NCBI RefSeq assembly: GCF_019263705.2
Contig: NZ_JADQDK010000001.1
Location: forward strand, 930,001-994,000
DNA length: 64,000 nucleotides
From: Pseudonocardia abyssalis
GTDB lineage: Bacteria > Actinomycetota > Actinomycetes > Mycobacteriales > Pseudonocardiaceae
Direction of reading: 5' to 3'
The notes under the pieces are model-generated. The model made no database searches. It was not told where the DNA came from and saw only the letters and a list, made by a program, of their open reading frames with translations. Both the position numbers and the translations under genes were made by a program. Below, one piece after another: positions 1 through 64,000 of this stretch; positions within the stretch are counted from its first letter, which is position 1, and every line of letters begins with the position of its first letter.

Positions 1-1319
1 GGGTGCTCGACGCCGGCAAGGCCGCACTCGCACGCACCCCCGTCGTCGGTGACACGCTCTACGCGGGCCTGCACGCGCTCAAGGCGGGCCTCAAGGACGC
101 GCTGAGCCCGCAGGAGCTGTTCTCCGACCTCGGGATCAAGTACTTCGGCCCGGTCGACGGGCACGACATCGCGGCGATGGAGTCGGCGCTGAGCCGGGCG
201 AGGGGCTTCGGCGGACCGGTGATCGTGCACGCCGTCACCCGCAAGGGCAACGGCTACCTGCCCGCGGAGAACGACGAGCTCGAGCAGATGCACAGCCCGG
301 CGGCGTTCGATCCGGAGACGGGGCTGCCCACCGGGGCGCCGTCGGTCGGGTGGACGAGCGTGTTCGCCGAGGAGATGGTCGAGCTCGGGAAGCGGCGCCC
401 CGACGTCGTCGCGATCACCGCGGCGATGCTCGGCCCGACCGGGCTCGCCCCGTTCGCGGCGGCCCACCCGGACCGCTGGATCGACGTCGGGATCGCCGAG
501 CAGCATGCGCTGACGTGCGCGGCGGGGCTGAGCGCCGGCGGCCTGCACCCCGTCGTCGCGCTGTACTCCACGTTCCTCAACCGCGGCTTCGACCAGCTCC
601 TGATGGACGTCGCGCTGCACCGGCAGGCCGTCACGCTGGTGCTCGACCGCGCCGGCGTCACCGGCAGCGACGGCCCCTCGCACAACGGCATGTGGGACCT
701 CTCCCTCCTCGGCATCGTCCCGGGGATGCGGGTCGCGGCCCCGCGCGACGCGGCCACGCTGCGCGAGGAGCTGGCCGAGGCGGTGGCCGTCGACGACGGG
801 CCCACCGCGCTGCGCTTCCCCAAGGGATCGGTGATCGAGTCGGTGCCCGCGGTGCGTCGGGTCGACGGCGTCGACGTGCTGCACGAGGGTCCCGACGCCG
901 CGGTGCTGCTGGTCTGCGCCGGGGCGTTCGGGCAGCTGGGCGTCGCGGCGGCGGAGCGGCTGTCGGCGCAGGGCGTCGCGGTCACCGTCGTCGATCCGCG
1001 GTGGGTGCTGCCGGTGCCCGACGCCGTCGTCGACCTGGCGCGGTCGCACCGGCTCGTCGTCACGGTCAGCGACAGTGGGCGGCACGGCGGGTTCGGCTCG
1101 GTGGTCTCGGCCGCGTTGCGCGACGCCGAGTGCGACGTGCCGCTGCGCGACGTCGCGATCCCGCAGCGGTTCCTCGACCACGGCAGCCGCGACGACGTGC
1201 TCGCCGCCACCGGGCTCACCGCCCAGGATGTGGCACGCCGCGTCACCGAGTGGGCGGCGGCGCTGCCGTCGTTCACGATGCCGTCCGTCGCGGCGTCCGA
1301 CGCGCGCGCGGAGTCCTGA
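1..1319 (+). CDS. dxs: 1-deoxy-D-xylulose-5-phosphate synthase, 3' part
   Basis: Condenses pyruvate and glyceraldehyde-3-phosphate with thiamine diphosphate, the first step of the MEP isoprenoid pathway, in the cytosol. The window opens inside the gene: about 438 C-terminal residues of a usual ~630 are present, so the N-terminal TPP-binding part lies to the left. Visible family features are the [10 protein letters not shown] segment, the pyrimidine-domain motif [16 protein letters not shown] with its catalytic Glu, [16 protein letters not shown], and the C-terminal transketolase domain. The stop overlaps the next start (TGATG), so it is probably co-transcribed with a two-component system. In M. 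tuberculosis dxs1 (Rv2682c) also neighbours the RNase D gene. IPP isomerase is encoded at the other end of the window. Confidence 0.97.
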
Positions 1320-1984
1320 TGCGGGTGCTGGTCGTCGAGGACGAGCACCCGCTGGCCGACGCGATCGCGCGCGGGCTGCGGCGCGAGGGCATGGCCGTCG
1401 ACGTCGCCTACGACGGCGACTCGGGACACGAGAAGTCCTCGGTCACCCGCTACGACGTCGTGGTGCTCGACCGCGACCTGCCCGGCATGTCCGGCGACGT
1501 GCTGTGCGGCGAGATCGTGGGCTCCGGGGCCACCACGCGGGTGCTGATGCTCACCGCGAGCGGCACGCTGGCCGACAAGGTCGACGGCCTGTCGCGCGGC
1601 GCCGACGACTACCTGGCCAAACCCTTCGACTTCCCCGAGCTCGTGGCCCGGCTGCGCGCACTCGGCCGTCGCGCCACGCCGGCCGCGCCGCCGCTGCTCG
1701 TCGCGGGCGACGTCGCGCTCGACCCGGCCCGGCGCACGGTGCTGCGCTCGGAGCAGCCGGTGGAGCTCACGCGCAAGGAGTTCGGGGTCCTGGAGGTCCT
1801 GATCTCCGCGGGCGGGAGCGTCGTCAGCAGCGAGGAGCTGCTCGAGCGGGTGTGGGACGAGAACGCCGACCCGTTCACCACCACCGTGCGGGTCACGGTG
1901 ATGACGCTGCGCAAGAAGCTCGGCGAGCCCGGCGTGATCGAGACGGTGGTGGGCGCGGGGTACCGCGTGCCGGCCGCGGGGTGA
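1319..1984 (+). CDS. OmpR/PhoB-family response regulator
   Basis: DNA-binding response regulator of 221 aa, partner of the histidine kinase that follows. The receiver domain starts at residue 1 ([15 protein letters not shown], acidic pair ED). The phospho-acceptor Asp lies in VVVLDRDLPGMSG, the conserved Thr in LMLTAS and the Lys in LAKPFDF. The C-terminal winged helix has VELTRKEFGVLEVLI and ends TVRVTVMTLRKKLGEPGVIETVVGAGYRV, split here by a conserved loop. The ATG overlaps the dxs stop, which sets the start and implies translational coupling. The signal sensed is unknown. Confidence 0.95.
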   Translation: MRVLVVEDEHPLADAIARGLRREGMAVDVAYDGDSGHEKSSVTRYDVVVLDRDLPGMSGDVLCGEIVGSGATTRVLMLTASGTLADKVDGLSRGADDYLAKPFDFPELVARLRALGRRATPAAPPLLVAGDVALDPARRTVLRSEQPVELTRKEFGVLEVLISAGGSVVSSEELLERVWDENADPFTTTVRVTVMTLRKKLGEPGVIETVVGAGYRVPAAG

Positions 1985-1988
1985 GCCC

Positions 1989-3089
1989 GTGGGACTCCGG
2001 CCGCGGCTGACGGCCCTCGCCACGGGGCTCGTCGCGCTGGTCAGCGCGTTGCTGCTGTGGCTGGGCTGGCTGCTGGTCGGCGACGTGGCGCAGGCCGTGC
2101 CCGCCCTCCCCCCGGGCAGCACGGTGCGCGTCGACGGCATCACCGTGGCGGCCGAAGGACTGGGCGAGGCCGTCGGGCAGGCCGCGCAGGACGAGGTGCT
2201 GCGCGCGGGCCTCGTCGCGTTCCCGCTGGTGGTGCTGGCCGCGGCCCTCGTGTCCTGGGTGCTGGTCGGCCGGGTGCTCGGGCCGCTGCACGAGGTCACG
2301 GCGGCCGCGCGGCGCCTCACCGTGGAGACCCTCGACTCCCGCCTGGGCCTCGCCGATGCGCGGGGGGAGGTCGCCGAACTGGCGGCCGGTTTCGACGCGA
2401 TGCTCGACCGTCTGCAGGCCGCGTTCGATGCCCAGCGTCGTTTCGTGGCCAACGCGAGCCACGAGCTGCGCACCCCGCTCGCCGTCCTGCGGACCGAGGT
2501 CGACGTGACGCTGTCCGACCCGTCCGCCGACGAGGCCGAGCTGCGCCGGATGGGGGTGGTGGTGCGTGATGCGACCCGCCGCGCCGACGACCTCGTCGCC
2601 GGTCTGCTGCTGCTGGCCCGCACCGAGGGCGCCGACCTCGCCGACGGCCGCCCGGTCGACCTCGCCGCCGTCGTCGTGCCCGCGCTGTCGGCCGTGCGCG
2701 TCGAGGCCGGGCACCGCGGGCTGCGTGTGCAGGTCCGCACAGCGGCCGCCCCCGTCACCGGCGATGCGGTGCTGCTGGAGCGGGTGGCGGGCAACCTCCT
2801 GGAGAACGCGGTGCGGCACAACGTCACCGGGGGCTGGATCGAGGTCGTCACCGGGACGCGCGACGGGTGCGCGGAGCTGTGCGTGGTGTCGTCGGGGCAG
2901 CGGATCGACCGGGTCGACGAGCTGTTCGAGCCGTTCCGCCGCGGACCGGTGGAGCGCACGGGGGCCACCCCCGGCTCCGGCCTGGGCCTGTCGATCGTGC
3001 GGGCGGTGGTGCGGGCGCACGGGGGCACGGTGTCGGCGGACCCGGTCCCCGGCGGCGGCCTGACGGTGACGGTCCGCCTCCCCACCTGA
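1989..3089 (+). CDS. sensor histidine kinase
   Basis: Membrane sensor kinase of 366 aa, cognate to the response regulator 4 nt upstream. A first membrane helix spans about residues 8-30, a short (~45 aa) extracytoplasmic loop follows, and the second helix covers about 75-97. A HAMP-like segment leads to the H-box FVANASHELRTPLAVL with phospho-acceptor His158. The ATPase domain shows an N-box (NLLENAVRHN), a degenerate F-box (LFEPFRRG) and a G-box (GSGLGLSIVRAVVRAHGG). The D-box is poorly preserved (CAELCVVSSGQRI), a common variation in short actinobacterial kinases. GTG start. Confidence 0.94.
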   Translation: MGLRPRLTALATGLVALVSALLLWLGWLLVGDVAQAVPALPPGSTVRVDGITVAAEGLGEAVGQAAQDEVLRAGLVAFPLVVLAAALVSWVLVGRVLGPLHEVTAAARRLTVETLDSRLGLADARGEVAELAAGFDAMLDRLQAAFDAQRRFVANASHELRTPLAVLRTEVDVTLSDPSADEAELRRMGVVVRDATRRADDLVAGLLLLARTEGADLADGRPVDLAAVVVPALSAVRVEAGHRGLRVQVRTAAAPVTGDAVLLERVAGNLLENAVRHNVTGGWIEVVTGTRDGCAELCVVSSGQRIDRVDELFEPFRRGPVERTGATPGSGLGLSIVRAVVRAHGGTVSADPVPGGGLTVTVRLPT

Positions 3090-3096
3090 CGCGGCT

Positions 3097-3128
3097 CGTA
3101 CACAGGGTCAGGTCCGGCCCTGTGTACG
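3097..3128. terminator. bidirectional hairpin terminator
   Basis: Perfect 11-bp inverted repeat (left arm CGTACACAGGG at 3097-3107, right arm 3118-3128) with a 10-nt loop, placed between the convergent kinase and RNase D genes. It has no U-tract, as is usual in GC-rich actinobacteria. Confidence 0.75.
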
Positions 3129-3155
3129 GCCCCCGGGAGGTGCGAGGCGGGGGAG

Positions 3156-4421
3156 TCAGCTGCTGCGGGTGGCGAGCGCCGGTTCCAGGCCCGGCGTGAG
3201 GAGGGCGATCTGCCACTCCCGGGCCCCGCCCTTGCGCAGGAAGCCGGGGATGTCGCCGTCCTCCGGAGGGGTCCAGCACAGGCGGCGCAGGAGGTCGGGC
3301 TGGAGCAGGTTCTCCACCGGCACCACCCACTCCGTGCCGACCTCGGCGACGGCCGCGCGGGCTGCGGTGAGGCGGGCGGCGGCGTCGGGGTCGCGGTCGG
3401 CCCAGCGGGCGACCGGTGGCGGTCCCTCGGCCGGGGTCGTCGGGCGGGGGAGGTCGGCGGCGTCGAGGCGCTCGGCCGCGGCCAGAGCCGACCACCAGTA
3501 CGCCGTGAGCCGCCGCTGCGACCGGCCGCGGAACACCGGCAGCCCGCCCAGCTCCGCCGCCGTCTCCGGCGCCGTGACGGCGGCGTCGACGATCGCGGCG
3601 TCGGGCAGGACCCGGCCGGGTGCGATGTCGCGCTCGGCGGCGAGCTTGTCGCGCGCCTCCCACAGCCCGCGCACGGCGGCGAGCTGGCGGGGCTTGCGCA
3701 GCTTGTGGATGCCCGACGTGCGGCGCCACGGCTCCGCGCGCGGGGTGGGTGGCCCCGCTGTGCGGACCGCCTCGAACTCCTGATGGGCCCACTCGAGCTT
3801 GCCCTGGTCGCCGAGCATCCCGGTGAGGACGTCACGCAGCTCCACCAGCACCTCGACGTCGAGGGCGGCATAGACCAGCCAGTCCTGCGGGAGCGGGCGC
3901 CGCGACCAGTCGGCGGCGCCGTGCCCCTTCTCCAGGGCGAGTCCGAGCAGGTTCTCGACCATCGGGCCGAGCCCCACGCGGGGCAGCCCCGCGAGGCGCC
4001 CGGCCAGCTCGGTGTCGAACAGCCTGCTCGGCGCGAGCCCCGTCTCCGCCAGGCAGGCGAGGTCCTGGGAGGCCGCGTGCAGGACCCATTCCGGCCCGGT
4101 CAGCGCCGGGGCGAGATCGGAGAGGTCGCTGCCCAGGGGGATGGGGTCGACCAGTGCGGTGCCCGCGCCCGCCCGGCGCAGCTGCACCAGGTAGGCCCGC
4201 TGGGAGTACTTGAACCCGGAGGCCCGTTCGGCGTCGACGGCGATCGGGCCGCTGCCGGCGCCGAACGCCGACGCGGTGGCGCGCAGGGCATCGCGGTCGG
4301 CGACGACGGCGGGGAGCCCGTCGGCCGGTGCCAGCAGGGGGGTGGGTGCAGGTGCGTCCGCCCCGGCTGTCGTGTCCAGTCCCTCCTGCGCCGGTGGACC
4401 TTCGGGGCCCTCTGGGGTCAG
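3156..4421 (-). CDS. ribonuclease D-family 3'-5' exonuclease with HRDC domain
   Basis: Probable RNA 3'-end trimming enzyme, homologue of Rv2681. The DEDDy exonuclease core is visible: ExoI around residue 60 (PIAVDAERASGF), ExoII (WVLHAASQDLACL) and ExoIII (WLVYAALDVEVL, Tyr plus Asp). An HRDC helical domain follows (LRKPRQLAAVRGLWEARDKL). No ATG, GTG or TTG is usable near the expected N-terminus. The frame runs open into the upstream regulator gene, so the start is placed at a CTG that overlaps the regulator's stop (421 aa, normal family length). That start is inferred and could lie further upstream inside the regulator gene. Convergent with the kinase gene across a hairpin. Confidence 0.88.
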   Translation of the reverse strand: MTPEGPEGPPAQEGLDTTAGADAPAPTPLLAPADGLPAVVADRDALRATASAFGAGSGPIAVDAERASGFKYSQRAYLVQLRRAGAGTALVDPIPLGSDLSDLAPALTGPEWVLHAASQDLACLAETGLAPSRLFDTELAGRLAGLPRVGLGPMVENLLGLALEKGHGAADWSRRPLPQDWLVYAALDVEVLVELRDVLTGMLGDQGKLEWAHQEFEAVRTAGPPTPRAEPWRRTSGIHKLRKPRQLAAVRGLWEARDKLAAERDIAPGRVLPDAAIVDAAVTAPETAAELGGLPVFRGRSQRRLTAYWWSALAAAERLDAADLPRPTTPAEGPPPVARWADRDPDAAARLTAARAAVAEVGTEWVVPVENLLQPDLLRRLCWTPPEDGDIPGFLRKGGAREWQIALLTPGLEPALATRSS

Positions 4422-5134
4422 CGGATGACCCCGGCCCGCATCGCCAGCGCGACCATCTGCGCGCGGTCGCCCGTGCCGAGCTTGCGCCCGATGCGCGACA
4501 GGTGGCTCTTCACGGTGAGCGCGGACAGGCTCAGCGCCTCGCCGATCTCCTTGTTGGACTGCCCGTCCGCGACCAGCTGCAGGACCTCGACCTCGCGTGC
4601 CGAGAGCTCGCGCGGGGTGTTGTCGGTGCCGGGCACGCGGGTGCCGGTGGCGAGCAGCGGGGCGACCGTCGGGTCGGCGTAGACGCCGCCGTCGAGCACG
4701 CGCTTCACGCCGTCGGTGACGATCGCGGCCGACGCCGACTTCAGCAGGTAGGCCTGCGCCCCGGCCTGGAAGGCCGAGCGCACCGCGTACGGGTCGTCCG
4801 AGGACGCCAGCACGACGAGGCGGTTCCAGCCCAGTGAGCGCAGCTCCGTGACGAGGTCGAGCCCGCTGCCGTCCGGCAGGCCGAGATCGAGGATCGCCAG
4901 ATCGCACGGCCCGTTGGCGTGCGCACGAGCCCGTGCCTCGGCCACCGAGGCGGCCTCGTACACGGTGCCGGCACCCATCGACCGCAGGCGCGCGGCGATG
5001 GCCTCGCGCAGCAGCGGGTGGTCGTCGACCACGAGTACCGAGAAGAGCTCTTCCCGCGGGTGCGGGACCATTGCAGGCGACAGAACAGCACCGGGAGTGG
5101 TGCGAACTGGTGCGCCCTGGCCAACTACGGCCAC
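4418..5134 (-). CDS. NarL/LuxR-family response regulator
   Basis: Two-domain regulator of 238 aa. The receiver contains SVLVVDDHPLLREAIAARL, the Asp in LAILDLGLPDG and the Lys in YLLKSAS. The C-terminal LuxR helix-turn-helix is LSAREVEVLQLVADGQSNKE followed by IGEALSLSALTVKSHLSRIG. The GTG start is chosen because a near-perfect Shine-Dalgarno (AGGGAGGT) lies about 6 nt upstream; the frame is open further upstream but without such a signal. No histidine kinase is adjacent, so it is an orphan regulator here. Its 3' end overlaps the RNase D reading frame, suggesting coupling. Confidence 0.93.
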   Translation of the reverse strand: MAVVGQGAPVRTTPGAVLSPAMVPHPREELFSVLVVDDHPLLREAIAARLRSMGAGTVYEAASVAEARARAHANGPCDLAILDLGLPDGSGLDLVTELRSLGWNRLVVLASSDDPYAVRSAFQAGAQAYLLKSASAAIVTDGVKRVLDGGVYADPTVAPLLATGTRVPGTDNTPRELSAREVEVLQLVADGQSNKEIGEALSLSALTVKSHLSRIGRKLGTGDRAQMVALAMRAGVIR

Positions 5135-5366
5135 GGTGTTACCTCCCTGGAGTCGGTCGTTGCCCCCGACCGGCACCAGACCTCGGCCGGCGAAGAGACC
5201 GCCCGAGGAGGTGTCGTGGAGGAAGCGTAGCCCCCCAAGCGGTCTAACGTCGTGTATCGGATCGAACTTAGCGGGGTGAAAGTTACAGCCTTGTCGCTCC
5301 CCGTCCACACGATCGGGTGACGGACCCGATCACTGCAAGCGGGGTAATCGCAGGTGAACACCGGGT

Positions 5367-5963
5367 TCAGACGGTTCGATGGGCGAGAGAAACTGCGCCG
5401 ACCGGCGGTAGTCCTGCGGCCGACGCGACGAAGGAGCAGAACGCCGCCGCGTGCCGGGAGAGATCGGTACCGCTCGGCGTCCACGACGCGCGCAGCTCCA
5501 CGTCGTCGTCGCGGCGGGGCCCGGCGATGTCCCCGAAACGGACCGACGAGGTCTGCGTGACGGTCCCGCCGAGCGCCACGTGGTCGGCGCCGTGGTCCTC
5601 GAGGGCCTCGGTCAGCCACGACCATCCGACGACCGGCAGCATCTCGTCGCCGAGCTGTTCGGGCTCCAGGCGTGCCTGGACGAAACAGACGAGCCGGAAC
5701 GTGCCCTCCCAGGCGTCCTGCCCGGCCGGGTCGTGCAGCAGGATCAGCCGCCCCGAGGTGTCGGACTCGTCGACGCCGTCGTCGGCGGCCCCGCGGCCCA
5801 GGGTGGAGTCGGCGACCTCCACCGACAGCGCCCACGTCCACGGCGCCAGTCGCGGCGGCGCGTCGAGCGCGGTGACGATCAGCTCCGGACGTGGTCGCAG
5901 GGTGCCGAGCGAGGCGACCGCGCGGCGGAACTCGGGAGGTGGGGAGGCGGTCGCATCAGGCAC
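5367..5963 (-). CDS. DUF3000 family protein
   Basis: Actinobacterial protein of unknown function (about 198 aa), homologue of Rv2680, conserved beside RNase D and hemE. It is rich in acidic residues and Trp and lacks membrane segments. Recognisable family stretches are PPEFRRAVASL, RLAPWTWALSVEV, MLPVVGWSWL and HAAAFCSFVASAAGLPPVG. The GTG at 5963 is preferred because a TAGAGT hexamer ends 8 nt before it, a leaderless arrangement; a GTG nine codons upstream (5990) is the alternative. It is divergent from hemE. Confidence 0.88.
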   Translation of the reverse strand: MPDATASPPPEFRRAVASLGTLRPRPELIVTALDAPPRLAPWTWALSVEVADSTLGRGAADDGVDESDTSGRLILLHDPAGQDAWEGTFRLVCFVQARLEPEQLGDEMLPVVGWSWLTEALEDHGADHVALGGTVTQTSSVRFGDIAGPRRDDDVELRASWTPSGTDLSRHAAAFCSFVASAAGLPPVGAVSLAHRTV

Positions 5964-5971
5964 GAGCCGGG

Positions 5972-5977
5972 ACTCTA
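5972..5977 (-). promoter_or_regulatory. -10 element of a leaderless promoter for DUF3000
   Basis: TAGAGT on the minus strand, 8 nt before the GTG, with no ribosome-binding site. A TTGCCG that could act as -35 lies 20 nt further upstream, a slightly long spacer. Confidence 0.5.
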
Positions 5978-6080
5978 GGTCGCCCGACACGCCCGGTCGG
6001 CAAGGCGCGCCGGACCCCCACGTTCCGGTGGCGCCCTCACCCGGCAGGGCGGTTCACCGGCGTGGGAAGATGGTGTGGTC

Positions 6081-7148
6081 ATGGTCGCGCACACAGCTCC
6101 CGCCCCCACCGGTGCCCGACGCGATCTCGCGTCCGCCCCGTTCCTCGTCGCCGCCCGCGGGGGGCGACCCACGCACCTGCCGGTGTGGTTCATGCGCCAG
6201 GCCGGCCGGTCCCTGCCGGAGTACCGGGCGCTGCGCAAGGACAGCGGGATGCTGCAGGCCTGCCTGACGCCCGACCTCACGTGCGAGATCACGATGCAGC
6301 CGGTGCGCCGCCACGGCGTCGACGCCGCGATCCTGTTCAGCGACATCGTCGTGCCGCTCTACGTGGCGGGCGTCGGCGTCGACATCGTCGCGGGCACCGG
6401 TCCGGTCGTCGCGCACCCGGTGCGGACCGCCGCCGACGTCGACCGGCTCCCGGTCCTGGACGACGCGCAGATCGCCCCGGTCACCGACGCGATCGCGCTG
6501 CTGCTCGCCGAGCTGGGCGACACCCCGCTCATCGGGTTCGCGGGCGCCCCGTTCACGCTGGCCTCCTACCTCATCGAGGGCGGGCCGAGCCGCAACCACG
6601 AGCGGACCAAGGCGATGATGCGCAGCGCGCCCGACGTCTGGCACGCCCTGCTCGGCCGCCTCGCCGACATGACCTCGTCGTTCCTGCGCGCCCAGATCGC
6701 CGCCGGCGTCGACGCGGTGCAGCTGTTCGACTCCTGGGCCGGGGCCCTGTCCGAGCGCGACTACCGCGAGTACGTCCTGCCGCACTCCGCGCGGGTGCTG
6801 GGCGGCCTGGTCGACGCGGGCGTGCCGCGCATCCACTTCGGCGTCGGCACGGGGGAGATCCTCGGGGCGATGGCGGAGGCCGGGGCCGACGTCGTCGGCG
6901 TCGACTGGCGCATCCCGCTCGACGACGCGGCCCGCCGCGCCGGCGGCACGCACCCGGTGCAGGGCAACCTCGACCCCGCGGTGCTGTTCGCCGACCGGGC
7001 GTCGGTGGCGTCGGAGGTCACCCGGATCGCGGCCGAGGGCAGGCGCGCACCCGGGCACGTGTTCAACCTCGGTCACGGCGTGCTGCCCGACACCGACCCG
7101 GACGTGATCACACGCGTGGTCGACCTGGTGCACCGCCAGCAGGTGTGA
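6081..7148 (+). CDS. hemE: uroporphyrinogen decarboxylase
   Basis: Decarboxylates the four acetate side chains of uroporphyrinogen III to give coproporphyrinogen III (cytosol). The 355 aa match the usual length. Signature 1 ([17 protein letters not shown]) and signature 2 ([17 protein letters not shown]) are intact, as are the substrate-binding FSDIVVPL and the C-terminal [15 protein letters not shown]. The ATG at 6081 is chosen; an in-frame GTG two codons earlier is less likely. The stop overlaps the hemY start, and with hemQ this forms the coproporphyrin-dependent haem pathway typical of actinobacteria. Ferrochelatase is not in the window. Confidence 0.97.
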
Positions 7149-8653
7149 TGCGGATAGCCGTCGTCGGCGGGGGCGTCTCCGGCCTCGCCGCGGCGCACCG
7201 GCTGCGCACCCTGCTCGGTCCGGCCGCCGAGATCACGGTCCTCGAGCAGCGTGACCGCGTCGGCGGCGTGCTGCACACCGTCGACCTGGCCGGGACGCCG
7301 TTCGACGTCGGTGCCGAGGCGTTCCTCGCGCGGCGCCCGGAGGTGCCGGCGCTGCTCGCGGAGCTCGGGCTCGACCCCGCCGTGCACCCGACGGCGGCGT
7401 CGGCGACGGTCCGTGCGGGCGGCCGCACCGCCCCGTTGCCCGGCGGCACGCTGCTCGGCGTGCCGACCGGCGCGGCCCGTCTCGACGCCCTGCTCTCCCC
7501 GGCCGGACTCGCCGCGGTGGCCGCCGAGCCGTCCCGTCCGCTGGCCTGGGAGCCCGGTGCCGACGTCGCGCTGGGGGCGCTGCTGCGCGACCGGTTCGGC
7601 GACGAGGCGGCCGACCGCCTCGCCGACCCCCTCCTCGGCGGGGTCTACGCCGGCCGCGTCGACGCGCTCGGCCTGCGCGCCACGATCCCGGCCCTGGCCC
7701 GGACCCTCGACGCGGGCGCCCCGTCGGTGACGGCCGCCGCCGACCGCGCCACGACCCCACCGCCCGCGAGTCGCCGGATCCCCGCCCGCGAGTCGCCGGA
7801 TCCGCGCCCGCGAGTCGCTGCTTCCCCGCCCACGGGTCGGGGCCCCGCCGTTCCCGGCCCCGCCGACGCCGCGGGGCCGGCCGCGCCACCGGTCGTCGCG
7901 TCCGGCGGCCCGGTGTTCGGTGCCGTCCGCGGCGGGTACCGCGTCCTGCTCGACGCACTCGTGGCGGCGGCCCGGCCGGAACTGCGGCTCGGCGTCACCG
8001 TCCGCTCGCTGCAGCGGCGCGCGACGGGCTGGCGGCTGGTGCTCGGCCCGACCACCGACCCCGAGGCCCTCGACGTCGACGCCGTCGTGCTCGCCGTGCC
8101 CGCCCCCGCGGCCGCGAAGCTGCTCGCGCCGGTCGCGCCGGGGGCGTCCCGGGCCGCGGGGGAGATCGAGCTGGCCTCGTCCGTCGTCGTGGCGCTGGCC
8201 TTCCCGGAGGACGTGCGCCTCCCCCCGACGTCGGGGGCGCTGGTCGCCGCGGGGGAGCCGCTGGGCGTCAAGGGCGTCACGCACTCGTCGACGAAGTGGG
8301 CCCACCTCGGCGCCGACGGCCTGGTCCGGCTCCGCGCGTCGCTCGGCCGCTTCGGGGAGGCCGCTTCCCTGCAGGTCGACGACGCCGAGCTCGTCGCCAG
8401 GGTCCGGGCCGACCTGGCGGTGCTCACCGGCGTCACGGCCGACCCGGTCGTCGCGGTCGTGCAGCGGTGGGGCGGCGGCCTGCCGCAGTACGGCGTCGGG
8501 CACCTCGACCGCGTCGCGGCGATCGAGACGGGACTGCCGCCCGGGCTCGCCGTGGTCGGGGCCGCGCTGCACGGCGTCGGGGTGCCGGCCTGCGTGGCGA
8601 CGGCCCGGGCGGCGGCGGAGCGGATCGCCGCGGGGATCGACGCGCCGGGGTGA
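7148..8653 (+). CDS. hemY: coproporphyrinogen III oxidase (HemY/CgoX), with internal repeat insertion
   Basis: FAD enzyme that oxidises coproporphyrinogen III to coproporphyrin III. The N-terminal dinucleotide fold is clear (AVVGGGVSGLAAAHRL, then VLEQRDRVGG), with FDVGAEAFLARRPEV and a C-terminal FAD segment (GLAVVGAALHGVGVPACVATA). At 501 aa it is about 40-50 residues longer than usual. Residues ~198-253 form a Pro/Arg/Ala-rich insert encoded by a 22-bp tandem repeat, between LARTLDAGAPSV and VFGAVRGGYRVLLDAL. The insert keeps frame and both flanks look intact, so the enzyme is probably functional. ATG overlaps the hemE stop. Confidence 0.95.
   Translation: MRIAVVGGGVSGLAAAHRLRTLLGPAAEITVLEQRDRVGGVLHTVDLAGTPFDVGAEAFLARRPEVPALLAELGLDPAVHPTAASATVRAGGRTAPLPGGTLLGVPTGAARLDALLSPAGLAAVAAEPSRPLAWEPGADVALGALLRDRFGDEAADRLADPLLGGVYAGRVDALGLRATIPALARTLDAGAPSVTAAADRATTPPPASRRIPARESPDPRPRVAASPPTGRGPAVPGPADAAGPAAPPVVASGGPVFGAVRGGYRVLLDALVAAARPELRLGVTVRSLQRRATGWRLVLGPTTDPEALDVDAVVLAVPAPAAAKLLAPVAPGASRAAGEIELASSVVVALAFPEDVRLPPTSGALVAAGEPLGVKGVTHSSTKWAHLGADGLVRLRASLGRFGEAASLQVDDAELVARVRADLAVLTGVTADPVVAVVQRWGGGLPQYGVGHLDRVAAIETGLPPGLAVVGAALHGVGVPACVATARAAAERIAAGIDAPG
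7762..7846 (+). repeat. 22-bp tandem repeat inside hemY
   Basis: Two identical 20-mers (GCCCGCGAGTCGCCGGATCC at 7762-7781 and 7784-7803), a diverged third copy at 7806-7825 and a weak fourth from 7828, at an exact 22-bp period. Three periods equal 66 bp, so the reading frame is preserved while each copy is read in a different frame. Confidence 0.85.
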
Positions 8654-8703
8654 CGGCGGCGACCTGACGCCCCCCGCCGCCGGACGGATGGCACCATGAG
8701 GGC

Positions 8704-9399
8704 ATGGCCCGCCTCGACTACGCCGAGCTCAACAGCACCGTCCGCTACACGATGTGGTCGGTGTTCCGCGCCGAACCCGGCCGCCTCGGCGACGACCGCA
8801 CGGAGTCCGCCGCGCAGGCCGCGGAGTTCCTCGACGGGCTGGAGGCGAAGGGCGTCACCGTCCGCGGCGTCTACGACCTCGCGGGCATGCGCGCCGACGC
8901 CGACTACATGGTCTGGTGGCACGCCGACAACGTCGAGGCACTGCAGGGCGCCTACGCCGACCTGCGCCGCAGCACCGCGCTCGGCCGGGCGAGCACCCCG
9001 GTCTGGAGCCAGGTCGCGCTGCACCGGCCCGCGGAGTTCAACAAGAGCCACATCCCCGCGTTCGTGGCGGGGGAGGAGCCCAAGGGCTACGTCTGCGTCT
9101 ACCCGTTCGTCCGGTCGATCGACTGGTACCTGCTCCCCGACGACGAGCGCCGCACCATGCTCGCGGACCACGGCAAGGCTGCCCGCGGCTACGCCGACGT
9201 CCGGGCCAATACCGTGCCCGCGTTCGCTCTCGGCGACTACGAGTGGATCCTCGCATTCGAGTGCGACGCACTGGACCGGATCGTCGACCTCATGCGCGAC
9301 CTGCGCGCCACCGAGGCCCGACGCCACGTCCGCGAGGAGATCCCGTTCTACACCGGCCCCCGGGTGCGGGTCGAAGCCCTCGTCAACGCGTTGCCGTAG
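8704..9399 (+). CDS. hemQ: coproheme decarboxylase (chlorite-dismutase-like HemQ/ChdC)
   Basis: Decarboxylates two propionates of coproheme to give haem b, the last step of the coproporphyrin pathway; homologue of Rv2676c. The 231 aa show the dimeric alpha-beta-barrel family features: [33 protein letters not shown], the catalytic-Tyr segment [15 protein letters not shown] and the proximal-His region [16 protein letters not shown] short gap separates it from hemY. CACCAT lies 6 nt before the ATG and could serve as a -10, so it may have its own leaderless promoter besides read-through. Confidence 0.95.
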
Positions 9400-9634
9400 C
9401 GCGGGACCACTCCTGCGTCCGGCGCGGTGCCTGCGGGAGCACCTGCCGTTCCACGCGGTGAGCGAGGGGCTGCGCGGTCCGGGCCGGGGCCGGCTCGGAC
9501 GTGCGCTGCCGCGGGAGGGGCACCACGGGGGTGGGTCGGCGCCGGGGCAGGTCGAGGAGGAGCGGCACGATCGCCATCACCGCGAGCAGTGCCACACCAC
9601 CCGCGGAGCCGAGCACGGTCACGAGGTTCGTCAT
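9383..9634 (-). CDS. small single-pass membrane protein, function unknown
   Basis: An 83-aa protein with one N-terminal hydrophobic helix (about residues 5-28, [20 protein letters not shown]) and a Pro/Arg-rich, basic cytoplasmic tail. I recognise no family. It overlaps the 3' end of hemQ by 17 nt on the opposite strand and is divergent from the acetyl-CoA synthetase gene. The start has no strong ribosome-binding site. Support comes mainly from the coherent topology and the gap it fills, so it could be a chance frame. Confidence 0.5.
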
Positions 9635-9731
9635 GGCTGCAGCGTCCGCGCGGAACCCGTGAGAAACCTCGGCCGGAGGTACTGATCACCTGAGAGCCCT
9701 CCGCCGAAAGTACGGTGGCACGCTGGTCCCG

Positions 9732-11639
9732 GTGAGCATCCCGCCCCCCACCGCCCTCGCCGCCACCGCGAACGTCCAGGCGGACGTCTACGCCGAGGCC
9801 GCCGCCGACCCGGAGGCGTTCTGGCTGCGGCAGGCGCGGCGCCTGGAGTGGGAGCGCGTTCCGGAGCAGGCCTACGACGGCAGCGCGTTCCCGACCGTCA
9901 CCTGGTTCGCCGACGGCACGCTCAACGTCGCCCGCAACTGCGTCGACCGGCACGTCGAGGCCGGGCTGGGGGAGAAGGCCGCGCTGCTGTGGGAGGGCGA
10001 GCCGGGCGACGAGCGCCGGGTCACCTACGCCGAACTGCAGGTCGAGGTGGCCCGCTGCGCACACGCGCTCACCGCGCTCGGCGTCGGCCGGGGCGACGTG
10101 GTGGTCGTCTACCTGCCGGTGCTGGTGGAGACGGTCGTCGTGATGCTGGCGTGCGCCCGGATCGGCGCGGTCCACTCGATGGTCTTCGGCGGGTTCTCCG
10201 CCGGCGCGCTGCGGTTCCGGGTCACCGACGGGAGGGCGAAGCTGCTGGTCACCACGGACGGGCAGTACCGCCGGGGCAGGGCCGTGCCGGTGAAACCGAA
10301 CGCCGACGCCGCCGTCGACGGGGTCGACTCGATCGAGCATGTGCTCGTCGTCCGGCGCACCGGCGGCGACGTCGAGTGGACCGACGGGCGCGACGTCTGG
10401 TGGCACGACGTCGTCGACGGGCAGCCGGGCGTGCACGAGGCCGAGGCGTTCCCCGCCGAGACCTCGCTCATGCTGATCTACACCTCGGGCACGACCGGCA
10501 CACCCAAGGGCCTGCTGCACACCATGGGTGGCTACCTCACGCAGGCGTCCTGGACGGCGTGGGCCTGCTTCGACCACAAGCCCGACGACGTCTACTGGTG
10601 CACCGCCGACCTCGCCTGGGTCACCGCGCACACCTACGAGGTCTACGGGCCGCTGTCCAACGGCGTCACGCAGGTGATCTACGAGGGCACCCCGGACACC
10701 CCCGGACCGGGCCGGCACTTCGCGATCATCGCGAAGCACGGCGTCACCGTCTACTACACCGCTCCGACGCTGGTCCGGACGTACATGAAGTGGGGGCCGG
10801 AGGTTCCCGGCCGCCACGACCTGTCGTCGCTTCGGCTGCTGGGGTCCGTCGGCGAGGCGATCAACCCCGAGGCGTGGCGCTGGTTCCACGGCGTGATCGG
10901 TGGCGGGCGGTGCCCGGTCGTCGACACGTGGTGGCAGTCGGAGACCGGGGCCGCCGTCGTGGCGCCGCTGCCCGGGGTGACCGCGCTCGAGCCCGGCTCG
11001 GCCACCCACGCGCTGCCCGGGATGTCGGTGCGGGTCGTCGACGAGGACGGCCGCACCTGCGATCCCGACGAGGGCGGCCTGCTGGTCATCGACCGCGCCG
11101 GCCCCGGGATGGCCCGCACCGTCTGGGGCGACCCGGAGCGGTTCGTGGCGAGCTACTACGCGAAGTTCGCCGAGCAGGGCTGGTACCTCGCGGGCGACGG
11201 CGCCCGGATCGACACGGGAGGCTACGTCTGGCTGCAGGGCCGCGTCGACGACGTGATGAACGTGTCCGGGCACCGCCTCAGCTCGATCGAGCTGGAGTCG
11301 GCGCTGGTCAGTCACCCCCGGGTCGCGGAGGCCGGGGTGGTCGGGGCGCCGGACGACACCACCGGACAGGCCGTGGTCGCCTTCGTCGTCACCGCGGGGG
11401 AGGCGACGCCGGGAGAGGACCTCGGCGCCGAACCGCGTGCCCACGTCGGCCGCGAGCTCGGGCCCGTCGCGCGGCCGCGGGAGGTGATCGTCGTCGACGA
11501 GCTGCCCAAGACCCGCTCCGGCAAGATCATGCGTCGGCTGCTGCTCGACGTCACCGCGGGCCGGGAGCCGGGGGACACCACGTCACTGGTCGACCCCGAC
11601 GCGTTCGCGACCCTCGCCTCGGACTTCCGGGCGCGTTGA
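9732..11639 (+). CDS. acs: acetyl-CoA synthetase (AMP-forming)
   Basis: Activates acetate (or a short acid) to acyl-CoA via an acyl-adenylate. All ANL-superfamily motifs are present over 635 aa: P-loop YTSGTTGTPKG, YWCTADLAWVTAHTYEVYGP, DTWWQSETG, the hinge/adenylate motif GWYLAGDGARID, GRVDDVMNVSGHRLSSIELE and the C-terminal PKTRSGKIMRRLL whose Lys is the known acetylation target. Leaderless-type GTG start, with no ribosome-binding site. It could re-use acetate made by the phosphoketolase-acetate kinase pair encoded elsewhere in the window, though substrate choice cannot be read from sequence alone. Confidence 0.93.
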   Translation: MSIPPPTALAATANVQADVYAEAAADPEAFWLRQARRLEWERVPEQAYDGSAFPTVTWFADGTLNVARNCVDRHVEAGLGEKAALLWEGEPGDERRVTYAELQVEVARCAHALTALGVGRGDVVVVYLPVLVETVVVMLACARIGAVHSMVFGGFSAGALRFRVTDGRAKLLVTTDGQYRRGRAVPVKPNADAAVDGVDSIEHVLVVRRTGGDVEWTDGRDVWWHDVVDGQPGVHEAEAFPAETSLMLIYTSGTTGTPKGLLHTMGGYLTQASWTAWACFDHKPDDVYWCTADLAWVTAHTYEVYGPLSNGVTQVIYEGTPDTPGPGRHFAIIAKHGVTVYYTAPTLVRTYMKWGPEVPGRHDLSSLRLLGSVGEAINPEAWRWFHGVIGGGRCPVVDTWWQSETGAAVVAPLPGVTALEPGSATHALPGMSVRVVDEDGRTCDPDEGGLLVIDRAGPGMARTVWGDPERFVASYYAKFAEQGWYLAGDGARIDTGGYVWLQGRVDDVMNVSGHRLSSIELESALVSHPRVAEAGVVGAPDDTTGQAVVAFVVTAGEATPGEDLGAEPRAHVGRELGPVARPREVIVVDELPKTRSGKIMRRLLLDVTAGREPGDTTSLVDPDAFATLASDFRAR

Positions 11640-11776
11640 CCGCCGCCCCACCATCCCAGCCCTACGTACATCCCGACCAGCGCGATGCCCGGCCCGATCA
11701 CGGCCTGCGGCGTCAGCGCCTCGCCGAGGATCGGCACCGCACCGAGCGCGACGGTGGCGGGGACGAGGTTGGCAGG
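11640..11776 (-). pseudogene. remnant of an EamA/DMT-family transporter
   Basis: The minus strand encodes a short piece typical of the C-terminal half of EamA (drug/metabolite) permeases: LVPATVALGAVPILGEALTP followed by QAVIGPGIALVGMYVGLGWW. No start or upstream membrane helices are present and the frame runs on antisense into acs, so only the 3' fragment survives. It lies between the convergent acs and msrB genes. Confidence 0.5.
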
Positions 11777-11829
11777 GCGCTGACGTGGACGGTGCAGACC
11801 TTCCGCAGCGGCACGAACATCGCCGGACC

Positions 11830-12261
11830 TCAGGCGCCCGGCTGCTTCTCCTCGAGACGCAGCGAGATCGAGTTGATGCAGTAGCGCAGGTCGGTGGGGG
11901 TGCCGTAACCCTCGCCCTCGAAGACGTGGCCGAGGTGGCTCTTGCACGTGGCGCAGACGACCTCGACGCGCTTCATGCCCATCGACCAGTCGGTGCGCTC
12001 GATCACGGCCGCACCCGCGAGAGGGGTGTAGAACGACGGCCAGCCGCAGTGCGACTCGAACTTGGTGTCGCTGCGGAACAGCTCGGCGCCGCACGCGCGG
12101 CAGGCGTAGACGCCCTCGGTCTTCGTGTCGGTGTACTCCCCGACGAAGGGGCGCTCGGTGCCCGCCTGGCGCAGCACCTGGTACTCGGCCGGGGTGAGCT
12201 GTTCGCGCCACTCGGCATCGGACTTGACGACCTTGGCGGCGGGCTCGGTGTCGGGATCCAT
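11830..12261 (-). CDS. msrB: peptide-methionine (R)-S-oxide reductase
   Basis: Reduces methionine-R-sulfoxide in oxidised proteins (143 aa, homologue of Rv2674). Two CxxC pairs form the structural zinc site (CRACGAELF and CATCKSHLGH). HCGWPSFY and the resolving region RYCINSISLRL with the catalytic Cys are intact. The ATG start opens MDPDTEPAAKVVKSDAEWR, a normal N-terminus. It is downstream of a small membrane protein on the same strand. Its location near the haem genes and the ribD-like gene matches mycobacterial gene order. Confidence 0.96.
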   Translation of the reverse strand: MDPDTEPAAKVVKSDAEWREQLTPAEYQVLRQAGTERPFVGEYTDTKTEGVYACRACGAELFRSDTKFESHCGWPSFYTPLAGAAVIERTDWSMGMKRVEVVCATCKSHLGHVFEGEGYGTPTDLRYCINSISLRLEEKQPGA

Positions 12262-12320
12262 GCGCTCCAGGCTACGTCCGGACCCTGACAGCGCGCCGCG
12301 GATCCGCGAGAACAGGGTCC

Positions 12321-12617
12321 TCACAGCCACGTCGTCACCACGAACACGAACGCCTCCCACACCAGGAACGCGGCGACGGCGAGCAGCAGCCCGACGACGA
12401 GCACGGCCCCCCAGCGGCGGCTGCCCTCGGCCCGGTTGGCGGAGTCGGCGAAGTGGCTCACCCCGTCCAGGTAGCCCTCGACGGTGAACGCGGGGCGCTG
12501 TCGCTGCATCCGGTCGAGGTGCTCGGCGAAGGCCCGGGCCTCGGGATCGGCGGGGTCGAGCCCGAGCAGCTCGTCGTCGAACCGGTCGGAACGGTCCGGG
12601 CGGTGGAGTTCGGGCAC
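12321..12617 (-). CDS. small C-terminally anchored membrane protein
   Basis: A 98-aa protein of unknown function. The N-terminal ~70 residues are polar and acidic (RFDDELLGLDPADPEARAF). A single hydrophobic helix sits at the C-terminus (about residues 73-95, WGAVLVVGLLLAVAAFLVWE), so it is probably tail-anchored with the soluble part in the cytosol. GTG start selected because a TACCCT hexamer ends 6 nt upstream and there is no ribosome-binding site. Divergent from the ligase-associated polymerase gene. Confidence 0.75.
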   Translation of the reverse strand: MPELHRPDRSDRFDDELLGLDPADPEARAFAEHLDRMQRQRPAFTVEGYLDGVSHFADSANRAEGSRRWGAVLVVGLLLAVAAFLVWEAFVFVVTTWL

Positions 12618-12649
12618 GGGAGCAGGGTAGCGGAGTAGCGTGCCGCAGC
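12618..12649. promoter_or_regulatory. compact divergent leaderless promoter pair
   Basis: Minus-strand -10 TACCCT (12629-12624) lies 6 nt from the GTG at 12617. Plus-strand -10 TAGCGT (12636-12641) lies 8 nt from the GTG at 12650. The whole intergenic space is 32 bp, so both start sites coincide with or abut the start codons. Confidence 0.6.
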
Positions 12650-13687
12650 GTGGCGTCCAAGACACCGGTCGAGCTGCTCTCCGTCGGCGGCAGAGAGGTG
12701 CGCCTGACCAGCGGAGACAAGGTGTACTTCCCCGAGCCGGGGATCACCAAGCGCGAGGTCGTGCACTACTACCTCGCCGTCGCCGAGCCGCTGCTGCGGG
12801 TGCTGTTCGAGCGGCCGACGAACCTCAAACGCTTCCCCGACGGCGTCGACGGCGAGCCGTTCTACGGCAAGCGCCTGCCCAAGGGTGCCCCCGACTACGC
12901 GGAGACGGCCCGGGTGACGTTCCCGAGCGGCCGCACCGCGGAGTCGCTGTGCCCCACCGAGGCTGCGGTGCTGCTGTGGGCCGCCAACATGGGCACCTTC
13001 GACTTCCACCCCTGGCCGGTCCGCCGCGCCGACACCGACCGGCCCGACGAGCTGCGCATCGACCTCGACCCCCAGCCGGGCACCGACTTCGCCGACGCCC
13101 GCACCGTCGCCGCCGCGCTGCACGAGGTGCTCGACGAGGCCGGGCTCGTGGGCTGGCCGAAGACCTCCGGCGGGCGCGGCGTCCACGTGTTCGCCCGGAT
13201 CCGCCCGGAGTGGGACTTCATCGACGTCCGCCACGCCGTCATCGCGATCGCCCGGCGGGTGTGCGACCGGCTTCCCGATCAGGCCACCGTGGCGTGGTGG
13301 AAGGAGGAGCGCGGCGAGCGGGTGTTCCTCGACTACAACCAGGCCGCGCGCGACCGCACCGTCGCGTCGGCGTGGTCGGTGCGCGGGCGTCCGCGGGCGA
13401 CGGTCTCGATGCCGCTGACCTGGGAGCAGCTGCCCGACGTCGAGCCGGAGGATTTCGACGTGCGCACGGTGCCGGGCCTGCTCGCCGAGCGCGGCGACCC
13501 CCACGAGGGGATGGACGCCGCGGTGGGCGGGATCGAGGTCGCACTCGACTGGTACGGCGTTGACCAGCGGGAACGCGGCCTGGGGGAGCTGCCCTACCCG
13601 CCCGAGTACCCGAAGATGCCGGGCGAGCCGACGCGGGTGCAACCCAGTCGGGCGAAGGCGCCGGCGGAGGATGTTGCACCGTCGTGA
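12650..13687 (+). CDS. LigD-type primase-polymerase (archaeo-eukaryotic primase fold)
   Basis: Stand-alone polymerase domain related to LigD-Pol/PolD of the non-homologous end-joining system (345 aa), which fills gaps and extends ends, often with ribonucleotides. Visible are NLKRFPDGVDGEPFYGKRLP, the metal-binding DxD (LRIDLDPQPG), SGGRGVHVF, the second-site Asp in VFLDYNQAARDRT and SMPLTWEQL. No ligase or nuclease domain is fused and no Ku gene is adjacent, so it resembles the separate actinobacterial LigD-Pol-like proteins. GTG start with a -10 directly upstream. Confidence 0.92.
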   Translation: MASKTPVELLSVGGREVRLTSGDKVYFPEPGITKREVVHYYLAVAEPLLRVLFERPTNLKRFPDGVDGEPFYGKRLPKGAPDYAETARVTFPSGRTAESLCPTEAAVLLWAANMGTFDFHPWPVRRADTDRPDELRIDLDPQPGTDFADARTVAAALHEVLDEAGLVGWPKTSGGRGVHVFARIRPEWDFIDVRHAVIAIARRVCDRLPDQATVAWWKEERGERVFLDYNQAARDRTVASAWSVRGRPRATVSMPLTWEQLPDVEPEDFDVRTVPGLLAERGDPHEGMDAAVGGIEVALDWYGVDQRERGLGELPYPPEYPKMPGEPTRVQPSRAKAPAEDVAPS

Positions 13688-13874
13688 CCTCGGGTGCGCG
13701 CCCCACCCCACATGCGCACCATCTCACTCTCGAGCGCTCACGCCTCTTCCGATGGGTCACGACACGCCGGGCGACGTACACCCGGATGGACGTATTCGCG
13801 ATACCTCCGCGACACACGGTCGTTGAACCCGGTGACGACAGGCCACTGGGGCCGGATCGGACGGGGGGTGCACG

Positions 13875-15386
13875 ATGTCGAGTACTCCGATGACGGAGAT
13901 CGGTAGCGGCCGAAGGGCCGGGGGGTACGGGCAGGACGTGCCGCCCGCCTGGCCCGACCACGACCCGGCCCGCGACGGGTACGAGCTGCTCTCGCACGGC
14001 GAGTCCGCCCCGCCGGACGCCGCGCTGCGCCGCCAGGCCGCCGAGGCCAACGCCCGGGCCGCCGAGGCCGCGGCCGCAGCGGCCGCCGCCGACGCGAAGG
14101 CCGCGATCGAGCTCGCCGCCCGGGCCGCCGCCGCCGCCGACGCCGCGGCCCAGGCCGCCGTGCAGGCCGACGCCGCCGTCCGCGCCGCGGCCGCCGCCGA
14201 GGCGTTGCCGGCGTTCGCCCCGCCGCTCGACGCCCGCCCGCCGTTCCCCGGCGCCGCTCACGCCGCTCACTCCGCGCCGCAGGCGCCCCGCCACGGTGCC
14301 CCCGACGGCCCCCGCCACGGGGACCCGTCGGGCAACGCGGTGTCCGAGACCGACGTGCTGGGGCGCGTGCCCTCGCCGCGTCCGATCCCGTCCCGCCGCG
14401 TCGACACCGACGGCACCGGGACGGCGCCCGGGGGTGGCCGGGCGGCCCGGCGCCGCGCCGCGGCCGCCGAGACGACCGTGTTCGACGTCCCGAGCTACGA
14501 CGTCCCGAGCTACGGCGACGCGGCCTACGGCGACGCGGCCTACGGCGACGCGGCCTACGGCGACGCGGCGTACGGCGACGCGGCGTACGGCGACGCGGCG
14601 TACGGCGACGCGGCGTACGGCGACGCGGCGTACGGCGACGCGGCGTACGGCGACGCGGCGTACGGCGACGCGGCCTACGACGACGCGGCCTACGACGACC
14701 GGGCCTACGACGACGGTCCCGGCGAGCCGGTGACCGAGCTGGTCGACACCCGGGCCACGGGCGAGCAGCCGACCGCGCTGGTCGCCACCGGCGGCCGTCG
14801 CCGGGCCCGCCCCGCCGACGACGACCTCGTCGACAGCGGCATCGACGTCCTCCCCGGAGCGGGCGAGGACGATGAGGCGCCCGCCGACGCCGTCTCCGAG
14901 ACGGGTGGCCGTCGCGCCGCCCGCCGGGCCGCCGGGAAGCGCCGCGGCCTGTTCCGTCGCCGCTGGCCCCTGCTGGCGGCGGGTGTCGTCGTCGGGGTGA
15001 TCGGGTTGACCGGGATCGTCCTGCTGAACAGCGGCGACGCCGCCCCGCAGCCGACGGCCGTGGTCGAGTCCGCCCCGGTGGTGCCGGAGCTGCCGACCGC
15101 CTCCGACGCCTCCGACGGGCAGGACGAGGCGGCCGGCCCGAGCCAGGGTGACCCGCTCTCCGATCGCGGCAGCACGTTCCTGAGCGCGCTGCGCGAGGCC
15201 GGGGTGCCCACCAGCCGGGGCGGGGCCGCGGAGACCGAGGCCGCCGAGCTGGTCTGCGGGGAGCTCGCCGACGGCGTCGACGAGGCCCGGATCGCCCGCG
15301 CGCTGCCGGCCTCGCTGCCGACGGTGACCCGTGCGCAGGCGGCCGACCTGGTGGAGATCGCCAAGGAGAACTACTGCACCAGCTGA
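13875..15386 (+). CDS. repeat-bearing membrane protein with C-terminal DUF732 domain
   Basis: A 503-aa protein, probably type II membrane. An Ala-rich helical stretch covers about residues 55-110. Residues ~213-281 are eleven YGDAA pentapeptides followed by YDDAA/YDDRA variants. A basic segment (RRAARRAAGKRRGLFRRR) precedes one transmembrane helix at ~365-385. Outside the membrane is a DUF732-like domain (FLSALREAGVPT, then two Cys in LVCGEL and ENYCTS), known mostly from mycobacterial and related secreted proteins. Function unknown. ATG start with a G-rich ribosome-binding site. A 187-bp gap without a visible gene separates it from the polymerase gene. Confidence 0.85.
   Translation: MSSTPMTEIGSGRRAGGYGQDVPPAWPDHDPARDGYELLSHGESAPPDAALRRQAAEANARAAEAAAAAAAADAKAAIELAARAAAAADAAAQAAVQADAAVRAAAAAEALPAFAPPLDARPPFPGAAHAAHSAPQAPRHGAPDGPRHGDPSGNAVSETDVLGRVPSPRPIPSRRVDTDGTGTAPGGGRAARRRAAAAETTVFDVPSYDVPSYGDAAYGDAAYGDAAYGDAAYGDAAYGDAAYGDAAYGDAAYGDAAYGDAAYGDAAYDDAAYDDRAYDDGPGEPVTELVDTRATGEQPTALVATGGRRRARPADDDLVDSGIDVLPGAGEDDEAPADAVSETGGRRAARRAAGKRRGLFRRRWPLLAAGVVVGVIGLTGIVLLNSGDAAPQPTAVVESAPVVPELPTASDASDGQDEAAGPSQGDPLSDRGSTFLSALREAGVPTSRGGAAETEAAELVCGELADGVDEARIARALPASLPTVTRAQAADLVEIAKENYCTS
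14511..14717 (+). repeat. 15-bp coding tandem repeat (YGDAA)n
   Basis: Eleven near-identical copies of a 15-mer of the type TACGGCGACGCGGCN (14511-14675), then two TACGACGAC variants and a partial copy. Copies differ almost only at one wobble base (gcc in the first ones, gcg in the middle), a pattern left by recent unequal exchange or slippage. Confidence 0.95.
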
Positions 15387-15390
15387 TCCC

Positions 15391-16962
15391 TCACGGCGGG
15401 CAGAGCGTGCCCGCCGCCGGGAGCAGCCCGTCGACGAGCAGGGTGTCCACCGCCGTCCGGACGCACGGCGTGCGGGGGTAGGCGCCCGTCCCGGCCCCCT
15501 GCCAGCTGACGAACGCGCCGGTCGTGAACTGCTCGGAGATCCTCCGTGCCGCCTCGGCCGGGTACCGCGGGTCGCCTGCGGTGCCCACGACGAGTACCTG
15601 GGGCAGCGTCTCGGCGGGGGCCGGTGCCGCCCGCGCCGTCCCGGCCGGCCACGGCGCGCAGGCCAGCAGGCCGAGTGCGAGGGTGCCGCCGAACAGCGGG
15701 TGGTCGGTGCGCAGGGTGGTCGCGAGCTCGCTGACCTCCGGTGGGGAGAGCCGCGTGGGGTCGTCGTTGCAGGTGGTGGCCAACGTCGCGTCGAACCCTC
15801 CGGTCGGCCCGGTCAGCGGGTCGAGCAGGCCGAGCAGAGCCGTCGGGTCGCCCGTGGCCGCGGTGGCGAGCGCGCCGGACAGTGCGGGCCACTCGTCGGG
15901 GCGGGCCAGGACGGTGAGCACCGTGAGCAGTGCCGCGCCCGCGGTGAGCCGTCGCCCGTCGGCAGCGGCCAGCGGACGCGAGCGCAGGGCGTCGGCGAGT
16001 GCGGTCACGGCCTCGCGCGGGTCGGCCCCGAGCGGGCAGGCGCCGCCCCCGGTGCAGGCCAGCGCGAACGCGTCGAACGCGGCGTCGACCGACGCCGCGC
16101 GGGCGGTGCTGCGGTCCGGCTCGGTGGCGGCGGCGTCGGGTGGCCCGTCGAGGACGAGCCGGCCGACCCCGCCGGGCGCGGTCCGGGCCCAGGTGTCGAG
16201 CGCGCCCGCCCCGTCACCCGTGCCGACCGCGGAGAGGCGGGCGACGCCGAGCCGGACCCGCAGCTGCTCGACGTCGGCGGCCGTCGCGGAGCTGCGGAGG
16301 CCCCCCAGCCCGGAGGGCAGCGTGAGGTTGCAGTCCTGCACCACGGATCGGGCCCGCTCCAGCAGCGGGGCGAGGTCGCCCTCCGAGGTGGCGGCGGGGT
16401 CGGCGTCGACGAGTGCGGCGCGCGCGGCGGGGTCGGCGCAGTCGATGCGATCCACTCCCGCCCCACGCCGGTCGAGACCGATCACGGTGTACGTCTCGAG
16501 CACGGCGGGGGAGACGCGGGCGGCGACGGCGAGGGCGTGACCTGCCGTCGGGCCGGTCGCGCTGTCGCCGACGGCGAGCAGCGGGGGACCGTCGAGCGGG
16601 CCGCCGGCCGGACCGATCCGCACGACGCCGAGCAGCACGCTGCCCTGCTCGGGGCGGTCCGGGTCGGCCGGGACCGGCAGTTCCCCGCACTCGACGCGCA
16701 GCGCCCGGTCGGCGGGGACGGCGACGTCGTACGAGGCGAACGCGTCCGAGGTGCAGTCGGCGAAGGGGATCGAGGTGTCCTGCGCCTGCAGCGGTGGCAT
16801 CGCGGGGACCGACGGACCTGGGCTCGCGGCGGGTGCGGCGGGGAGCCCGTCCTGCCCGCGCACCGCCACCGGGGGACGCTGCGACGGACCGACCGTGCAC
16901 CCGGCCAGCAGGGCGGACAGACACAACAGCCCCGCGACGACGCGGCGTGGATTCCCGATCAT
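15391..16962 (-). CDS. lipoprotein related to S33 tripeptidyl aminopeptidases, active-site degenerate
   Basis: Secreted lipoprotein of 523 aa: signal peptide with lipobox LLAGC (Cys22). The alpha/beta-hydrolase body contains the family landmarks YTVIGLDRRGAGVDRIDC, a paired-Cys lid, VLVVGTAGDPRYP (acid Asp kept) and the C-terminal Cys-rich tail VDGLLPAAGTLC. The nucleophile elbow, normally GxSxG, reads GTGDG, and the His of the usual GAGH motif is Thr (GAGTG). Two triad residues are therefore missing and it is unlikely to be a hydrolase. A binding or scaffold role is possible. Convergent with the DUF732 gene. Confidence 0.85.
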   Translation of the reverse strand: MIGNPRRVVAGLLCLSALLAGCTVGPSQRPPVAVRGQDGLPAAPAASPGPSVPAMPPLQAQDTSIPFADCTSDAFASYDVAVPADRALRVECGELPVPADPDRPEQGSVLLGVVRIGPAGGPLDGPPLLAVGDSATGPTAGHALAVAARVSPAVLETYTVIGLDRRGAGVDRIDCADPAARAALVDADPAATSEGDLAPLLERARSVVQDCNLTLPSGLGGLRSSATAADVEQLRVRLGVARLSAVGTGDGAGALDTWARTAPGGVGRLVLDGPPDAAATEPDRSTARAASVDAAFDAFALACTGGGACPLGADPREAVTALADALRSRPLAAADGRRLTAGAALLTVLTVLARPDEWPALSGALATAATGDPTALLGLLDPLTGPTGGFDATLATTCNDDPTRLSPPEVSELATTLRTDHPLFGGTLALGLLACAPWPAGTARAAPAPAETLPQVLVVGTAGDPRYPAEAARRISEQFTTGAFVSWQGAGTGAYPRTPCVRTAVDTLLVDGLLPAAGTLCPP

Positions 16963-17027
16963 GACCGGGGCAGCGTGTCGCAGGGCCGGTGTGGCAGGGG
17001 TGAAGGCCGCAGCGGTGACGGTGGGTC

Positions 17028-17684
17028 TCAGGCGACCCGGGGGCCACTGGTGGGCTGGTCGAGCTCGAGCCGGACCGCCACCGGGAGGGCGGCGATCCCG
17101 AGCGAGGAGCGGGCCGAGGCCAGGACCTGGCCGTGCAGCTTCTCCAGCACGTCGCGGACGTCGGCGTCGTCGGAGAGCCAGACCCAGACGCGCAGCGCCG
17201 GGGCGTCCTCGGTCCCGACCATGCGTGCCTTCGCCCGGCCGACGCCGGGGAGCTCGGCGGCCTGCGCGGCGAGCGCGTCGGCGGCCGCGGAGGAGCTGAC
17301 GGTGATCGCCGTCGCCGGGCCGCGGTCGATGACCAGGTCCGGCTTGCGCTCCGGGCGCAGCGAGCGCGCGGCCCAGGACAGGCCGAGCACGAGCAGCAGG
17401 AGGCCGACGAGGATCGCGACGATCCGGGCGATCAGCGGCTGGGCACGCAGCAGGTCGACGACCATCGGGTCGAGCAGCGGGCGCCCGCCCCGGTCGGTCC
17501 CGAACACGCCGTAGCCCAGCAGCGCCACCAGCACCCCGACGGCGAGCACGACGGTGCCCAGCAGCACCAGCAGGGACCGGTCCCCGCCCGAGGACCGGGC
17601 GACGGCCGACCTCGAGCGGCGCTTGAGCGCACCCGAGGCCGGCGCGGGCGGCGGATCGGCCGGCTTCTCCATCGAGACGGTCAT
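17028..17684 (-). CDS. amaP: AmaP-like alkaline shock response membrane anchor
   Basis: Last gene of the Asp23 operon, 218 aa. A Pro- and Arg-rich cytoplasmic N-terminus precedes two transmembrane helices (about 37-58 and 84-105), then an Asp23-like cytoplasmic domain (SSSAAADALAAQAAELPGVG ... ALRVWVWLSDDADVRDVLEK). In firmicutes AmaP tethers Asp23 to the membrane; the same role is inferred here. ATG overlaps the stop of the preceding gene by 4 nt and is followed in frame by a second ATG. Confidence 0.85.
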   Translation of the reverse strand: MTVSMEKPADPPPAPASGALKRRSRSAVARSSGGDRSLLVLLGTVVLAVGVLVALLGYGVFGTDRGGRPLLDPMVVDLLRAQPLIARIVAILVGLLLLVLGLSWAARSLRPERKPDLVIDRGPATAITVSSSAAADALAAQAAELPGVGRAKARMVGTEDAPALRVWVWLSDDADVRDVLEKLHGQVLASARSSLGIAALPVAVRLELDQPTSGPRVA

Positions 17685-18220
17685 CGGGGGCCCTTCCTCT
17701 GCTGCACGGTGACGGCGACCCGCGGGCGGCGGGCCAGCGGCAGCTCGTCGAGCAGGGTGTCGACGGTGGAGGAGATGCTGCTGCGGAGCTCGGAGCCGGA
17801 GTCGTTCCAGGCCTGGGCCCCGACGGCTACCTTGCGGCCGGTCGCGGTGACCGACGCGGCGGCCACCCCGTCGGCCGCGCGGACCCGGCGCCCGACGAGC
17901 CGGGCGAGCACGCGCGGGGAGGTCGTGACGGCGACCTCCGGGGCGGGGGAGGTCAGCGCGATGTCGTGGCGGCGGGCGAGCAGGCCGATCAGCAGGAGCA
18001 GCAGCCCGAGGACGGCGACGCCGATCGCGATGCCGGGTACCGGTGCGTCCGCCCAGGTCAGCGACTCGAGGGAGGTGCGCCAGTCGGGCCAGGGCACGAG
18101 CAGGCCGGCGGTTGCGGGGGTCCGCACCCACGCGGCGACGACCTCGATGACGGTCAGGACTCCGACGGCGGCCAGCGCGAGGCCGAGGAGTGGGGCGAGG
18201 ACCCTGAGCAGGACACGCAT
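17681..18220 (-). CDS. DUF6286-type membrane protein of the Asp23 operon
   Basis: A 179-aa protein with two transmembrane helices (about 3-28 and 60-83) and a C-terminal cytoplasmic domain of the Asp23-like type (ARLVGRRVRAADGVAAASVT). Known only as a partner family in actinobacterial alkaline-shock operons. The ATG at 18220 is preferred, since AGGAG lies 6 nt before it; an ATG two codons upstream sits too close to that site. The upstream gene's TAG stop is part of the same ribosome-binding region, so translation is probably coupled. Confidence 0.82.
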   Translation of the reverse strand: MRVLLRVLAPLLGLALAAVGVLTVIEVVAAWVRTPATAGLLVPWPDWRTSLESLTWADAPVPGIAIGVAVLGLLLLLIGLLARRHDIALTSPAPEVAVTTSPRVLARLVGRRVRAADGVAAASVTATGRKVAVGAQAWNDSGSELRSSISSTVDTLLDELPLARRPRVAVTVQQRKGPR

Positions 18221-18229
18221 GGTCATCTC

Positions 18230-18613
18230 CTACTGGACTCGGGAGCCGGAGCCGGTGGAGCCGTCGTCGGGTCCACGCAGGCCGGACACGGTGACGGCGA
18301 GGTTGCGGATGCGGCGGCCGGTGATGCGGACGAGCTCGTCGCCCACCCGGCCGCGGACCGCGTCGACCGTCCGGCGGACGGGTGCGGGGTACTGCAGCGT
18401 GAGCTCGAGCGCGACGTCGACGGCACCGTCGGGCCCGTCGCTGATCTTCGCGGTGGACCCCGCCTGCCCGACGCCGACGCCCGCGAGGCGGCGCTCGTGG
18501 CGCAGCGTGCCGGGGGTGCCGTCGGCGGCGTATTCGACGATCTTGCGCAGCACCGTCGGGTGGATGTCGAGCCGGCCGCGCTCCTCGGGGGAGGCGGCGT
18601 CGGACCCGGTCAC
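18230..18613 (-). CDS. Asp23/Gls24 family envelope stress protein
   Basis: Compact 127-aa Asp23/Gls24-domain protein. The conserved body is LRKIVEYAADGTPGTLRHER ... VALELTLQYPAPVRRTVDAV ... GDELVRITGRRIRNLAVTVS, the usual beta-alpha pattern ending in the IRNLAVTVSGL strand. It is predicted to bind at the membrane through AmaP-like partners and to act in cell-envelope homeostasis. GTG start overlapping the stop of the small membrane protein upstream by 4 nt. Confidence 0.88.
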   Translation of the reverse strand: MTGSDAASPEERGRLDIHPTVLRKIVEYAADGTPGTLRHERRLAGVGVGQAGSTAKISDGPDGAVDVALELTLQYPAPVRRTVDAVRGRVGDELVRITGRRIRNLAVTVSGLRGPDDGSTGSGSRVQ

Positions 18614-18789
18614 CGGTCCCGACCCCGGCCCAGCACCGCGTTGAGGTCGAGCTCGCCGTCGAGCACACGGCCGACGACGAGTCCGATGACGCCGATGACG
18701 AGGGCGACGAGGAACGCGCCGAACCCGCCGATCGCGCCGGTGGCGCCGAGGATGAGGCCGGCCAGCAGGCCGGTGTGGGTGGCGTTCAT
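18610..18789 (-). CDS. 59-aa two-helix membrane protein (DUF2273-like)
   Basis: Tiny membrane protein with two hydrophobic helices rich in Gly and Ala (LLAGLILGATGAIGGFGAF and LVALVIGVIGLVVGRVLDG). Size, topology and place in an Asp23 operon resemble DUF2273 proteins of firmicutes, but the family link is inferred. The ATG has an excellent ribosome-binding site (AGGAG, 5-nt spacer), which also makes it the clearest start in the operon. Confidence 0.82.
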   Translation of the reverse strand: MNATHTGLLAGLILGATGAIGGFGAFLVALVIGVIGLVVGRVLDGELDLNAVLGRGRDR

Positions 18790-18820
18790 GGGATCTCCTG
18801 TGTGAGGGACGTGCGTGCGG

Positions 18821-19099
18821 CTACTCGACGCGGCGTTCGCGATGCCACCGCAGGGTGCGGATGAGGGCCACCACCACCCGGGCGGGCAGTGGCAGCGGGG
18901 TGACGATCTCGATCGGCGCGTCGTACCGGCGGTCGTCGTCTCCGGGCGGCACCGCCGCCCGGCCGGCCCGCAGACGTGCGAGGCCGGCCACGAAGAACTC
19001 CGGGTCACCGCCCCGGTCGGGATGGTGGTCGCGGACGAACGCGCGGTACTCCGCGCGCTGCTCCGGGCTCATGCTTCCCGACGGATCGTCCGCTGCCAT
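18821..19099 (-). CDS. small J-domain-like protein in the Asp23 operon
   Basis: A 92-aa protein whose first half is a partial DnaJ-type J-domain: RAEYRAFVRDHHPDRGGDPE with the diagnostic HPD motif followed by FFVAGLARLRAGRA. The rest is basic with no Cys or membrane helix. A J-protein here would be expected to stimulate an Hsp70 (DnaK) ATPase, linking the envelope-stress operon to chaperones; that role is inference. Helix I is short, so it may be a degenerate J-domain. Lies 13 bp downstream of the second Asp23-like gene. Confidence 0.75.
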   Translation of the reverse strand: MAADDPSGSMSPEQRAEYRAFVRDHHPDRGGDPEFFVAGLARLRAGRAAVPPGDDDRRYDAPIEIVTPLPLPARVVVALIRTLRWHRERRVE

Positions 19100-19112
19100 C
19101 GCGCCGGGCCGG

Positions 19113-19505
19113 TCAGGCCGTGGCCGGCGGACCGACCACGACCGCGGGGATCGCGAGGTCGGACACCGTGATGTTCACGGCGGTCCCTCCGCACAGCGCG
19201 GAGACCTCTCGACGCAGGTCGCGGGCCACGTCCGGGATACGGGCGCTGAGGTTCAGCACCACGCTGAGCTCGACGGGCTCCGCGCCCTGCCCGATCCGGA
19301 CGCCGACGAGGCGGCGTCCGGGCAGGTAGGTCGCGATCGATCCGAACACGCCGCCGTCGAGCCGGGCGACCGCGGGGTGCGCGGTCACGGTGGCGGCGAC
19401 GAGAACGGCGAGTGCGTCGGCGTCGGCGAGCGGACCGTCGTGAAGCGCCGGGTCGCCGACGGGCCGGGCGCCGCTGGGGCCAGCCATGGTGCCGGGCTCC
19501 GTCAC
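19113..19505 (-). CDS. Asp23-like protein
   Basis: A 130-aa diverged Asp23/Gls24-type protein. The N-terminal 25 residues look disordered (Gly/Pro/Ala), then ALAVLVAATVTAHPAVARLD, LVGVRIGQGAEPVELSVVLN and VARDLRREVSALCGGTAVNI match the order of Asp23 secondary structures, ending TVSDLAIPAVV. GTG start overlapping the stop of the first Asp23 gene by 4 nt (a GTGA junction). An internal ATG six codons later is an alternative start. Function is inferred only from fold and operon. Confidence 0.8.
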   Translation of the reverse strand: MTEPGTMAGPSGARPVGDPALHDGPLADADALAVLVAATVTAHPAVARLDGGVFGSIATYLPGRRLVGVRIGQGAEPVELSVVLNLSARIPDVARDLRREVSALCGGTAVNITVSDLAIPAVVVGPPATA

Positions 19506-19969
19506 TCGACCCGCGACGGCTGGGCGACGACGACGTCCTCGGCGCCGTCGTCCTCGGACGGCAGGTGGATGTCGTTGACCGCGATGTTGACCTCGATGAC
19601 CTCGAGGCCCGTCATGCGCTCGACGGCGGTGATCACGTTGCGGCGCACCGCGCGGGCGAGGTCCACGATGGACGCGCCGTACTCGACGACGAGGTCGAGG
19701 TCGACGGCGGCCTGCTTCTCGCCGACCTCCACCTGGACGCCCGCGATGTTCGAGGCGCCGGTGCCGCCGCCGGGGATACGCTCGCGCAGGGCACCGAAGG
19801 CGCGGGACACACCGCCGCCCATCGAGTGCACACCCGAGATCTCACGCGCGGCGATACCGGCGATCTTCTGGACGACGGACGCCGCGATCGTGGTCTTGCC
19901 CTGCGTGGTGTCGTCGGCGAGGCGTGCCGGGCTGGCGCCGGTGGTGGGGCTGGGCGTGGGGGTGGTCAT
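19502..19969 (-). CDS. Asp23/Gls24 family protein, first gene of operon
   Basis: Best-conserved Asp23 protein of the operon, 155 aa: GKTTIAASVVQKIAGIAARE, ISGVHSMGGG, GVQVEVGEKQAAVDLDLVVE, YGASIVDLARAVRRNVITAV and GLEVIEVNIAVNDIHLP are all family-typical. Low-complexity tails at both ends. The ATG carries a strong ribosome-binding site (GAGGAG, 5-nt spacer). A SigB/SigF-type promoter sits about 50 bp upstream, making this operon a likely member of the general or envelope stress regulon. Confidence 0.92.
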   Translation of the reverse strand: MTTPTPSPTTGASPARLADDTTQGKTTIAASVVQKIAGIAAREISGVHSMGGGVSRAFGALRERIPGGGTGASNIAGVQVEVGEKQAAVDLDLVVEYGASIVDLARAVRRNVITAVERMTGLEVIEVNIAVNDIHLPSEDDGAEDVVVAQPSRVE

Positions 19970-20019
19970 GTGTGCTCCTCAGGTCGTTCACGTCCGTTGC
20001 GTACGGACTTAGGACGCAG

Positions 20020-20044
20020 GTACCCGGCGCAGCCTCTCGCTAAC
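20020..20044 (-). promoter_or_regulatory. SigB/SigF-type promoter of the Asp23 operon
   Basis: On the minus strand, GTTA (20044-20041), a 15-nt spacer, then GGGTAC (20025-20020). This fits the actinobacterial SigB/SigF pattern (GTTT-N15-17-GGGTA). A 6-bp inverted repeat (GTCCGT/ACGGAC, 19992-20008) lies in the leader between it and the Asp23 start. Confidence 0.55.
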
Positions 20045-20057
20045 TCACCCGATCGGA

Positions 20058-20783
20058 CTAGTCCCGGCCCTGAGCATCGCCGGACCGGCGGTAGCGCAGC
20101 AGCAGGGCCCCGTCCTCGTGCAGGGCCCCGGCCAGTGACATCGAGCGCGGGACGTCCCCCGCGTCCCCGACGGCGATCCGGCCGGCGTCGCCCGCGGCGA
20201 GCAGCGGGGACAGCGTCAGGCACAGCTCGTCGACGGCGTCGTGCGCCACCAGCGCGCCGTGCAGCGACGGCCCGCCCTCGCACAGCACCCGGTACAGGCC
20301 GCGGCGGCCCAGCTCGGTGAGCAGCGACCCGGGGGTGAGGTCGTCGAGCACGGCGACGTCGGCGCCGGCCGCGGCGAGCCGGTCCCGGCGCTCGCGCGGG
20401 GCGTCGCCGGTGGTCAGGACGACGGTCGGGACCAGCGTGTCCGTGAAGAGCCCGCCGCCCGGGTCGATGTCCGCCGACCCGGTGACGACGGCGATCGGTG
20501 GCGGGGTGTCGGTGCCGATCGTCGGTCTGCGGGCACCGCGGTACCCCTCGGCGCGGGCGGTGCCCGCCCCGACGAGCACCACCTGCGCCAGCTGCCGCAG
20601 CACGCCGAAGACCCGCTTGTCGGCGTCGGTGCCCAGTCCGCCGGACACGCCGTCGACGGAGACGGCCCCGTCGAGGCTCGAGACGAAGTTGACGCGGACG
20701 TACGGGGAGTCGAGGTCGGGGTAGGCGTAGTGCTCGACGAGGGCGGGATCGTCGAGGGCGGGGAGCGGCCAGATGCGGTCCAT
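20058..20783 (-). CDS. RibD C-terminal-type pyrimidine reductase (Rv2671-like)
   Basis: NADPH-dependent reductase of the RibD-C/DHFR fold, 241 aa: YAYPDLDSPYVRVNFVSSLD, GAVSVDGVSGGLGTDADKRV, VLVGAGTARAEGY, then VLCEGGPSLHGALV and LSPLLAAGD. No deaminase domain is fused. The M. tuberculosis homologue Rv2671 reduces a riboflavin precursor and can stand in for dihydrofolate reductase. Gene order near msrB matches mycobacteria. ATG start opening MDRIWPLPALDDPALVEHY. It is divergent from the iron transporter and lies just downstream of the Asp23 promoter. Confidence 0.9.
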   Translation of the reverse strand: MDRIWPLPALDDPALVEHYAYPDLDSPYVRVNFVSSLDGAVSVDGVSGGLGTDADKRVFGVLRQLAQVVLVGAGTARAEGYRGARRPTIGTDTPPPIAVVTGSADIDPGGGLFTDTLVPTVVLTTGDAPRERRDRLAAAGADVAVLDDLTPGSLLTELGRRGLYRVLCEGGPSLHGALVAHDAVDELCLTLSPLLAAGDAGRIAVGDAGDVPRSMSLAGALHEDGALLLRYRRSGDAQGRD

Positions 20784-20842
20784 GACCGGATCCCAGCACG
20801 GGACGTCGGCCGGCACGATTCGGTGACCCACCGGGTAGGCCG

Positions 20843-20864
20843 CAAGGCGAGGCTCACCTATGGT
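20843..20864 (+). promoter_or_regulatory. DtxR/IdeR-type iron box overlapping a -10 element
   Basis: CAAGGCGAGGCTCACCTAT (20843-20861) matches the 19-bp DtxR/IdeR consensus at 13 positions, including the AGGCT and ACCT cores. A TATGGT -10 (20859-20864) overlaps its right end, so binding would block polymerase. The importer gene starts about 40 bp further on. Confidence 0.6.
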
Positions 20865-20901
20865 GAGCGCAGCACAGCATTCGGCCCCCGAGGAGACCCC
20901 A

Positions 20902-21963
20902 TTGAGCACGGTGACGCCCGTGCCCGCCACGGCCACCGGACGCCCCCCCGGCCCGCGGCGCTCCCTGCGCGGGCGCCGGCTGGTCGGGCTCGCGCTCCTG
21001 CTGGTGGCACTGGTCGCCGGTGCACTGCTCAGCGTGGCCGTCGGGGCGAAGCCGATCCCGCTGGACGTCGTCTGGGACGCCCTGGTCCGGCCCGACCTCA
21101 CCCTGGAGGACCACATCGTGGTGCGCTCGCTGCGCATCCCGCGCACGGTCCTCGGGCTGGTCGCCGGGGCCGCGCTCGGGCTGTCCGGCGCGCTGATCCA
21201 GGGCCACACCCGCAACCCGCTGGCCGATCCCGGGCTCCTCGGGATCAACGCGGGCGCCGCATTCCTGGTCGTCCTCGGGATCTACGTGTTCAGCGTCACC
21301 GACCCCCTCGGCTACGTCTGGTTCGCCTTCGCCGGCGCCGCCGCGGCGAGCGTCGCCGTGTTCGTCCTCGGCTCGGTCGGGCGCGGTGGGGCGACCCCGG
21401 TGACGCTCGCGCTCGCCGGGTCCGCGATCAGTGCCCTGCTGGGGGCACTCACGTCCGCGGTGATCCTCATCGACGTCGCCGCCCTCGACGCGTACCGGTT
21501 CTGGGCCGTCGGATCACTGGCCGGTCGCGACGGCGAAGTGCTGACGAACGTCGTCTGGTTCCTGGCGGCGGGCGCGGTGCTGGCGCTGGCCTCGGCCCCC
21601 GCCCTGAACGCGCTGTCACTCGGTGACGACGTGGCGCGGTCGCTGGGCCACTCGGTGAGGCGCACGCGGATCCTCGGAACCGTCGCGATCACCCTGCTCG
21701 CGGGCGGTGCCACCGCGGCGTGCGGGCCGATCGCGTTCGTCGGGCTGGTCGTGCCGCACATCGTGCGCACGTTCACCGGTCCCGACTACCGCTGGCTGCT
21801 GCCGGCGTCGGCACTGTCCGGTTCGGTGCTGCTGCTCGTCGGCGACGTCCTCGGCCGCGTGCTGGTGCGGCCCGGGGAGCTCCAGGTCGGGATCGTCCTG
21901 GCCCTGGTGGGCGCACCCTTCTTCATCTACCTGGTGCGCCGGCGGAAGATGGTGGACATCTGA
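20902..21963 (+). CDS. FecCD-family iron-siderophore ABC permease
   Basis: Inner-membrane permease with about nine to ten helices, first of a pair. Family landmarks are RSLRIPRTVLGLVAGAALGL, SGALIQGHTRNPLADPGLLG, INAGAAFLVVLGIY and the coupling-helix region GPIAFVGLVVPHIVRTFTG. A TTG start is selected because GAGGAG lies 7 nt upstream (353 aa). An in-frame ATG 14 codons earlier overlaps the iron box and the -10, so it would not be in the transcript. Expected to import a ferric siderophore when iron is scarce. No substrate-binding protein is encoded next to it. Confidence 0.93.
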   Translation: MSTVTPVPATATGRPPGPRRSLRGRRLVGLALLLVALVAGALLSVAVGAKPIPLDVVWDALVRPDLTLEDHIVVRSLRIPRTVLGLVAGAALGLSGALIQGHTRNPLADPGLLGINAGAAFLVVLGIYVFSVTDPLGYVWFAFAGAAAASVAVFVLGSVGRGGATPVTLALAGSAISALLGALTSAVILIDVAALDAYRFWAVGSLAGRDGEVLTNVVWFLAAGAVLALASAPALNALSLGDDVARSLGHSVRRTRILGTVAITLLAGGATAACGPIAFVGLVVPHIVRTFTGPDYRWLLPASALSGSVLLLVGDVLGRVLVRPGELQVGIVLALVGAPFFIYLVRRRKMVDI

Positions 21964-23060
21964 TGGCCGTCCTCACGAAGCGCGCCCCGGAGCCCCCGGC
22001 GAAGGTCCCCGGTCGCCCGGCCCTGCGCCGCGGCCGGTTCTCCGTGGTCTGGCGTCCGCGCACCGTGGTGGTGCTGGCCCTCACCGCACTCGTCCTGTTC
22101 GTGGGGCTGGTCGTCAACATCGGCCGGGGCGACTTCCCGATCAGCATCGGCGAGGTCGTGGCCGTCCTGTTCGGTGGCGGTGACCGCGGGCAGCGGTTCA
22201 TCGTCCTCGACCTGCGCCTGCCCCAGTCGCTCACCGGCGCGCTCGTCGGCGGCGCGCTCGCCGTGTCGGGCGCGATCACCCAGGCCATCGCCCGCAACCC
22301 GCTGGCCAGCCCCGACATCATCGGCATCACGATGGGCGCCAGTGCCACCGCGGTGTTCGTCATCGTGATCGGCGGCGGGTTCGGCGCCGTCGGCGGCTTC
22401 CTCACCGCGGCCGGCCTGCCGATCGCGGCCCTGATCGGCGGGCTGCTCACCGCGTTCGTCATCCACGGGCTGTCCTGGCGCCGCGGGATCCAGGGCTTCC
22501 GGCTCGTGCTCGTCGGCATCGGGATCAACGCGATGCTGCTGGCGATCGTGCAGTGGCTGCTCGTCGTCGCCGAGATCCACGAGGCGGCGCGCGCCACGGT
22601 CTGGCTCACCGGCAGCCTCAACGCCCGCGGCTGGGAGCACGTCATCCCGGTCGGGCTCGCGCTGGTGGTCCTGGTGCCCGCGGCGCTGGTGCTCGCCCAC
22701 GGGCTCGGCGCGCTCCAGTTCGGCGACGACACCGCCCGCGGCCTGGGCATGCGCGTCGACCACGCCCGGTCGTGGCTCCTGGTCGTCGCGGTCGGGCTGG
22801 CCGCCGTCGCCACCGCGTCGGCCGGGCCGATCGCGTTCGTCGCGCTGGTCGCCCCGCAGATCGCGCAGCGCCTGGTCGGGTCGGCCCGGCCACCGATCGC
22901 CGCGTCGCTGCTGGTGGGGGCCGCGCTGACGGTCCTGTCCGACGTCATCGCACGCACCGCGTTCCCGTCGCCGCTCCCGGTGGGGATCATCACCGCCGTC
23001 GTCGGCGCCCCGTACCTGCTGTACCTGCTCGCCCGACACGGCCGGGAGGCCCGCACATGA
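21963..23060 (+). CDS. FecCD-family iron-siderophore ABC permease, second subunit
   Basis: Partner permease (365 aa) of the FecCD heterodimer. After a basic cytoplasmic N-terminus come ~9-10 hydrophobic helices. Signatures are [57 protein letters not shown] and [19 protein letters not shown]. The ATG overlaps the stop of the first permease (TGATG) and its own stop overlaps the ATPase start, so the three genes form one tightly coupled operon. Confidence 0.94.
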
Positions 23061-23878
23061 CCGAAGTGGTGACGTCCGTCGACGCGGCCGTGCGGCTGCG
23101 CGCGGAGGAGGTCCGGCTCGGCTACGGCGACCGCGTCGTCGTCGACGGGCTCGACCTCGACGTCGTCGCCGGCACGATCACGGCCGTCATCGGGCCCAAC
23201 GGCTGCGGGAAGTCGACGCTGCTGCGCGCGCTGGGGCGGCTGCTCAAGCCCAGCTCCGGCCAGGTCCTGCTCGACGGCGAGCGGATCGACCGGATGGCCA
23301 CCCGCGAGGTCGCGACGATCCTCGGGGTGCTGCCGCAGGCCCCGACCGCGCCGGAGGGGCTGACGGTCGCCGACCTCGTCGCCCGCGGGCGGCACCCGCA
23401 CCAGGCCTGGTACCGGCAGTGGTCCTCCGACGACGAGGACGCCGTGCACCAGGCCCTGGAGTGGACCGGCATCCTCGATCTCGCCGAGCGGCCGGTCGAC
23501 GAGCTGTCCGGCGGCCAGCGCCAGCGCGCGTGGATCTCGATGGCCCTGGCCCAGGGCACCGACCTGCTGCTGCTCGACGAGCCCACGACGTTCCTCGACC
23601 TCGCCCACCAGGTCGACGTCCTGGAGCTGGTGCGGCGGCTGCACCTCGAGGCCGGCCGCACCGTCGTCATGGTCCTGCACGACCTCAACCTCGCCGCCCG
23701 CTACGCCGACCGGCTCGTCGCCATGCGCGACGGGCGGATCGTCGTCTCGGGCACCCCCCACGAGGTGATCACCGAGGACCTCCTCCTCGAGGTGTTCGGG
23801 CTCGACGCACGCGTGATCGCCGATCCGGTCGCCGGGACACCGCTGGTGGTGCCGGTCGGGGCCCGACCGGTCGGCTGA
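23057..23878 (+). CDS. FecE-type ABC transporter ATPase
   Basis: ATP-hydrolysing subunit of the iron-siderophore importer, 273 aa. Walker [11 protein letters not shown]-loop near [20 protein letters not shown], signature [10 protein letters not shown], Walker [13 protein letters not shown] and the switch His in [14 protein letters not shown] are all present. The C-terminal [17 protein letters not shown] tail is typical of FepC/FhuC/FecE proteins. 4-nt overlap with the second permease. The missing binding protein must be encoded elsewhere. Confidence 0.95.
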
Positions 23879-23995
23879 CGCCGCCGCCCGCCGGTCGCGC
23901 GTCGCGACCGGGTTCGACGCGGGATCCGACCTCCTGTGCCACGATGGCGCGGCGCCGCGACGTGCGCCGATCGTCTGAGGAGGGGGATCCTGACG

Positions 23996-24736
23996 ATGCT
24001 CGACCAGGACGGGCCCTGGACCGAGGAGGCCTACCTCGCGCTGCCCCGCGACCGGCGGATCGAGCTGGTCGACGGCAGCCTGCTGGTGGCCCCGACCACC
24101 GACGACCGCCACGCCGCGGCCGTCGCCGCCGTCCGGGACGCGGTGGAGAAGGTGCTGCCCGAGGGGCTGGAGGTCACCGGACCGGTCGCGCTGCGCCTGT
24201 GCCCGGGGCGCATCCTCGTCCCCGACCTGGTGGTCGCCGCCCGCACCGACGAGACCCCCGACGTGCGTGACGGGTCCGTCGCGCTGGTCGTGATCGACGT
24301 CGTCGGCTCCGGCAACGGGGTCGCCGACCGCTGGTTCAAGCCCCAGCTCTACGCGGGCAGCCGCATCCCCTACGCCCTGCTCGTCGACCACGACGCCCCC
24401 TTCGCCGTCGCCACGATGCTGATCGGCGGCCGGTACCACGAGTACGCCCAGGCGGGGGCGGGGGAGACCTTCGCCCTGGAGGAGCCGTTCGGACTGGAGC
24501 TGGACCTCTCCACGCTGTCCACGCCCGTCCCGTCCGCGTCCACGCCCCCCGGATCGGGCGACGCCCGGCCGGTCGCGGACGACACGACCGACCCCGCCGA
24601 CGACGACACGGTTCCCGAGCTCATGTCCGGCGGCGGCACCGCGCCCGATCACGGCACCGCGCCCGATCACGGCACCGCGCCCGACATCGTGGTGCCGGAC
24701 GAGGAACCCGACGGCGACCACCGCCTGCGCGCCTGA
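23996..24736 (+). CDS. Uma2/DUF820 family putative endonuclease
   Basis: Protein of 246 aa with a PD-(D/E)XK-type Uma2 fold: TEEAYLALPRDRRIELVDGS, the ILVPDLVV strand with the Asp, then ALVVIDVVGSGNGVADRW, where the usual Glu of the (V/I)E motif is Asp, and LYAGSRIPYALLVD. The last ~65 residues are an acidic, low-complexity tail containing a (GTAPDH)2-3 repeat coded by 18-bp units. Uma2 proteins are abundant in actinobacteria and cyanobacteria; their target is not established. ATG at 23996 behind a G-rich AGGAGGGGG stretch. Confidence 0.85.
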   Translation: MLDQDGPWTEEAYLALPRDRRIELVDGSLLVAPTTDDRHAAAVAAVRDAVEKVLPEGLEVTGPVALRLCPGRILVPDLVVAARTDETPDVRDGSVALVVIDVVGSGNGVADRWFKPQLYAGSRIPYALLVDHDAPFAVATMLIGGRYHEYAQAGAGETFALEEPFGLELDLSTLSTPVPSASTPPGSGDARPVADDTTDPADDDTVPELMSGGGTAPDHGTAPDHGTAPDIVVPDEEPDGDHRLRA

Positions 24737-24749
24737 TCCCCGGTCCCGC

Positions 24750-24850
24750 GCTCCGCGCACCGTCCCGCGTCCTGCGCACCGTCCCGCGTCCTGCGCACCG
24801 CCGGACGTGCGCGGATCGCCGGCAGGTGCGCGGAACCGGACCGGGCGGCC
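24750..24850. repeat. intergenic GC-rich direct and inverted repeats
   Basis: Three tandem copies of a unit resembling CCGCGTCCTGCGCACCGT at about 16-17 bp spacing, followed by inverted GTGCGCGG elements, in the gap between the Uma2 and PPK2 genes. It looks like a dispersed non-coding repeat; no gene is visible here. Confidence 0.5.
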
Positions 24851-24907
24851 GGTGATCGCCGCCCGCCGCACGTCAGCGGCCCCGGCGGTCCCTCTAGGGT
24901 GGGGATC

Positions 24908-25753
24908 ATGGTCAGTACCGCGCGCTCGACGTTCCGGGTGCCCGCCGAGCCCGACCTCGCGGAGATCGACCCGCGGGGAAGGCCGGTCGGCCCGAAGGAC
25001 AAGTCGGCGGCCGCCGAGGCGATGGCCGACCTGGCCACCGTGCTCGACGAGCGCCAGGAGGCGCTCTACGCCGAGGCCGTCGGTGGTGGCACCCGCGCGG
25101 TGCTGCTCGTGCTGCAGGGCATGGACACCTCCGGCAAGGGCGGGGTCATCCGGCACGTCGCCGGGCTGGTCAACCCGCAGGGCCTGATGATCTCCTCGTT
25201 CAAGAAGCCCACGGCGGAGGAGCGGTCCCACCACTTCCTGTGGCGGGTGCGTCCGAAGGTGCCCGCGCCGGGGCAGATCGGGGTGTTCGACCGGTCGCAC
25301 TACGAGGACGTCCTCATCGCCCGGGTCGACTCGCTGGTCCCCGAGGACGTCTGGCGCGGCCGCTACGCCGAGATCACCGCGTTCGAGTCCGAGCTCGCGG
25401 AGCAGGGCGTCACCCTCGTGAAGTGCATGCTGCACATCTCGCCGGAGGAGCAGGCCGAGCGGCTGCTCGCCCGCCTGGACGACCCGGCGAAGGTGTGGAA
25501 GTACAACACCGGCGACCTCGACTCCCGCGCGAAGTGGGCCGCCTACCGGCAGGCCTACACCGACGCGCTGCGCGGGACCGACTCCGACGCCGCGCCCTGG
25601 TACGTCGTGCCCTCGGACCGCAAGTGGTACCGGAACTGGGCGATCGCGTCGATCCTCGCGGAGACGCTCACCGAGCTCGACCCGCGCTTCCCGACCGCCT
25701 CCGTGGACGTGGAGAACGAGCGCGCCCGGATCCGTGCGAGCGTGGTGGCATGA
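24908..25753 (+). CDS. polyphosphate kinase 2 family protein
   Basis: PPK2-type polyphosphate:nucleotide phosphotransferase, 281 aa. Walker A GMDTSGKGGVIRH, the Walker B/lid region GVFDRSHYEDVLIARV and WKYNTGDLDSRAKW are characteristic. It transfers phosphate between polyphosphate and ADP/AMP or GDP; the direction and nucleotide cannot be read from these motifs alone. ATG start without a ribosome-binding site, 7 nt after TAGGGT, so probably leaderless. Its stop overlaps the start of the following lipoprotein. Confidence 0.93.
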   Translation: MVSTARSTFRVPAEPDLAEIDPRGRPVGPKDKSAAAEAMADLATVLDERQEALYAEAVGGGTRAVLLVLQGMDTSGKGGVIRHVAGLVNPQGLMISSFKKPTAEERSHHFLWRVRPKVPAPGQIGVFDRSHYEDVLIARVDSLVPEDVWRGRYAEITAFESELAEQGVTLVKCMLHISPEEQAERLLARLDDPAKVWKYNTGDLDSRAKWAAYRQAYTDALRGTDSDAAPWYVVPSDRKWYRNWAIASILAETLTELDPRFPTASVDVENERARIRASVVA

Positions 25754-26214
25754 AGCGCCCCGCGATCGCCCTCGCCACCACCCTCGCCGCGCTGAGCGTG
25801 CTCGCCGGCTGCAGCACGGCCGCCGCTCCCGCGCCCGCCTCCACACCGTCGGCCGCGCCGGCCCCCACCGGTGCCGCACCCGCCACGCCCGAGGACGTCG
25901 TCTGCGCGGACTACACCGACTCGCAGTCGATCGTCCGGCAGGCCGCCGACGCGATGAACCGGATGCCGGTGCTCCCGGCCGGGGTCGCGGTGCTCCTGCT
26001 CGGCGCGCGCGAGGTGGCCACCACCGGCGGCGTCACCGACCCGGCGATCGTCGCCGCCCAGACCGAGCTCGTCGCGGCCATCGACGACCTCGACGCGCAG
26101 GGGCGCGCGCTGCTCGGCCCCGACGGCAACGCCGCCCAGGACGCCGTGCAGCTCGACGCGACGCGGATCGTCGCGGCCGTCACCGAGATCGAGCGGGTCT
26201 GCGGCGCGCGCTGA
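25750..26214 (+). CDS. small lipoprotein of unknown function
   Basis: A 154-aa secreted lipoprotein: basic n-region, hydrophobic core and lipobox LAGC (Cys at residue 21), then an Ala/Pro/Thr-rich spacer and a ~110-aa helical domain with two Cys (DVVCADYTDS and IERVCGAR), probably disulfide-bonded. No named family recognised. ATGA overlap with the PPK2 gene points to co-expression. Convergent with the acyl-CoA dehydrogenase gene 6 bp away, with no obvious terminator between them. Confidence 0.85.
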   Translation: MKRPAIALATTLAALSVLAGCSTAAAPAPASTPSAAPAPTGAAPATPEDVVCADYTDSQSIVRQAADAMNRMPVLPAGVAVLLLGAREVATTGGVTDPAIVAAQTELVAAIDDLDAQGRALLGPDGNAAQDAVQLDATRIVAAVTEIERVCGAR

Positions 26215-26220
26215 CCCGGC

Positions 26221-27366
<1,146 letters not shown>

Positions 27367-27454
27367 GTCCCGCAGTCTCACATACCCGCCGGTAACCGGG
27401 AACGGCTCGCCTGTGCCGACGGCGGCCCGCGCGGGCCGCGGATAGGCTCGTCAC

Positions 27455-28510
27455 GTGAGCCTGGTCGACCGGATCCCCGCCGTGGCGCTGAACGTCGTCG
27501 ACAAGGCGGTCCGTGGCGGGGTCGCCGACCTGCGGCGGATGCCCCGCGACGCGATCACCGGCTCCCCGGCCGCCACGCTGTACCGCTACCGCCCGCTGGC
27601 CGGCGTGCCCCTGCTCGACGCCCCGCCGGTGCTGCTCGTGCCACCGCTGGGCGCCCCCGACTTCGCCTACGACCTGCGCCGCGGATGCTCGCTGGTGCAG
27701 CACCTGCTGGCCGCCGGCCGCACCGTGTTCCTCGTCGACTACGGCCCCATCCGCTTCGCCGACCGCGCGCTGGGCATGGAGCACTGGGTCGACGACGTGG
27801 TGCCCCGGGCGGTCCGCGACACGTGCGCGGAGACCGGGGCCGACGGCGTCGACCTGCTGGGGTGGTCGCTCGGCGGGATCTTCTGCCTGCTCGCCACCGC
27901 CGCCGACGTGACGCTGCCGATCCACACCCTGTCGGTGATCGGCAGCCCGATCGACATCGCCGCGGTGCCGCTGGTGGCTCCGCTGCGCCCGCTCGCGGCC
28001 GTCACCGGTGGGCTCGGTCTCTCCGCGGTGTACCAGGCCATCGGCAGCTTCCCGGCCCCGCTGGTGAGCTGGGCGTTCCAGCTGACGGCGGTCGACCGGC
28101 TGGTCACCAAGCCGTTGACGATCCTCTCGCGGCTCGACGACCGCGACTGTCTGGCCCAGATCGAGGCCGTCGACCACATGATGACGCACATGCACGGCTA
28201 CCCCGGCCGCGTGTTCGGGCAGATCTACCACCTGCTGCTGCGCAGCAACGACCTCGCCGACGGCACCCTCGACCTCGCCGGGCGGACCATCGCGCTCAAG
28301 GAGATCGACGTGCCGGTGCTGGTCGTCGGCGGGGAGAGCGACGTGATCGCGCCGCTGGCGGCCGTCGAGCGGGTGGCCGACCTGCTCACCGGCGCTCCGG
28401 ACGTGCGGTTCGAGAGCGCACCCGGCGGCCACCTCGGCGTCCTCACCGGCCGGCGCGCCCGCACGTCGACCTGGGTGTACCTCGACGAGTTCCTGACCGA
28501 GCACGCCTGA
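27455..28510 (+). CDS. alpha/beta hydrolase, PHA-synthase (PhaC)-like
   Basis: A 351-aa alpha/beta-fold enzyme resembling the PhaC superfamily: PPVLLVPPLGAPDFAYDLRR, FLVDYGPIRFADRALGMEHW, nucleophile elbow GWSLGG, acid VVGGESDVIAP and GGHLGVLTG for the His. True PHA synthases have Cys at the nucleophile; here it is Ser, so a lipase, thioesterase or acyltransferase role is more likely than polymer synthesis. GTG start 6 nt after TAGGCT (leaderless). Shares its upstream region with the divergent acyl-CoA dehydrogenase. Confidence 0.85.
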   Translation: MSLVDRIPAVALNVVDKAVRGGVADLRRMPRDAITGSPAATLYRYRPLAGVPLLDAPPVLLVPPLGAPDFAYDLRRGCSLVQHLLAAGRTVFLVDYGPIRFADRALGMEHWVDDVVPRAVRDTCAETGADGVDLLGWSLGGIFCLLATAADVTLPIHTLSVIGSPIDIAAVPLVAPLRPLAAVTGGLGLSAVYQAIGSFPAPLVSWAFQLTAVDRLVTKPLTILSRLDDRDCLAQIEAVDHMMTHMHGYPGRVFGQIYHLLLRSNDLADGTLDLAGRTIALKEIDVPVLVVGGESDVIAPLAAVERVADLLTGAPDVRFESAPGGHLGVLTGRRARTSTWVYLDEFLTEHA

Positions 28511-28543
28511 GTCGCGCCGGCCCGTTCGGGGTACAACGGGGGC

Positions 28544-29518
28544 ATGCGCCATCTCGACATCGCCACCGCCAAGCCCTACTCCGTGATCGGCCTGGGCACG
28601 TGGCAGTTCGGCTCCCGGGAATGGGGCTACGGCACCGACTACGCCGACGGCGAGGCAGCGAAGATCGTCGCACGGGCGCGGGAGCTGGGGATCACGGTGT
28701 TCGACACCGCCGAGGTCTACGGCTTCGGGCGCAGCGAGCGGATCCTCGGGCAGGCACTGGCGGACTCCGGCGGCACCGACGACGTCGTCGTGGCGTCGAA
28801 GGTCTTCCCGGTCATGCCGACGGCCGCGATCGTGCAGCAGCGCGGGGTGGCGAGCGCACAGCGGCTCGGCGTGCAGCAGATCGACCTCTACCAGGTGCAC
28901 CAGCCCAACCCGGTCGTCGGCGACGCCACGACGATGCGCGGGATGCAGGCGCTGCGCGACGTCGGCGTGATCGACGAGGTGGGGGTCTCGAACTACTCCC
29001 TCAAGCGCTGGCAGCGGGCCGAGGGGGCGCGCGGCGGGCAGCGGATCCTGTCCAACCAGGTGCAGTTCAGCCTGGTCTCTCGAGACCCGATGGCCGAGAT
29101 GCTGCCGTGGGCGCAGCGCACCGGCCACATCGTGATGGCCTACAGCCCGCTCGCCCAGGGCCTGCTGTCGGGCCGCTACGGCGCCGACCACCGCCCGACG
29201 GGCGGGATCCGGGCGACCAACGCGATGTTCCTGCCCGAGAACATGACGGCCGCCGCGCCGCTGCTCGACCTGCTGCGCGACGTCGCATCGGCCCACGACG
29301 CCACGCCCGCCCAGATCGCGCTGGCGTGGCTGGTGTACTTCCCGAACGTCGTCGCGATCCCGGGGGCGTCGAGCGTCGCCCAGGTGGAGCGGAACGCGGC
29401 GGCCGCCGACATCGTCCTGACCGGGTCCGAGCACGGGGCGCTGACCGCCGCCGCGGAGGCGTTCCACCCGACGACCGGCCTCTCGGCCCTGCCCGGACTG
29501 GTGCGGGCCCGCCGCTGA
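28544..29518 (+). CDS. aldo/keto reductase
   Basis: NADPH-dependent oxidoreductase of the AKR (beta/alpha)8 barrel family, 324 aa. The catalytic tetrad is visible: Asp and Tyr in VFDTAEVYGFGRSE, Lys in VVVASKVFP and His in YQVHQPNP. The cofactor end shows NQVQFSLVSRD, YSPLAQGLLSGRYG and IPGASSVAQVERN. Substrate unknown. The ATG follows TACAAC by 6 nt, an imperfect leaderless -10. It is 33 bp downstream of the hydrolase gene. Confidence 0.92.
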   Translation: MRHLDIATAKPYSVIGLGTWQFGSREWGYGTDYADGEAAKIVARARELGITVFDTAEVYGFGRSERILGQALADSGGTDDVVVASKVFPVMPTAAIVQQRGVASAQRLGVQQIDLYQVHQPNPVVGDATTMRGMQALRDVGVIDEVGVSNYSLKRWQRAEGARGGQRILSNQVQFSLVSRDPMAEMLPWAQRTGHIVMAYSPLAQGLLSGRYGADHRPTGGIRATNAMFLPENMTAAAPLLDLLRDVASAHDATPAQIALAWLVYFPNVVAIPGASSVAQVERNAAAADIVLTGSEHGALTAAAEAFHPTTGLSALPGLVRARR

Positions 29519-29522
29519 CCCC

Positions 29523-29572
29523 TTGACGCAACTGATCGGTTGCCATACGTTTCATGGCAACCGATCAGTTGC
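29523..29572 (+). promoter_or_regulatory. promoter with twin palindromic operators for the SRPBCC-ArsR operon
   Basis: A canonical promoter: TTGACG (29523-29528), 17-nt spacer, TACGTT (29546-29551). GCAACTGATCGGTTGC (29528-29543) fills the spacer and its inverse, GCAACCGATCAGTTGC (29557-29572), follows the -10. Each 16-mer is itself a near-palindrome with GCAAC/GTTGC ends, and together they form a 19-bp inverted repeat. Best read as two sites for the ArsR repressor encoded in the operon. Confidence 0.8.
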
Positions 29573-29589
29573 TATCTGCGGAGGCAGTC

Positions 29590-30021
29590 ATGGGGTTCCC
29601 CGACCGGATCGAACGGGTCGTCGAGATCGACCGGCCACCGGCCGCGGTGTGGACCGCGCTCACCTCGGCCGACGGGCTCGCCGCCTGGTTCGGTCAGCGG
29701 GCCGCGATCGACCTGCGCCCCGGCGGCACCGCGAGCATGAGCTGGGACGGTGGGCACGGCGTCGAGATGCGGGTGGAACGGGTGGAGGAGCCGAGCGTCT
29801 TCGCCTTCACCTGGCCGCTGGAGCACCTGCCCGCCGACGACCCGCGCCGCACCTACGTCGAGTTCACCCTGGAGCCGACCGACGGCGGCACGCGGCTGAC
29901 CGTCGTCGAGACCGGGTTCGCCCAGCTCCCGGACGCCGAGCACCGCATCGAGCACGACAGCCACGTCCAGGGCTGGGCGAGCGAGCTGGGTGAGCTGGTC
30001 GAGCACCTCCGTGCCGCCTGA
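29590..30021 (+). CDS. SRPBCC (AHSA1-like) ligand-binding domain protein
   Basis: A 143-aa START/Bet v1-like fold protein of the AHSA1 type: RIERVVEIDRPPAAVWTALT, ADGLAAWFG, FAFTWPLEHLPADD, YVEFTLEPTDGGTRLTVVET and GWASELGELVEHL. Such proteins bind small hydrophobic molecules and often sit with an ArsR regulator, perhaps sensing or binding the inducer. The ATG at 29590 is chosen for its GGAGG site; an in-frame ATG at 29554 lies within the operator. First gene of a three-gene operon. Confidence 0.88.
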   Translation: MGFPDRIERVVEIDRPPAAVWTALTSADGLAAWFGQRAAIDLRPGGTASMSWDGGHGVEMRVERVEEPSVFAFTWPLEHLPADDPRRTYVEFTLEPTDGGTRLTVVETGFAQLPDAEHRIEHDSHVQGWASELGELVEHLRAA

Positions 30022-30364
30022 CCCCGATCTCGAGGCGACCGCCGAGCAGGTCTTCGTCGCCCTCGCCGACCCGAGCCGCCGGGCCGTGCTGGCCGCGCTC
30101 GCAGGGTACGGCCCCGCCACGGCGACCGACCTGGCCGGGCGGCTGCCGATCACGCGGCAGGCGATCGCCAAGCACCTGGCCCTGCTGGCCGGGGCCGGGC
30201 TCGTCGCGGCCGAGCCGGGGGAGCGCCGCCGCGTCCGCTACCGCCTGCGCTCCGCCCCGATGCGGGTCGCGCAGCAGTTCCTCGCCGCGCTGGCCCGTGA
30301 CTGGGACGGCCGGCTCGACGCACTGACCGACCACCTGACGAGCGAAGGAACCGATCATGAGTGA
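30011..30364 (+). CDS. ArsR-family transcriptional regulator
   Basis: A 117-aa winged-helix repressor: TAEQVFVALADPSRRAVLAA, the recognition helix region LPITRQAIAKHLALLAGAGL and the wing VAAEPGERRRVRYRLR. It lacks the Cys metal motif (ELCVCDL) of ArsR/SmtB metal sensors, so it belongs to the non-metal group usually paired with SRPBCC proteins. GTG start overlapping the SRPBCC stop by 11 nt. It is the obvious candidate to bind the twin palindromes at the operon promoter. Confidence 0.92.
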   Translation: MPPDPDLEATAEQVFVALADPSRRAVLAALAGYGPATATDLAGRLPITRQAIAKHLALLAGAGLVAAEPGERRRVRYRLRSAPMRVAQQFLAALARDWDGRLDALTDHLTSEGTDHE

Positions 30365-31082
30365 GCTGCCCGCGGTGACCGACCGCGCCACCTGGCAGGC
30401 CGAACTCGACGCCCTGCTGGTGCGCGAGAAGTCCCACACCCGCGCCGGCGACGCGATCGCCGCGGCCCGCCGCCGCCTGCCGATGGTGGAGGTCGACGCC
30501 GGCCTCAGCCTCACCGGCCCGGACGGGCCCGTGCCGCTGGCGGAGGTGTTCGAGGGCCGGAGCCAGCTGATCGCCTACTTCCAGATGTGGCACGACGACA
30601 CCCCCGCGGCCGGGCAGTGCGTGGGCTGCACGTTCTTCAACGGGCAGGTCCGCGAGCTGTCGTACCTGCACGCCTGCGACGTCACCTACGCCACGTTCTG
30701 CCACGGGCCCTACGCCGAGAGCGTCCGCTACCGCGACTTCATGGGCTGGGACGTGCCCTGGTACTCGGTGCGCGACGCCGCCGGGGCGCTGCACGCCGGC
30801 CGATGGGAGGTCCTGATGGTCTGCTACCTGCGCGTCGGCGACCGGGTGTTCGAGACCTACCGGACCGGTGGTCGCGGCATCGAGGTGATGGCGCCGACGC
30901 TCGCGCTGCTGGACATGACCGCCCTCGGCCGGCAGGAGACCTGGCAGGACTCACCGTCGGGGCGTCCGCAACGGTGGGATGCGTCCACAGGAGAGCAGTT
31001 GCGCGTCGGTGGACGGCCCACCGCGCAGTGGCCGCGCGTGGCCGCCGGGTACCGCGACGACCTCGTCGTCACTCCGATGTGA
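30357..31082 (+). CDS. DUF899 thioredoxin-like protein
   Basis: A 241-aa protein of the DUF899 family (thioredoxin-fold, predicted cytosolic): LDALLVREKSHTRAGDAIAA, ARRRLPMVEVDAGLSLTGPD, FQMWHDDTPAAGQCVGCTFF with a CxxC, FMGWDVPWYSVRD and the C-terminal WPRVAAGYRDDL. A redox or dehalogenase-like role has been suggested for the family, but no activity is established to my knowledge. ATG with AAGGA 7 nt upstream, overlapping the ArsR stop; the three genes form one unit. Confidence 0.88.
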   Translation: MSELPAVTDRATWQAELDALLVREKSHTRAGDAIAAARRRLPMVEVDAGLSLTGPDGPVPLAEVFEGRSQLIAYFQMWHDDTPAAGQCVGCTFFNGQVRELSYLHACDVTYATFCHGPYAESVRYRDFMGWDVPWYSVRDAAGALHAGRWEVLMVCYLRVGDRVFETYRTGGRGIEVMAPTLALLDMTALGRQETWQDSPSGRPQRWDASTGEQLRVGGRPTAQWPRVAAGYRDDLVVTPM

Positions 31083-31142
31083 CGAATCAGCCCACATCAA
31101 CGGGGTGGGCAGTGCGGCACCGGGGTACTAGCGTCGCTCGAC

Positions 31143-32537
31143 ATGAGCGCCGGGCTGCACGTCACCTCCCCGCCCACCGTCCCCCGCGCCGTGCACGACG
31201 CCGCCGTCGCCGAGCTCGTACGGCAGTACCGGGCCGTGCCGCCGGGGGAGCGGGTGCGTCTGGGCAAGCGCACGTCGAACCTGTTCCGGTTCGGTACCGC
31301 CGGTGCCGACGACCGCAGGCTCGACACGTCCGCGTTCACCGGGGTGATCGAGGTCGACCCCGTCGCGCGCACCGCGCAGGTGCAGGGCATGACCACCTAC
31401 GAGCACCTCGTCGACGTCACGCTCGCGCACGGCCTGATGCCGCTGGTCGTCCCGCAGCTCAAGACGATCACCCTGGGTGGGGCCGTGACGGGGCTGGGGA
31501 TCGAGTCGACGTCGTTCCGGCACGGGCTGCCGCACGAGTCGGTGCGCGAGATGGACGTGCTGCTGCCGAGCGGGGAGCTGGTCACCGCGCGGCCCGACGG
31601 CGAGCACGCCGACCTGTTCGCCGGGTTCGCCAACTCCTACGCCACGCTCGGCTACGCGCTGCGCCTCGAGATCGACCTGCTGCCCGTCATGCCCTACGTG
31701 CGGCTGGAGCACCACCGGGTGCCGACGGGGAAGCTCGTCGAGGCGATCGAGGAGGCGTGCTCCGGGCCCGCCGACTTCGTCGACGGCGTCGTGTTCACCC
31801 GTGACGAGCAGTACCTGACGCTGGCGTACCTGACCGAGGACCCCGGCCCCGGAGTCAGCGACTACACCGGCCAGCAGGTGTTCTACAAGTCCGTGCGCGA
31901 GCGCACCGTCGACCACCTGACGATCCACGACTACCTGTGGCGCTGGGACACCGACTGGTTCTGGTGCTCCGCGGCGCTCGGGGCGCAGCACCCGCTGGTC
32001 CGGCGCGTGTGGCCGGGCCGCCTCCGCCGGTCCGACGTGTACCGCCGGATCGTCGCGCTCGACCGCCGCACGCGCTTCTCCTCCCGGATCCGCAGCCTGC
32101 TTCGGCAGCCCCAGGAGGAGCCGGTGATCCAGGACGTCGAGATCCCGGTGGGGCGGCTGCCCGAGTTCCTCGACGCGTTCCAGCGCGACGTCGGCATCGA
32201 GCCGGTGTGGCTGTGCCCGCTGAGGCTGCGCGTCATGGAGGACGGATCGAGCCGCACCTGGCCGCTGTACCCGATGCAGCCCCACGAGCTGTACGTCAAC
32301 GTGGGGTTCTGGTCGACGGTGCCCGAGGTCCCGGGCGACCCGGAGGGCCACAACAGACGCGTGGAGGGGCTGGTCGCCGAGCTCGGCGGCCACAAGTCGC
32401 TGTACTCCACGGTGCACTACGACGAGCCTGAGTTCTGGCAGCACTACAACGGGCCCGCCTACCGGACGCTCAAGGATCGCTACGACCCGGACGGCAGGCT
32501 GCCCGACCTCTACACCAAGGTCACGGGGAGGCCATGA
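31143..32537 (+). CDS. tmsA: FAD-linked oxidoreductase of 10-methyl fatty acid synthesis (TmsA/BfaA-like)
   Basis: A 464-aa FAD-binding oxidoreductase related to DHCR24 and Rv0449c. N-terminal PCMH-type FAD domain: VRLGKRTSNLFR, FTGVIEVDPVARTAQVQGMT, LGGAVTGLGIESTSFRHGL and DLFAGFANSYATLGYALR. The C-terminal half is DHCR24-like, ending in AYRTLKDRYDPDGRLPDLY. Paired with the methyltransferase that follows (4-nt overlap), it is expected to reduce the 10-methylene fatty acyl intermediate to the 10-methyl (tuberculostearic-type) chain. ATG 8 nt after TAGCGT, so probably leaderless. Confidence 0.88.
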   Translation: MSAGLHVTSPPTVPRAVHDAAVAELVRQYRAVPPGERVRLGKRTSNLFRFGTAGADDRRLDTSAFTGVIEVDPVARTAQVQGMTTYEHLVDVTLAHGLMPLVVPQLKTITLGGAVTGLGIESTSFRHGLPHESVREMDVLLPSGELVTARPDGEHADLFAGFANSYATLGYALRLEIDLLPVMPYVRLEHHRVPTGKLVEAIEEACSGPADFVDGVVFTRDEQYLTLAYLTEDPGPGVSDYTGQQVFYKSVRERTVDHLTIHDYLWRWDTDWFWCSAALGAQHPLVRRVWPGRLRRSDVYRRIVALDRRTRFSSRIRSLLRQPQEEPVIQDVEIPVGRLPEFLDAFQRDVGIEPVWLCPLRLRVMEDGSSRTWPLYPMQPHELYVNVGFWSTVPEVPGDPEGHNRRVEGLVAELGGHKSLYSTVHYDEPEFWQHYNGPAYRTLKDRYDPDGRLPDLYTKVTGRP

Positions 32538-33763
32538 TGCAGGTCGCAGAGATCATCTCGAGTGTCCTCGGTGCCGACGTACCGGTGCGGATCATCGGCT
32601 ACGACGGCAGCAAGGCGGGGCCCGACAGCGCCGAGGCGGCGATCCGGATCACCTCACCGCGGGCGATGGCCCGGCTGGTGACGGCACCGGGCACGCTCGG
32701 GCTCGCGCGCGGGTACGTCACGGGGGAGATCGAGGTCGAGGGCGAGCTCTACGGGATCCTCGCCGCGATGCCGGACGTGATCCTGCACGACATCTCGCGC
32801 GCCCAGCGGGTGAAGCTGGCGCGCCAGCTCGTGCCGGTGTGGCTCAAGCACCGGATGCCGCCGCCGGAGTTCGAGTTCGTCCCGCCGGGCCGGCTGCACT
32901 CCAGGGCGCGCGACCGCAAGGTCATCTCGCACCACTACGACGTCTCCAACACCTTCTACGAGTGGGTGCTCGGCCCGTCGATGGCCTACACCTGCGCGGT
33001 CTACCCGACCGCCACGGCGACCCTCGAGGAGGCGCAGGCAGAAAAGCACGAGCTGGTGTCGCAGAAGCTCGCGCTGGCACCGGGCATGCGCCTGCTCGAC
33101 GTCGGCTGCGGCTGGGGCGGCATGGTCATGCACGCGGCAGCGGAGCACGGCGTCAAGGCGCTCGGGGTGACGCTGTCGGCGAACCAGGCCGCGTGGGCGC
33201 AGGCCGAGATCACCCGCCGTGGTCTCGACGACCTCGCCGAGGTGCGCCACGTCGACTACCGCGACGCCCCGGAGACCGAGTTCGACGCGATCAGCTCGAT
33301 CGGGCTCACCGAGCACATCGGGCGCGCGCAGCTGCCGAGCTACTTCGCCTCGCTGCACGCGCGCCTCAAGCCCGGCGGACGGCTGCTCAACCACTGCATC
33401 ACCGAGTCGCGCACGCCCGCCCGCCGGCTCGACCCCTTCATCGGCCGCTACATCTTCCCCGACGGCGAGCTGCACACCGTCGGCCACGTGATCGGCACGA
33501 TGAACGACGCCGGGTTCGAGATCCGCCACGAGGAGAACTTCCGCGAGCACTACGCGCGGACGCTGCACGGGTGGGGCGACAACCTGGAGGCGCACTGGGA
33601 CGAGGCCGTCGCGGAGGTCGGCATCGGCAAGGCGAAGGTGTGGCGGCTCTACATGGCCGCGTGCCGGCTCGGGTTCGAGCGCGACAACATCCAGCTGCAC
33701 CAGGTGCTCGGGGAGCGGGTGCACGGGGACGGCCGTTCCGGCTTCCCGCTGCGGGGGTGGTAG
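32534..33763 (+). CDS. tmsB: SAM-dependent fatty acyl methyltransferase (TmsB/BfaB-like, Cfa family)
   Basis: A 409-aa cyclopropane-fatty-acid-synthase-family methyltransferase. The N-terminal SCP2-like region is ITSPRAMARLVTAPGTLGLA, followed by RGYVTGEIEVEG. The core shows VISHHYDVSNTFYEWVLGPS, SAM motif LLDVGCGWGGMVMHAA, LGVTLSANQAAWAQ and ISSIGLTEHIGRAQLPSYF. It methylenates oleoyl chains of phospholipids; with the upstream reductase the product would be 10-methyl-stearoyl chains. Resembles UfaA1 (Rv0447c). Translationally coupled to the reductase. Confidence 0.9.
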   Translation: MMQVAEIISSVLGADVPVRIIGYDGSKAGPDSAEAAIRITSPRAMARLVTAPGTLGLARGYVTGEIEVEGELYGILAAMPDVILHDISRAQRVKLARQLVPVWLKHRMPPPEFEFVPPGRLHSRARDRKVISHHYDVSNTFYEWVLGPSMAYTCAVYPTATATLEEAQAEKHELVSQKLALAPGMRLLDVGCGWGGMVMHAAAEHGVKALGVTLSANQAAWAQAEITRRGLDDLAEVRHVDYRDAPETEFDAISSIGLTEHIGRAQLPSYFASLHARLKPGGRLLNHCITESRTPARRLDPFIGRYIFPDGELHTVGHVIGTMNDAGFEIRHEENFREHYARTLHGWGDNLEAHWDEAVAEVGIGKAKVWRLYMAACRLGFERDNIQLHQVLGERVHGDGRSGFPLRGW

Positions 33764-33772
33764 GACTCCTCC

Positions 33773-35167
33773 GTGCCCGACCGACTCTCACCGCTGGACG
33801 CGTCGTTCCTCTACGCCGAGCACGACACGACGGCGATGCACGTCGGCGGGGTGATGACGTTCGAGCCCCGTGAGGGGTTCGACGTCGATGCGCTCGTCGC
33901 GCTGATCGGGCGACGGCTCGGGCTGGTGCCGCGCTACCGCCAGAAGGTGCGCGAGGTGCCGGGCCGGCTCGGGCTGCCGGTGTGGGTCGACGACCCTGAG
34001 TTCGACCTCGCCTACCACGTCCGGCGCTCCGCGCTCGCCGCGCCGGGCACCGAGGAGGTCCTGCACGAGCTGGTCGGGCGGCTGCTGTCGCGCCGGCTCG
34101 ACCGCTCGCGCCCGCTGTGGGAGATCTACCTGGTCGAGGGCCTGGCCGACGGGCGGCTCGCGGTGGTCACGAAGACCCACCACGCGATGGTCGACGGGCT
34201 CGCGTCCGTCGACATCGGGGCGGTGCTGCTCGACCTCACCCCCGAACCCCGGGAGACCCCCGACGACGAGTGGCGGCCCGCGCGCGAGCCGTGGGGCCTG
34301 GAGCTGGCGGCGTCGGCGGTGCTCGACACCATGCGCCGCCCGCAGCTCGCCCTCGACGTGACCGGCCGGATCCTCGGCGACGTCCGCTACGCCGCCACCG
34401 CGGTCGGGCGCACGGTCGAGGCCGCGCTCGACACCGGGCGCACCGCAGCCCGCACCCGTCCGGTGCACCCGCTCAACGCCGTCACCGGGTCGCAGCGCCG
34501 CTACGGCACCGCGCGCACCCCGCTCGCCGAGCACCGCGCCGTCCGCAGGGCGCACGGCGGAACCGTCAACGACGTGGTGCTCGCCGTCGTCGCCGGGGGG
34601 CTGCGACGCTGGATGATCAGCCGCGGTGAGCCGCTGACCCACCACACGACCGTCCGCGCGCTGGTGCCGGTCTCGGTGCGGGCGCGGTCCGGCGCCTCGG
34701 GGTCGGGTGCGGGCAACAGCATCTCCGCGTACTTCGTCGACCTGCCGGTGGCCGAGGAGGACCCGGTGGCCCGGCTCGCCGCGGTCCGCGGGGCGATGGA
34801 GGCGCACAAGCGCGGCGGGCGCGCCGTCGGAGCCGCCCGGCTGATCGGGCTCGTGGGACTCGCCCCGCCGGTCGTGCACAGCCTCGCCGCGCGGCTGACC
34901 AGCCAGTACTCCAGCCGGCTCTACAACGTGCTGATCACGAACGTGCCCGGCCCGCCCCGCCCGCTCTACGCGCTGGGCGCGCGGATGGCCGACATGTTCC
35001 CGGTGGTCCCGCTGGCCGGCGGGCAGGCCGTCGCGATCGGGGTGACGTCCTACGACGGGGCGATGCACTACGGGCTCACCGCCGACCGCGACGCGATGCC
35101 GGACGTCGCCGTGCTCGCCGCCGCACTGCGCGACTCACTCGCCGAACTGGTCGCGACCATCCCCTGA
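33773..35167 (+). CDS. wax ester synthase/diacylglycerol acyltransferase (WS/DGAT)
   Basis: A 464-aa bifunctional acyltransferase that makes triacylglycerol or wax esters from acyl-CoA. The catalytic HHxxxDG motif is intact (KTHHAMVDG, around residue 138), preceded by LSPLDASFLYAEH and PLWEIYLVEGL. Later family motifs include GGTVNDVVLAVVAGGLRRWM, YNVLITNVPGPPRPLY and LTADRDAMPDVAVL. GTG start 10 bp after tmsB, so it completes a three-gene lipid operon. Branched acyl chains made by TmsAB may end up in storage lipids; this is inference from context. Confidence 0.92.
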   Translation: MPDRLSPLDASFLYAEHDTTAMHVGGVMTFEPREGFDVDALVALIGRRLGLVPRYRQKVREVPGRLGLPVWVDDPEFDLAYHVRRSALAAPGTEEVLHELVGRLLSRRLDRSRPLWEIYLVEGLADGRLAVVTKTHHAMVDGLASVDIGAVLLDLTPEPRETPDDEWRPAREPWGLELAASAVLDTMRRPQLALDVTGRILGDVRYAATAVGRTVEAALDTGRTAARTRPVHPLNAVTGSQRRYGTARTPLAEHRAVRRAHGGTVNDVVLAVVAGGLRRWMISRGEPLTHHTTVRALVPVSVRARSGASGSGAGNSISAYFVDLPVAEEDPVARLAAVRGAMEAHKRGGRAVGAARLIGLVGLAPPVVHSLAARLTSQYSSRLYNVLITNVPGPPRPLYALGARMADMFPVVPLAGGQAVAIGVTSYDGAMHYGLTADRDAMPDVAVLAAALRDSLAELVATIP

Positions 35168-35212
35168 CGGACCAGTCGGCTGCCGCCGTTCGGAGCACGG
35201 CATAGTGCGTGG

Positions 35213-36133
35213 ATGGACATCGACGTTCACCCGCTCGGCGCCACCGACCTGGACGTCGCCGACGAGATCTTCCGGGACGCCTTCGGCACGTTCCTCGGAT
35301 CCGACGTGTTCGGCGACACCGACCTGCTGCGCACCCGGTTCCGCGCGGGGCACACCACCGTCCTCGGGGCGTACCACGGCAGCGACCTGGTGGGGTCGAA
35401 CGTGGTCTCGCGCTGGGGCGACGTCGGCTGGTTCGGGCCGCTCTCGGTCGCCCCGAAGCTGTGGGACGCCGGCGTCGGGTCGCGGCTGATGGTGGCCACG
35501 ATGGAGGTGTTCGCCGACTGGGGCGTGACGCACCAGGGCCTGTTCACCTTCGCGCACAGCCCCCGCCACCACGGGCTCTACCAGAAGTTCGGCTTCTGGC
35601 CGAGGTTCCTCACCGCGATCATGTCGCGGCAGGTGACCGGCTCGGAGCCACCCGCAGGGCGGCTGCTCTCGGCGGCCGAGGACCGGGCCGCGGCCGTCGC
35701 GGGGTGCCTCGCGGTGACCGACGCACTGCACGCGGGCCTGGACGTCACGGGCGAGATCGGGTCCGTGCTCGACCAGGGGCTCGGCGACGTCGTGCTGGTC
35801 GGCGACCCCGACGCACCCTCCGGGCTCGCCGTCTGCCACACCGGCGCGGGCTCGGAGGCCGGCACCGGGATCGCGTTCGTCAAGTTCGCCGCGGTCACGC
35901 CCGGCCCGCAGGCCCGCGACGCGTTCGACAGCCTGCTGGCCGCGTGCCAGGGCTGGGCGGCCGCGGCGGGGGCCCGGCGGCTGGTGGCGGGCGTCAACAC
36001 CGGCCGGCACGACGCCTACCGCCACCTGCTCGCGAGCGGCTTCCGCACGGACACCCCCGGCGTCACGATGCACCGCCCGAACGGTCCCGGTTACGACCGC
36101 CCGGACGCCTACGTCCTCGACGACTGGCGCTGA
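35213..36133 (+). CDS. GNAT-family N-acetyltransferase
   Basis: A 306-aa protein with a clear N-terminal GNAT domain: acetyl-CoA site WFGPLSVAPKLWDAGVGSRL, then MEVFADWGVTHQGLFTFAHS and YQKFGFWPRF. A second, degenerate GNAT half covers about residues 165-300 (FDSLLAACQGWAAAAGARRL and HDAYRHLLASGFRTD), so it is a two-domain GNAT. Substrate unknown. The ATG is 6 nt after CATAGT, a possible leaderless -10. Convergent with the protein phosphatase gene. Confidence 0.88.
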   Translation: MDIDVHPLGATDLDVADEIFRDAFGTFLGSDVFGDTDLLRTRFRAGHTTVLGAYHGSDLVGSNVVSRWGDVGWFGPLSVAPKLWDAGVGSRLMVATMEVFADWGVTHQGLFTFAHSPRHHGLYQKFGFWPRFLTAIMSRQVTGSEPPAGRLLSAAEDRAAAVAGCLAVTDALHAGLDVTGEIGSVLDQGLGDVVLVGDPDAPSGLAVCHTGAGSEAGTGIAFVKFAAVTPGPQARDAFDSLLAACQGWAAAAGARRLVAGVNTGRHDAYRHLLASGFRTDTPGVTMHRPNGPGYDRPDAYVLDDWR

Positions 36134-36153
36134 CACGCCGCGGCGCCGCCGGG

Positions 36154-36612
<459 letters not shown>

Positions 36613-36635
36613 CGCTCCACCGTAGGGTGCGGAAC
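36613..36635. promoter_or_regulatory. interlocked divergent leaderless promoters of ptp and cobC
   Basis: In ACCGTAGGGT (36619-36628) the minus-strand -10 (TACGGT, 36624-36619) and the plus-strand -10 (TAGGGT, 36623-36628) share the central TA. Start codons lie 6 nt (GTG, minus) and 7 nt (ATG, plus) beyond them, and no ribosome-binding sites are present. Confidence 0.65.
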
Positions 36636-37733
36636 ATGGATCACGCCCCGCAGCACGATGGGCTGCGTCACCACGGCGACGTCGACGCCGAGCCGGGGCT
36701 GCTGGACTTCGCGGTGAACGTGCAGGGCACGGGCCCGCCGCGCTGGCTGCGCGACCGCATCGCCGCCGTCCTCGACGACCTGGGCCGCTACCCGGGCGCC
36801 GCGCACGACCGCGCCGCGCGCGAGGCGGTCGCCGCCCGCCACGGCAGGCGCCCCGACGAGGTGCTGGTCCTCGCGGGCAGCGCCGAGGGGTTCGCGCTGC
36901 TCCCCACGCTGCGCCCGCGGCTCGCGGCCGTGCTGCACCCGGGGTTCACCGAGCCCGAGGCCGCGCTGCGCGACGGGGGCGTGCCGGTCACCCGCGTGCT
37001 GACCTCCGCCACCGACGGGCACCGGCTGCGTCCCGCCGACGTGCCCGCGGGCGCCGACCTCGTCGTCGTCGGCAACCCGACCAACCCCACCGGCGTCCTG
37101 CACCCCGCCGACGACGTGCGGGCACTCGCCGCACCCGGCCGGGTCGTGCTGGTGGACGAGGCGTTCGCCGACGCGGTGCCGGGGGAGACCGAGTCGCTCG
37201 CCGGGGAACCGGGGCCGCTGGTGTTCCGCAGCCTCACGAAGACCTGGGCGCTCGCCGGTCTGCGGGCGGGCTACGCCCTCGGTGCTCCCGACCTGCTGGC
37301 CCGGCTCGCACGCACCCGGCCGCCGTGGCCGGTGTCGACACCCGCGCTGGAGGCCGTGATCGCCTGCTGCGAGCCCGCCGCGGTCGCGCAGGCGCAGGAG
37401 GCGGCGGCCACGCTGGCCCTGCTGCGCGCGGAGCAGGCCGCCGCGTTGTCGGCCGTCGACGGCGTCACGGTCCTGCCCGGGCGCGCGCCCTACCTGCTGC
37501 TGCGCCTGCCCGACGGGCACGGCGAGCGGGTACGCGGCGAGCTGCGGGAGGCGGGCATCGCGGTCCGCCGCGGCGACACCTTCCCGGGCCTGGGACCGGA
37601 CCACATCCGGGTCGCGGTGCGCCCGGCCGCGGCGGTGGCGAGGCTGGTGGCCGCCCTGGAGTGCAGCATGGCCACCTTCACGCAACCGGATGGCGTGAAG
37701 GTGGCCATGCTGCGATCGGGAGGGCCCCGGTGA
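36636..37733 (+). CDS. cobC: CobC/CobD-type pyridoxal-phosphate aminotransferase
   Basis: Fold-type-I PLP enzyme of the histidinol-phosphate-aminotransferase/threonine-phosphate decarboxylase group, 365 aa, homologue of Rv2231c (annotated CobC, cobalamin aminopropanol arm). Motifs: [53 protein letters not shown] and the PLP Lys in [20 protein letters not shown]. The last ~23 codons are encoded by a perfect 21-bp inverted repeat, so the native C-terminus has probably been extended or replaced. ATG at 36636 is leaderless-type. Confidence 0.9.
37663..37713. repeat. 51-bp perfect palindromic element at the 3' end of cobC
   Basis: Two 21-bp arms (37663-37683 and 37693-37713) that are exact inverted complements with a 9-nt loop. 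It is read through in cobC as [17 protein letters not shown]. It looks like a dispersed intergenic palindrome absorbed into the gene rather than native coding sequence. Confidence 0.85.
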
Positions 37734-37741
37734 CCAGGAGG

Positions 37742-37825
37742 GATGCAGTAACCGGGAAGGACGCAGCGACCGGGAAGGACGCAGTGACCGGGAAGGACGC
37801 AGCGACCGGGAAGGACGCAGTGACC
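37742..37825 (+). repeat. 18-bp tandem repeats carrying ribosome-binding sites and GTG codons
   Basis: Four full and one partial copies of an 18-mer of type GACGCAGYGACCGGGAAG (units at 37742, 37760, 37778, 37796, 37814). Alternate copies have GTG or GCG, so a GGGAAGGA-GTG initiation module recurs every 36 bp, in frame with the NIF3 gene (GTGs at 37784 and 37820). Confidence 0.9.
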
Positions 37826-38974
37826 ACCGTCGCCGACGTCGTCTCCGCCCTCGAGGCCGCCTACCCGCCCCGCCTCGCCGCCGACTGGGACGCCGTCGGT
37901 CTCGTCTGCGGCGACCCGTCCGAATCCGTCACCACCGTGCTGATCGCCGTCGACCCCGTGCCGGAGACCGTCGCCGAGGCCGCCGAGATCGGTGCGCAGC
38001 TCCTCGTCACGCACCATCCGCTGCTGCTCAAGGGCGTGCACGGTGTCGGGGCCGACACCCCCAAGGGTGCGCTGGTGCACCGGCTGATCCGCGGCGGTAC
38101 GGCGCTGTTCACCGCGCACACCAACGCCGACTCCGCCGACCCCGGCGTCTCCGACGCGCTCGCCGCCGCACTGGGCCTGACGGTGGAGGGCCCGCTGGTC
38201 GGGGCCCCGCTGCCGCCGCTCGACAAGATCGTCACGTTCATCCCGGTCGGCCCGGCCATCACGACGGTGCACGACGCGCTGTCGGCGGCGGGCGCGGGCA
38301 ACATCGGCGACTACAGCCACTGCTCGTTCGCCTCCGCCGGCACCGGCCAGTTCAAGCCACTCGACGGCGCGCAGCCGGCGATCGGCCGGGTCGGGCGGCT
38401 GGAGCGGGTCGCGGAGACGCGCCTGGAGATGGTGCTGCCGCGGGGGAAGCGGGCCGCGGTCGTCGCGGCGTTGCGGGCCTCGCACCCCTACGAGGAACCG
38501 GCGTTCGACCTGCTCGAGCTGGCCGAGATCCCGTCGGCTCTCGGGCTGGGCCGGGTCGGCCGCCTGGCCGAGCCGGAACCGTTGCGCGCCTTCACCGAAC
38601 GGGTCGCCGCCGCGTTGCCGCCGACCGCGTGGGGCGTGCGCGCCGCGGGCGACCCGGACCGCCTGGTCGAGCGGGTCGCGGTGTGCGGCGGGGCCGGTGA
38701 CTCGGCGCTCGGCGCGGCGATCGCGGCGGGCGTCGACGTCTACGTCACCGCCGACCTGCGCCACCACCCGGCCTCCGAGCACCTCCTCGCGGGCACCGGC
38801 CCGGGGGGACCGACGCCGGCGCTCGTCGACGTCGCCCACTGGGCGTCGGAGTGGCCGTGGTGCGCGCAGGCCGCGGACGTGGTGCGTGCGGCCACGGGCG
38901 GTAGCGTCGAGGTCCACGTCTCGGACCGGCGCACCGATCCGTGGACCGTCGCCTCTGGAAGGACCTCCCCATGA
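37820..38974 (+). CDS. NIF3/DUF34 (YbgI-like) metal-binding protein
   Basis: NIF3-family protein, 384 aa, homologue of Rv2230c. Metal ligands are in [13 protein letters not shown] and [15 protein letters not shown], with more in [13 protein letters not shown] and [12 protein letters not shown] central YqfO/CutA-like insert ([20 protein letters not shown]) makes it the long form. Role debated (GTP cyclohydrolase-like or metal chaperone). The start is uncertain: GTG at 37820 is nearest the conserved N-terminus ([19 protein letters not shown]), but in-frame GTGs at 37784 and 37730 are also possible and would add TGKDA repeats. Confidence 0.9.
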
Positions 38975-39708
38975 AAGCCGAACCCGCCGTCCAGCGGCGG
39001 TTGCTCGACCTCGCCGGCGTCGACACCGAGCTCAACCGCCTCAACCACCGCCGCACCTCGCTGCCCGAGCACGCCGAGCTGACGGCCGCCGAGGCCGCGG
39101 TGCGCACCGCCAAGGACGCGGTCGTGGAGGCCGAGACCAACGCGAGCGACCTCGACCGCGACATCCGCCGCATCGAGCGCGACGTCGACGGTGTCCGCAC
39201 CCGCACGGCGCGCGACAACCAGCTCCTCTCCGGATCCGGCATCGGGGCTAAGCAGGCCTCCGAGCTGCAGCACGAGCTGGAGACCCTGGCCCGGCGGCAG
39301 TCGGTGCTGGAGGACGAGCAGCTCGAGATCATGGAGCAGCGCGAGGCGCTGGAGGGCCAGCTCGGCCACGCGCGCGTCACGCTGGAGGCCGCGGAGAAGG
39401 AGATCTCCACGATCGTCGAGCGCCGCGACACCGCGCTCACCGACATCGACGCGGGCGAGACCGGTCGCCGCCGGGCCCGCGAGGAGGTCGTCGCGACGCT
39501 GCCCGAGGACCTGCTCGCCGCCTACGAGCGCCTGCGCGCCCGCACCGGCACCGGCGCGGCGCTGCTGCTGGCCCGCCGCTGCCAGGCCTGCCGCCTCGAC
39601 GTCGACCGCACCGCGATCTCCGCGCTCAAGGCCGCCGCGCCCGACGAGGTCGTGCACTGCGAGGAGTGCGGCGTGATCCTGGTCCGCACGCCGGAGTCCG
39701 GCCTGTGA
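38971..39708 (+). CDS. coiled-coil zinc-ribbon protein (Rv2229c-like)
   Basis: A 245-aa protein, homologue of Rv2229c. Residues ~10-190 are a long charged helical coiled coil ([18 protein letters not shown] onward, including [19 protein letters not shown] type heptads). A C-terminal C4 zinc ribbon follows, with CQAC and CEEC pairs. The family is proposed to bind nucleic acid, but its function is not settled. ATG with GGAAGGA upstream and a 4-nt overlap with the NIF3 stop. Confidence 0.92.
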
Positions 39709-40361
39709 CGGCGTCGAACTCGTGGACCGGGCAGAAGGGCGAGCCGACGCGCCTGCTGCTGCTGCGCCACGGCCAGACCGAGCTGTCGGTCGACCGCCGC
39801 TACTCCGGGCACGGCGACCCCGAGCTCACCGCGCTCGGGCACGCGCAGGCCGCGGGCGCCGCGGTCCGGCTGGGCCGCATCGCCGGTGAGATCGGCGCGA
39901 TCGTCAGCTCGCCGCTGCGTCGCGCCCGGCAGACCGCCGCCACCGTCGCCGAGGCGACGAACGCGCCGCTGGAGGTGCGCGAGGGGCTGATCGAGACCGA
40001 CTTCGGCGCCTGGGAGGGCCTGACGTTCGGCGAGGCGAAGCTGCGCGACCCCGAGCTGCACGCGCTGTGGCTGGGCAGCCAGGACGTCTCCCCGCCCGGA
40101 GGGGAGAGCTTCGCGGAGGTCTCGGACCGCATCGCGGCCGAGCGCGACGCGATCCTCGCGGCGCACGCGGGCACGACGGTCGTCGTGGTCAGCCACGTGA
40201 CACCGATCAAGATGCTGCTGCGCGACGCGCTGGGCGCCGGCCCGGAGATCCTCTACCGGATGCACCTGGACCTCGCGGGCCTGTCCGAGGTGGCCTACTA
40301 CCCCGACGGCGGCACGAGCGTCCGGCTGGTCAACGACACCAGCCACCACCCGGCGGGATGA
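39705..40361 (+). CDS. histidine phosphatase (CobC/PhoE-like), lacking the RNase H domain
   Basis: Phosphoglycerate-mutase-superfamily phosphatase, 218 aa. Catalytic RHG is in LLLLRHGQTELSVDRRYSG. IVSSPLRRARQTAATV, the acid Glu region LIETDFGAWEGLTF and the second His in VVSHVTPIKMLLRD are intact. In many actinobacteria the same phosphatase is the C-terminal half of a bifunctional RNase H/acid phosphatase (Rv2228c). Here the N-terminus begins in what would be the linker (SNSWTGQKGEPT) and the RNase HI domain is absent. GTG start overlapping the zinc-ribbon stop (GTGA). Confidence 0.92.
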   Translation: MTASNSWTGQKGEPTRLLLLRHGQTELSVDRRYSGHGDPELTALGHAQAAGAAVRLGRIAGEIGAIVSSPLRRARQTAATVAEATNAPLEVREGLIETDFGAWEGLTFGEAKLRDPELHALWLGSQDVSPPGGESFAEVSDRIAAERDAILAAHAGTTVVVVSHVTPIKMLLRDALGAGPEILYRMHLDLAGLSEVAYYPDGGTSVRLVNDTSHHPAG

Positions 40362-40451
40362 TCGTCGGGTGGTGCACGGCACGCCGGGGGGACCCCGGGG
40401 CCTCCATCGGCCTATCGTCTCGTGAACCGCGGAGCGAGAGGGGTGCCGACC

Positions 40452-40982
40452 ATGGCGATCGAGGAACTGTTGGCGCGCTACCAGGCGGGCGGTGGCCGCC
40501 TCGCGGCGTCCAACGCCGAGGGACTGCCCGTCCCGCCCGCCCTGCACACCGCCCTGCTGACGTGCATGGACTCCCGCATCGACGTCTTCGCCCTGTTCGG
40601 CATGGAGCTCGGTGAGGTGCACGTGCTGCGCAACGCGGGCGGCGTCGTCACCGACGACGTGATCCGCTCGCTGACGATCAGCCAGCGCAAGCTGCACACC
40701 CGCGAGATCCTGCTCGTGCAGCACGCGGGATGCGGCCTCACCACGTTCGCCGACGACGACTTCGCCGAGGAGCTCGCCGAGGAGACCGGCATGCGGCCGC
40801 CGTGGCGCACGCACGCGTTCCGGGACCCGGTGGTCAGCGTGCGCCGCGACATGGCGCTGCTGCGGCGCGACCCGTTCCTGCTGCCGGGGACGCCGATCCG
40901 CGGGTTCGTGCTCGACCTGGAGGACTTCCACCTGCTGGAGGTCCACGAGGAGGGCGAGAACCGGGACGACGCCGTTGCCTGA
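40452..40982 (+). CDS. beta-class carbonic anhydrase (Rv1284-like)
   Basis: Zinc enzyme interconverting CO2 and bicarbonate, 176 aa. Active-site motifs are CMDSRIDVFALFGM (Cys ligand and Asp-Arg dyad) and VQHAGCGLTTFADDDF (His and Cys ligands), with VLRNAGGVVTDDVIRSLTIS between them. The 'FADDDFAEELAEETGMRP' type stretch matches the short mycobacterial enzyme CanA. ATG with GAGGGG upstream; a TATCGT -10 lies about 35 bp before the start, so this gene has a leader. Seven bp upstream of a transporter gene. Confidence 0.94.
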   Translation: MAIEELLARYQAGGGRLAASNAEGLPVPPALHTALLTCMDSRIDVFALFGMELGEVHVLRNAGGVVTDDVIRSLTISQRKLHTREILLVQHAGCGLTTFADDDFAEELAEETGMRPPWRTHAFRDPVVSVRRDMALLRRDPFLLPGTPIRGFVLDLEDFHLLEVHEEGENRDDAVA

Positions 40983-40988
40983 CCCCCG

Positions 40989-42236
40989 GTGACCGGGGCC
41001 GCCCTCGCGGCCCTCGCCCTGCTCGCCGCGGTGCTGGTGTTCGCGCTGGCCTCGCCCCGGGGGCTCCCGGAGGCACTGGTCGCGGTCCCGGCCGCGGGGC
41101 TGGCGCTGTCGCTGGGGCTGACGACCCCGGCCGCGGCGCTCGGGGAGATCACCGAGCTCGGTCCGACGATCGCGTTCCTGGCCGCGATCCTGCTGCTCGG
41201 GTACCTGGCCGAGGTCGAGGGTGTGTTCGCCTGGCTCGGTGCACGGATGGCGGCGGCCGGACGGGGGAGCCCGCAGCGGCTGCTCGGGCTGATGTTCGCC
41301 GCCGCGTCCGTGACGACCGCGGTGCTCAGCCTCGACGCCACCGTCGTCCTGCTGACGCCGGTCGTGCTCGCCACCGCGCGACTGCTCGCGATCCGCGCCC
41401 GGCCCCACGTGTACGCGTGCACCCACCTCGCGAACTCCGCGTCGCTGGTGCTGCCGGTGTCGAACCTGACGAACCTGCTCGCGTTCGCCGCGTCCGGGCT
41501 GACGTTCCTCGGGTTCGCCGCGCTGATGGCGGTGCCGTGGCTCGTGGTGATCGCCGTCGAGTACGCGGCGTTCCGATGGTGGTTCCGGGCCGACCTGCGG
41601 GTCGTGCCGTCCGCCCCGGCACCCGCCCCCGACATCGCGACGCCGGGGTTCGCGCTGGCCGTGCTCGCCGCGACTCTGGTCGGGTTCGGGGTGTCGTCGC
41701 TGTTCGGGATCGAGCCGGTGTGGGTCGCGCTCGCCGGGGCCGTCGCGCTGGGGGCCCGCGCACTCGTGACCGGGCGGGCGCGGCCGGTCGCGTTGCTCCG
41801 TGCGGCCGATCCGCTGTTCTGCCTGTTCGTCCTCGCGCTGGGCGTCGTCGTCGAGGCGGTGACGGAGAACGGGCTGGGGGCGGTGCTGGCCGGCGTCGTA
41901 CCGTCGGCGGTCACGCTGCCCGGCCTGCTGGGCCTCGCCGCTGTGGCCGCGGTGCTCGCGAACGTCGTGAACAACATCCCCGCGACGCTGGTGCTCCTCG
42001 CAGTCCTCGGCGCCGCCCCGGCACCGGGGCTGGTGCTCGCCGTGCTGATCGGCGTCAACGTCGGGCCGAACCTGACCTACGTCGGCTCGCTCGCGACCCT
42101 GCTGTGGCGGCGCGTGCTGTCCGGGACGGAGGCGGCGCCGTCGGTGCGGGAGTTCACCGGGCTCGGGCTGCTGACGGTCCCGCTGGGGCTGGTGGCGGCG
42201 GTCCTCGCGCTGTGGGCGGGGCTGCAGGTCGTGTGA
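40989..42236 (+). CDS. ArsB/NhaD/SLC13-type membrane transporter
   Basis: Integral membrane protein of 415 aa with about ten to eleven helices. Ion-transporter-superfamily signs are LGPTIAFLAAILLLGYLAE, SLDATVVLLTPVVLATARLL, LANSASLVLPVSNLTNLLAF and LANVVNNIPATLVLLAV; the repeated NSAS/NNIP helix breaks are typical of ArsB. Substrate could be arsenite, Na+/H+ or a dicarboxylate, and no arsenic resistance genes are nearby. GTG start 7 bp after the carbonic anhydrase gene, so they are probably co-transcribed. Convergent with the TSUP gene. Confidence 0.87.
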   Translation: MTGAALAALALLAAVLVFALASPRGLPEALVAVPAAGLALSLGLTTPAAALGEITELGPTIAFLAAILLLGYLAEVEGVFAWLGARMAAAGRGSPQRLLGLMFAAASVTTAVLSLDATVVLLTPVVLATARLLAIRARPHVYACTHLANSASLVLPVSNLTNLLAFAASGLTFLGFAALMAVPWLVVIAVEYAAFRWWFRADLRVVPSAPAPAPDIATPGFALAVLAATLVGFGVSSLFGIEPVWVALAGAVALGARALVTGRARPVALLRAADPLFCLFVLALGVVVEAVTENGLGAVLAGVVPSAVTLPGLLGLAAVAAVLANVVNNIPATLVLLAVLGAAPAPGLVLAVLIGVNVGPNLTYVGSLATLLWRRVLSGTEAAPSVREFTGLGLLTVPLGLVAAVLALWAGLQVV

Positions 42237-42237
42237 C

Positions 42238-43002
42238 TCAGGTCAGGAACAGGTAGATCGCGACCCCGACGCCGAGCACCACGACGGCCCAGCGCAGCAC
42301 GCTCTCGGGCAGCCGCCGCGCCAGCTTCGCGCCGAGGAACCCGCCGATCAGCGTGGTGGGGGCGAGCAGGGCGACGGCGAGCCAGTCGACGGGCGCGCCG
42401 AACGCGAACACCGCCACGGTGACGGTGGCGATCACCAGCGACAGCAGGCCCTTGAGCGCGTTGACACGGCGCAGCTCGTCACCGACGCACAGCGAGAGCG
42501 TCGCGACGAGGATGACGCCGAGCGCGCCGCCGAAGTAGCCGCCGTAGATCGAGGCGAAGAAGACCGACGGGAGGAGACCGGCGTTGCGGTCGGGCGCCCC
42601 GGCGTCGGGAGTGCCGATCCGCTTCTTGATCCACGGCCCGAGCGCCATCACGACGCTGGCCAGCAGCACCAGCACCGGGACGACGGTGTCGAACACCTCG
42701 CCGGGCAGCACGAGCAGCAGCGCGCAGCCGATCGCCGCCCCGACGACGGCGACCCCGGAGGTCAGCAGGATGCGCCGACCCTGCCCGCGGAGCTCCCTGC
42801 GGGCCCCGGCGACGATGCCGAGGTAGCCGGGCCACTGCGCCACCGAGTTGGTGACGTTGGCGGCCAGCGGCGGGAACCCGACGGCGAGCAGGGCGGGGAA
42901 CACCAGCAGCGACCCACCGCCCGCCACCGCGTTGACGCCCCCGGCCAGCAGCCCGGCCACGAGCAGGAACACCAGCGCACCCGGCGACGACACGTCGATC
43001 AC
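42238..43002 (-). CDS. TSUP (TauE/SafE) family membrane transporter
   Basis: A 254-aa permease with about eight helices in two repeats. The family motif occurs near the N-terminus (GGVNAVAGGGSLLVFPALLA) and mid-protein (YGGYFGGALGVILVATLSLC). GGFLGAKLARRLPE is the usual third landmark. These proteins export sulfite, sulfoacetate or related anions; the substrate here is unknown. GTG start 7 nt after TACGGT on the minus strand, a leaderless promoter back-to-back with that of the HAD gene. Confidence 0.9.
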   Translation of the reverse strand: MIDVSSPGALVFLLVAGLLAGGVNAVAGGGSLLVFPALLAVGFPPLAANVTNSVAQWPGYLGIVAGARRELRGQGRRILLTSGVAVVGAAIGCALLLVLPGEVFDTVVPVLVLLASVVMALGPWIKKRIGTPDAGAPDRNAGLLPSVFFASIYGGYFGGALGVILVATLSLCVGDELRRVNALKGLLSLVIATVTVAVFAFGAPVDWLAVALLAPTTLIGGFLGAKLARRLPESVLRWAVVVLGVGVAIYLFLT

Positions 43003-43039
43003 GGGTGCGACCGTATGCGCCCCGCGCTAGCGTCGCCCG
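43003..43039. promoter_or_regulatory. divergent leaderless promoters of the TSUP and HAD genes
   Basis: Minus-strand -10 TACGGT (43015-43010) lies 7 nt from the GTG at 43002; plus-strand -10 TAGCGT (43028-43033) lies 6 nt from the GTG at 43040. The whole gap is 37 bp and holds no ribosome-binding site. Confidence 0.6.
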
Positions 43040-43711
43040 GTGGCCCTGACTCTCATCTTCGACGCCGACGACACGCTCTGGGAGAACAACGTCCTGTTCG
43101 AGCGCGTGAGCGAGGACTTCTTCGCCTGGCTCGCCCACCCGGACGACGCCCACGCCCGCGCCGTGCGCGCGGAGATCGAGACCGCCAACATCGCTCTCCA
43201 CGGCTACGGCAGCGCGGTGTTCCTGCGGTCGCTGCACGACTGCGTCACGCATCTGCGCGGCCGCCCCGCCACCGATGCCGAGCGGGCCGAGGTCGCCGCG
43301 CTGGCCACCGCGCTGCTCCAGCACGAGCTGGAGCTGGTGCCCGGCGTCGCGGACGTGCTGGCCGAGCTGGGCACCCGCCACGAGCTGCGGTTGATGACCA
43401 AGGGCGACCCCGTCGAGCAGCAGCGCAAGATCGAGGTGTCGGGGCTCGCCGGCCACTTCCGCAGCACGCACGTGGTGGCGCGCAAGGACGTGGCCACCTA
43501 CCGCGCGCTGGCCGGTGAACTCGCGCTCGACCCGTCGACGACGTGGATGATCGGCAACTCGCCCCGCTCCGACATCCTCCCCGCCCGCGCCGCCGGCCTG
43601 AACGCCGTGTTCGTGCCGCACCCGTACACCTGGGCGCACGAGGAGGCCGAGATCGACGACCCGGCCGTCCTCACCGTCGACTCGCTGCACGACCTGCCGG
43701 TTCACTTCTGA
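43040..43711 (+). CDS. HAD-family hydrolase
   Basis: A 223-aa haloacid-dehalogenase-superfamily phosphatase. Motif I is LIFDADDTLWENN (DxD nucleophile), motif II is LRLMTKGDP (Thr), motif III Lys is in VVARKDVATYR and motif IV is MIGNSPRSDILPA. The cap is helical (FFAWLAHPDDAHARAVRAEI onward), so this is a subclass I HAD resembling YjjG-type nucleotidases; substrate unknown. Leaderless GTG start. Its stop overlaps the start of a 47-aa zinc-ribbon gene. Confidence 0.9.
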   Translation: MALTLIFDADDTLWENNVLFERVSEDFFAWLAHPDDAHARAVRAEIETANIALHGYGSAVFLRSLHDCVTHLRGRPATDAERAEVAALATALLQHELELVPGVADVLAELGTRHELRLMTKGDPVEQQRKIEVSGLAGHFRSTHVVARKDVATYRALAGELALDPSTTWMIGNSPRSDILPARAAGLNAVFVPHPYTWAHEEAEIDDPAVLTVDSLHDLPVHF

Positions 43712-43854
43712 TGGACGAGCCCGGTGACCCCGTCTGCTGGCTGCACCGCCTCTGTGCGGAGTGCGGGGCGATGCCGGCCGACGAGGACCCGGGCGGCCCG
43801 TGCTGGCGCTGCGGCACCGTGCCCCCGCGGCCCTCTCCCGACCCCGGTGCCTAG
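43711..43854 (+). CDS. 47-aa zinc-ribbon protein
   Basis: Very short protein with two knuckles, CAECG and CWRCG, 14 residues apart, and a His/Cys near the N-terminus (DPVCWLHRLCAEC). Probably binds one zinc. No named family recognised. ATG overlaps the HAD stop (TGATG), which supports translation by coupling. Its TAG stop is part of the -10 hexamer of rnpB, so the gene ends inside the rnpB promoter. Confidence 0.7.
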   Translation: MDEPGDPVCWLHRLCAECGAMPADEDPGGPCWRCGTVPPRPSPDPGA

Positions 43855-43863
43855 ACTGACGAC

Positions 43864-44292
43864 GCGGACGAGCTGGCCGGGCGGCCGCGTCGGCGGTCCA
43901 CCCGGACCGCCGCCGAGGAAAGTCCGGACTCCGCAGGGCAGGGTGGTTGTCAACGGCAACCCGGGGTGACCCGCGGGACAGTGCCACAGAGAACAGACCG
44001 CCTCCCGCGTCTCGTGTCGTTTGCGAGAAGCGGGCGGTAAGGGTGAAACGGTGGTGTAAGAGACCACCAGCACCCCGGGTGACCGGGGTGGCTCGGTAAA
44101 CCCCACCCGGAGCAAGACCAAGAGGGCCCCGCTCCGGCGGGGTCTGCGCAGGCGTTCGAGGGCGGCCCGTCCGAGTCTGCGGGTAGGTCGCACGAGCCCG
44201 TCGGCGACGGCGGGCCTAGATGGATGGTCGCCGGGCGGTGAGCCGCGAGGCGCACCGCTCACAGGATCCGGCTTACAGGCCAGCTCGTCCCA
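43864..44292 (+). ncRNA. rnpB: RNase P RNA (class A)
   Basis: Catalytic RNA of tRNA 5' processing. The P1 helix pairs GGACGAGCTGGCC at the 5' end (from ~43866) with GGCCAGCTCGTCC (44279-44290 region) at the 3' end. Conserved core blocks are present: GAGGAAAGTCCGGACT, the AAGGGTGAAACGGTG and GTAAGAGACCACCAG region, GGCTCGGTAAACCCCACC, CCTAGATGGATGG and the terminal GATCCGGCTTACAGG. A TAGACT -10 (43852-43857) sits 7-8 nt upstream. Ends are accurate to a few bases. Confidence 0.97.
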
Positions 44293-44649
44293 CCTCATCG
44301 GATCTGACCTGCGGAAACGCGGTTCAAGATCGTTCGCATGGCACGCACACGGCACAAGAATTGAAGATCTTGGTCGAGCAAGATCGATCTCGCTCGATTC
44401 TCATCCACTGTGGACGATACGGCGCATGATCCGTTCAGCGGGACCGTTCGAGGACCGCGGCCGCGCCATCGTCTGGCCCGTCCCGGCGCGATCGCGTGCC
44501 CGCCGACTGCTCGGACTCCTGCGTCGGCGCCCGCGGGCTACCGCGATGTGGACGACATCGGTACGGGTTCACTCGAGGGTCGAGCCACTGTGGCTGCGGT
44601 GTGGTCCAGCGGTGGTCCGCGGCGTGGTCGCCGGTCGGGGCGTGGTCCG
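44293..44649. other. intergenic region downstream of rnpB, no gene recognised
   Basis: No convincing reading frame. Base composition is visibly less GC-rich than the neighbours at 44320-44410. It contains an inverted repeat GATCTTG-N6-CAAGATC (44366-44385) and an overlapping CGAGC/GCTCG pair. As it separates rnpB from an integrase remnant, it is the most likely place for an attachment site or rnpB terminator. Confidence 0.4.
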
Positions 44650-45095
44650 CTAGAGCGTGGGCGGCGGTCGGAGGACGGCGTCGATGGCGGCGCGGGTGCG
44701 GTCCTCGGAGTCGGGCCAGAGGTGGGCGTAGGTGTCGAGCGTCTCCGCGGCGGTGGCGTGCCCGAGGCGGCGCTGCACGGTCTTGACCGACTCGCCGTGG
44801 CGGATGAGGAGTGAGGCGTAGTAGTGGCGCAGGTCGTGGAAGCCGGTGCCGCGCCGCGCTCCCGTGGCTGCGATGGCCGGGCGCCAGATCTGGTAGGAGA
44901 ACGTGGTGCGCCGGATGCCGCGTCCGTCGTCGTCGGTGAAGACCAGTCCGTCACGGTGGCGGACCGGGAACTGCTCCAGGTGGGGTGCGCAGCGCCCCCA
45001 CCACCCCGGGGAGCGGGACCGTGCGGTACGAGGCCGGCATCTTGGGCGGGCCGAAAAGAATGGTGGCCGTGCTCGATTCGACGGTCGGTCGGTGG
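44650..45095 (-). pseudogene. tyrosine recombinase (phage-type integrase), truncated and frameshifted
   Basis: Minus-strand remnant of an integrase C-terminal catalytic domain. Readable pieces are ATILFGPPKMPASYRTVPLP, then after a frame change HLEQFPVRHRDGLVFTDDDG, FHDLRHYYASLLIRHGESVK, TVQRRLGHATAAETLDTYAH and LWPDSEDRTRAAIDAVL up to a TAG stop. HxxR, LGH and the nucleophile Tyr (DTYAHL) are preserved. One extra C near 44987 (accccacctgg for acccacctgg) shifts the frame. Upstream of ~45,095 a stop appears and homology is lost, so the arm-binding and core N-terminal parts are gone. Confidence 0.8.
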
Positions 45096-45574
45096 CGGAT
45101 CTACGAGCTCCGACGTCCGCGAACGCCGCTCACGGCCTTCGGCCAGGGCGAGGCAGTTCCTCAGGCTCGGCAGGTTGTCGCTGCCCGTCCGATCCCGCCG
45201 GCGGTTGCTGAGCTTGCGGGTACCGCAGACCTCGATGCTCTCCTCACGAAGTACTGCCCAGGGCAGCGGCGGCAGTCCCGGACCAGGAACTGGGCCGACG
45301 GGGATTGGTGACCCGCTGGACGGGGTGGCCCATGAAGCCGCCTCGGTCAGATCCACTTGATGGCGTTGTCGGCCATGCCCGTCTGCGTCGGTGAAATGGC
45401 GCAGCCCGCCGGAACAGAGCCAGGTTCGACCAGAAGGCCGCATTGTCTTCGCGTGCGTCCGGACAATCTGTGGGCCAAGCTCGTTCCAGGATGACCTGTC
45501 GCTCATCGTGGAGGGGCTCCGTCCCGCTTCGTCCGCCCCGGTGACGCAAGAGGTACGGCGCCACGATGGGCGAC
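45096..45574. other. non-coding remnant between integrase and helicase genes
   Basis: No reading frame with recognisable protein character on either strand over ~480 bp; short open frames here look like chance. Probably decayed element DNA. Confidence 0.4.
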
Positions 45575-48500
45575 TCACTGTGGGTCTGACCCGGTCGGTA
45601 GTCCATCGGCGGTGCGGGCGAGTGCGGTGACGGCGTTGAGCCGTTGTCGGATCGACGGTCCGCGACGGCGGACCCCATAGGTGAGCGCGGTGTAGCGGTG
45701 GACCGTGTCGAGATCATCCCACCCCAACCGGTCGGCCACCCTGGCCATCACTGCGGCGAGCTCCGAGGGCGGGACGTGGTCGAACTCCCGCGGACCCAGT
45801 TCGCGGACCCTGACCGCTTCCTGCTCAGGTAGTCGGAAGGTGCGCGGCTTGATCCCGACCTCGCCAAGGGGGTCGTACTGGATCAGACGTCCCTGCCGCA
45901 CTGCGGTGGAGACGGCCCGGTTGAGCAGGCGTGCGATCTGCGAACCGACGCGCTGCCCAGCAGAGGAGCGCACATAGACGGAGTGCAGGCGATGCCCCAC
46001 AATCGGGCCCTCGGCGGCTACGATCTGTACGAGACCGTCGACGAGGTCCTGGCTCCTCGCCGATCCGACGGGAACGAGATCTCCGGAGAACGCCGCGTAG
46101 GGATCCAGTTCAGCCAGAGTAGGTTCCTCTGGCGTCGATGCGTGTGCCGCGTCGGCGGGCGAGACCGGCGAGACCGGCGACGGTTCCGATCGGTCGGCCG
46201 CCGAAATGGCGACAGGAATCTCGACCGTCGCCGGATCGTCATCAACATTGATCGGCATCGCGGGCTGATCAGTGAGGTCGGCGGGCGCAGGAGGTAGCCA
46301 TCCCGAAGGATGGATCTCCAATCCCTCCAGCTGTTCCCAGACAACAGCCATGGCTGACGCGGGATCGCGGACGAAATCGGATTCGAGGACGCGGACGAAC
46401 GTCCAACCGCACCGTTCGAGCTCCCTCTGGCGGGCCATATCGCGCTGGTGGGCCTCGGGCCCGTGCCAGAAGTCGCCGTCGCATTCGACGGCCAGGCGTG
46501 CGTGCGCTCCCACTACGACGAGATCGATGCTGTAGCCGAGAGCCGGGTACTGCGGAACGACGCTGTACCCGCGATCGGCAATCCGGTTGCAGACCCGCTG
46601 CTCGAACCGCGAGCCGAAGGGCTGGACGACCACGTCCTCGCGTACGGGCGCGGTCACGAACCGCTCGTCGTCGGCTGAGCTGCGGGCGGTGATGCCGTAG
46701 CAGTAGTCGAGCAGCTGGAAGCGCATGTCCTCCGGGTTGTGCAGGTCGGCGAGCGGCACCGAGTGGAAGACCCAGACCTGGTCCTTGGCCCGAGAGAATG
46801 CGACGTTGTACCGCTGCACGTACTGGGCGCTGGTGAGCGCGGTAATCCGACGGTCGGGTCCGGGTGCCGCGACCATCGACAAGAACATGACGTCCCGCTC
46901 AGAGCCTTGGAAGTCCGCGGCGTCGCCGCACCGCAGGTCGCGATCGACCCACTGCTGCGGCGACATCCGCTCGAGCAGCTTCTGCTCGATCGCCTTGGCC
47001 TGACCTGAACCCAGCAGCGAGATCACGCCGAAGGTGAGGCCGTCGTAGCGGGGGTCGGCGGCGCACTTCTCGAGCTGATCGACCAGGGCGTCGACCTCGG
47101 CCGGGTTCGTTCGGGCGGCCGAGGAGCCGCGCTCATACCCGTCGTGCACGAAGACCGGACAGATCGGTACGAGCCGGTCGGGTCCGAACTGGCGGACCGG
47201 GATCAGACGCACGCCGTCCGGCTCGTAGGCGATGCGATTGGAAAAGTTGATGATCTCCGGCACGCAGCGGCGATGTTCGGTCAGGGTGAGCATGCCGCTG
47301 AAGCGCATCTTCGCCTCGTCGAAGAGGCTGCGCTGCGGATCTTGCCAGGTGGAGCGGTACTGGTCGTCGTACAAGTGGTGGCGGGCGAGGTCGCGCAGTT
47401 CCTGCTGGTCGACGCCCACCGCGCTCGGCGAGACCTGGCGATCGTCACCGATGACCACGATGCGGGGAGCGAGGTACTGCAGGAACGTCGCCTCCACGCC
47501 CGCCTGCGAGGCCTCGTCGACGATGACGACGTCGAACATCCCGGGCTCGACGCTGAGCTGGTCAGCGATCCGGTACAAGGGCATGATCCAGACCGGGACC
47601 GCGGCACGGCATCGGTCGAGCGCAGCCCGAATCTCGGTACGCCGCTGCTCGCGGTACTTGCCGCCGGTCTTCCCGAAGCCCTTCACCAGGCCCGCGTACT
47701 GCTCGAGGCTTGCCCGCGACCGCTGGGTGAGGCGATCCGGACGGACGGCGTGGCCCCAGGCCCGCCTGGACGCGAGTTCCTGCACCTGCCGCCTGATCAG
47801 ATCTTCGATCTCGACGATGCGATGCTGGACGTCGCCGACATCGGTGCGCACGAGGTTGTCGATCCGAACTCCCGCCGCGGCCCACATCCAAGCCTTCTCG
47901 AGGTCGGCGAGGCGGGTCGGCCACAGCGGATCCTCGGGCATCCGCTCGATCGCGTCCGCCAGGTCGGGGGCCGCCGTCCACAGCACGTCACGAGCAGCAG
48001 CACGCGCGGCGCACATGGCCCGCACCTCGTGCAACCGCTCCAGGCGCAACCGCGCCGCGGTGTACGCCGCGGGGTCCCGGTCCGACACGGCAGCGCGAAG
48101 CTGGGCGACAACTGCTCCGGCGTCCGGGCGGCGGGCCACGTCGTCGATGTCGTCCAACACCTTCTGGATCGCGGCCCGCGCAGTGGTCTCCTGCTCTGCG
48201 CTCGCCACCGCAGCGGGAAGCTGCACGACCTCGCTCGTGGTGCGACCGTCCCGCCACACCGTGGGCGGCAGACCCGCGGCCGCGGAGGCTCGGTCCTCCT
48301 CGTGGAGCGCGGCACCCAGCCTGAGCAGTCGCTCCAGGAGCGCGTGGGTGTCGGCGTGACCGTGGAGTCGTTCGGTGACGTCGCCCGGGACCTCGGCCCG
48401 CGCGGCGGGCGCGGCCCGGTCGAGCGCGTCCAGCAACCGGTGGACGTCCAGCCAGCGGCGGACGGCCGTCAGCTGGTCGGTCGTCGTCGCAGGGACGCCG

Positions 48501-50704
48501 TCGACCCGCACCCGCTCGAAGAAGTCTGCGGCGTCCTTGACCGGGCGGGCGGTCAGCATCCCGATCCGTGGGGTGCCGTCGCCGCTCACCTTGATCTGGC
48601 CGCCCCCCGCGAGGTGCGTCAGTAGGTTCAGGGCGTGGGGGTCGAGCCCGCCGTGCGGCCCGCTCACCCGGACATCGACGACGACGCCCAGCTGGGACAC
48701 GACCTCTCGCAGGCGTACGAGGAGGGCTCCCATCCGGTCCCGATGATCGGCCCATCGCTGCGGTCGCCCGTCCAACACATCGTTCAGCGCCGCGTTGCGC
48801 AACCACGGTTCTGATCGACCGGCCAGCGCACCGGTCTCGGTGACCAACCGCGAGTAACGCTGCCCGAGCGCTTCGCGGTCGGTTGCAGGGAGACGTTCGA
48901 CCGCTGTGTAGGCAGGGTGGTGGGCGTACTGCCGCAGGCGGGCCGCTTCCTCCTGGCTCGTGCGCTCGACGCTGACCAGCGCGGCGAAGGTCCCCGCGTC
49001 CGGCACGGATCGGAGATCGACGAGCACGGACTGCGCCGCGGGCTCGTCGCGGATCAGCTCCTCGTCGAGCAGGGCGGCGTGCCAGCGTAGGACGTCTGCC
49101 GAACGCATGGGCGGTTGGTCGTCGGCAGGCGCGGCGAGGTCTTCGATCCAGCCGTGCTCCGCCCGCTCGTCCTCCAGCCGGGCAGCGATCGACGCGGCGG
49201 TCCCGGAATAGCCTGTGAAGGTCTTGTCGTCGACCTCGCGCCTACGGGCCTCGGCGAGTGTGTGCTGCAGGGACGCCCGCTGCCGGCGGAGCGCGTCGAT
49301 CCTCGTGAGGTGCTCGGTGATGGCCCGCCCCGACTCGGCCGCGTCGAAGTCGCCCGCTGCCGCGCCTATGCGTTCCACGGCAACCCGTAGATCGGACATC
49401 TCCTCCCGTCCGGCCCCCACGATGGCGACGGCCAGGGGTCGGATCGGGTCCGGGAGCTTCCCACGAACTTCCTTGAGGGCCCGGTCGGTCTGCGCGGTGA
49501 CCAGGACCCGCTTGCCCTGAGCGAGCAGGTGCGCGATCAGGACAGCGGCGGTATGGGTCTTGCCGGTACCGGGCGGACCCTGGATGAGGGTCTGCGCGTG
49601 GCTGTCGACGCGCTGGAGGATGCGCAGCTGCGTCTCGTTGACCGGCAAGGGCAAGAAGGGCTCGTCGTCGATCGTGACGAGAGCACCCGCCGCCGGTTCA
49701 CCGGAAGTGTCTACGGCCGGAACGGCGTCCGGATCGACGAGCGGTCGCACTCCGGGTGGGACCTGCCCACTCTCCTGGATCTGCGCGACGATCCGCCGGA
49801 AGACCTCGACCAGCCCCTGCTGCGATCGGCGGCGCAGGACGAGCGCGGGTGCGAACGCCCCGATCGGGCGGGGCGTGACCGGGGGAGGCGTCATGTCGTC
49901 GCGGTACTCGGCGTCCGCCGCGAGCAGGTGCACAACGCGTCGGGCGATCTCACCGGCGTGATCGGGGTCCAGCGGTGAGCCGGCGGCCTCCCGAGCCCGT
50001 TCCTGGACGGCGTTGATCGTGGCCGGGTCGCGGATCAGACCGGGGTCGATCATCTCCGTCTCGACCCGGGGTAGCTCGCCGCCGTCGTCCACTGCGACGA
50101 CGAGCCGCGCGGTGTCCTCGTCGAACGCGACGCGCACGGGCGTCGTGCTCAGGTGCCGGCGGAGAGTCTGACCCTGGCCGGGCCGCCACGCGAGCAGCCC
50201 GGTACCGATCACGGTCTCCAGCTCGTCCGGTCGACCGGACGCCTTGACGTAGGTCGCGAACAGCGCGGCGTACACCTCGCGGACCGGTCCGTCCCGCAGC
50301 TCTCGGCGCGCCCACTCCTCCCAGGGGCCGAGGTAGGTGGCGAACGCGTCCGCGATCTCGGGATGCTCGCCGAGCGGGTGGTTCTCGTCGTCGAGCAGCG
50401 CGGGGGCCTGTCGCGGATCGTCCACCCTGCCCGCGAGCCACGTGCGCAGCTCGGGACCGGGTCGGGGTGGTTCGACGGGTGGGATGCGGTCGATCGTGAG
50501 CAGCGAGCCGTCGGCAGCGGTGCCGTCGGTGGTGTACACGGCCGGGTGCTCAGGCAGCTCGTGCCACCAGTGCACAGCGCCCTCGGTGCGGTACGACTCG
50601 ATGTCCCGCACGATCGGCGCGCGCAGCTGCTGGGCCCTGCCGAGGAACGTGAACAACCGGACGGCGTGGTCGACGAGCGGGTCGGCTGCGGACGTGCTGA
50701 TCAC
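45575..50704 (-). CDS. giant SF1 helicase-nuclease (COG1112-like helicase, Vsr/DUF559-type endonuclease, winged-helix-like tail)
   Basis: A 1709-aa protein, by far the largest here. Domains in order: ~370 N-terminal residues of unknown type; Walker A QGPPGTGKTHTAAVL (~residue 375); ~650 residues with coiled-coil segments; motif II FDVVIVDEASQAGVEA and motif III VVIGDDRQVSPSA (~1060-1090); motifs near DFQGSERDVMFLSMV and YNVAFSRAKDQVWVF; then a PD-(D/E)XK/Vsr-like nuclease (~1360-1450) with SRFEQRV, YSIDLVVV and VECDGDFWHG; then an acidic linker and a DUF3320-like domain (EGPIVGHRLHSVYVRSSAGQ). GTG start with AGGAG 10 nt upstream. Less GC-rich than its neighbours. Probably nucleic-acid-targeting defence. 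Confidence 0.88.
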   Translation of the reverse strand: MISTSAADPLVDHAVRLFTFLGRAQQLRAPIVRDIESYRTEGAVHWWHELPEHPAVYTTDGTAADGSLLTIDRIPPVEPPRPGPELRTWLAGRVDDPRQAPALLDDENHPLGEHPEIADAFATYLGPWEEWARRELRDGPVREVYAALFATYVKASGRPDELETVIGTGLLAWRPGQGQTLRRHLSTTPVRVAFDEDTARLVVAVDDGGELPRVETEMIDPGLIRDPATINAVQERAREAAGSPLDPDHAGEIARRVVHLLAADAEYRDDMTPPPVTPRPIGAFAPALVLRRRSQQGLVEVFRRIVAQIQESGQVPPGVRPLVDPDAVPAVDTSGEPAAGALVTIDDEPFLPLPVNETQLRILQRVDSHAQTLIQGPPGTGKTHTAAVLIAHLLAQGKRVLVTAQTDRALKEVRGKLPDPIRPLAVAIVGAGREEMSDLRVAVERIGAAAGDFDAAESGRAITEHLTRIDALRRQRASLQHTLAEARRREVDDKTFTGYSGTAASIAARLEDERAEHGWIEDLAAPADDQPPMRSADVLRWHAALLDEELIRDEPAAQSVLVDLRSVPDAGTFAALVSVERTSQEEAARLRQYAHHPAYTAVERLPATDREALGQRYSRLVTETGALAGRSEPWLRNAALNDVLDGRPQRWADHRDRMGALLVRLREVVSQLGVVVDVRVSGPHGGLDPHALNLLTHLAGGGQIKVSGDGTPRIGMLTARPVKDAADFFERVRVDGVPATTTDQLTAVRRWLDVHRLLDALDRAAPAARAEVPGDVTERLHGHADTHALLERLLRLGAALHEEDRASAAAGLPPTVWRDGRTTSEVVQLPAAVASAEQETTARAAIQKVLDDIDDVARRPDAGAVVAQLRAAVSDRDPAAYTAARLRLERLHEVRAMCAARAAARDVLWTAAPDLADAIERMPEDPLWPTRLADLEKAWMWAAAGVRIDNLVRTDVGDVQHRIVEIEDLIRRQVQELASRRAWGHAVRPDRLTQRSRASLEQYAGLVKGFGKTGGKYREQRRTEIRAALDRCRAAVPVWIMPLYRIADQLSVEPGMFDVVIVDEASQAGVEATFLQYLAPRIVVIGDDRQVSPSAVGVDQQELRDLARHHLYDDQYRSTWQDPQRSLFDEAKMRFSGMLTLTEHRRCVPEIINFSNRIAYEPDGVRLIPVRQFGPDRLVPICPVFVHDGYERGSSAARTNPAEVDALVDQLEKCAADPRYDGLTFGVISLLGSGQAKAIEQKLLERMSPQQWVDRDLRCGDAADFQGSERDVMFLSMVAAPGPDRRITALTSAQYVQRYNVAFSRAKDQVWVFHSVPLADLHNPEDMRFQLLDYCYGITARSSADDERFVTAPVREDVVVQPFGSRFEQRVCNRIADRGYSVVPQYPALGYSIDLVVVGAHARLAVECDGDFWHGPEAHQRDMARQRELERCGWTFVRVLESDFVRDPASAMAVVWEQLEGLEIHPSGWLPPAPADLTDQPAMPINVDDDPATVEIPVAISAADRSEPSPVSPVSPADAAHASTPEEPTLAELDPYAAFSGDLVPVGSARSQDLVDGLVQIVAAEGPIVGHRLHSVYVRSSAGQRVGSQIARLLNRAVSTAVRQGRLIQYDPLGEVGIKPRTFRLPEQEAVRVRELGPREFDHVPPSELAAVMARVADRLGWDDLDTVHRYTALTYGVRRRGPSIRQRLNAVTALARTADGLPTGSDPQ

Positions 50705-50810
50705 CGGATGTGCTCTCCTGTCGAGGTCGGACACACCATGAGTACACGACGGCACCGACAGTCACAGATGCCCGAGTCGGAACTCCGCTGTCCGGGCGAC
50801 GGCGCCACGC

Positions 50811-51209
50811 TCATCCGGCTTCGCGATGGTGTGTGTACAGCGGCGCCATCGCTTCCATCTGCTCGAGTACGAGCCGGATGGCGTCGAGCTGCTTGTCCGG
50901 TGGGTACTTGTGCTTGATGAGCAACCGCTTGATCGACGATCGGAGCTTCGCCCGGACGTCATCGCGGACCATCCAGTCCGTCTTGACGTCTCGGCGCATC
51001 ACCGCGACCAGCTCCCGTGCGATGGTCGCCAGGACGTCCTCGCCCTGCAGCTCCACCGCCGACTCGTTCTCGCTCACCGCGTCGTAGAACGCCAGCTCGT
51101 CCTCGGGCAGCGGCGGGGTGAACCGTTGTCCGCGGTCGCCCTCGGCGGCGACCTCCTTGGCCAGGGCGATCAGCTCTGCGATCACCTCGGCTGACGTGAG
51201 CTGCTGATT
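50811..51209 (-). pseudogene. 3' fragment of a type I restriction enzyme R subunit gene (hsdR)
   Basis: About 130 C-terminal codons of HsdR: LTSAEVIAELIALAKEVAAE, DELAFYDAVSENESAVELQG, VAVMRRDVKTDWMVRDDVRA and KLRSSIKRLLIKHKYPPDKQ, the conserved HsdR C-terminal helical domain, ending at a normal stop. No helicase motifs or start codon remain, since the frame meets the panE fragment at ~51,210. It lies 106 bp upstream of the helicase-nuclease on the same strand, so the two were probably neighbours in a defence island before truncation. Confidence 0.82.
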
Positions 51210-51620
51210 CGTGTCGACCCGGGTGAGCTGCTGCGCGAGGCGGGACTCGACGTCGACTCCTCCGCGCCCGAGGAGTCCACCCTGCTCTGGCGCAAGCTGT
51301 GCTTCCTCGGCCCGTTCGCGCTGCTCACGACGCGGGCGATGGAGCCGATCGGGCCGGCCCGCGAGTCCGGGCCCGACCTGCTGGACTCCCTCGTCACCGA
51401 AGCCGTGGCCGCCGCGACGGCAGCCGGGGCGCGCGTCGACGGGGCGGCGGTCCGAGCCCGGCTGGGCGGGATGCCCGCGACGATGCGGTCCTCGATGCTC
51501 AAGGACGCCGTCGCCGGGGCCGTCCTCGAGCTCGACGCCGTCGCCGGTCCGGTCCTGCGGGCGGCGCCGGACGGCGCACCTGTCACCCGCGGGATCGTCG
51601 CGGAGATCGCGGCCCGCTGA
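51210..51620 (+). pseudogene. 3' fragment of a ketopantoate reductase-like gene (panE/apbA)
   Basis: The plus strand encodes the C-terminal helical domain of ketopantoate reductases: ELLREAGLDVDSSAPEESTL, LWRKLCFLGPFALLTTRAME, EAVAAATAAGARVDGAAVRA, ARLGGMPATMRSSMLKDAVA and GAVLELDAVAGPVLRAA. The N-terminal NADPH-binding half is absent. It begins exactly where the hsdR fragment ends, so an insertion or deletion event removed its 5' half. An internal ATG (51339) could allow translation of ~93 aa, but the product would not be an enzyme. Confidence 0.8.
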
Positions 51621-51986
51621 GGCACCCGGGTCCGGCCGTGCCGAGGTACGCGGCCCGGCGGGGCAGGTACCGCCGCGGGTCGTGCCGGCGCCGGACCGGG
51701 GCCGGCACCGCCCCGCAGCAGGCGCGCTGCCGGCCTCGATCGGCACCGGGTACCCGACGACCATGAGGCGGGCACCGCGAAGAACCCGGCCGGCAGCGGC
51801 GTGAACCCCGGCAGTGCGGCCGCCGGTGTGGCGGGAGCACGCGCCTGACGCCCCACGTCACCCGGCGGCGGACGACCTCCCCGGCAGCGTCGCCGGGTGG
51901 CGCCCGGGCCCGGTAGGTCCGACCGGCCCGTCCCGCGGGGACCTTCGCCGGTACCCGCGCCCCGCCACCGGGGACAGCCTGGTGCC
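51621..51986. other. intergenic region upstream of the phosphoketolase gene
   Basis: About 365 bp of GC-rich sequence with no recognisable gene. It should hold the promoter of the phosphoketolase-acetate kinase operon. GGGACC half-sites occur near 51,930, but I could not identify a convincing dyad or -10. Confidence 0.35.
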
Positions 51987-54377
51987 GTGCTGCACACCCC
52001 CGCGCCGACCTCGACCTGCGGTCCTGCCGAGCTGGAGCTGATCGACGCCTGGTGGCGGGCGGCCAACTACCTGTCCGTCGGCCAGATCTACCTTCTGGAC
52101 AACCCGTTGCTGCGCGAGCCGCTCGCGGCCGCGCACGTCAAGCCCCGCCTGCTCGGGCACTGGGGCACGACCCCCGGGCTGAACCTGCTCTACGCCCACC
52201 TGAACCGGGTCATCCGCGACCGTGACCTCGACGCCCTCTACGTCACCGGTCCCGGCCACGGCGGGCCCGGACTGGTCGCGAACGCGTACCTGGAGGGCAC
52301 CTACAGCGAGGTGTACCCGTCGATCGGCACCGACGAGGACGGGATGCGGGCGCTGTTCCGGCAGTTCTCCTTCCCCGGCGGTATCCCCAGCCACGTCGCC
52401 CCCGAGACGCCGGGCTCGATCCACGAGGGCGGCGAGCTCGGCTACGCGCTGGTGCACGCGTTCGGCGCGGTCTTCGACAACCCCGACCTGCTCGCGCTCT
52501 GCGTCGTCGGCGACGGGGAGGCCGAGACCGGGCCGCTGGCGGCGAGCTGGCACTCGAACAAGTTCCTCAACCCCGTCACGGACGGCGCGGTGCTGCCGGT
52601 GTTGCACCTCAACGGCTACAAGATCGCCAACCCGACGGTGCTGGCCCGCATCCCGGAGCCGGAGCTCGCCGACCTGATGCGCGGCTACGGCTACGCGCCG
52701 CACTTCGTGGGGGGTGACGGGGCGGGCGGTGAGGATCCGATGACCGTGCACGCGCAGCTCGCGGCCACCCTGGACGCGGTGCTCGACGACATCGCCACGA
52801 TCCAGGCCACGGCCCGCGGCGGGGGAGCGACGGTCCGCCCGGCCTGGCCGATGATCGTGCTCCGCACCCCGAAGGGCTGGACGGGTCCGAAGGAGGTCGA
52901 CGGGCTGCCCGTCGAGGGCACGTTCCGCGCCCACCAGGTCCCGGTCGCGCAGACCCGGACGAACCCCGCCCACCGCGCGCTGCTCGAGGGCTGGATGCGC
53001 GGCTACCGCCCCGAGGAGCTGTTCGACGCCACCGGGGCGCTGGTCCCTGAGCTGCGGGCGCTGGCCCCGCGGGGCACCCGCCGGATGAGCGCGAACCCGC
53101 ACGCCAACGGCGGGCTGCTGCTGCGGGACCTCACGATGCCGGACTTCCGCGCCTACGCCGTCGCCGTCGACCGGCCGGGGACCGGGTCGAGCAGCGCCAC
53201 CGGGGTGCTGGGCGGGTTCCTGCGCGACGTGATCGCGGCCAACCCGGACCGGTTCCGGCTCATGGGCCCGGACGAGACCGCGTCGAACCGGCTGCAGGCG
53301 GTGTTCGAGACGACCGACCGCGCCTGGGACGCCGAGACGCTCCCCGGTGACGACCACCTCGCCCCCGACGGACGGGTGATGGAGGTGCTCTCGGAGCACC
53401 TGTGCCAGGGCTGGCTGGAGGGCTACCTGCTGACCGGGCGGCACGGGCTGTTCACCTGTTACGAGGCGTTCGTGCACATCGTCGACTCGATGTTCAACCA
53501 GCACGCGAAGTGGCTCAAGACCACGAACCACATCCCGTGGCGGGCCCCGATCGCGTCGCTGAACTACCTGCTGACCAGCCACGTCTGGCGCCAGGACCAC
53601 AACGGGCTCTCCCACCAGGACCCCGGCTTCATCGACCACGTCGTCAACAAGAAGTCCGAGGTCGTGCGCGTCTACCTGCCGCCGGACACCAACACGCTGC
53701 TGTCGGTGGCCGACCACTGCCTGCGCAGCCGGCACTACGTCAACGTGATCGTCGCCGGGAAGCAGCCCGCGCTGACCTACCTGACGATGGACGAGGCGAT
53801 CGCGCACTGCACCCGCGGCCTGGGGATCTGGCCGTGGGCCGGCACGACCGACGGCGACCCCGACGTCGTGCTCGCCTGCGCCGGCGACACTCCGACGCTC
53901 GAGACCGTCGCCGCGGCGGACCTGCTGCGCACCCACCTGCCGCAGCTGGGGGTGCGGGTCGTCAACGTCGTCGACCTGATGCGCCTCGAACCCGACAGCG
54001 AGCACCCGCACGGGCTCCCGGGCCGCGACTTCGACGCGCTGTTCACCCCGGACAAGCCGGTGATCTTCGCCTACCACGGCTACCCGTCGCTGATCCACCG
54101 GCTGACCTACCGGCGCACCAACCACCGCAACATCCACGTGCGCGGCTACAAGGAGGAGGGCACGACGACGACGCCCTTCGACATGGTGATGATGAACGAC
54201 CTCGACCGGTTCCGGCTGGTCATGGACGTCATCGACCGCGTCCCGGGGCTGGGCGCGGCGGGGGCGGTGCTCCGGCAGCGGATGTCCGACGCCCGGGTCG
54301 CGGCCCGCGCGTACACCCGCGAGCACGGCGAGGACGATCCTGTGATCGCCGGATGGGTGTGGCCGGAGGGCGGCTGA
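51987..54377 (+). CDS. xfp: xylulose-5-phosphate/fructose-6-phosphate phosphoketolase
   Basis: TPP enzyme that cleaves xylulose-5-P or fructose-6-P with phosphate to acetyl-phosphate plus an aldose phosphate. The 796 aa are the normal length. Landmarks are [49 protein letters not shown], the TPP motif [30 protein letters not shown] and [23 protein letters not shown] start chosen at the conserved N-terminus ([19 protein letters not shown]). Acetate kinase follows 1 nt later, so acetyl-P is turned into acetate and ATP, a fermentative or overflow route useful at low oxygen. Confidence 0.97.
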
Positions 54378-54378
54378 G

Positions 54379-55452
54379 GTGCGGGTGCTCGTCGTCAACG
54401 CCGGGTCCTCGAGCATGAAGCTGCGGCTCCTCGGCGCCGCCGACACCGTCGAGCGGAGCGCGGACCTGGCCGGGGGCGTCGATCCCGCGCAGGTGACGGA
54501 CGCGCTGCGCGGCTGGCCCGTGCCCGACGCCGTCGGGCACCGCGTGGTGCACGGCGGGACGTCGTTCACCGTGCCGGTGCGGATCGACGCGGCGGTCCGC
54601 GCGCGGCTGGCGGAGCTGACCGACCTCGCCCCGCTGCACCAGCCCCCTGCCCTCGCCGCGCTCGACGCGGTGACCGCGCTGCTGCCGGACGTGCCCGCGG
54701 TCGCCTGCCTCGACACCGCCTTCCACGCGACGCTCCCCTCCGCGGCCGCCACCTACCCGGTGCCCCGCGAGTGGCGCGAGCGCCTCGGTGTCCGCCGCTA
54801 CGGGTTCCACGGGCTCTCGCACGCCTACTGCGCCGGGCGGGTCGCGGAGCTGCTGGGCGGGCCGGTCCGCCGGATCGTCACCTGTCACCTCGGGGCGGGC
54901 GCGTCGCTGGCCGCGGTGCTCGACGGGCGCAGCGTCGACACGACGATGGGCTTCACCCCGCTCGACGGCCTGGTCATGGCCACCCGCTCCGGCAGCGTCG
55001 ACCCGGGCCTCGTGCTGTGGCTGTGCGCGCGCCTGCCCCCCGACGAGGTCGCCGCCGCGCTGGAGTACCGCTCCGGGCTCACCGCGCTCGCCGGGTCGGG
55101 GGACCTACGGATCGTCGAGGCGGCCGCGGCGCGGGGCGACCCGGACGCGCTGCTCGCGCTCGACGTCCACACCCACCATCTGGTGGCCGGGATCGCCGCG
55201 ATGGCCGCGGCACTCGGTGGGCTGGACGCGCTCGCGTTCACCGGCGGGGTGGGGGAGCACTCGGCCGGGGTGCGCGGGCGGGCGGCGCGCGGGCTGGCGT
55301 TCCTCGGCGTGGACGTCGACGGACCGCTCAACCGGTCGGCCCGCGGCGACGTCGACGTCAGCACGCCGAACGCGCGCGTCCGCACCCTGGTGGTGACCGC
55401 GCGGGAGGACCTCGAGATCGCGCGCGGGACCCGTCGGGTGCTCGCCGGGTGA
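54379..55452 (+). CDS. ackA: acetate kinase
   Basis: Converts acetyl-phosphate and ADP to acetate and ATP. A short 357-aa form. Signature 1 VLVVNAGSSSMKLRLLG is at the N-terminus; RRYGFHGLSHAYCAGRV, HLGAGASLAAVLDGRSVDTT and MGFTPLDGL form the substrate and phosphate sites, and FTGGVGEHSAGVR is near the C-terminus. The catalytic Arg/Asp (ACLDTAFHATLP) are present. Co-transcribed with xfp, which supplies acetyl-phosphate. Acetyl-CoA synthetase encoded at 9.7 kb could recapture the acetate. Confidence 0.95.
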   Translation: MRVLVVNAGSSSMKLRLLGAADTVERSADLAGGVDPAQVTDALRGWPVPDAVGHRVVHGGTSFTVPVRIDAAVRARLAELTDLAPLHQPPALAALDAVTALLPDVPAVACLDTAFHATLPSAAATYPVPREWRERLGVRRYGFHGLSHAYCAGRVAELLGGPVRRIVTCHLGAGASLAAVLDGRSVDTTMGFTPLDGLVMATRSGSVDPGLVLWLCARLPPDEVAAALEYRSGLTALAGSGDLRIVEAAAARGDPDALLALDVHTHHLVAGIAAMAAALGGLDALAFTGGVGEHSAGVRGRAARGLAFLGVDVDGPLNRSARGDVDVSTPNARVRTLVVTAREDLEIARGTRRVLAG

Positions 55453-55455
55453 GGG

Positions 55456-56445
55456 TCAGCCGGTGCGCAGGACGTGGTCGAGCGCGCGCCGCGCGGTGGA
55501 CACCAGGTTCGCGGAGTCGGCGTGGGCCCAGCCGACTCGCAGCACGATCTGCGGGAACCGCTGCGGGCCCACGATGTTGCGGCTGATCGCCGCCCGCGTG
55601 CTGGCCACCTCCAGCGGCTGGCTCAGCGGGGTGGTGGCGAGGCCGAGGTCGGTGGCGGTCAGCAGCACCGCGCTGGTGGCCTCGCCCGCGCGCAGCGTGC
55701 CCACGGCGTCCGCGGTGGCGGCCGAGAGCACCATCAACACCGAGGCGTCGACGTGCTCGATGCTGTGCGGGGGCTGGACCAGGCCGGACCGGGGGAAGGG
55801 CCGCATCGGGACGTCGCCGGCCCGCCCACCGGCGACCGCGACGGCATCGGCCCGGATGCCGTCGCCCGAGCCGGTGTAGCGGCCGGTCCACATCGCGAGC
55901 TCGGCGGCGTAGCCCGCCTGCTGGCGCTGCAGGGTCGCGGACCGGGTGAGCATCTCCAGGAGCTGCCGGCGTGCGTTGCCCGGCCCCACGACGTGCAGGT
56001 GTGCGCCCCACCCCGCGGCCGCACGGACCAGGGCGTCGAGCACGGCCTGGTCGACGTGGCGGGCCGCGAACCGCCTGCGGTCGGTGTGCCGGCGCGGGAT
56101 CGCCCCGGCCAGCCGCACCGCCCCGGGGGCCGGAACGGCGTCGGTCGGCCGGACGTGCGCGAGGTGGTCGGAGTCCTGCGGGTCGGGGAATCGGTCGACC
56201 CGCGCGGAGAAGCCCAGACCGGCGAGCGCGACGAGCAGGTGGTGCAGGCCCGCACCGCAGCTCAGCAGCAGGTCCCGGCCCTCGGGATCGGTGGCGGGCA
56301 GGCGCCGGTCCGGGTCGGCGAACAGGTCGACGCCCTCGGGACCGATCCGCCAGCGCCACGGCTGCGAGTTGTGGACCGACGGCGCGTGGATCGCGTACTC
56401 GACGGCCCGGCGCAGCACCGCCACGTCGGAAGGGACGGTCGGCAC
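55456..56445 (-). CDS. Acg-type nitroreductase-family FMN-binding protein
   Basis: A 329-aa member of the Acg/Rv2032-Rv3131 nitroreductase-like family: LRRAVEYAIHAPSVHNSQPW at the N-terminus, DRRLPATDPEGRDLLLSCGA, GAIPRRHTDRRRFAARHVDQ, HVDASVLMVLSAATADAV and LRVGWAHADS. M. tuberculosis homologues belong to the DosR dormancy regulon and bind FMN, without a known nitroreductase reaction. GTG start with GGAGGG 6 nt upstream. Convergent with ackA and divergent from the universal stress protein gene. Confidence 0.9.
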   Translation of the reverse strand: MPTVPSDVAVLRRAVEYAIHAPSVHNSQPWRWRIGPEGVDLFADPDRRLPATDPEGRDLLLSCGAGLHHLLVALAGLGFSARVDRFPDPQDSDHLAHVRPTDAVPAPGAVRLAGAIPRRHTDRRRFAARHVDQAVLDALVRAAAGWGAHLHVVGPGNARRQLLEMLTRSATLQRQQAGYAAELAMWTGRYTGSGDGIRADAVAVAGGRAGDVPMRPFPRSGLVQPPHSIEHVDASVLMVLSAATADAVGTLRAGEATSAVLLTATDLGLATTPLSQPLEVASTRAAISRNIVGPQRFPQIVLRVGWAHADSANLVSTARRALDHVLRTG

Positions 56446-56692
56446 AGGGCACCCTCCGGTTCCGGTCTCCGAGGTGGACGACCGGGTTCCACACCACCGA
56501 ACAGGCGACCTGCCGGTGACCGGACGCTACGCCGTCGTGCCGCGGACGGGGCCGGGACAGGCCGGATCGGGAGGGGATGTGGTCGCCTCCCGATCCGGGC
56601 GGCGCGGAGACGGCGGGTCCGGGCCGCGATCGTGGTCGGTGCGGAGGGCCCACCGAGCGGTGAGCATCGCCCCCGCACCCCCGTCCGCAGCA

Positions 56693-56706
56693 GGGCCGAA
56701 GGTCCC
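56693..56706. promoter_or_regulatory. possible DosR-like dyad upstream of the Usp gene
   Basis: GGGCCGAAGGTCCC agrees with the core of the mycobacterial DosR box (GGGACTWWAGTCCC) at 11 of 14 positions. It lies ~104 bp before the Usp start and ~250 bp from the Acg-type gene, two families that belong to the DosR regulon in M. tuberculosis. Speculative in GC-rich sequence. Confidence 0.3.
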
Positions 56707-56809
56707 GATCATCCGGGCCCCGCGACGACCCGGGTCGGGTCGGGAGCCGCTGGGCCGGCGGCCCCGGCCGCGCGACCCTGGGGGCCGGCCCCAACCCGAG
56801 GAGACGGCG

Positions 56810-57712
56810 ATGAGTGAGCAGGACATCCGGCGGACCGTGGTGGTCGGCGTCGACGGGTCGCCGAGCGCGACCGACGCCGTGCGCTGGGGAGCGGCCGAGG
56901 CCGCGCGGCTCGGAGTCCCGCTGCGCCTGGTGATCGCGTTCGGCTGGCCCGCCGACGACGCGGGGACCCTCGGCGGCGCGTACCGCGAGCGGTTGCTCGG
57001 CCACGCCCGCGGGCAGCTCGCGGAGGCGGCCGCGGTCGCCGCGGGGGAGCAGCCCGGCATCATGGTGGAGCAGCAGCTCGTCGTCGGCTCGCCGATCGCG
57101 GTGCTCGGCGCCGAGGCCCGGCGCGCGCGGCTCGTGGTCATCGGGGACCGGGGCACGGGCCGGGTGGAGGGGCTGCTGGTCGGTTCCGTCGCCGTGGCGC
57201 TCGCCGCGCACGCCGCCTGCCCGGTCGTCGTGGTGCGGTGGGCCGAGCGGGACTCCGCCGCCACGGGGTCCCTGCCGGTGGTGCTCGGCGTCGACGGGTC
57301 GGCGACGAGCGAGGCCGCGATCGCGTTCGCGTTCGCCGCCGCGGCGGCCCGGAAGGTCCCGCTGGTGGCGGTGCACACCTGGTCGGGAATGGTGTTCGAC
57401 CCGAGCACGGCGTCGATGGGGATCGACTGGGAGGCGATCGAGAACGCCGAGCGGCGGCTGTTGGCCGATCAGCTCGCCGGCTGGGCGGAGAAGCACCCGG
57501 AGACGGTCGTCGAGCAGGTCGTCACCCGGGACCGGCCCGCGCACAGCCTGCTGGAGCAGGCGGCGCGGGCGCAGCTGGTCGTGATCGGGTCGCACGGGCA
57601 CGGCACGCTCGCCGGGCTGATCCTCGGCTCGGTCGGGCACGCGCTGGTGCACCGCTCGCCGTGCCCGGTCGCGGTCGTCCGCCCGGACACCGCCCAGCCG
57701 TACTCGGCCTAG
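56810..57712 (+). CDS. tandem-domain universal stress protein
   Basis: Two UspA domains in 300 aa. Domain 1 (residues ~8-145) opens RTVVVGVDGSPSATDAVRWG and has the ATP-loop GDRGTGRVEGLLVGSVA. Domain 2 (~153-295) opens VVLGVDGSATSEAAIAFAFA with GSHGHGTLAGLILGSVG. Both G-2x-G-9x-G(S) motifs are intact, so ATP binding is likely. The family accompanies dormancy and hypoxia responses in actinobacteria. ATG with GAGGAG 6 nt upstream. A possible DosR-like box is in the preceding region. Confidence 0.93.
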   Translation: MSEQDIRRTVVVGVDGSPSATDAVRWGAAEAARLGVPLRLVIAFGWPADDAGTLGGAYRERLLGHARGQLAEAAAVAAGEQPGIMVEQQLVVGSPIAVLGAEARRARLVVIGDRGTGRVEGLLVGSVAVALAAHAACPVVVVRWAERDSAATGSLPVVLGVDGSATSEAAIAFAFAAAAARKVPLVAVHTWSGMVFDPSTASMGIDWEAIENAERRLLADQLAGWAEKHPETVVEQVVTRDRPAHSLLEQAARAQLVVIGSHGHGTLAGLILGSVGHALVHRSPCPVAVVRPDTAQPYSA

Positions 57713-57719
57713 CGGGTCC

Positions 57720-57902
57720 CTACTCGGTGCGCCGGATCGCCCGGAGCTCGACGGTCGAGGGCGGTGTGACGAGCGAGGCGGGGTCCTCGACCTGGTGCCC
57801 GTCGACCAGCACCCAGCCGTCGTGCGGGTGGTCGCGGGCGCGGGCCCCGGTGATGCCGGCCTGCACCAGCCGGTCCAGCACGGTGCTTCGCGACGTCGTC
57901 AT
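57720..57902 (-). CDS. 60-aa S4-like putative RNA-binding protein
   Basis: A 60-aa protein with an S4-domain-like pattern: VLDRLVQAGITGARARDHPH, then WVLVDGHQVEDPASLVTPPS and TVELRAI. The loop-strand 'V.VDG..V.DP...V' is how S4 domains present their RNA-binding surface. No catalytic domain is attached. ATG with an excellent ribosome-binding site (AGGAGG, 7-nt spacer), which is the main support that it is real. Lies between the Usp and FdhF genes on the opposite strand. Confidence 0.72.
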   Translation of the reverse strand: MTTSRSTVLDRLVQAGITGARARDHPHDGWVLVDGHQVEDPASLVTPPSTVELRAIRRTE

Positions 57903-58025
57903 CGGTCGTCCTCCTGGAGACGGGTGGACCGACATCTCGGACCGCCCCGGGCGGGGACGGGCCGAACGGCCCGGGAAACCTGGACCTCCCCGGTTGCGCC
58001 GCGCCGAAGCGGGTACGTCAGCTCC

Positions 58026-60398
58026 ATGAAGCAGCCCAAGCGCCGGACCACGGACTACGACGAGTCGGACCTGCGCGTGACCCACCCGGAGCACTGGGCG
58101 GCCGGGGTCCCGGGTGTGGCGGTGTCGCTCAAGCGCGCGTTCGAGCGCATGGGCGCCTCCCGCACCGCCCGCACGCTGACGAAGCTCAACCAGGCCGAGG
58201 GCTTCGACTGCATGAGCTGTGCCTGGCCGGACCCCGACCCGGGGCACCGCTCGATCGCCGAGTTCTGCGAGAACGGCGCCAAGGCCGTGGCCGAGGAGGC
58301 GACGACCGACCGCGCGACCCCGGAGTTCTTCGCGCGGCACAGCATCGCCGAGCTCGACGAGCGCTCGGAGTACTGGCTGGGGCAGCAGGGCCGGATCACG
58401 AACCCGATGGTCAAGCAGCCGGGTGACACCCACTACCGGCCCATCGACTGGGAGGGCGCGTTCGCGCTGATCGGGCGCGAGCTCCAGGCGTTGGACAGCC
58501 CCGACGAGGCGACCTTCTACACCTCGGGCCGGGCGTCGAACGAGGCCGCGTTCGCCTACCAGCTCCTCGCGCGGGCGTTCGGCACGAACAACCTGCCGGA
58601 CTGCTCGAACATGTGCCACGAGTCGACGTCGATCGCGCTGCAGGAGTCGATCGGGATCGGCAAGGCCAGCGTCGTGATGAGCGACCTCGAGACCGCCGAC
58701 CTGATCATCATCGCCGGGCAGAACCCCGGCACCAACCACCCGCGCATGCTGACGCACCTGGAGATGGCCAAGGAGCGTGGCGCGAAGATCCTGACGATCA
58801 ACCCGCTGCGCGAGGCCGGTCTGACCCGCTTCAAGAACCCGCAGCGGCCCAAGGGGGTCATCGGGCACGGCACGGCGCTGTCGGACCTGCACCTGCCGAT
58901 CCGGATCAACGGCGACCTCGCGCTGTTCCAGGCGATCGGGTCGCTGCTCGTCGAGTGGGACGCGCTCGACCACGAGTTCATCGAGCGCCACACCACCGGC
59001 TTCGACGCCTGGAAGAGGCACGTCGAGGCGCTGGACTGGGACGCGGTGCTGGCCTCCACCGGGCTGACCCGTGAGGAGATCACGCGCGCCGCGGAGATGC
59101 TGCGCGACTCCCGCGGCACCGTGTTCTGCTGGGCGATGGGTGTCACCCAGCACCGCAACGGCGTTGCGACGATCAAGGAGATCACGAACGTCGCGCTGGC
59201 CCAGGGCAACATCGGGCGCCAGGGGGCCGGGCTGTTCCCCGTCCGCGGGCACTCCAACGTGCAGGGCGACCGCACCATGGGCATCTGGGAGCGGGTGCCG
59301 GACGCCTTCCTGGACTCGCTGCAGAAGGAGTTCGGGTTCGACCCGCCGCGCGAGCACGGGCTCGACACCGTCGACTCGGTGCGGGCGATGCGCGACGGGA
59401 AGGTGAAGGTCTTCGTCGGGCTCGGCGGCAACTTCGCGCAGGCCACCCCGGACACCGACGTGACGGCGACGGCGCTGCGCCGCACGCGGCTGACCGTCCA
59501 GATCTCGACGAAGGTCAACCGCAGCCACCTCGTGTGCGGCGAGATCGCCCTGATCCTCCCCGCGCTCGGGCGCACGGAGAAGGACGTGCAGGCCACCGGG
59601 CCGCAGTGGATCTCCGTCGAGGACTCGACGTGCTCGGTGCACTCCAGCCGCGGCCCGCTGCCGCCCGCCGGACCGCTGCTGCGCTCGGAGGTCGCGATCG
59701 TCACCGGGATCGCCGAGGCCGCGCTGGGGGACCGGTACGGCATCGACTGGTCCCCGATGCGCCAGGACTACCGCCGCATCCGCGAGCACATCGCGCGCGT
59801 GGTGCCGGGCTGCGAGAGCTACGAGGTCAACGCGCGGCGCCCCGGCGGGTTCGTCCTGCCGCACCCGCCGCGCGACTCCCGGACGTTCCCGACGGAGTCC
59901 GGGTCGGCCGAGTTCGTCGTGTCGCCGGTGGAGGTGCTGCACGTGCCCGACGGGCACCTGCTGCTGCAGACGATGCGCAGCCACGACCAGTTCAACACCA
60001 CGATCTACGGGCTGTCGGACCGTTACCGCGGGATCGAGGGCGGACGTCGCGTGGTGTTCCTGCACCGCGACGACATCGCGGCGCTGGGCTTCGACGACGG
60101 CGACCACGTCGACCTGTCGACCCGCTGGGACGACGACGACATCGAGCGCTGCGCCCGCGACTTCCGGATCGTGGAGTACGACACCCCGCGCGGCACGGCG
60201 GCGGCCTACTACCCGGAGACCAACCCGCTCGTGCCGCTGGACCACGTCGCGGAGGGCAGCCACCAGCCCGCGTCCAAGTCGGTGATCATCTCGCTGTCCC
60301 GCGCGGGTGCGGCGCAGGGGACCACGACCGGCGGGCAGAACGGGGTCGACGCCGAGGAGGGGGAGAAGGACTACCCGCGCCCCGAGCACCTGTCCTGA
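58026..60398 (+). CDS. FdhF/YdeP-family molybdopterin oxidoreductase
   Basis: A 790-aa molybdopterin-dependent oxidoreductase of the YdeP/FdhF (Rv2900c) type. Visible: FDCMSCAWPDPDPGHRSIAE, YTSGRASNEAAFAYQLLARA, the Mo-ligand region LPDCSNMCHESTSIALQESI, IIAGQNPGTNHPRMLTHLEM, GVTQHRNGVATIKEITNVAL, GHSNVQGDRTMGI and the C-terminal molydopterin-dinucleotide domain (LLLQTMRSHDQFNTTIYGLS). Often annotated as formate dehydrogenase alpha subunit, but the N-terminal 4Fe-4S Cys cluster of true enzymes is not obvious and the reaction is uncertain. No FdhD or partner subunits nearby. ATG start. Confidence 0.92.
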   Translation: MKQPKRRTTDYDESDLRVTHPEHWAAGVPGVAVSLKRAFERMGASRTARTLTKLNQAEGFDCMSCAWPDPDPGHRSIAEFCENGAKAVAEEATTDRATPEFFARHSIAELDERSEYWLGQQGRITNPMVKQPGDTHYRPIDWEGAFALIGRELQALDSPDEATFYTSGRASNEAAFAYQLLARAFGTNNLPDCSNMCHESTSIALQESIGIGKASVVMSDLETADLIIIAGQNPGTNHPRMLTHLEMAKERGAKILTINPLREAGLTRFKNPQRPKGVIGHGTALSDLHLPIRINGDLALFQAIGSLLVEWDALDHEFIERHTTGFDAWKRHVEALDWDAVLASTGLTREEITRAAEMLRDSRGTVFCWAMGVTQHRNGVATIKEITNVALAQGNIGRQGAGLFPVRGHSNVQGDRTMGIWERVPDAFLDSLQKEFGFDPPREHGLDTVDSVRAMRDGKVKVFVGLGGNFAQATPDTDVTATALRRTRLTVQISTKVNRSHLVCGEIALILPALGRTEKDVQATGPQWISVEDSTCSVHSSRGPLPPAGPLLRSEVAIVTGIAEAALGDRYGIDWSPMRQDYRRIREHIARVVPGCESYEVNARRPGGFVLPHPPRDSRTFPTESGSAEFVVSPVEVLHVPDGHLLLQTMRSHDQFNTTIYGLSDRYRGIEGGRRVVFLHRDDIAALGFDDGDHVDLSTRWDDDDIERCARDFRIVEYDTPRGTAAAYYPETNPLVPLDHVAEGSHQPASKSVIISLSRAGAAQGTTTGGQNGVDAEEGEKDYPRPEHLS

Positions 60399-60422
60399 AC
60401 CGCACCGGGGCATCCTCGGGGG

Positions 60423-60965
60423 ATGAACGCCACCGACGTCCTCGCGGACGCCTTCTCCCGCGTGCGGGACAGCGCGCACGCCGCCGTCGCCGACCTCACC
60501 GCCGGGCAGCTCGCGTGGCGGGCCGACCCGGCGGCGAACACCGTCGCCTGGCTGCTCTGGCACCTCGCCCGAGTGCAGGACGACCATGTGGCGGGTGTCG
60601 CGGGGAGCCCGCAGGTGTGGACCGCCCAGGGCTGGTCGGAGAGGTTCGCCCTCCCGTTCGACGACGCCGAGATCGGTTACGGCCACCACGCCGCCGACGT
60701 CGCCGCGGTGCACCCGGACCCACCCGACCTGCTCACCGGCTACCTCGACGCCGTCCTCGCCCGCACCGGGGAGTACCTGGCGACGCTGACCGACACCGAT
60801 CTCGACCGCGTCGTCGACGAGGACTGGGACCCGCCCGTCACGCTGGGGGTGCGACTGGTCAGCATCGTCGACGACGACCTGCAGCACGTCGGGCAGGCCG
60901 CCCTGCTGCGGGGGATCGTGTTGCGCGAGGCGGTGGAACCGGACACGGTGACAGGGCGGGCCTGA
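60423..60965 (+). CDS. DinB/maleylpyruvate-isomerase-like (DUF664) protein
   Basis: A 180-aa four-helix-bundle protein of the DinB_2/DUF664 group. Metal-binding His residues are in TVAWLLWHLARVQDDHVAGV and SIVDDDLQHVGQAALLRGIV, the usual three-His pattern. Related proteins are mycothiol-dependent transferases or isomerases, which would fit an actinobacterium; no substrate can be assigned. ATG 6 nt after CATCCT, a possible leaderless -10. 24 bp downstream of the fdhF-like gene and 24 bp upstream of idi. Confidence 0.88.
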   Translation: MNATDVLADAFSRVRDSAHAAVADLTAGQLAWRADPAANTVAWLLWHLARVQDDHVAGVAGSPQVWTAQGWSERFALPFDDAEIGYGHHAADVAAVHPDPPDLLTGYLDAVLARTGEYLATLTDTDLDRVVDEDWDPPVTLGVRLVSIVDDDLQHVGQAALLRGIVLREAVEPDTVTGRA

Positions 60966-60989
60966 CGCCGCGGTGGCAGGCTGGGCGCC

Positions 60990-61535
60990 ATGCCCCCCAC
61001 CCCCGAGCAGGTCGTCCTCGTCGACGACGACGGGCGCCCGGTCGGCGTCGCCGACAAGGCCACCGTCCACGGCACGAGCACGCCCCGGCACCTGGCGTTC
61101 TCCTGCTACGGGTTCGACGCGTCCGGTCGCGTCCTGGTGACGCAGCGGGCGCGCGACAAGCGGGCGTTCCCGCTGGTCTGGACGGGCACCTGTTGCGGCC
61201 ACCCCGCACCGGGGGAGGACCTGGCCGATGCGGTGCACCGGCGGCTCGACCACGAGCTCGGGGTCCGCGCCCACGACCTGCGCCTGGTCCTGCCCGACTT
61301 CGGCTACCGCGCGTCGGACGCGGGCGGGATCGAGGAGTACGAGTTCTGCCCGGTCTTCGTCTGCACCCTCGACGCCGACCCCCGCCCGCTGCGCGGCGAG
61401 GTCGAGGCGTGGCAGTGGTGGGGCTGGGAGCGGTTCCTCGACGCAGCTGCGGCGGGCGAGCTGTCTCCGTGGGCCGCGCTGCAGGCCCCGCTGCTCGCCG
61501 ACCTGGGCGACCCCCGCACCCGCCGCACCGGCTGA
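60990..61535 (+). CDS. idi: isopentenyl-diphosphate delta-isomerase, type 1
   Basis: Interconverts IPP and DMAPP using Mg2+/Zn2+ in a Nudix fold, 181 aa. The catalytic Cys is in VWTGTCCGHPAPGEDLADAV and the catalytic Glu in GGIEEYEFCPVFVC; the Nudix-like LDHELGVRA and WQWWGWERFLDA segments are intact. Works downstream of the MEP pathway begun by dxs. ATG start; CAGGCT lies 7 nt upstream as a possible leaderless -10. Convergent with a globin pseudogene. Confidence 0.95.
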   Translation: MPPTPEQVVLVDDDGRPVGVADKATVHGTSTPRHLAFSCYGFDASGRVLVTQRARDKRAFPLVWTGTCCGHPAPGEDLADAVHRRLDHELGVRAHDLRLVLPDFGYRASDAGGIEEYEFCPVFVCTLDADPRPLRGEVEAWQWWGWERFLDAAAAGELSPWAALQAPLLADLGDPRTRRTG

Positions 61536-61541
61536 GCGACT

Positions 61542-61854
61542 CAGCGGGGGGTACGGGGCGCCTCGCCCCCAGCGCGGGGACGGCAGGTTCTGCGGTGGGG
61601 TCGCACCGGGGGCGGAGTCGGCCCGCGCGATCCGGGTGCCCCACTCGACGTACGCGACCGGTGCCGACCGGAACTCCGGGCCGCCGGACACCTCGCCGAG
61701 CCGGCGGGCCACGTGCTCACGGTGATCGGGGCTCATCCGGCGGGAACACCGGTTCGAGCGTCGGGTCGGCCGCCACCCGGTCGTCGAGCACCTCGGTGAG
61801 CCGGAGCAGGGCGGAGTGGCCGCCGCACCAGTCGTAGAGCGTCGGATGCGGCAC
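61542..61854 (-). pseudogene. group II truncated haemoglobin, frameshifted and internally deleted
   Basis: The minus strand begins like a trHbO-type globin: PHPTLYDWCGGHSALLRLTE, then VLDDRVAADPTLEPVFP, after which the frame ends. A second frame continues MSPDHREHVARRLGEVSGGP and jumps to EFRSAPVAYVEWGTRIARAD and PRWGRGAP, the usual C-terminus. The ~40 residues in between, which include the proximal-His region, are missing. One frameshift plus one deletion make it non-functional. Confidence 0.7.
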
Positions 61855-62187
61855 ACGCCCCGCTCATCACAGCGTTGCGCCCGTCCACGGTAGCGGCTTC
61901 GGGCGTCACCCGGACGGGGTTCGCTCGTTGTACCCACCGAGCGCCCTGGACGCCCGCCGGTCGCGACGAACGGCGTTCCTGAGAACGCGTCCGGCGTCCG
62001 GCGCATCGCGCTGAGCCGATCGGGTCACCCGCACCGTCGGTCGTCGCGCCACGGGAGCATCTGGCCGTGCGGACGCAACCCGGGTTCTCAGATTCGGCTC
62101 CGCCCACGCACCCGTTCGTACGGTCGGCTCCCAGCCCTCGGACGCTCCCCGCGACGAATCCTTCCCGAGGGTGGAAGGAGACCAGCC
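61855..62187. other. intergenic region before a secreted-protein gene
   Basis: About 330 bp without a recognisable gene. It should contain the promoter of the secreted protein at 62188; only that gene's AAGGAG ribosome-binding site near 62,175 is clear. Confidence 0.4.
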
Positions 62188-63069
62188 ATGGGCCGCCACC
62201 GGCTCCGTCCCGTTTCCCGCCCCGGACGTCCGCGGCACGCCGCGCACCGGGGCTCCGTCCGGCTCGCCCCCGCGGCCCCGATGGCGCTCGCGGCGGCCCT
62301 GCTCGTCGCCGGTCCCGGCGTCGCCTTCGCCGACGACGACCCGCCGCCCGCCCCGGTCGACGACGCGGGCACGCTGCTCGGCTCGGCGCTGGGCACCGGC
62401 CCGGACGCCTCCGACGTCGCGGACGGCTCCGGCTCCGACGGGTCCGATTCCTCCGACCCGGGTTCCGGCGGCTCGGACGGGTCCGACGGACCCGTCACGG
62501 GTGCCGACGTCGTCGAGGGCAGCGGTGCGGTGGCCGCGGACGAGGCGGCGGGAGGGGAGGAGGAGCAGTCCGCGGCCGCCCTCCCCGCGGCCGGGGCCGG
62601 ATCCACGGACGTGACGCTGCTGGAGAAGAACGGCTCCGGCGTCACCGGCAGCGCCACGATCGACGCCGAGCGCGTCGTCGCGACGGCCACGGGCCTGGAC
62701 CCGGACTCCCGCTACGTCAGCTTCTTCTACGGCGCGACGAGCAGTGCGACCAACAACAACCCCTGCATCCTCGACGGCACCAACCCGCTGCCCTCGGACC
62801 AGACGATCGGGGAGTGGGACGTCGACGAGGACGGCAACGGCACGCTCTCGGCGGCCAACCCGCTCGGGGCCCGCTACACGCTGCAGGCCGGGACCATCTC
62901 GATCCGCGAGGTCCAGCACGACTTCTCCACGGCCACGGCGCTCCCCGTCAACCCTCTGAGCTACACGCTCGTGGCGTGCGGGGAGGTGGAGCGCCTCGAG
63001 ATCCTCGACCCGGTCACGGATCTGGTCCCGGCGCTGCCGAAGTTCCCCAGCATTCCGCCGTTGTCCTGA
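62188..63069 (+). CDS. secreted protein with Asp/Ser/Gly-rich linker
   Basis: A 293-aa exported protein of unknown function. A long basic n-region leads to a signal peptide with probable cleavage after GVAFA (residue 48). Residues ~50-140 are an acidic Asp/Ser/Gly/Ala-rich spacer (SDGSDSSDPGSGGSDGSDGP). The C-terminal ~150 residues form a beta-rich domain (TDVTLLEKNGSGVTGSATID, YVSFFYGATSSATNNNPCIL, GEWDVDEDGNGTLSA) with two Cys, loosely like CHRD or superoxide-dismutase-type immunoglobulin folds. ATG with AAGGAG 7 nt upstream. Not in an operon. Confidence 0.82.
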   Translation: MGRHRLRPVSRPGRPRHAAHRGSVRLAPAAPMALAAALLVAGPGVAFADDDPPPAPVDDAGTLLGSALGTGPDASDVADGSGSDGSDSSDPGSGGSDGSDGPVTGADVVEGSGAVAADEAAGGEEEQSAAALPAAGAGSTDVTLLEKNGSGVTGSATIDAERVVATATGLDPDSRYVSFFYGATSSATNNNPCILDGTNPLPSDQTIGEWDVDEDGNGTLSAANPLGARYTLQAGTISIREVQHDFSTATALPVNPLSYTLVACGEVERLEILDPVTDLVPALPKFPSIPPLS

Positions 63070-63448
63070 CCCGATCCGATCGATCGGGGCCCGGTAATGG
63101 TGGACGCACGGTGATATCGGACCGTCAACCCCCTGTTCGGGCCCCACGCGACCCGGGTGACGGGCGATCCCCGTTAGGGGGGTCCGACACGGTGCGTAGT
63201 TCTGGGATTCGATGTTCGGACGATCGGGTGATGCGCAAGTGCGGAGAGTGACGGTAACGCGGTGACCAGAGGGTATTCCTGGAGCCGGAGCCTCCCGGAA
63301 TAGACGAGTATCCTCACGTCGAGTATTTGTCTTCATCCGATAGTGGTAGTTGATAGTGGTGGCACGGGTGAATCCGGATAGCTTTATTCCTGTCAGCGAG
63401 GCTCCCCCTCACAGGCTGGCATTCGGATCACTCGACAGGAGAAGTACT
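63070..63448. other. long leader/intergenic region, relatively AT-rich
   Basis: About 380 bp without a supported gene and clearly less GC-rich toward its right half. It contains a direct repeat GATAGTGGT (two copies, 13 bp apart, near 63,340-63,360) and several TANNNT hexamers, consistent with a strong or regulated promoter and a leader for the small secreted protein. Confidence 0.4.
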
Positions 63449-63799
63449 GTGCTGAAGAAGGCTGGCATCCTCGTTGCCGCAACCGCCGCTGGTCTGCTCG
63501 CGGTGAGCCCGCTCGCCTTCGCCGGGGACAAGGGCGGCTGGGACGGCGACCACGACGGCAACAACGACCGTCAGGTCAACCGCGTCGACAACGACCGCGA
63601 CAGCTCGCAGGTGGGCCTCGTCAACGTCGGCGACGTCAACGCCCTCAACGACGTCAACGTCTGCCCGGCGATCCCCGTCGCCGCGGGCATCGGCAACATC
63701 CTGGGCATCCTGGGCTCCGGTGCGGCCGACGCCGACGCCGACGGCACCGCCGCCTGCGTCAACGACGACAGCGTGAACCAGGCGAACTTCGAGGACTGA
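63449..63799 (+). CDS. small secreted protein, rodlin/chaplin-like in character
   Basis: A 116-aa exported protein. The signal peptide LKKAGILVAATAAGLLAVSP is cleaved probably after LAFA (residue 25), giving a mature ~91-aa protein rich in Asn, Asp, Val and Gly (VGLVNVGDVNALNDVNVCPA) with two Cys (DVNVCPAIP and TAACVNDDS) and a hydrophobic IGNILGILGSGAA stretch. Size, two Cys and Asn/Gly/Val bias recall Streptomyces rodlins or chaplins, but no domain match can be claimed. GTG start with AGGAG 7 nt upstream; strong hairpins follow the stop. Confidence 0.82.
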   Translation: MLKKAGILVAATAAGLLAVSPLAFAGDKGGWDGDHDGNNDRQVNRVDNDRDSSQVGLVNVGDVNALNDVNVCPAIPVAAGIGNILGILGSGAADADADGTAACVNDDSVNQANFED

Positions 63800-63801
63800 G
63801 A

Positions 63802-63841
63802 GACTCCAGCACTGGGAGTTCAGACTCGAGCACTGCGAGTC
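63802..63841 (+). repeat. twin hairpins with identical AGCACTG loops
   Basis: Two adjacent stem-loops just after the stop: ACTCC-AGCACTG-GGAGT (63803-63819) and GACTCG-AGCACTG-CGAGTC (63823-63841). Stems differ but the 7-nt loops are the same. Confidence 0.65.
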
Positions 63842-63845
63842 GCAC

Positions 63846-63911
63846 CGGAGACGTCCGACGTCTCCGTAGTCTGACCGGGGATTCCGCGCCGGGCCGCACA
63901 TGCGGCCCGGC
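63846..63911 (+). terminator. double hairpin terminator
   Basis: CGGAGACGT-CCG-ACGTCTCCG (63846-63866) followed by an 11-bp GC-rich stem with a 2-nt loop (GCCGGGCCGCA pairing with 63901-63911). Very stable structures in tandem; no U-run. Confidence 0.75.
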
Positions 63912-63974
63912 GTGGTGCCGTTTCCGGGGTCGTCCGCGGTGGACCGCGATGATCCTCCGGTTCAGGATGGGCGC

Positions 63975-64000
63975 ATGCCCTTCTACCAGTTCACGATCCC
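63975..64000 (+). CDS. start of a gene cut by the window edge (possibly tautomerase family)
   Basis: Only nine codons are visible, reading MPFYQFTIP. A Pro directly after the initiator Met and this residue pattern resemble 4-oxalocrotonate-tautomerase-like proteins, where Pro1 is catalytic, but the fragment is too short to be sure. Confidence 0.4.

Follow-up and report, generated by a model that had tools for sequence, protein, structure and literature searches.

A minus-strand gene in the window (the whole stretch of 64,000 nt of Pseudonocardia abyssalis DNA that was analysed) encodes a protein that we take, with hardly any doubt, to have a helicase-nuclease fold, and whose role, judging from its sequence and from that of its relatives, is very probably in defence. 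Precisely, the sequence shows in a single chain an intact SF1 motor of the UPF1/Dna2 type, a Vsr-type nuclease with conserved catalytic residues and a winged-helix tail that members of this subfamily have; the family is patchily distributed and its actinobacterial members lie in the company of defence genes. We probably have to do with a single-gene effector against phages or other mobile elements. The gene had been proposed as a candidate anti-phage system, a reading for which the patchy spread, the conserved catalytic residues and the neighbours matching defence models all speak.

Reading frame, domains and catalytic residues

Read from an upstream GTG, the minus-strand ORF (45575..50755) has 1726 codons. 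We considered GTG 50704 as the better predicted start, because it is preceded by AGGAGA and because of where most relatives start aligning (residues 14-34, with one at residue 10; plus-strand loci only), and this gives the ORF of about 1709 aa of the original prediction. Residue numbers refer to the 1726-aa frame, and 17 has to be subtracted from them to obtain those of the 1709-aa frame.

Table 1. Features of the gene and of its surroundings, in window positions.
Feature	Position	Strand	Basis
SF1 helicase / MTES_1575-Vsr nuclease gene	45575..50704	-	1709 aa, GTG start 50704; ORF open to 50755
N-terminal region, residues 18-370: probable stalk/1B-like helicase accessory region	49646..50704	-	Conserved in the family
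Walker A GPPGTGKT, residues 393-400	49556..49579	-	K399 in 60/60 readable rows
Motif II VDEAS, residues 1079-1083	47507..47521	-	D1080 and E1081 each in 50/51 rows, remaining row X
RecA2 / AAA_12, residues 1141-1330	46766..47335	-	Pfam
MTES_1575 (Vsr-like PD-(D/E)XK) nuclease, residues 1384-1476	46328..46606	-	Pfam; fold match to 3hrl, I-Bth0305I, Vsr
C-terminal winged-helix and helical tail (DUF3320-like), residues 1568-1718	45602..46054	-	AlphaFold2 model; tail HMM
rnpB (RNase P RNA), borders the inserted stretch	43869..44291	+	Rfam RF00010, 270 bits
Tyrosine integrase, C-terminal remnant	44653..45003	-	Phage_integrase, E 1.1e-10
Type I restriction HsdR, C-terminal fragment	50814..51218	-	T1RH-like_C, E 5.1e-48
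Presumed ketopantoate-reductase-like gene, C-terminal part; other border of the insert	51215..51620	+	Frame open over full length in relative G018

Two helicase domains scored above their Pfam cut-offs of 27 bits, AAA_11 at residues 372-493 (65.8 bits, E 6.7e-18) and AAA_12 (46.9 bits, E 3.2e-12), and together with a full Walker A and the DEAS of motif II they make the protein an SF1 helicase, as had been read from its motifs, of the UPF1-like kind. The MTES_1575 REase family (PF18741) matched with 107.2 bits against a cut-off of 38.2 (E 4.6e-31), DUF559 gave a weak match, and the E...D...E-x-D spacing that had pointed to a Vsr-type nuclease corresponds to E1385, D1411 and E1424-x-D1426.

To evaluate conservation we considered the query plus the ORFs of 60 relatives, picked by their N-terminus only, and gapped rows were not counted. 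This set, like the start alignment and the core tree described below, was built from plus-strand loci only, and minus-strand loci such as L004, L007, L011, L015, L017, L021, L023 and L024 are missing from it. The Walker lysine K399 was kept in every readable row (60/60), and D1080 and E1081 in 50 of 51 rows each. Poor conservation of the nuclease residues would have told against a defence role; in fact, they were kept in nearly all the rows (E1385 46/49, D1411 47/49, E1424 46/50, D1426 45/50). An AlphaFold2 model of residues 1376-1726 had a pLDDT of 86, and in Foldseek its nuclease part was closest to 3hrl (E 1.4e-3, probability 1.00, target TM 0.78) and matched also I-Bth0305I, which we take to be a Vsr-like homing nuclease, with Vsr itself ranking lower (E 0.22, probability 0.97).

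The tail had been called DUF3320-like. Directly compared, DUF3320 (PF11784) gave an insignificant match to the window protein (11.6 bits against a cut-off of 25, E 0.28), but the label seems a fair one, since an HMM of the family tail matched the tails of three DUF3320 proteins (L089, L092 and L094; E 1.5e-10 to 1.2e-4). The modelled tail had winged-helix matches to linker histones in Foldseek (E about 0.2-0.4). Nine of the 68 loci with the N-terminus carry this tail, a count in which some loci end at a contig or locus edge, so that their tail may be cut off; the nine, taken from both strands and all actinobacterial, are the window's own, L003-L006, L027, L028, L034 and L043. It is present also in L089, L092 and L094, relatives without the window-type N-terminus, the last two of which carry DUF4011.

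The N-terminus, originally said to match no recognised family, indeed had no Pfam match, but it is not an orphan. An HMM of residues 18-372 alone matched 68 of the 104 loci considered (L001-L104, both strands, the window's own L002 included; E<1e-10), and we therefore read this region as the constant part of the family; it probably serves the helicase as an accessory (stalk/1B) region. A search for this N-terminus outside helicases gave, among 8000 scored candidates, nine matches (213-612 aa, four of them with AAA domains), which were taken as fragments of the family. Against Foldseek the N-terminal model gave nothing at E<=0.001, the best match being Upf1 at 8e-3, and VIA-align ranked UPF1 and Dna2 at the top with middling Z; these matches were helped by the part of RecA1 (372-470) that the model includes. 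A remote kinship with DUF4011 over 67 columns is likely: against clean DUF4011-type sets the N-terminus gave E 0.0024 (8 sequences) and 3.1e-4 (27 sequences, 67 columns), and column shuffling gave nothing better than 0.09 (40 shuffles) and 0.28 (60 shuffles), respectively. We discarded a profile comparison with another set of DUF4011-type N-termini (E 1.4e-12), because its templates contained relatives of the query (L056, L058 and L088).

Relation to known helicase-nuclease systems

For the comparison with known systems we used the PADLOC 2.0.0 and NCBIfam 20.0 catalogues. The likeness to Hhe-type helicase-Vsr fusions that had been suggested stands for the order of domains (N-terminal domain, SF1 helicase, Vsr-type nuclease) but not for membership: the Hhe model NF042953 gave 102.4 bits against a cut-off of 2000, and the DUF4011 that opens Hhe had no Pfam match in the window protein at E<=1. 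With ProA (NF058533) and the PADLOC candidate PDC-S37 (PDLC05009) the protein shares an SF1 helicase whose motifs I and II are separated by a large insert, the MTES_1575 nuclease and a DUF3320-type tail, but it scored 209.8 bits against the ProA cut-off of 1500, and 207.7 bits with the PDC-S37 model, which has no curated cut-off, split between two stretches, of which the better starts at residue 748, and not over the full length. The family members L030 (Cytobacillus), L032 and L054 (Azohydromonas), together with L088 (whose N-terminus is at the edge of detection) and the paralogue in the same genome, reached at most 256 bits with ProA and 249 with PDC-S37. Outside the family, five relatives (L092, L094, L097, L098 and L104) scored 1280-1567 bits with ProA, where L092 (1518) and L104 (1567) passed the cut-off, and with PDC-S37 they reached 1422-2026 bits; an N-terminal DUF4011 was found in the three of them scanned with Pfam, i.e. 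L092, L094 and L104.

A quick core tree (85 rows, plus-strand loci, midpoint root, SH-aLRT only) placed 15 rows, including those five relatives, on one side with a support of 100, and all the 55 rows labelled with the N-terminus on the opposite side from the ProA-type rows; five split-gene loci were labelled by hand as carriers, one of which, L062, has no N-terminal match. The N-terminus side also holds 15 rows in which the N-terminus was not detected, that is, truncated or diverged ORFs and six long-branch rows (five Gastranaerophilales and one unclassified) for which the program warns of possible misplacement. As far as sequence comparison goes, the window protein is in a family of its own beside Hhe and ProA, sister proteins that NCBI names anti-phage.

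MTES_1575 of Microbacterium testaceum is outlined by Anantharaman et al. (2013, PMC3710099) as joining HEPN, transglutaminase, SF1 helicase, Vsr REase-2 and two wHTH domains, in a conflict context. In this outline it shares with the window protein the SF1 helicase, the nuclease family and a wHTH tail overlapping DUF3320, but the N-termini are unlike, the window protein having no Pfam match to HEPN or transglutaminase. Nhi, Hna, Hachiman and Gabija are work-alikes, in that they combine a helicase and a nuclease and several of them are tied in their descriptions to DNA state or phage SSB, and the analogy is one of mechanism only. Hna is described as auto-inhibited and activated by phage SSB (PMC13381803), Hachiman as a helicase that senses DNA damage and then activates its nuclease (PMC12278908), and Nhi as a single gene linked to SSB (review, PMC12904381). 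In the literature we found no paper on PDC-S37 and, by title or abstract, nothing that could be recognised as dealing with the family of the window protein or with an anti-phage role of ProA.

Distribution, local setting and neighbours

Of 7999 proteins scored in the protein search, 1309 matched at E<=1e-3, and the best 120 of these 1309 had an identity of at least 47% and a query coverage of 83-99%. When species genomes were scanned with alignment A1, at least 80 loci were found, in many phyla. Within the genus, at least 16 of 62 genomes had some match at E<=1e-50 and at least 5 of 62, the window's own included, a close (>=55%) full-length copy, with a fragment in one (G059); phylum-wide, at least 4 of 296 genomes had a match, the window's own among them. 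These counts are lower bounds, since only the first 8 candidates per genome (genus) or the first 2 (phylum-wide) were scored. The genome of the window (G000) holds this gene and one strongly diverged paralogue (L115, C1:312080-316147). Homologues that were mainly housekeeping genes in syntenic positions would have spoken against defence; instead, a match was found in at least 16 of the 62 genomes and no neighbour recurred in more than 7 of 65 loci, the exception being the divergent paralogue clade L114/L115/L117, whose members have neighbours in common. The neighbours of L115 are also found in G026 and G018; the main family looks mobile instead.

The gene seems to lie in what is left of an inserted island. 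We base this on its borders at rnpB and the reductase fragment, on the spacing in G018 (about 4.3 kb from rnpB to the shared part, vs 6.9 kb here), on the C-termini of an integrase and of hsdR, both of which had been noticed beside the gene, and on a drop in G+C (66-68% around 45000-47500, vs 73-78% in much of the DNA outside). No convincing att-type direct repeats were found flanking the island. In the relatives G026 and G023, too, rnpB is followed by DNA that aligns with this integrase end, with a short match at the protein level in G023 only. The site directly 3' of rnpB (window 43869-45003; L166 and L168) looks like a recurrent insertion site. In G026 the ORF after the integrase-end DNA reads by eye as an Mrr-type restriction enzyme.

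A survey of neighbours had been suggested as a check for defence islands. The neighbour set was represented by the five nearest genes (four in one case) of each of 20 actinobacterial family loci, L114, L115 and L117 being excluded, for 99 proteins and 41,790 aa; the control set consisted of 102 proteins (41,755 aa) taken from 17 hand-picked regions elsewhere, of which 16 belong to the same genus and the last to the same order. Genes were called with a home-made caller that sometimes picked antisense ORFs, as it did at window 57723-62000. At E<=1e-12, 132 PADLOC families were matched by the neighbours vs 7 by the controls, a tally of families and not of proteins, which places the actinobacterial loci in defence islands. 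Among the 25 listed families, for which only there are per-protein numbers, those matched by the neighbours include BREX, type IV restriction, JetA, Druantia and MADS models, and mad3 (MADS) matched one control as well. Pfam, run on the neighbours only, gave GmrSD (4 proteins), DUF2397 (JetA) and toxin-antitoxin families. No regular partner gene emerged, 11 neighbour clusters being present in at least 3 of 65 loci and the largest in 7, with many loci having short flanks. In the window, a 1428-aa ORF at 57720-62006 (minus strand) lies antisense to a gene that by eye is molybdopterin-oxidoreductase-like.

Among plasmids, 43 records had a match, one of which spans >80% of the query, and three plasmid regions were examined. 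The Variovorax copy has a DUF4194 and AAA-ATPase gene pair nearby, and the Streptomyces copy, matched over residues 930-1516 only, has TIGR02678-02680 and DUF2397 genes nearby, both of which we take to be Wadjet-like; the Deinococcus region has no annotated defence gene near the copy. In the latter (L202:12043-18356), the family gene is annotated in several pieces and is interrupted by an IS701 transposase gene. Phage records had no match to the window protein. In IMG/VR a copy was found on two contigs, apparently of one element. On one contig classed as viral (L169, 3-4883), a DndC-like sulfurtransferase, a large ATPase and a DUF4007-like gene, named by eye, lie just upstream of the family member, and L169 may be a defence island carried by a phage-like element.

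This company also bears on a modification-dependent (type IV-like) or anti-plasmid restriction, in which the winged-helix tail or the N-terminus would read modified or plasmid DNA and the motor would deliver the nuclease. Models of type IV restriction, GmrSD, BREX and Wadjet (JetA) among the neighbours fit it, as do the Wadjet-like genes near two of the three plasmid copies, but we think it unlikely given a Vsr-like nuclease fold and a tail in only nine of 68 N-terminus loci (some of them cut by contig or locus ends). Slightly less likely still is an accessory repair enzyme in the manner of Dna2 or RecBCD, trimming the host's own DNA at flaps or broken ends: close full-length copies in just a few genomes of the genus (at least 5 of 62), the lack of a regular neighbour and the presence of defence genes nearby are all against it, even if the UPF1/Dna2-like model and the common neighbours of some paralogues are what it would lead one to expect.

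Proposed mode of action and significance

UPF1, Sen1 and Senataxin, which are RNA helicases, are among the solved motors to which the protein comes closest in model and sequence, so that motor and nuclease could be imagined to destroy phage RNA, but the MTES_1575 fold is nearest to DNA endonucleases of the Vsr or homing type and we consider RNA-directed defence very improbable. Equally improbable is a non-functional relic of a decayed island: the hsdR, integrase and reductase neighbours, all fragments, would fit it, but the gene has 1709 open codons, intact catalytic residues and a good ribosome site.

For an effector against phages or mobile elements, we propose that the stalk/1B region and the RecA domains would grip foreign DNA, as it invades or replicates, on a single strand or at an ss/ds junction, and that the ATP-driven motor would feed the strand to the nuclease in the 5'-3' direction. 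Movement 5'-3' is expected for SF1 helicases of the UPF1/Dna2 class. The Vsr-type domain could then cut processively or, as described for the work-alikes Hna, Hachiman and Nhi, with no kinship implied, could be auto-inhibited until an abnormal DNA state, or a phage protein such as SSB, sets it free. As no gene recurred regularly as a partner, what is recognised is probably the structure of the DNA, with no methylation or guide involved; taken by itself, the sensing of DNA structure is a tentative proposal. Somewhat more tentative is the wider picture of an unnamed, cross-phylum family of single-gene defence proteins that has the DUF4011 group (Hhe/ProA) as its sister. Here a stalk/1B module like that of UPF1/Dna2 would have grown into the sensor, responding to phage SSB or to structures of phage DNA, and would gate the Vsr-type nuclease carried by the same chain.

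Despite a spread over many phyla, the family members tested are matched just weakly and partially by PADLOC and NCBIfam models (ProA, PDC-S37 and Hhe). Being a single, self-contained protein, the system lends itself to cloning, active-site mutants and structural work, and it would reveal how a helicase-nuclease without a methylase or a guide distinguishes the DNA of a phage from that of its host.
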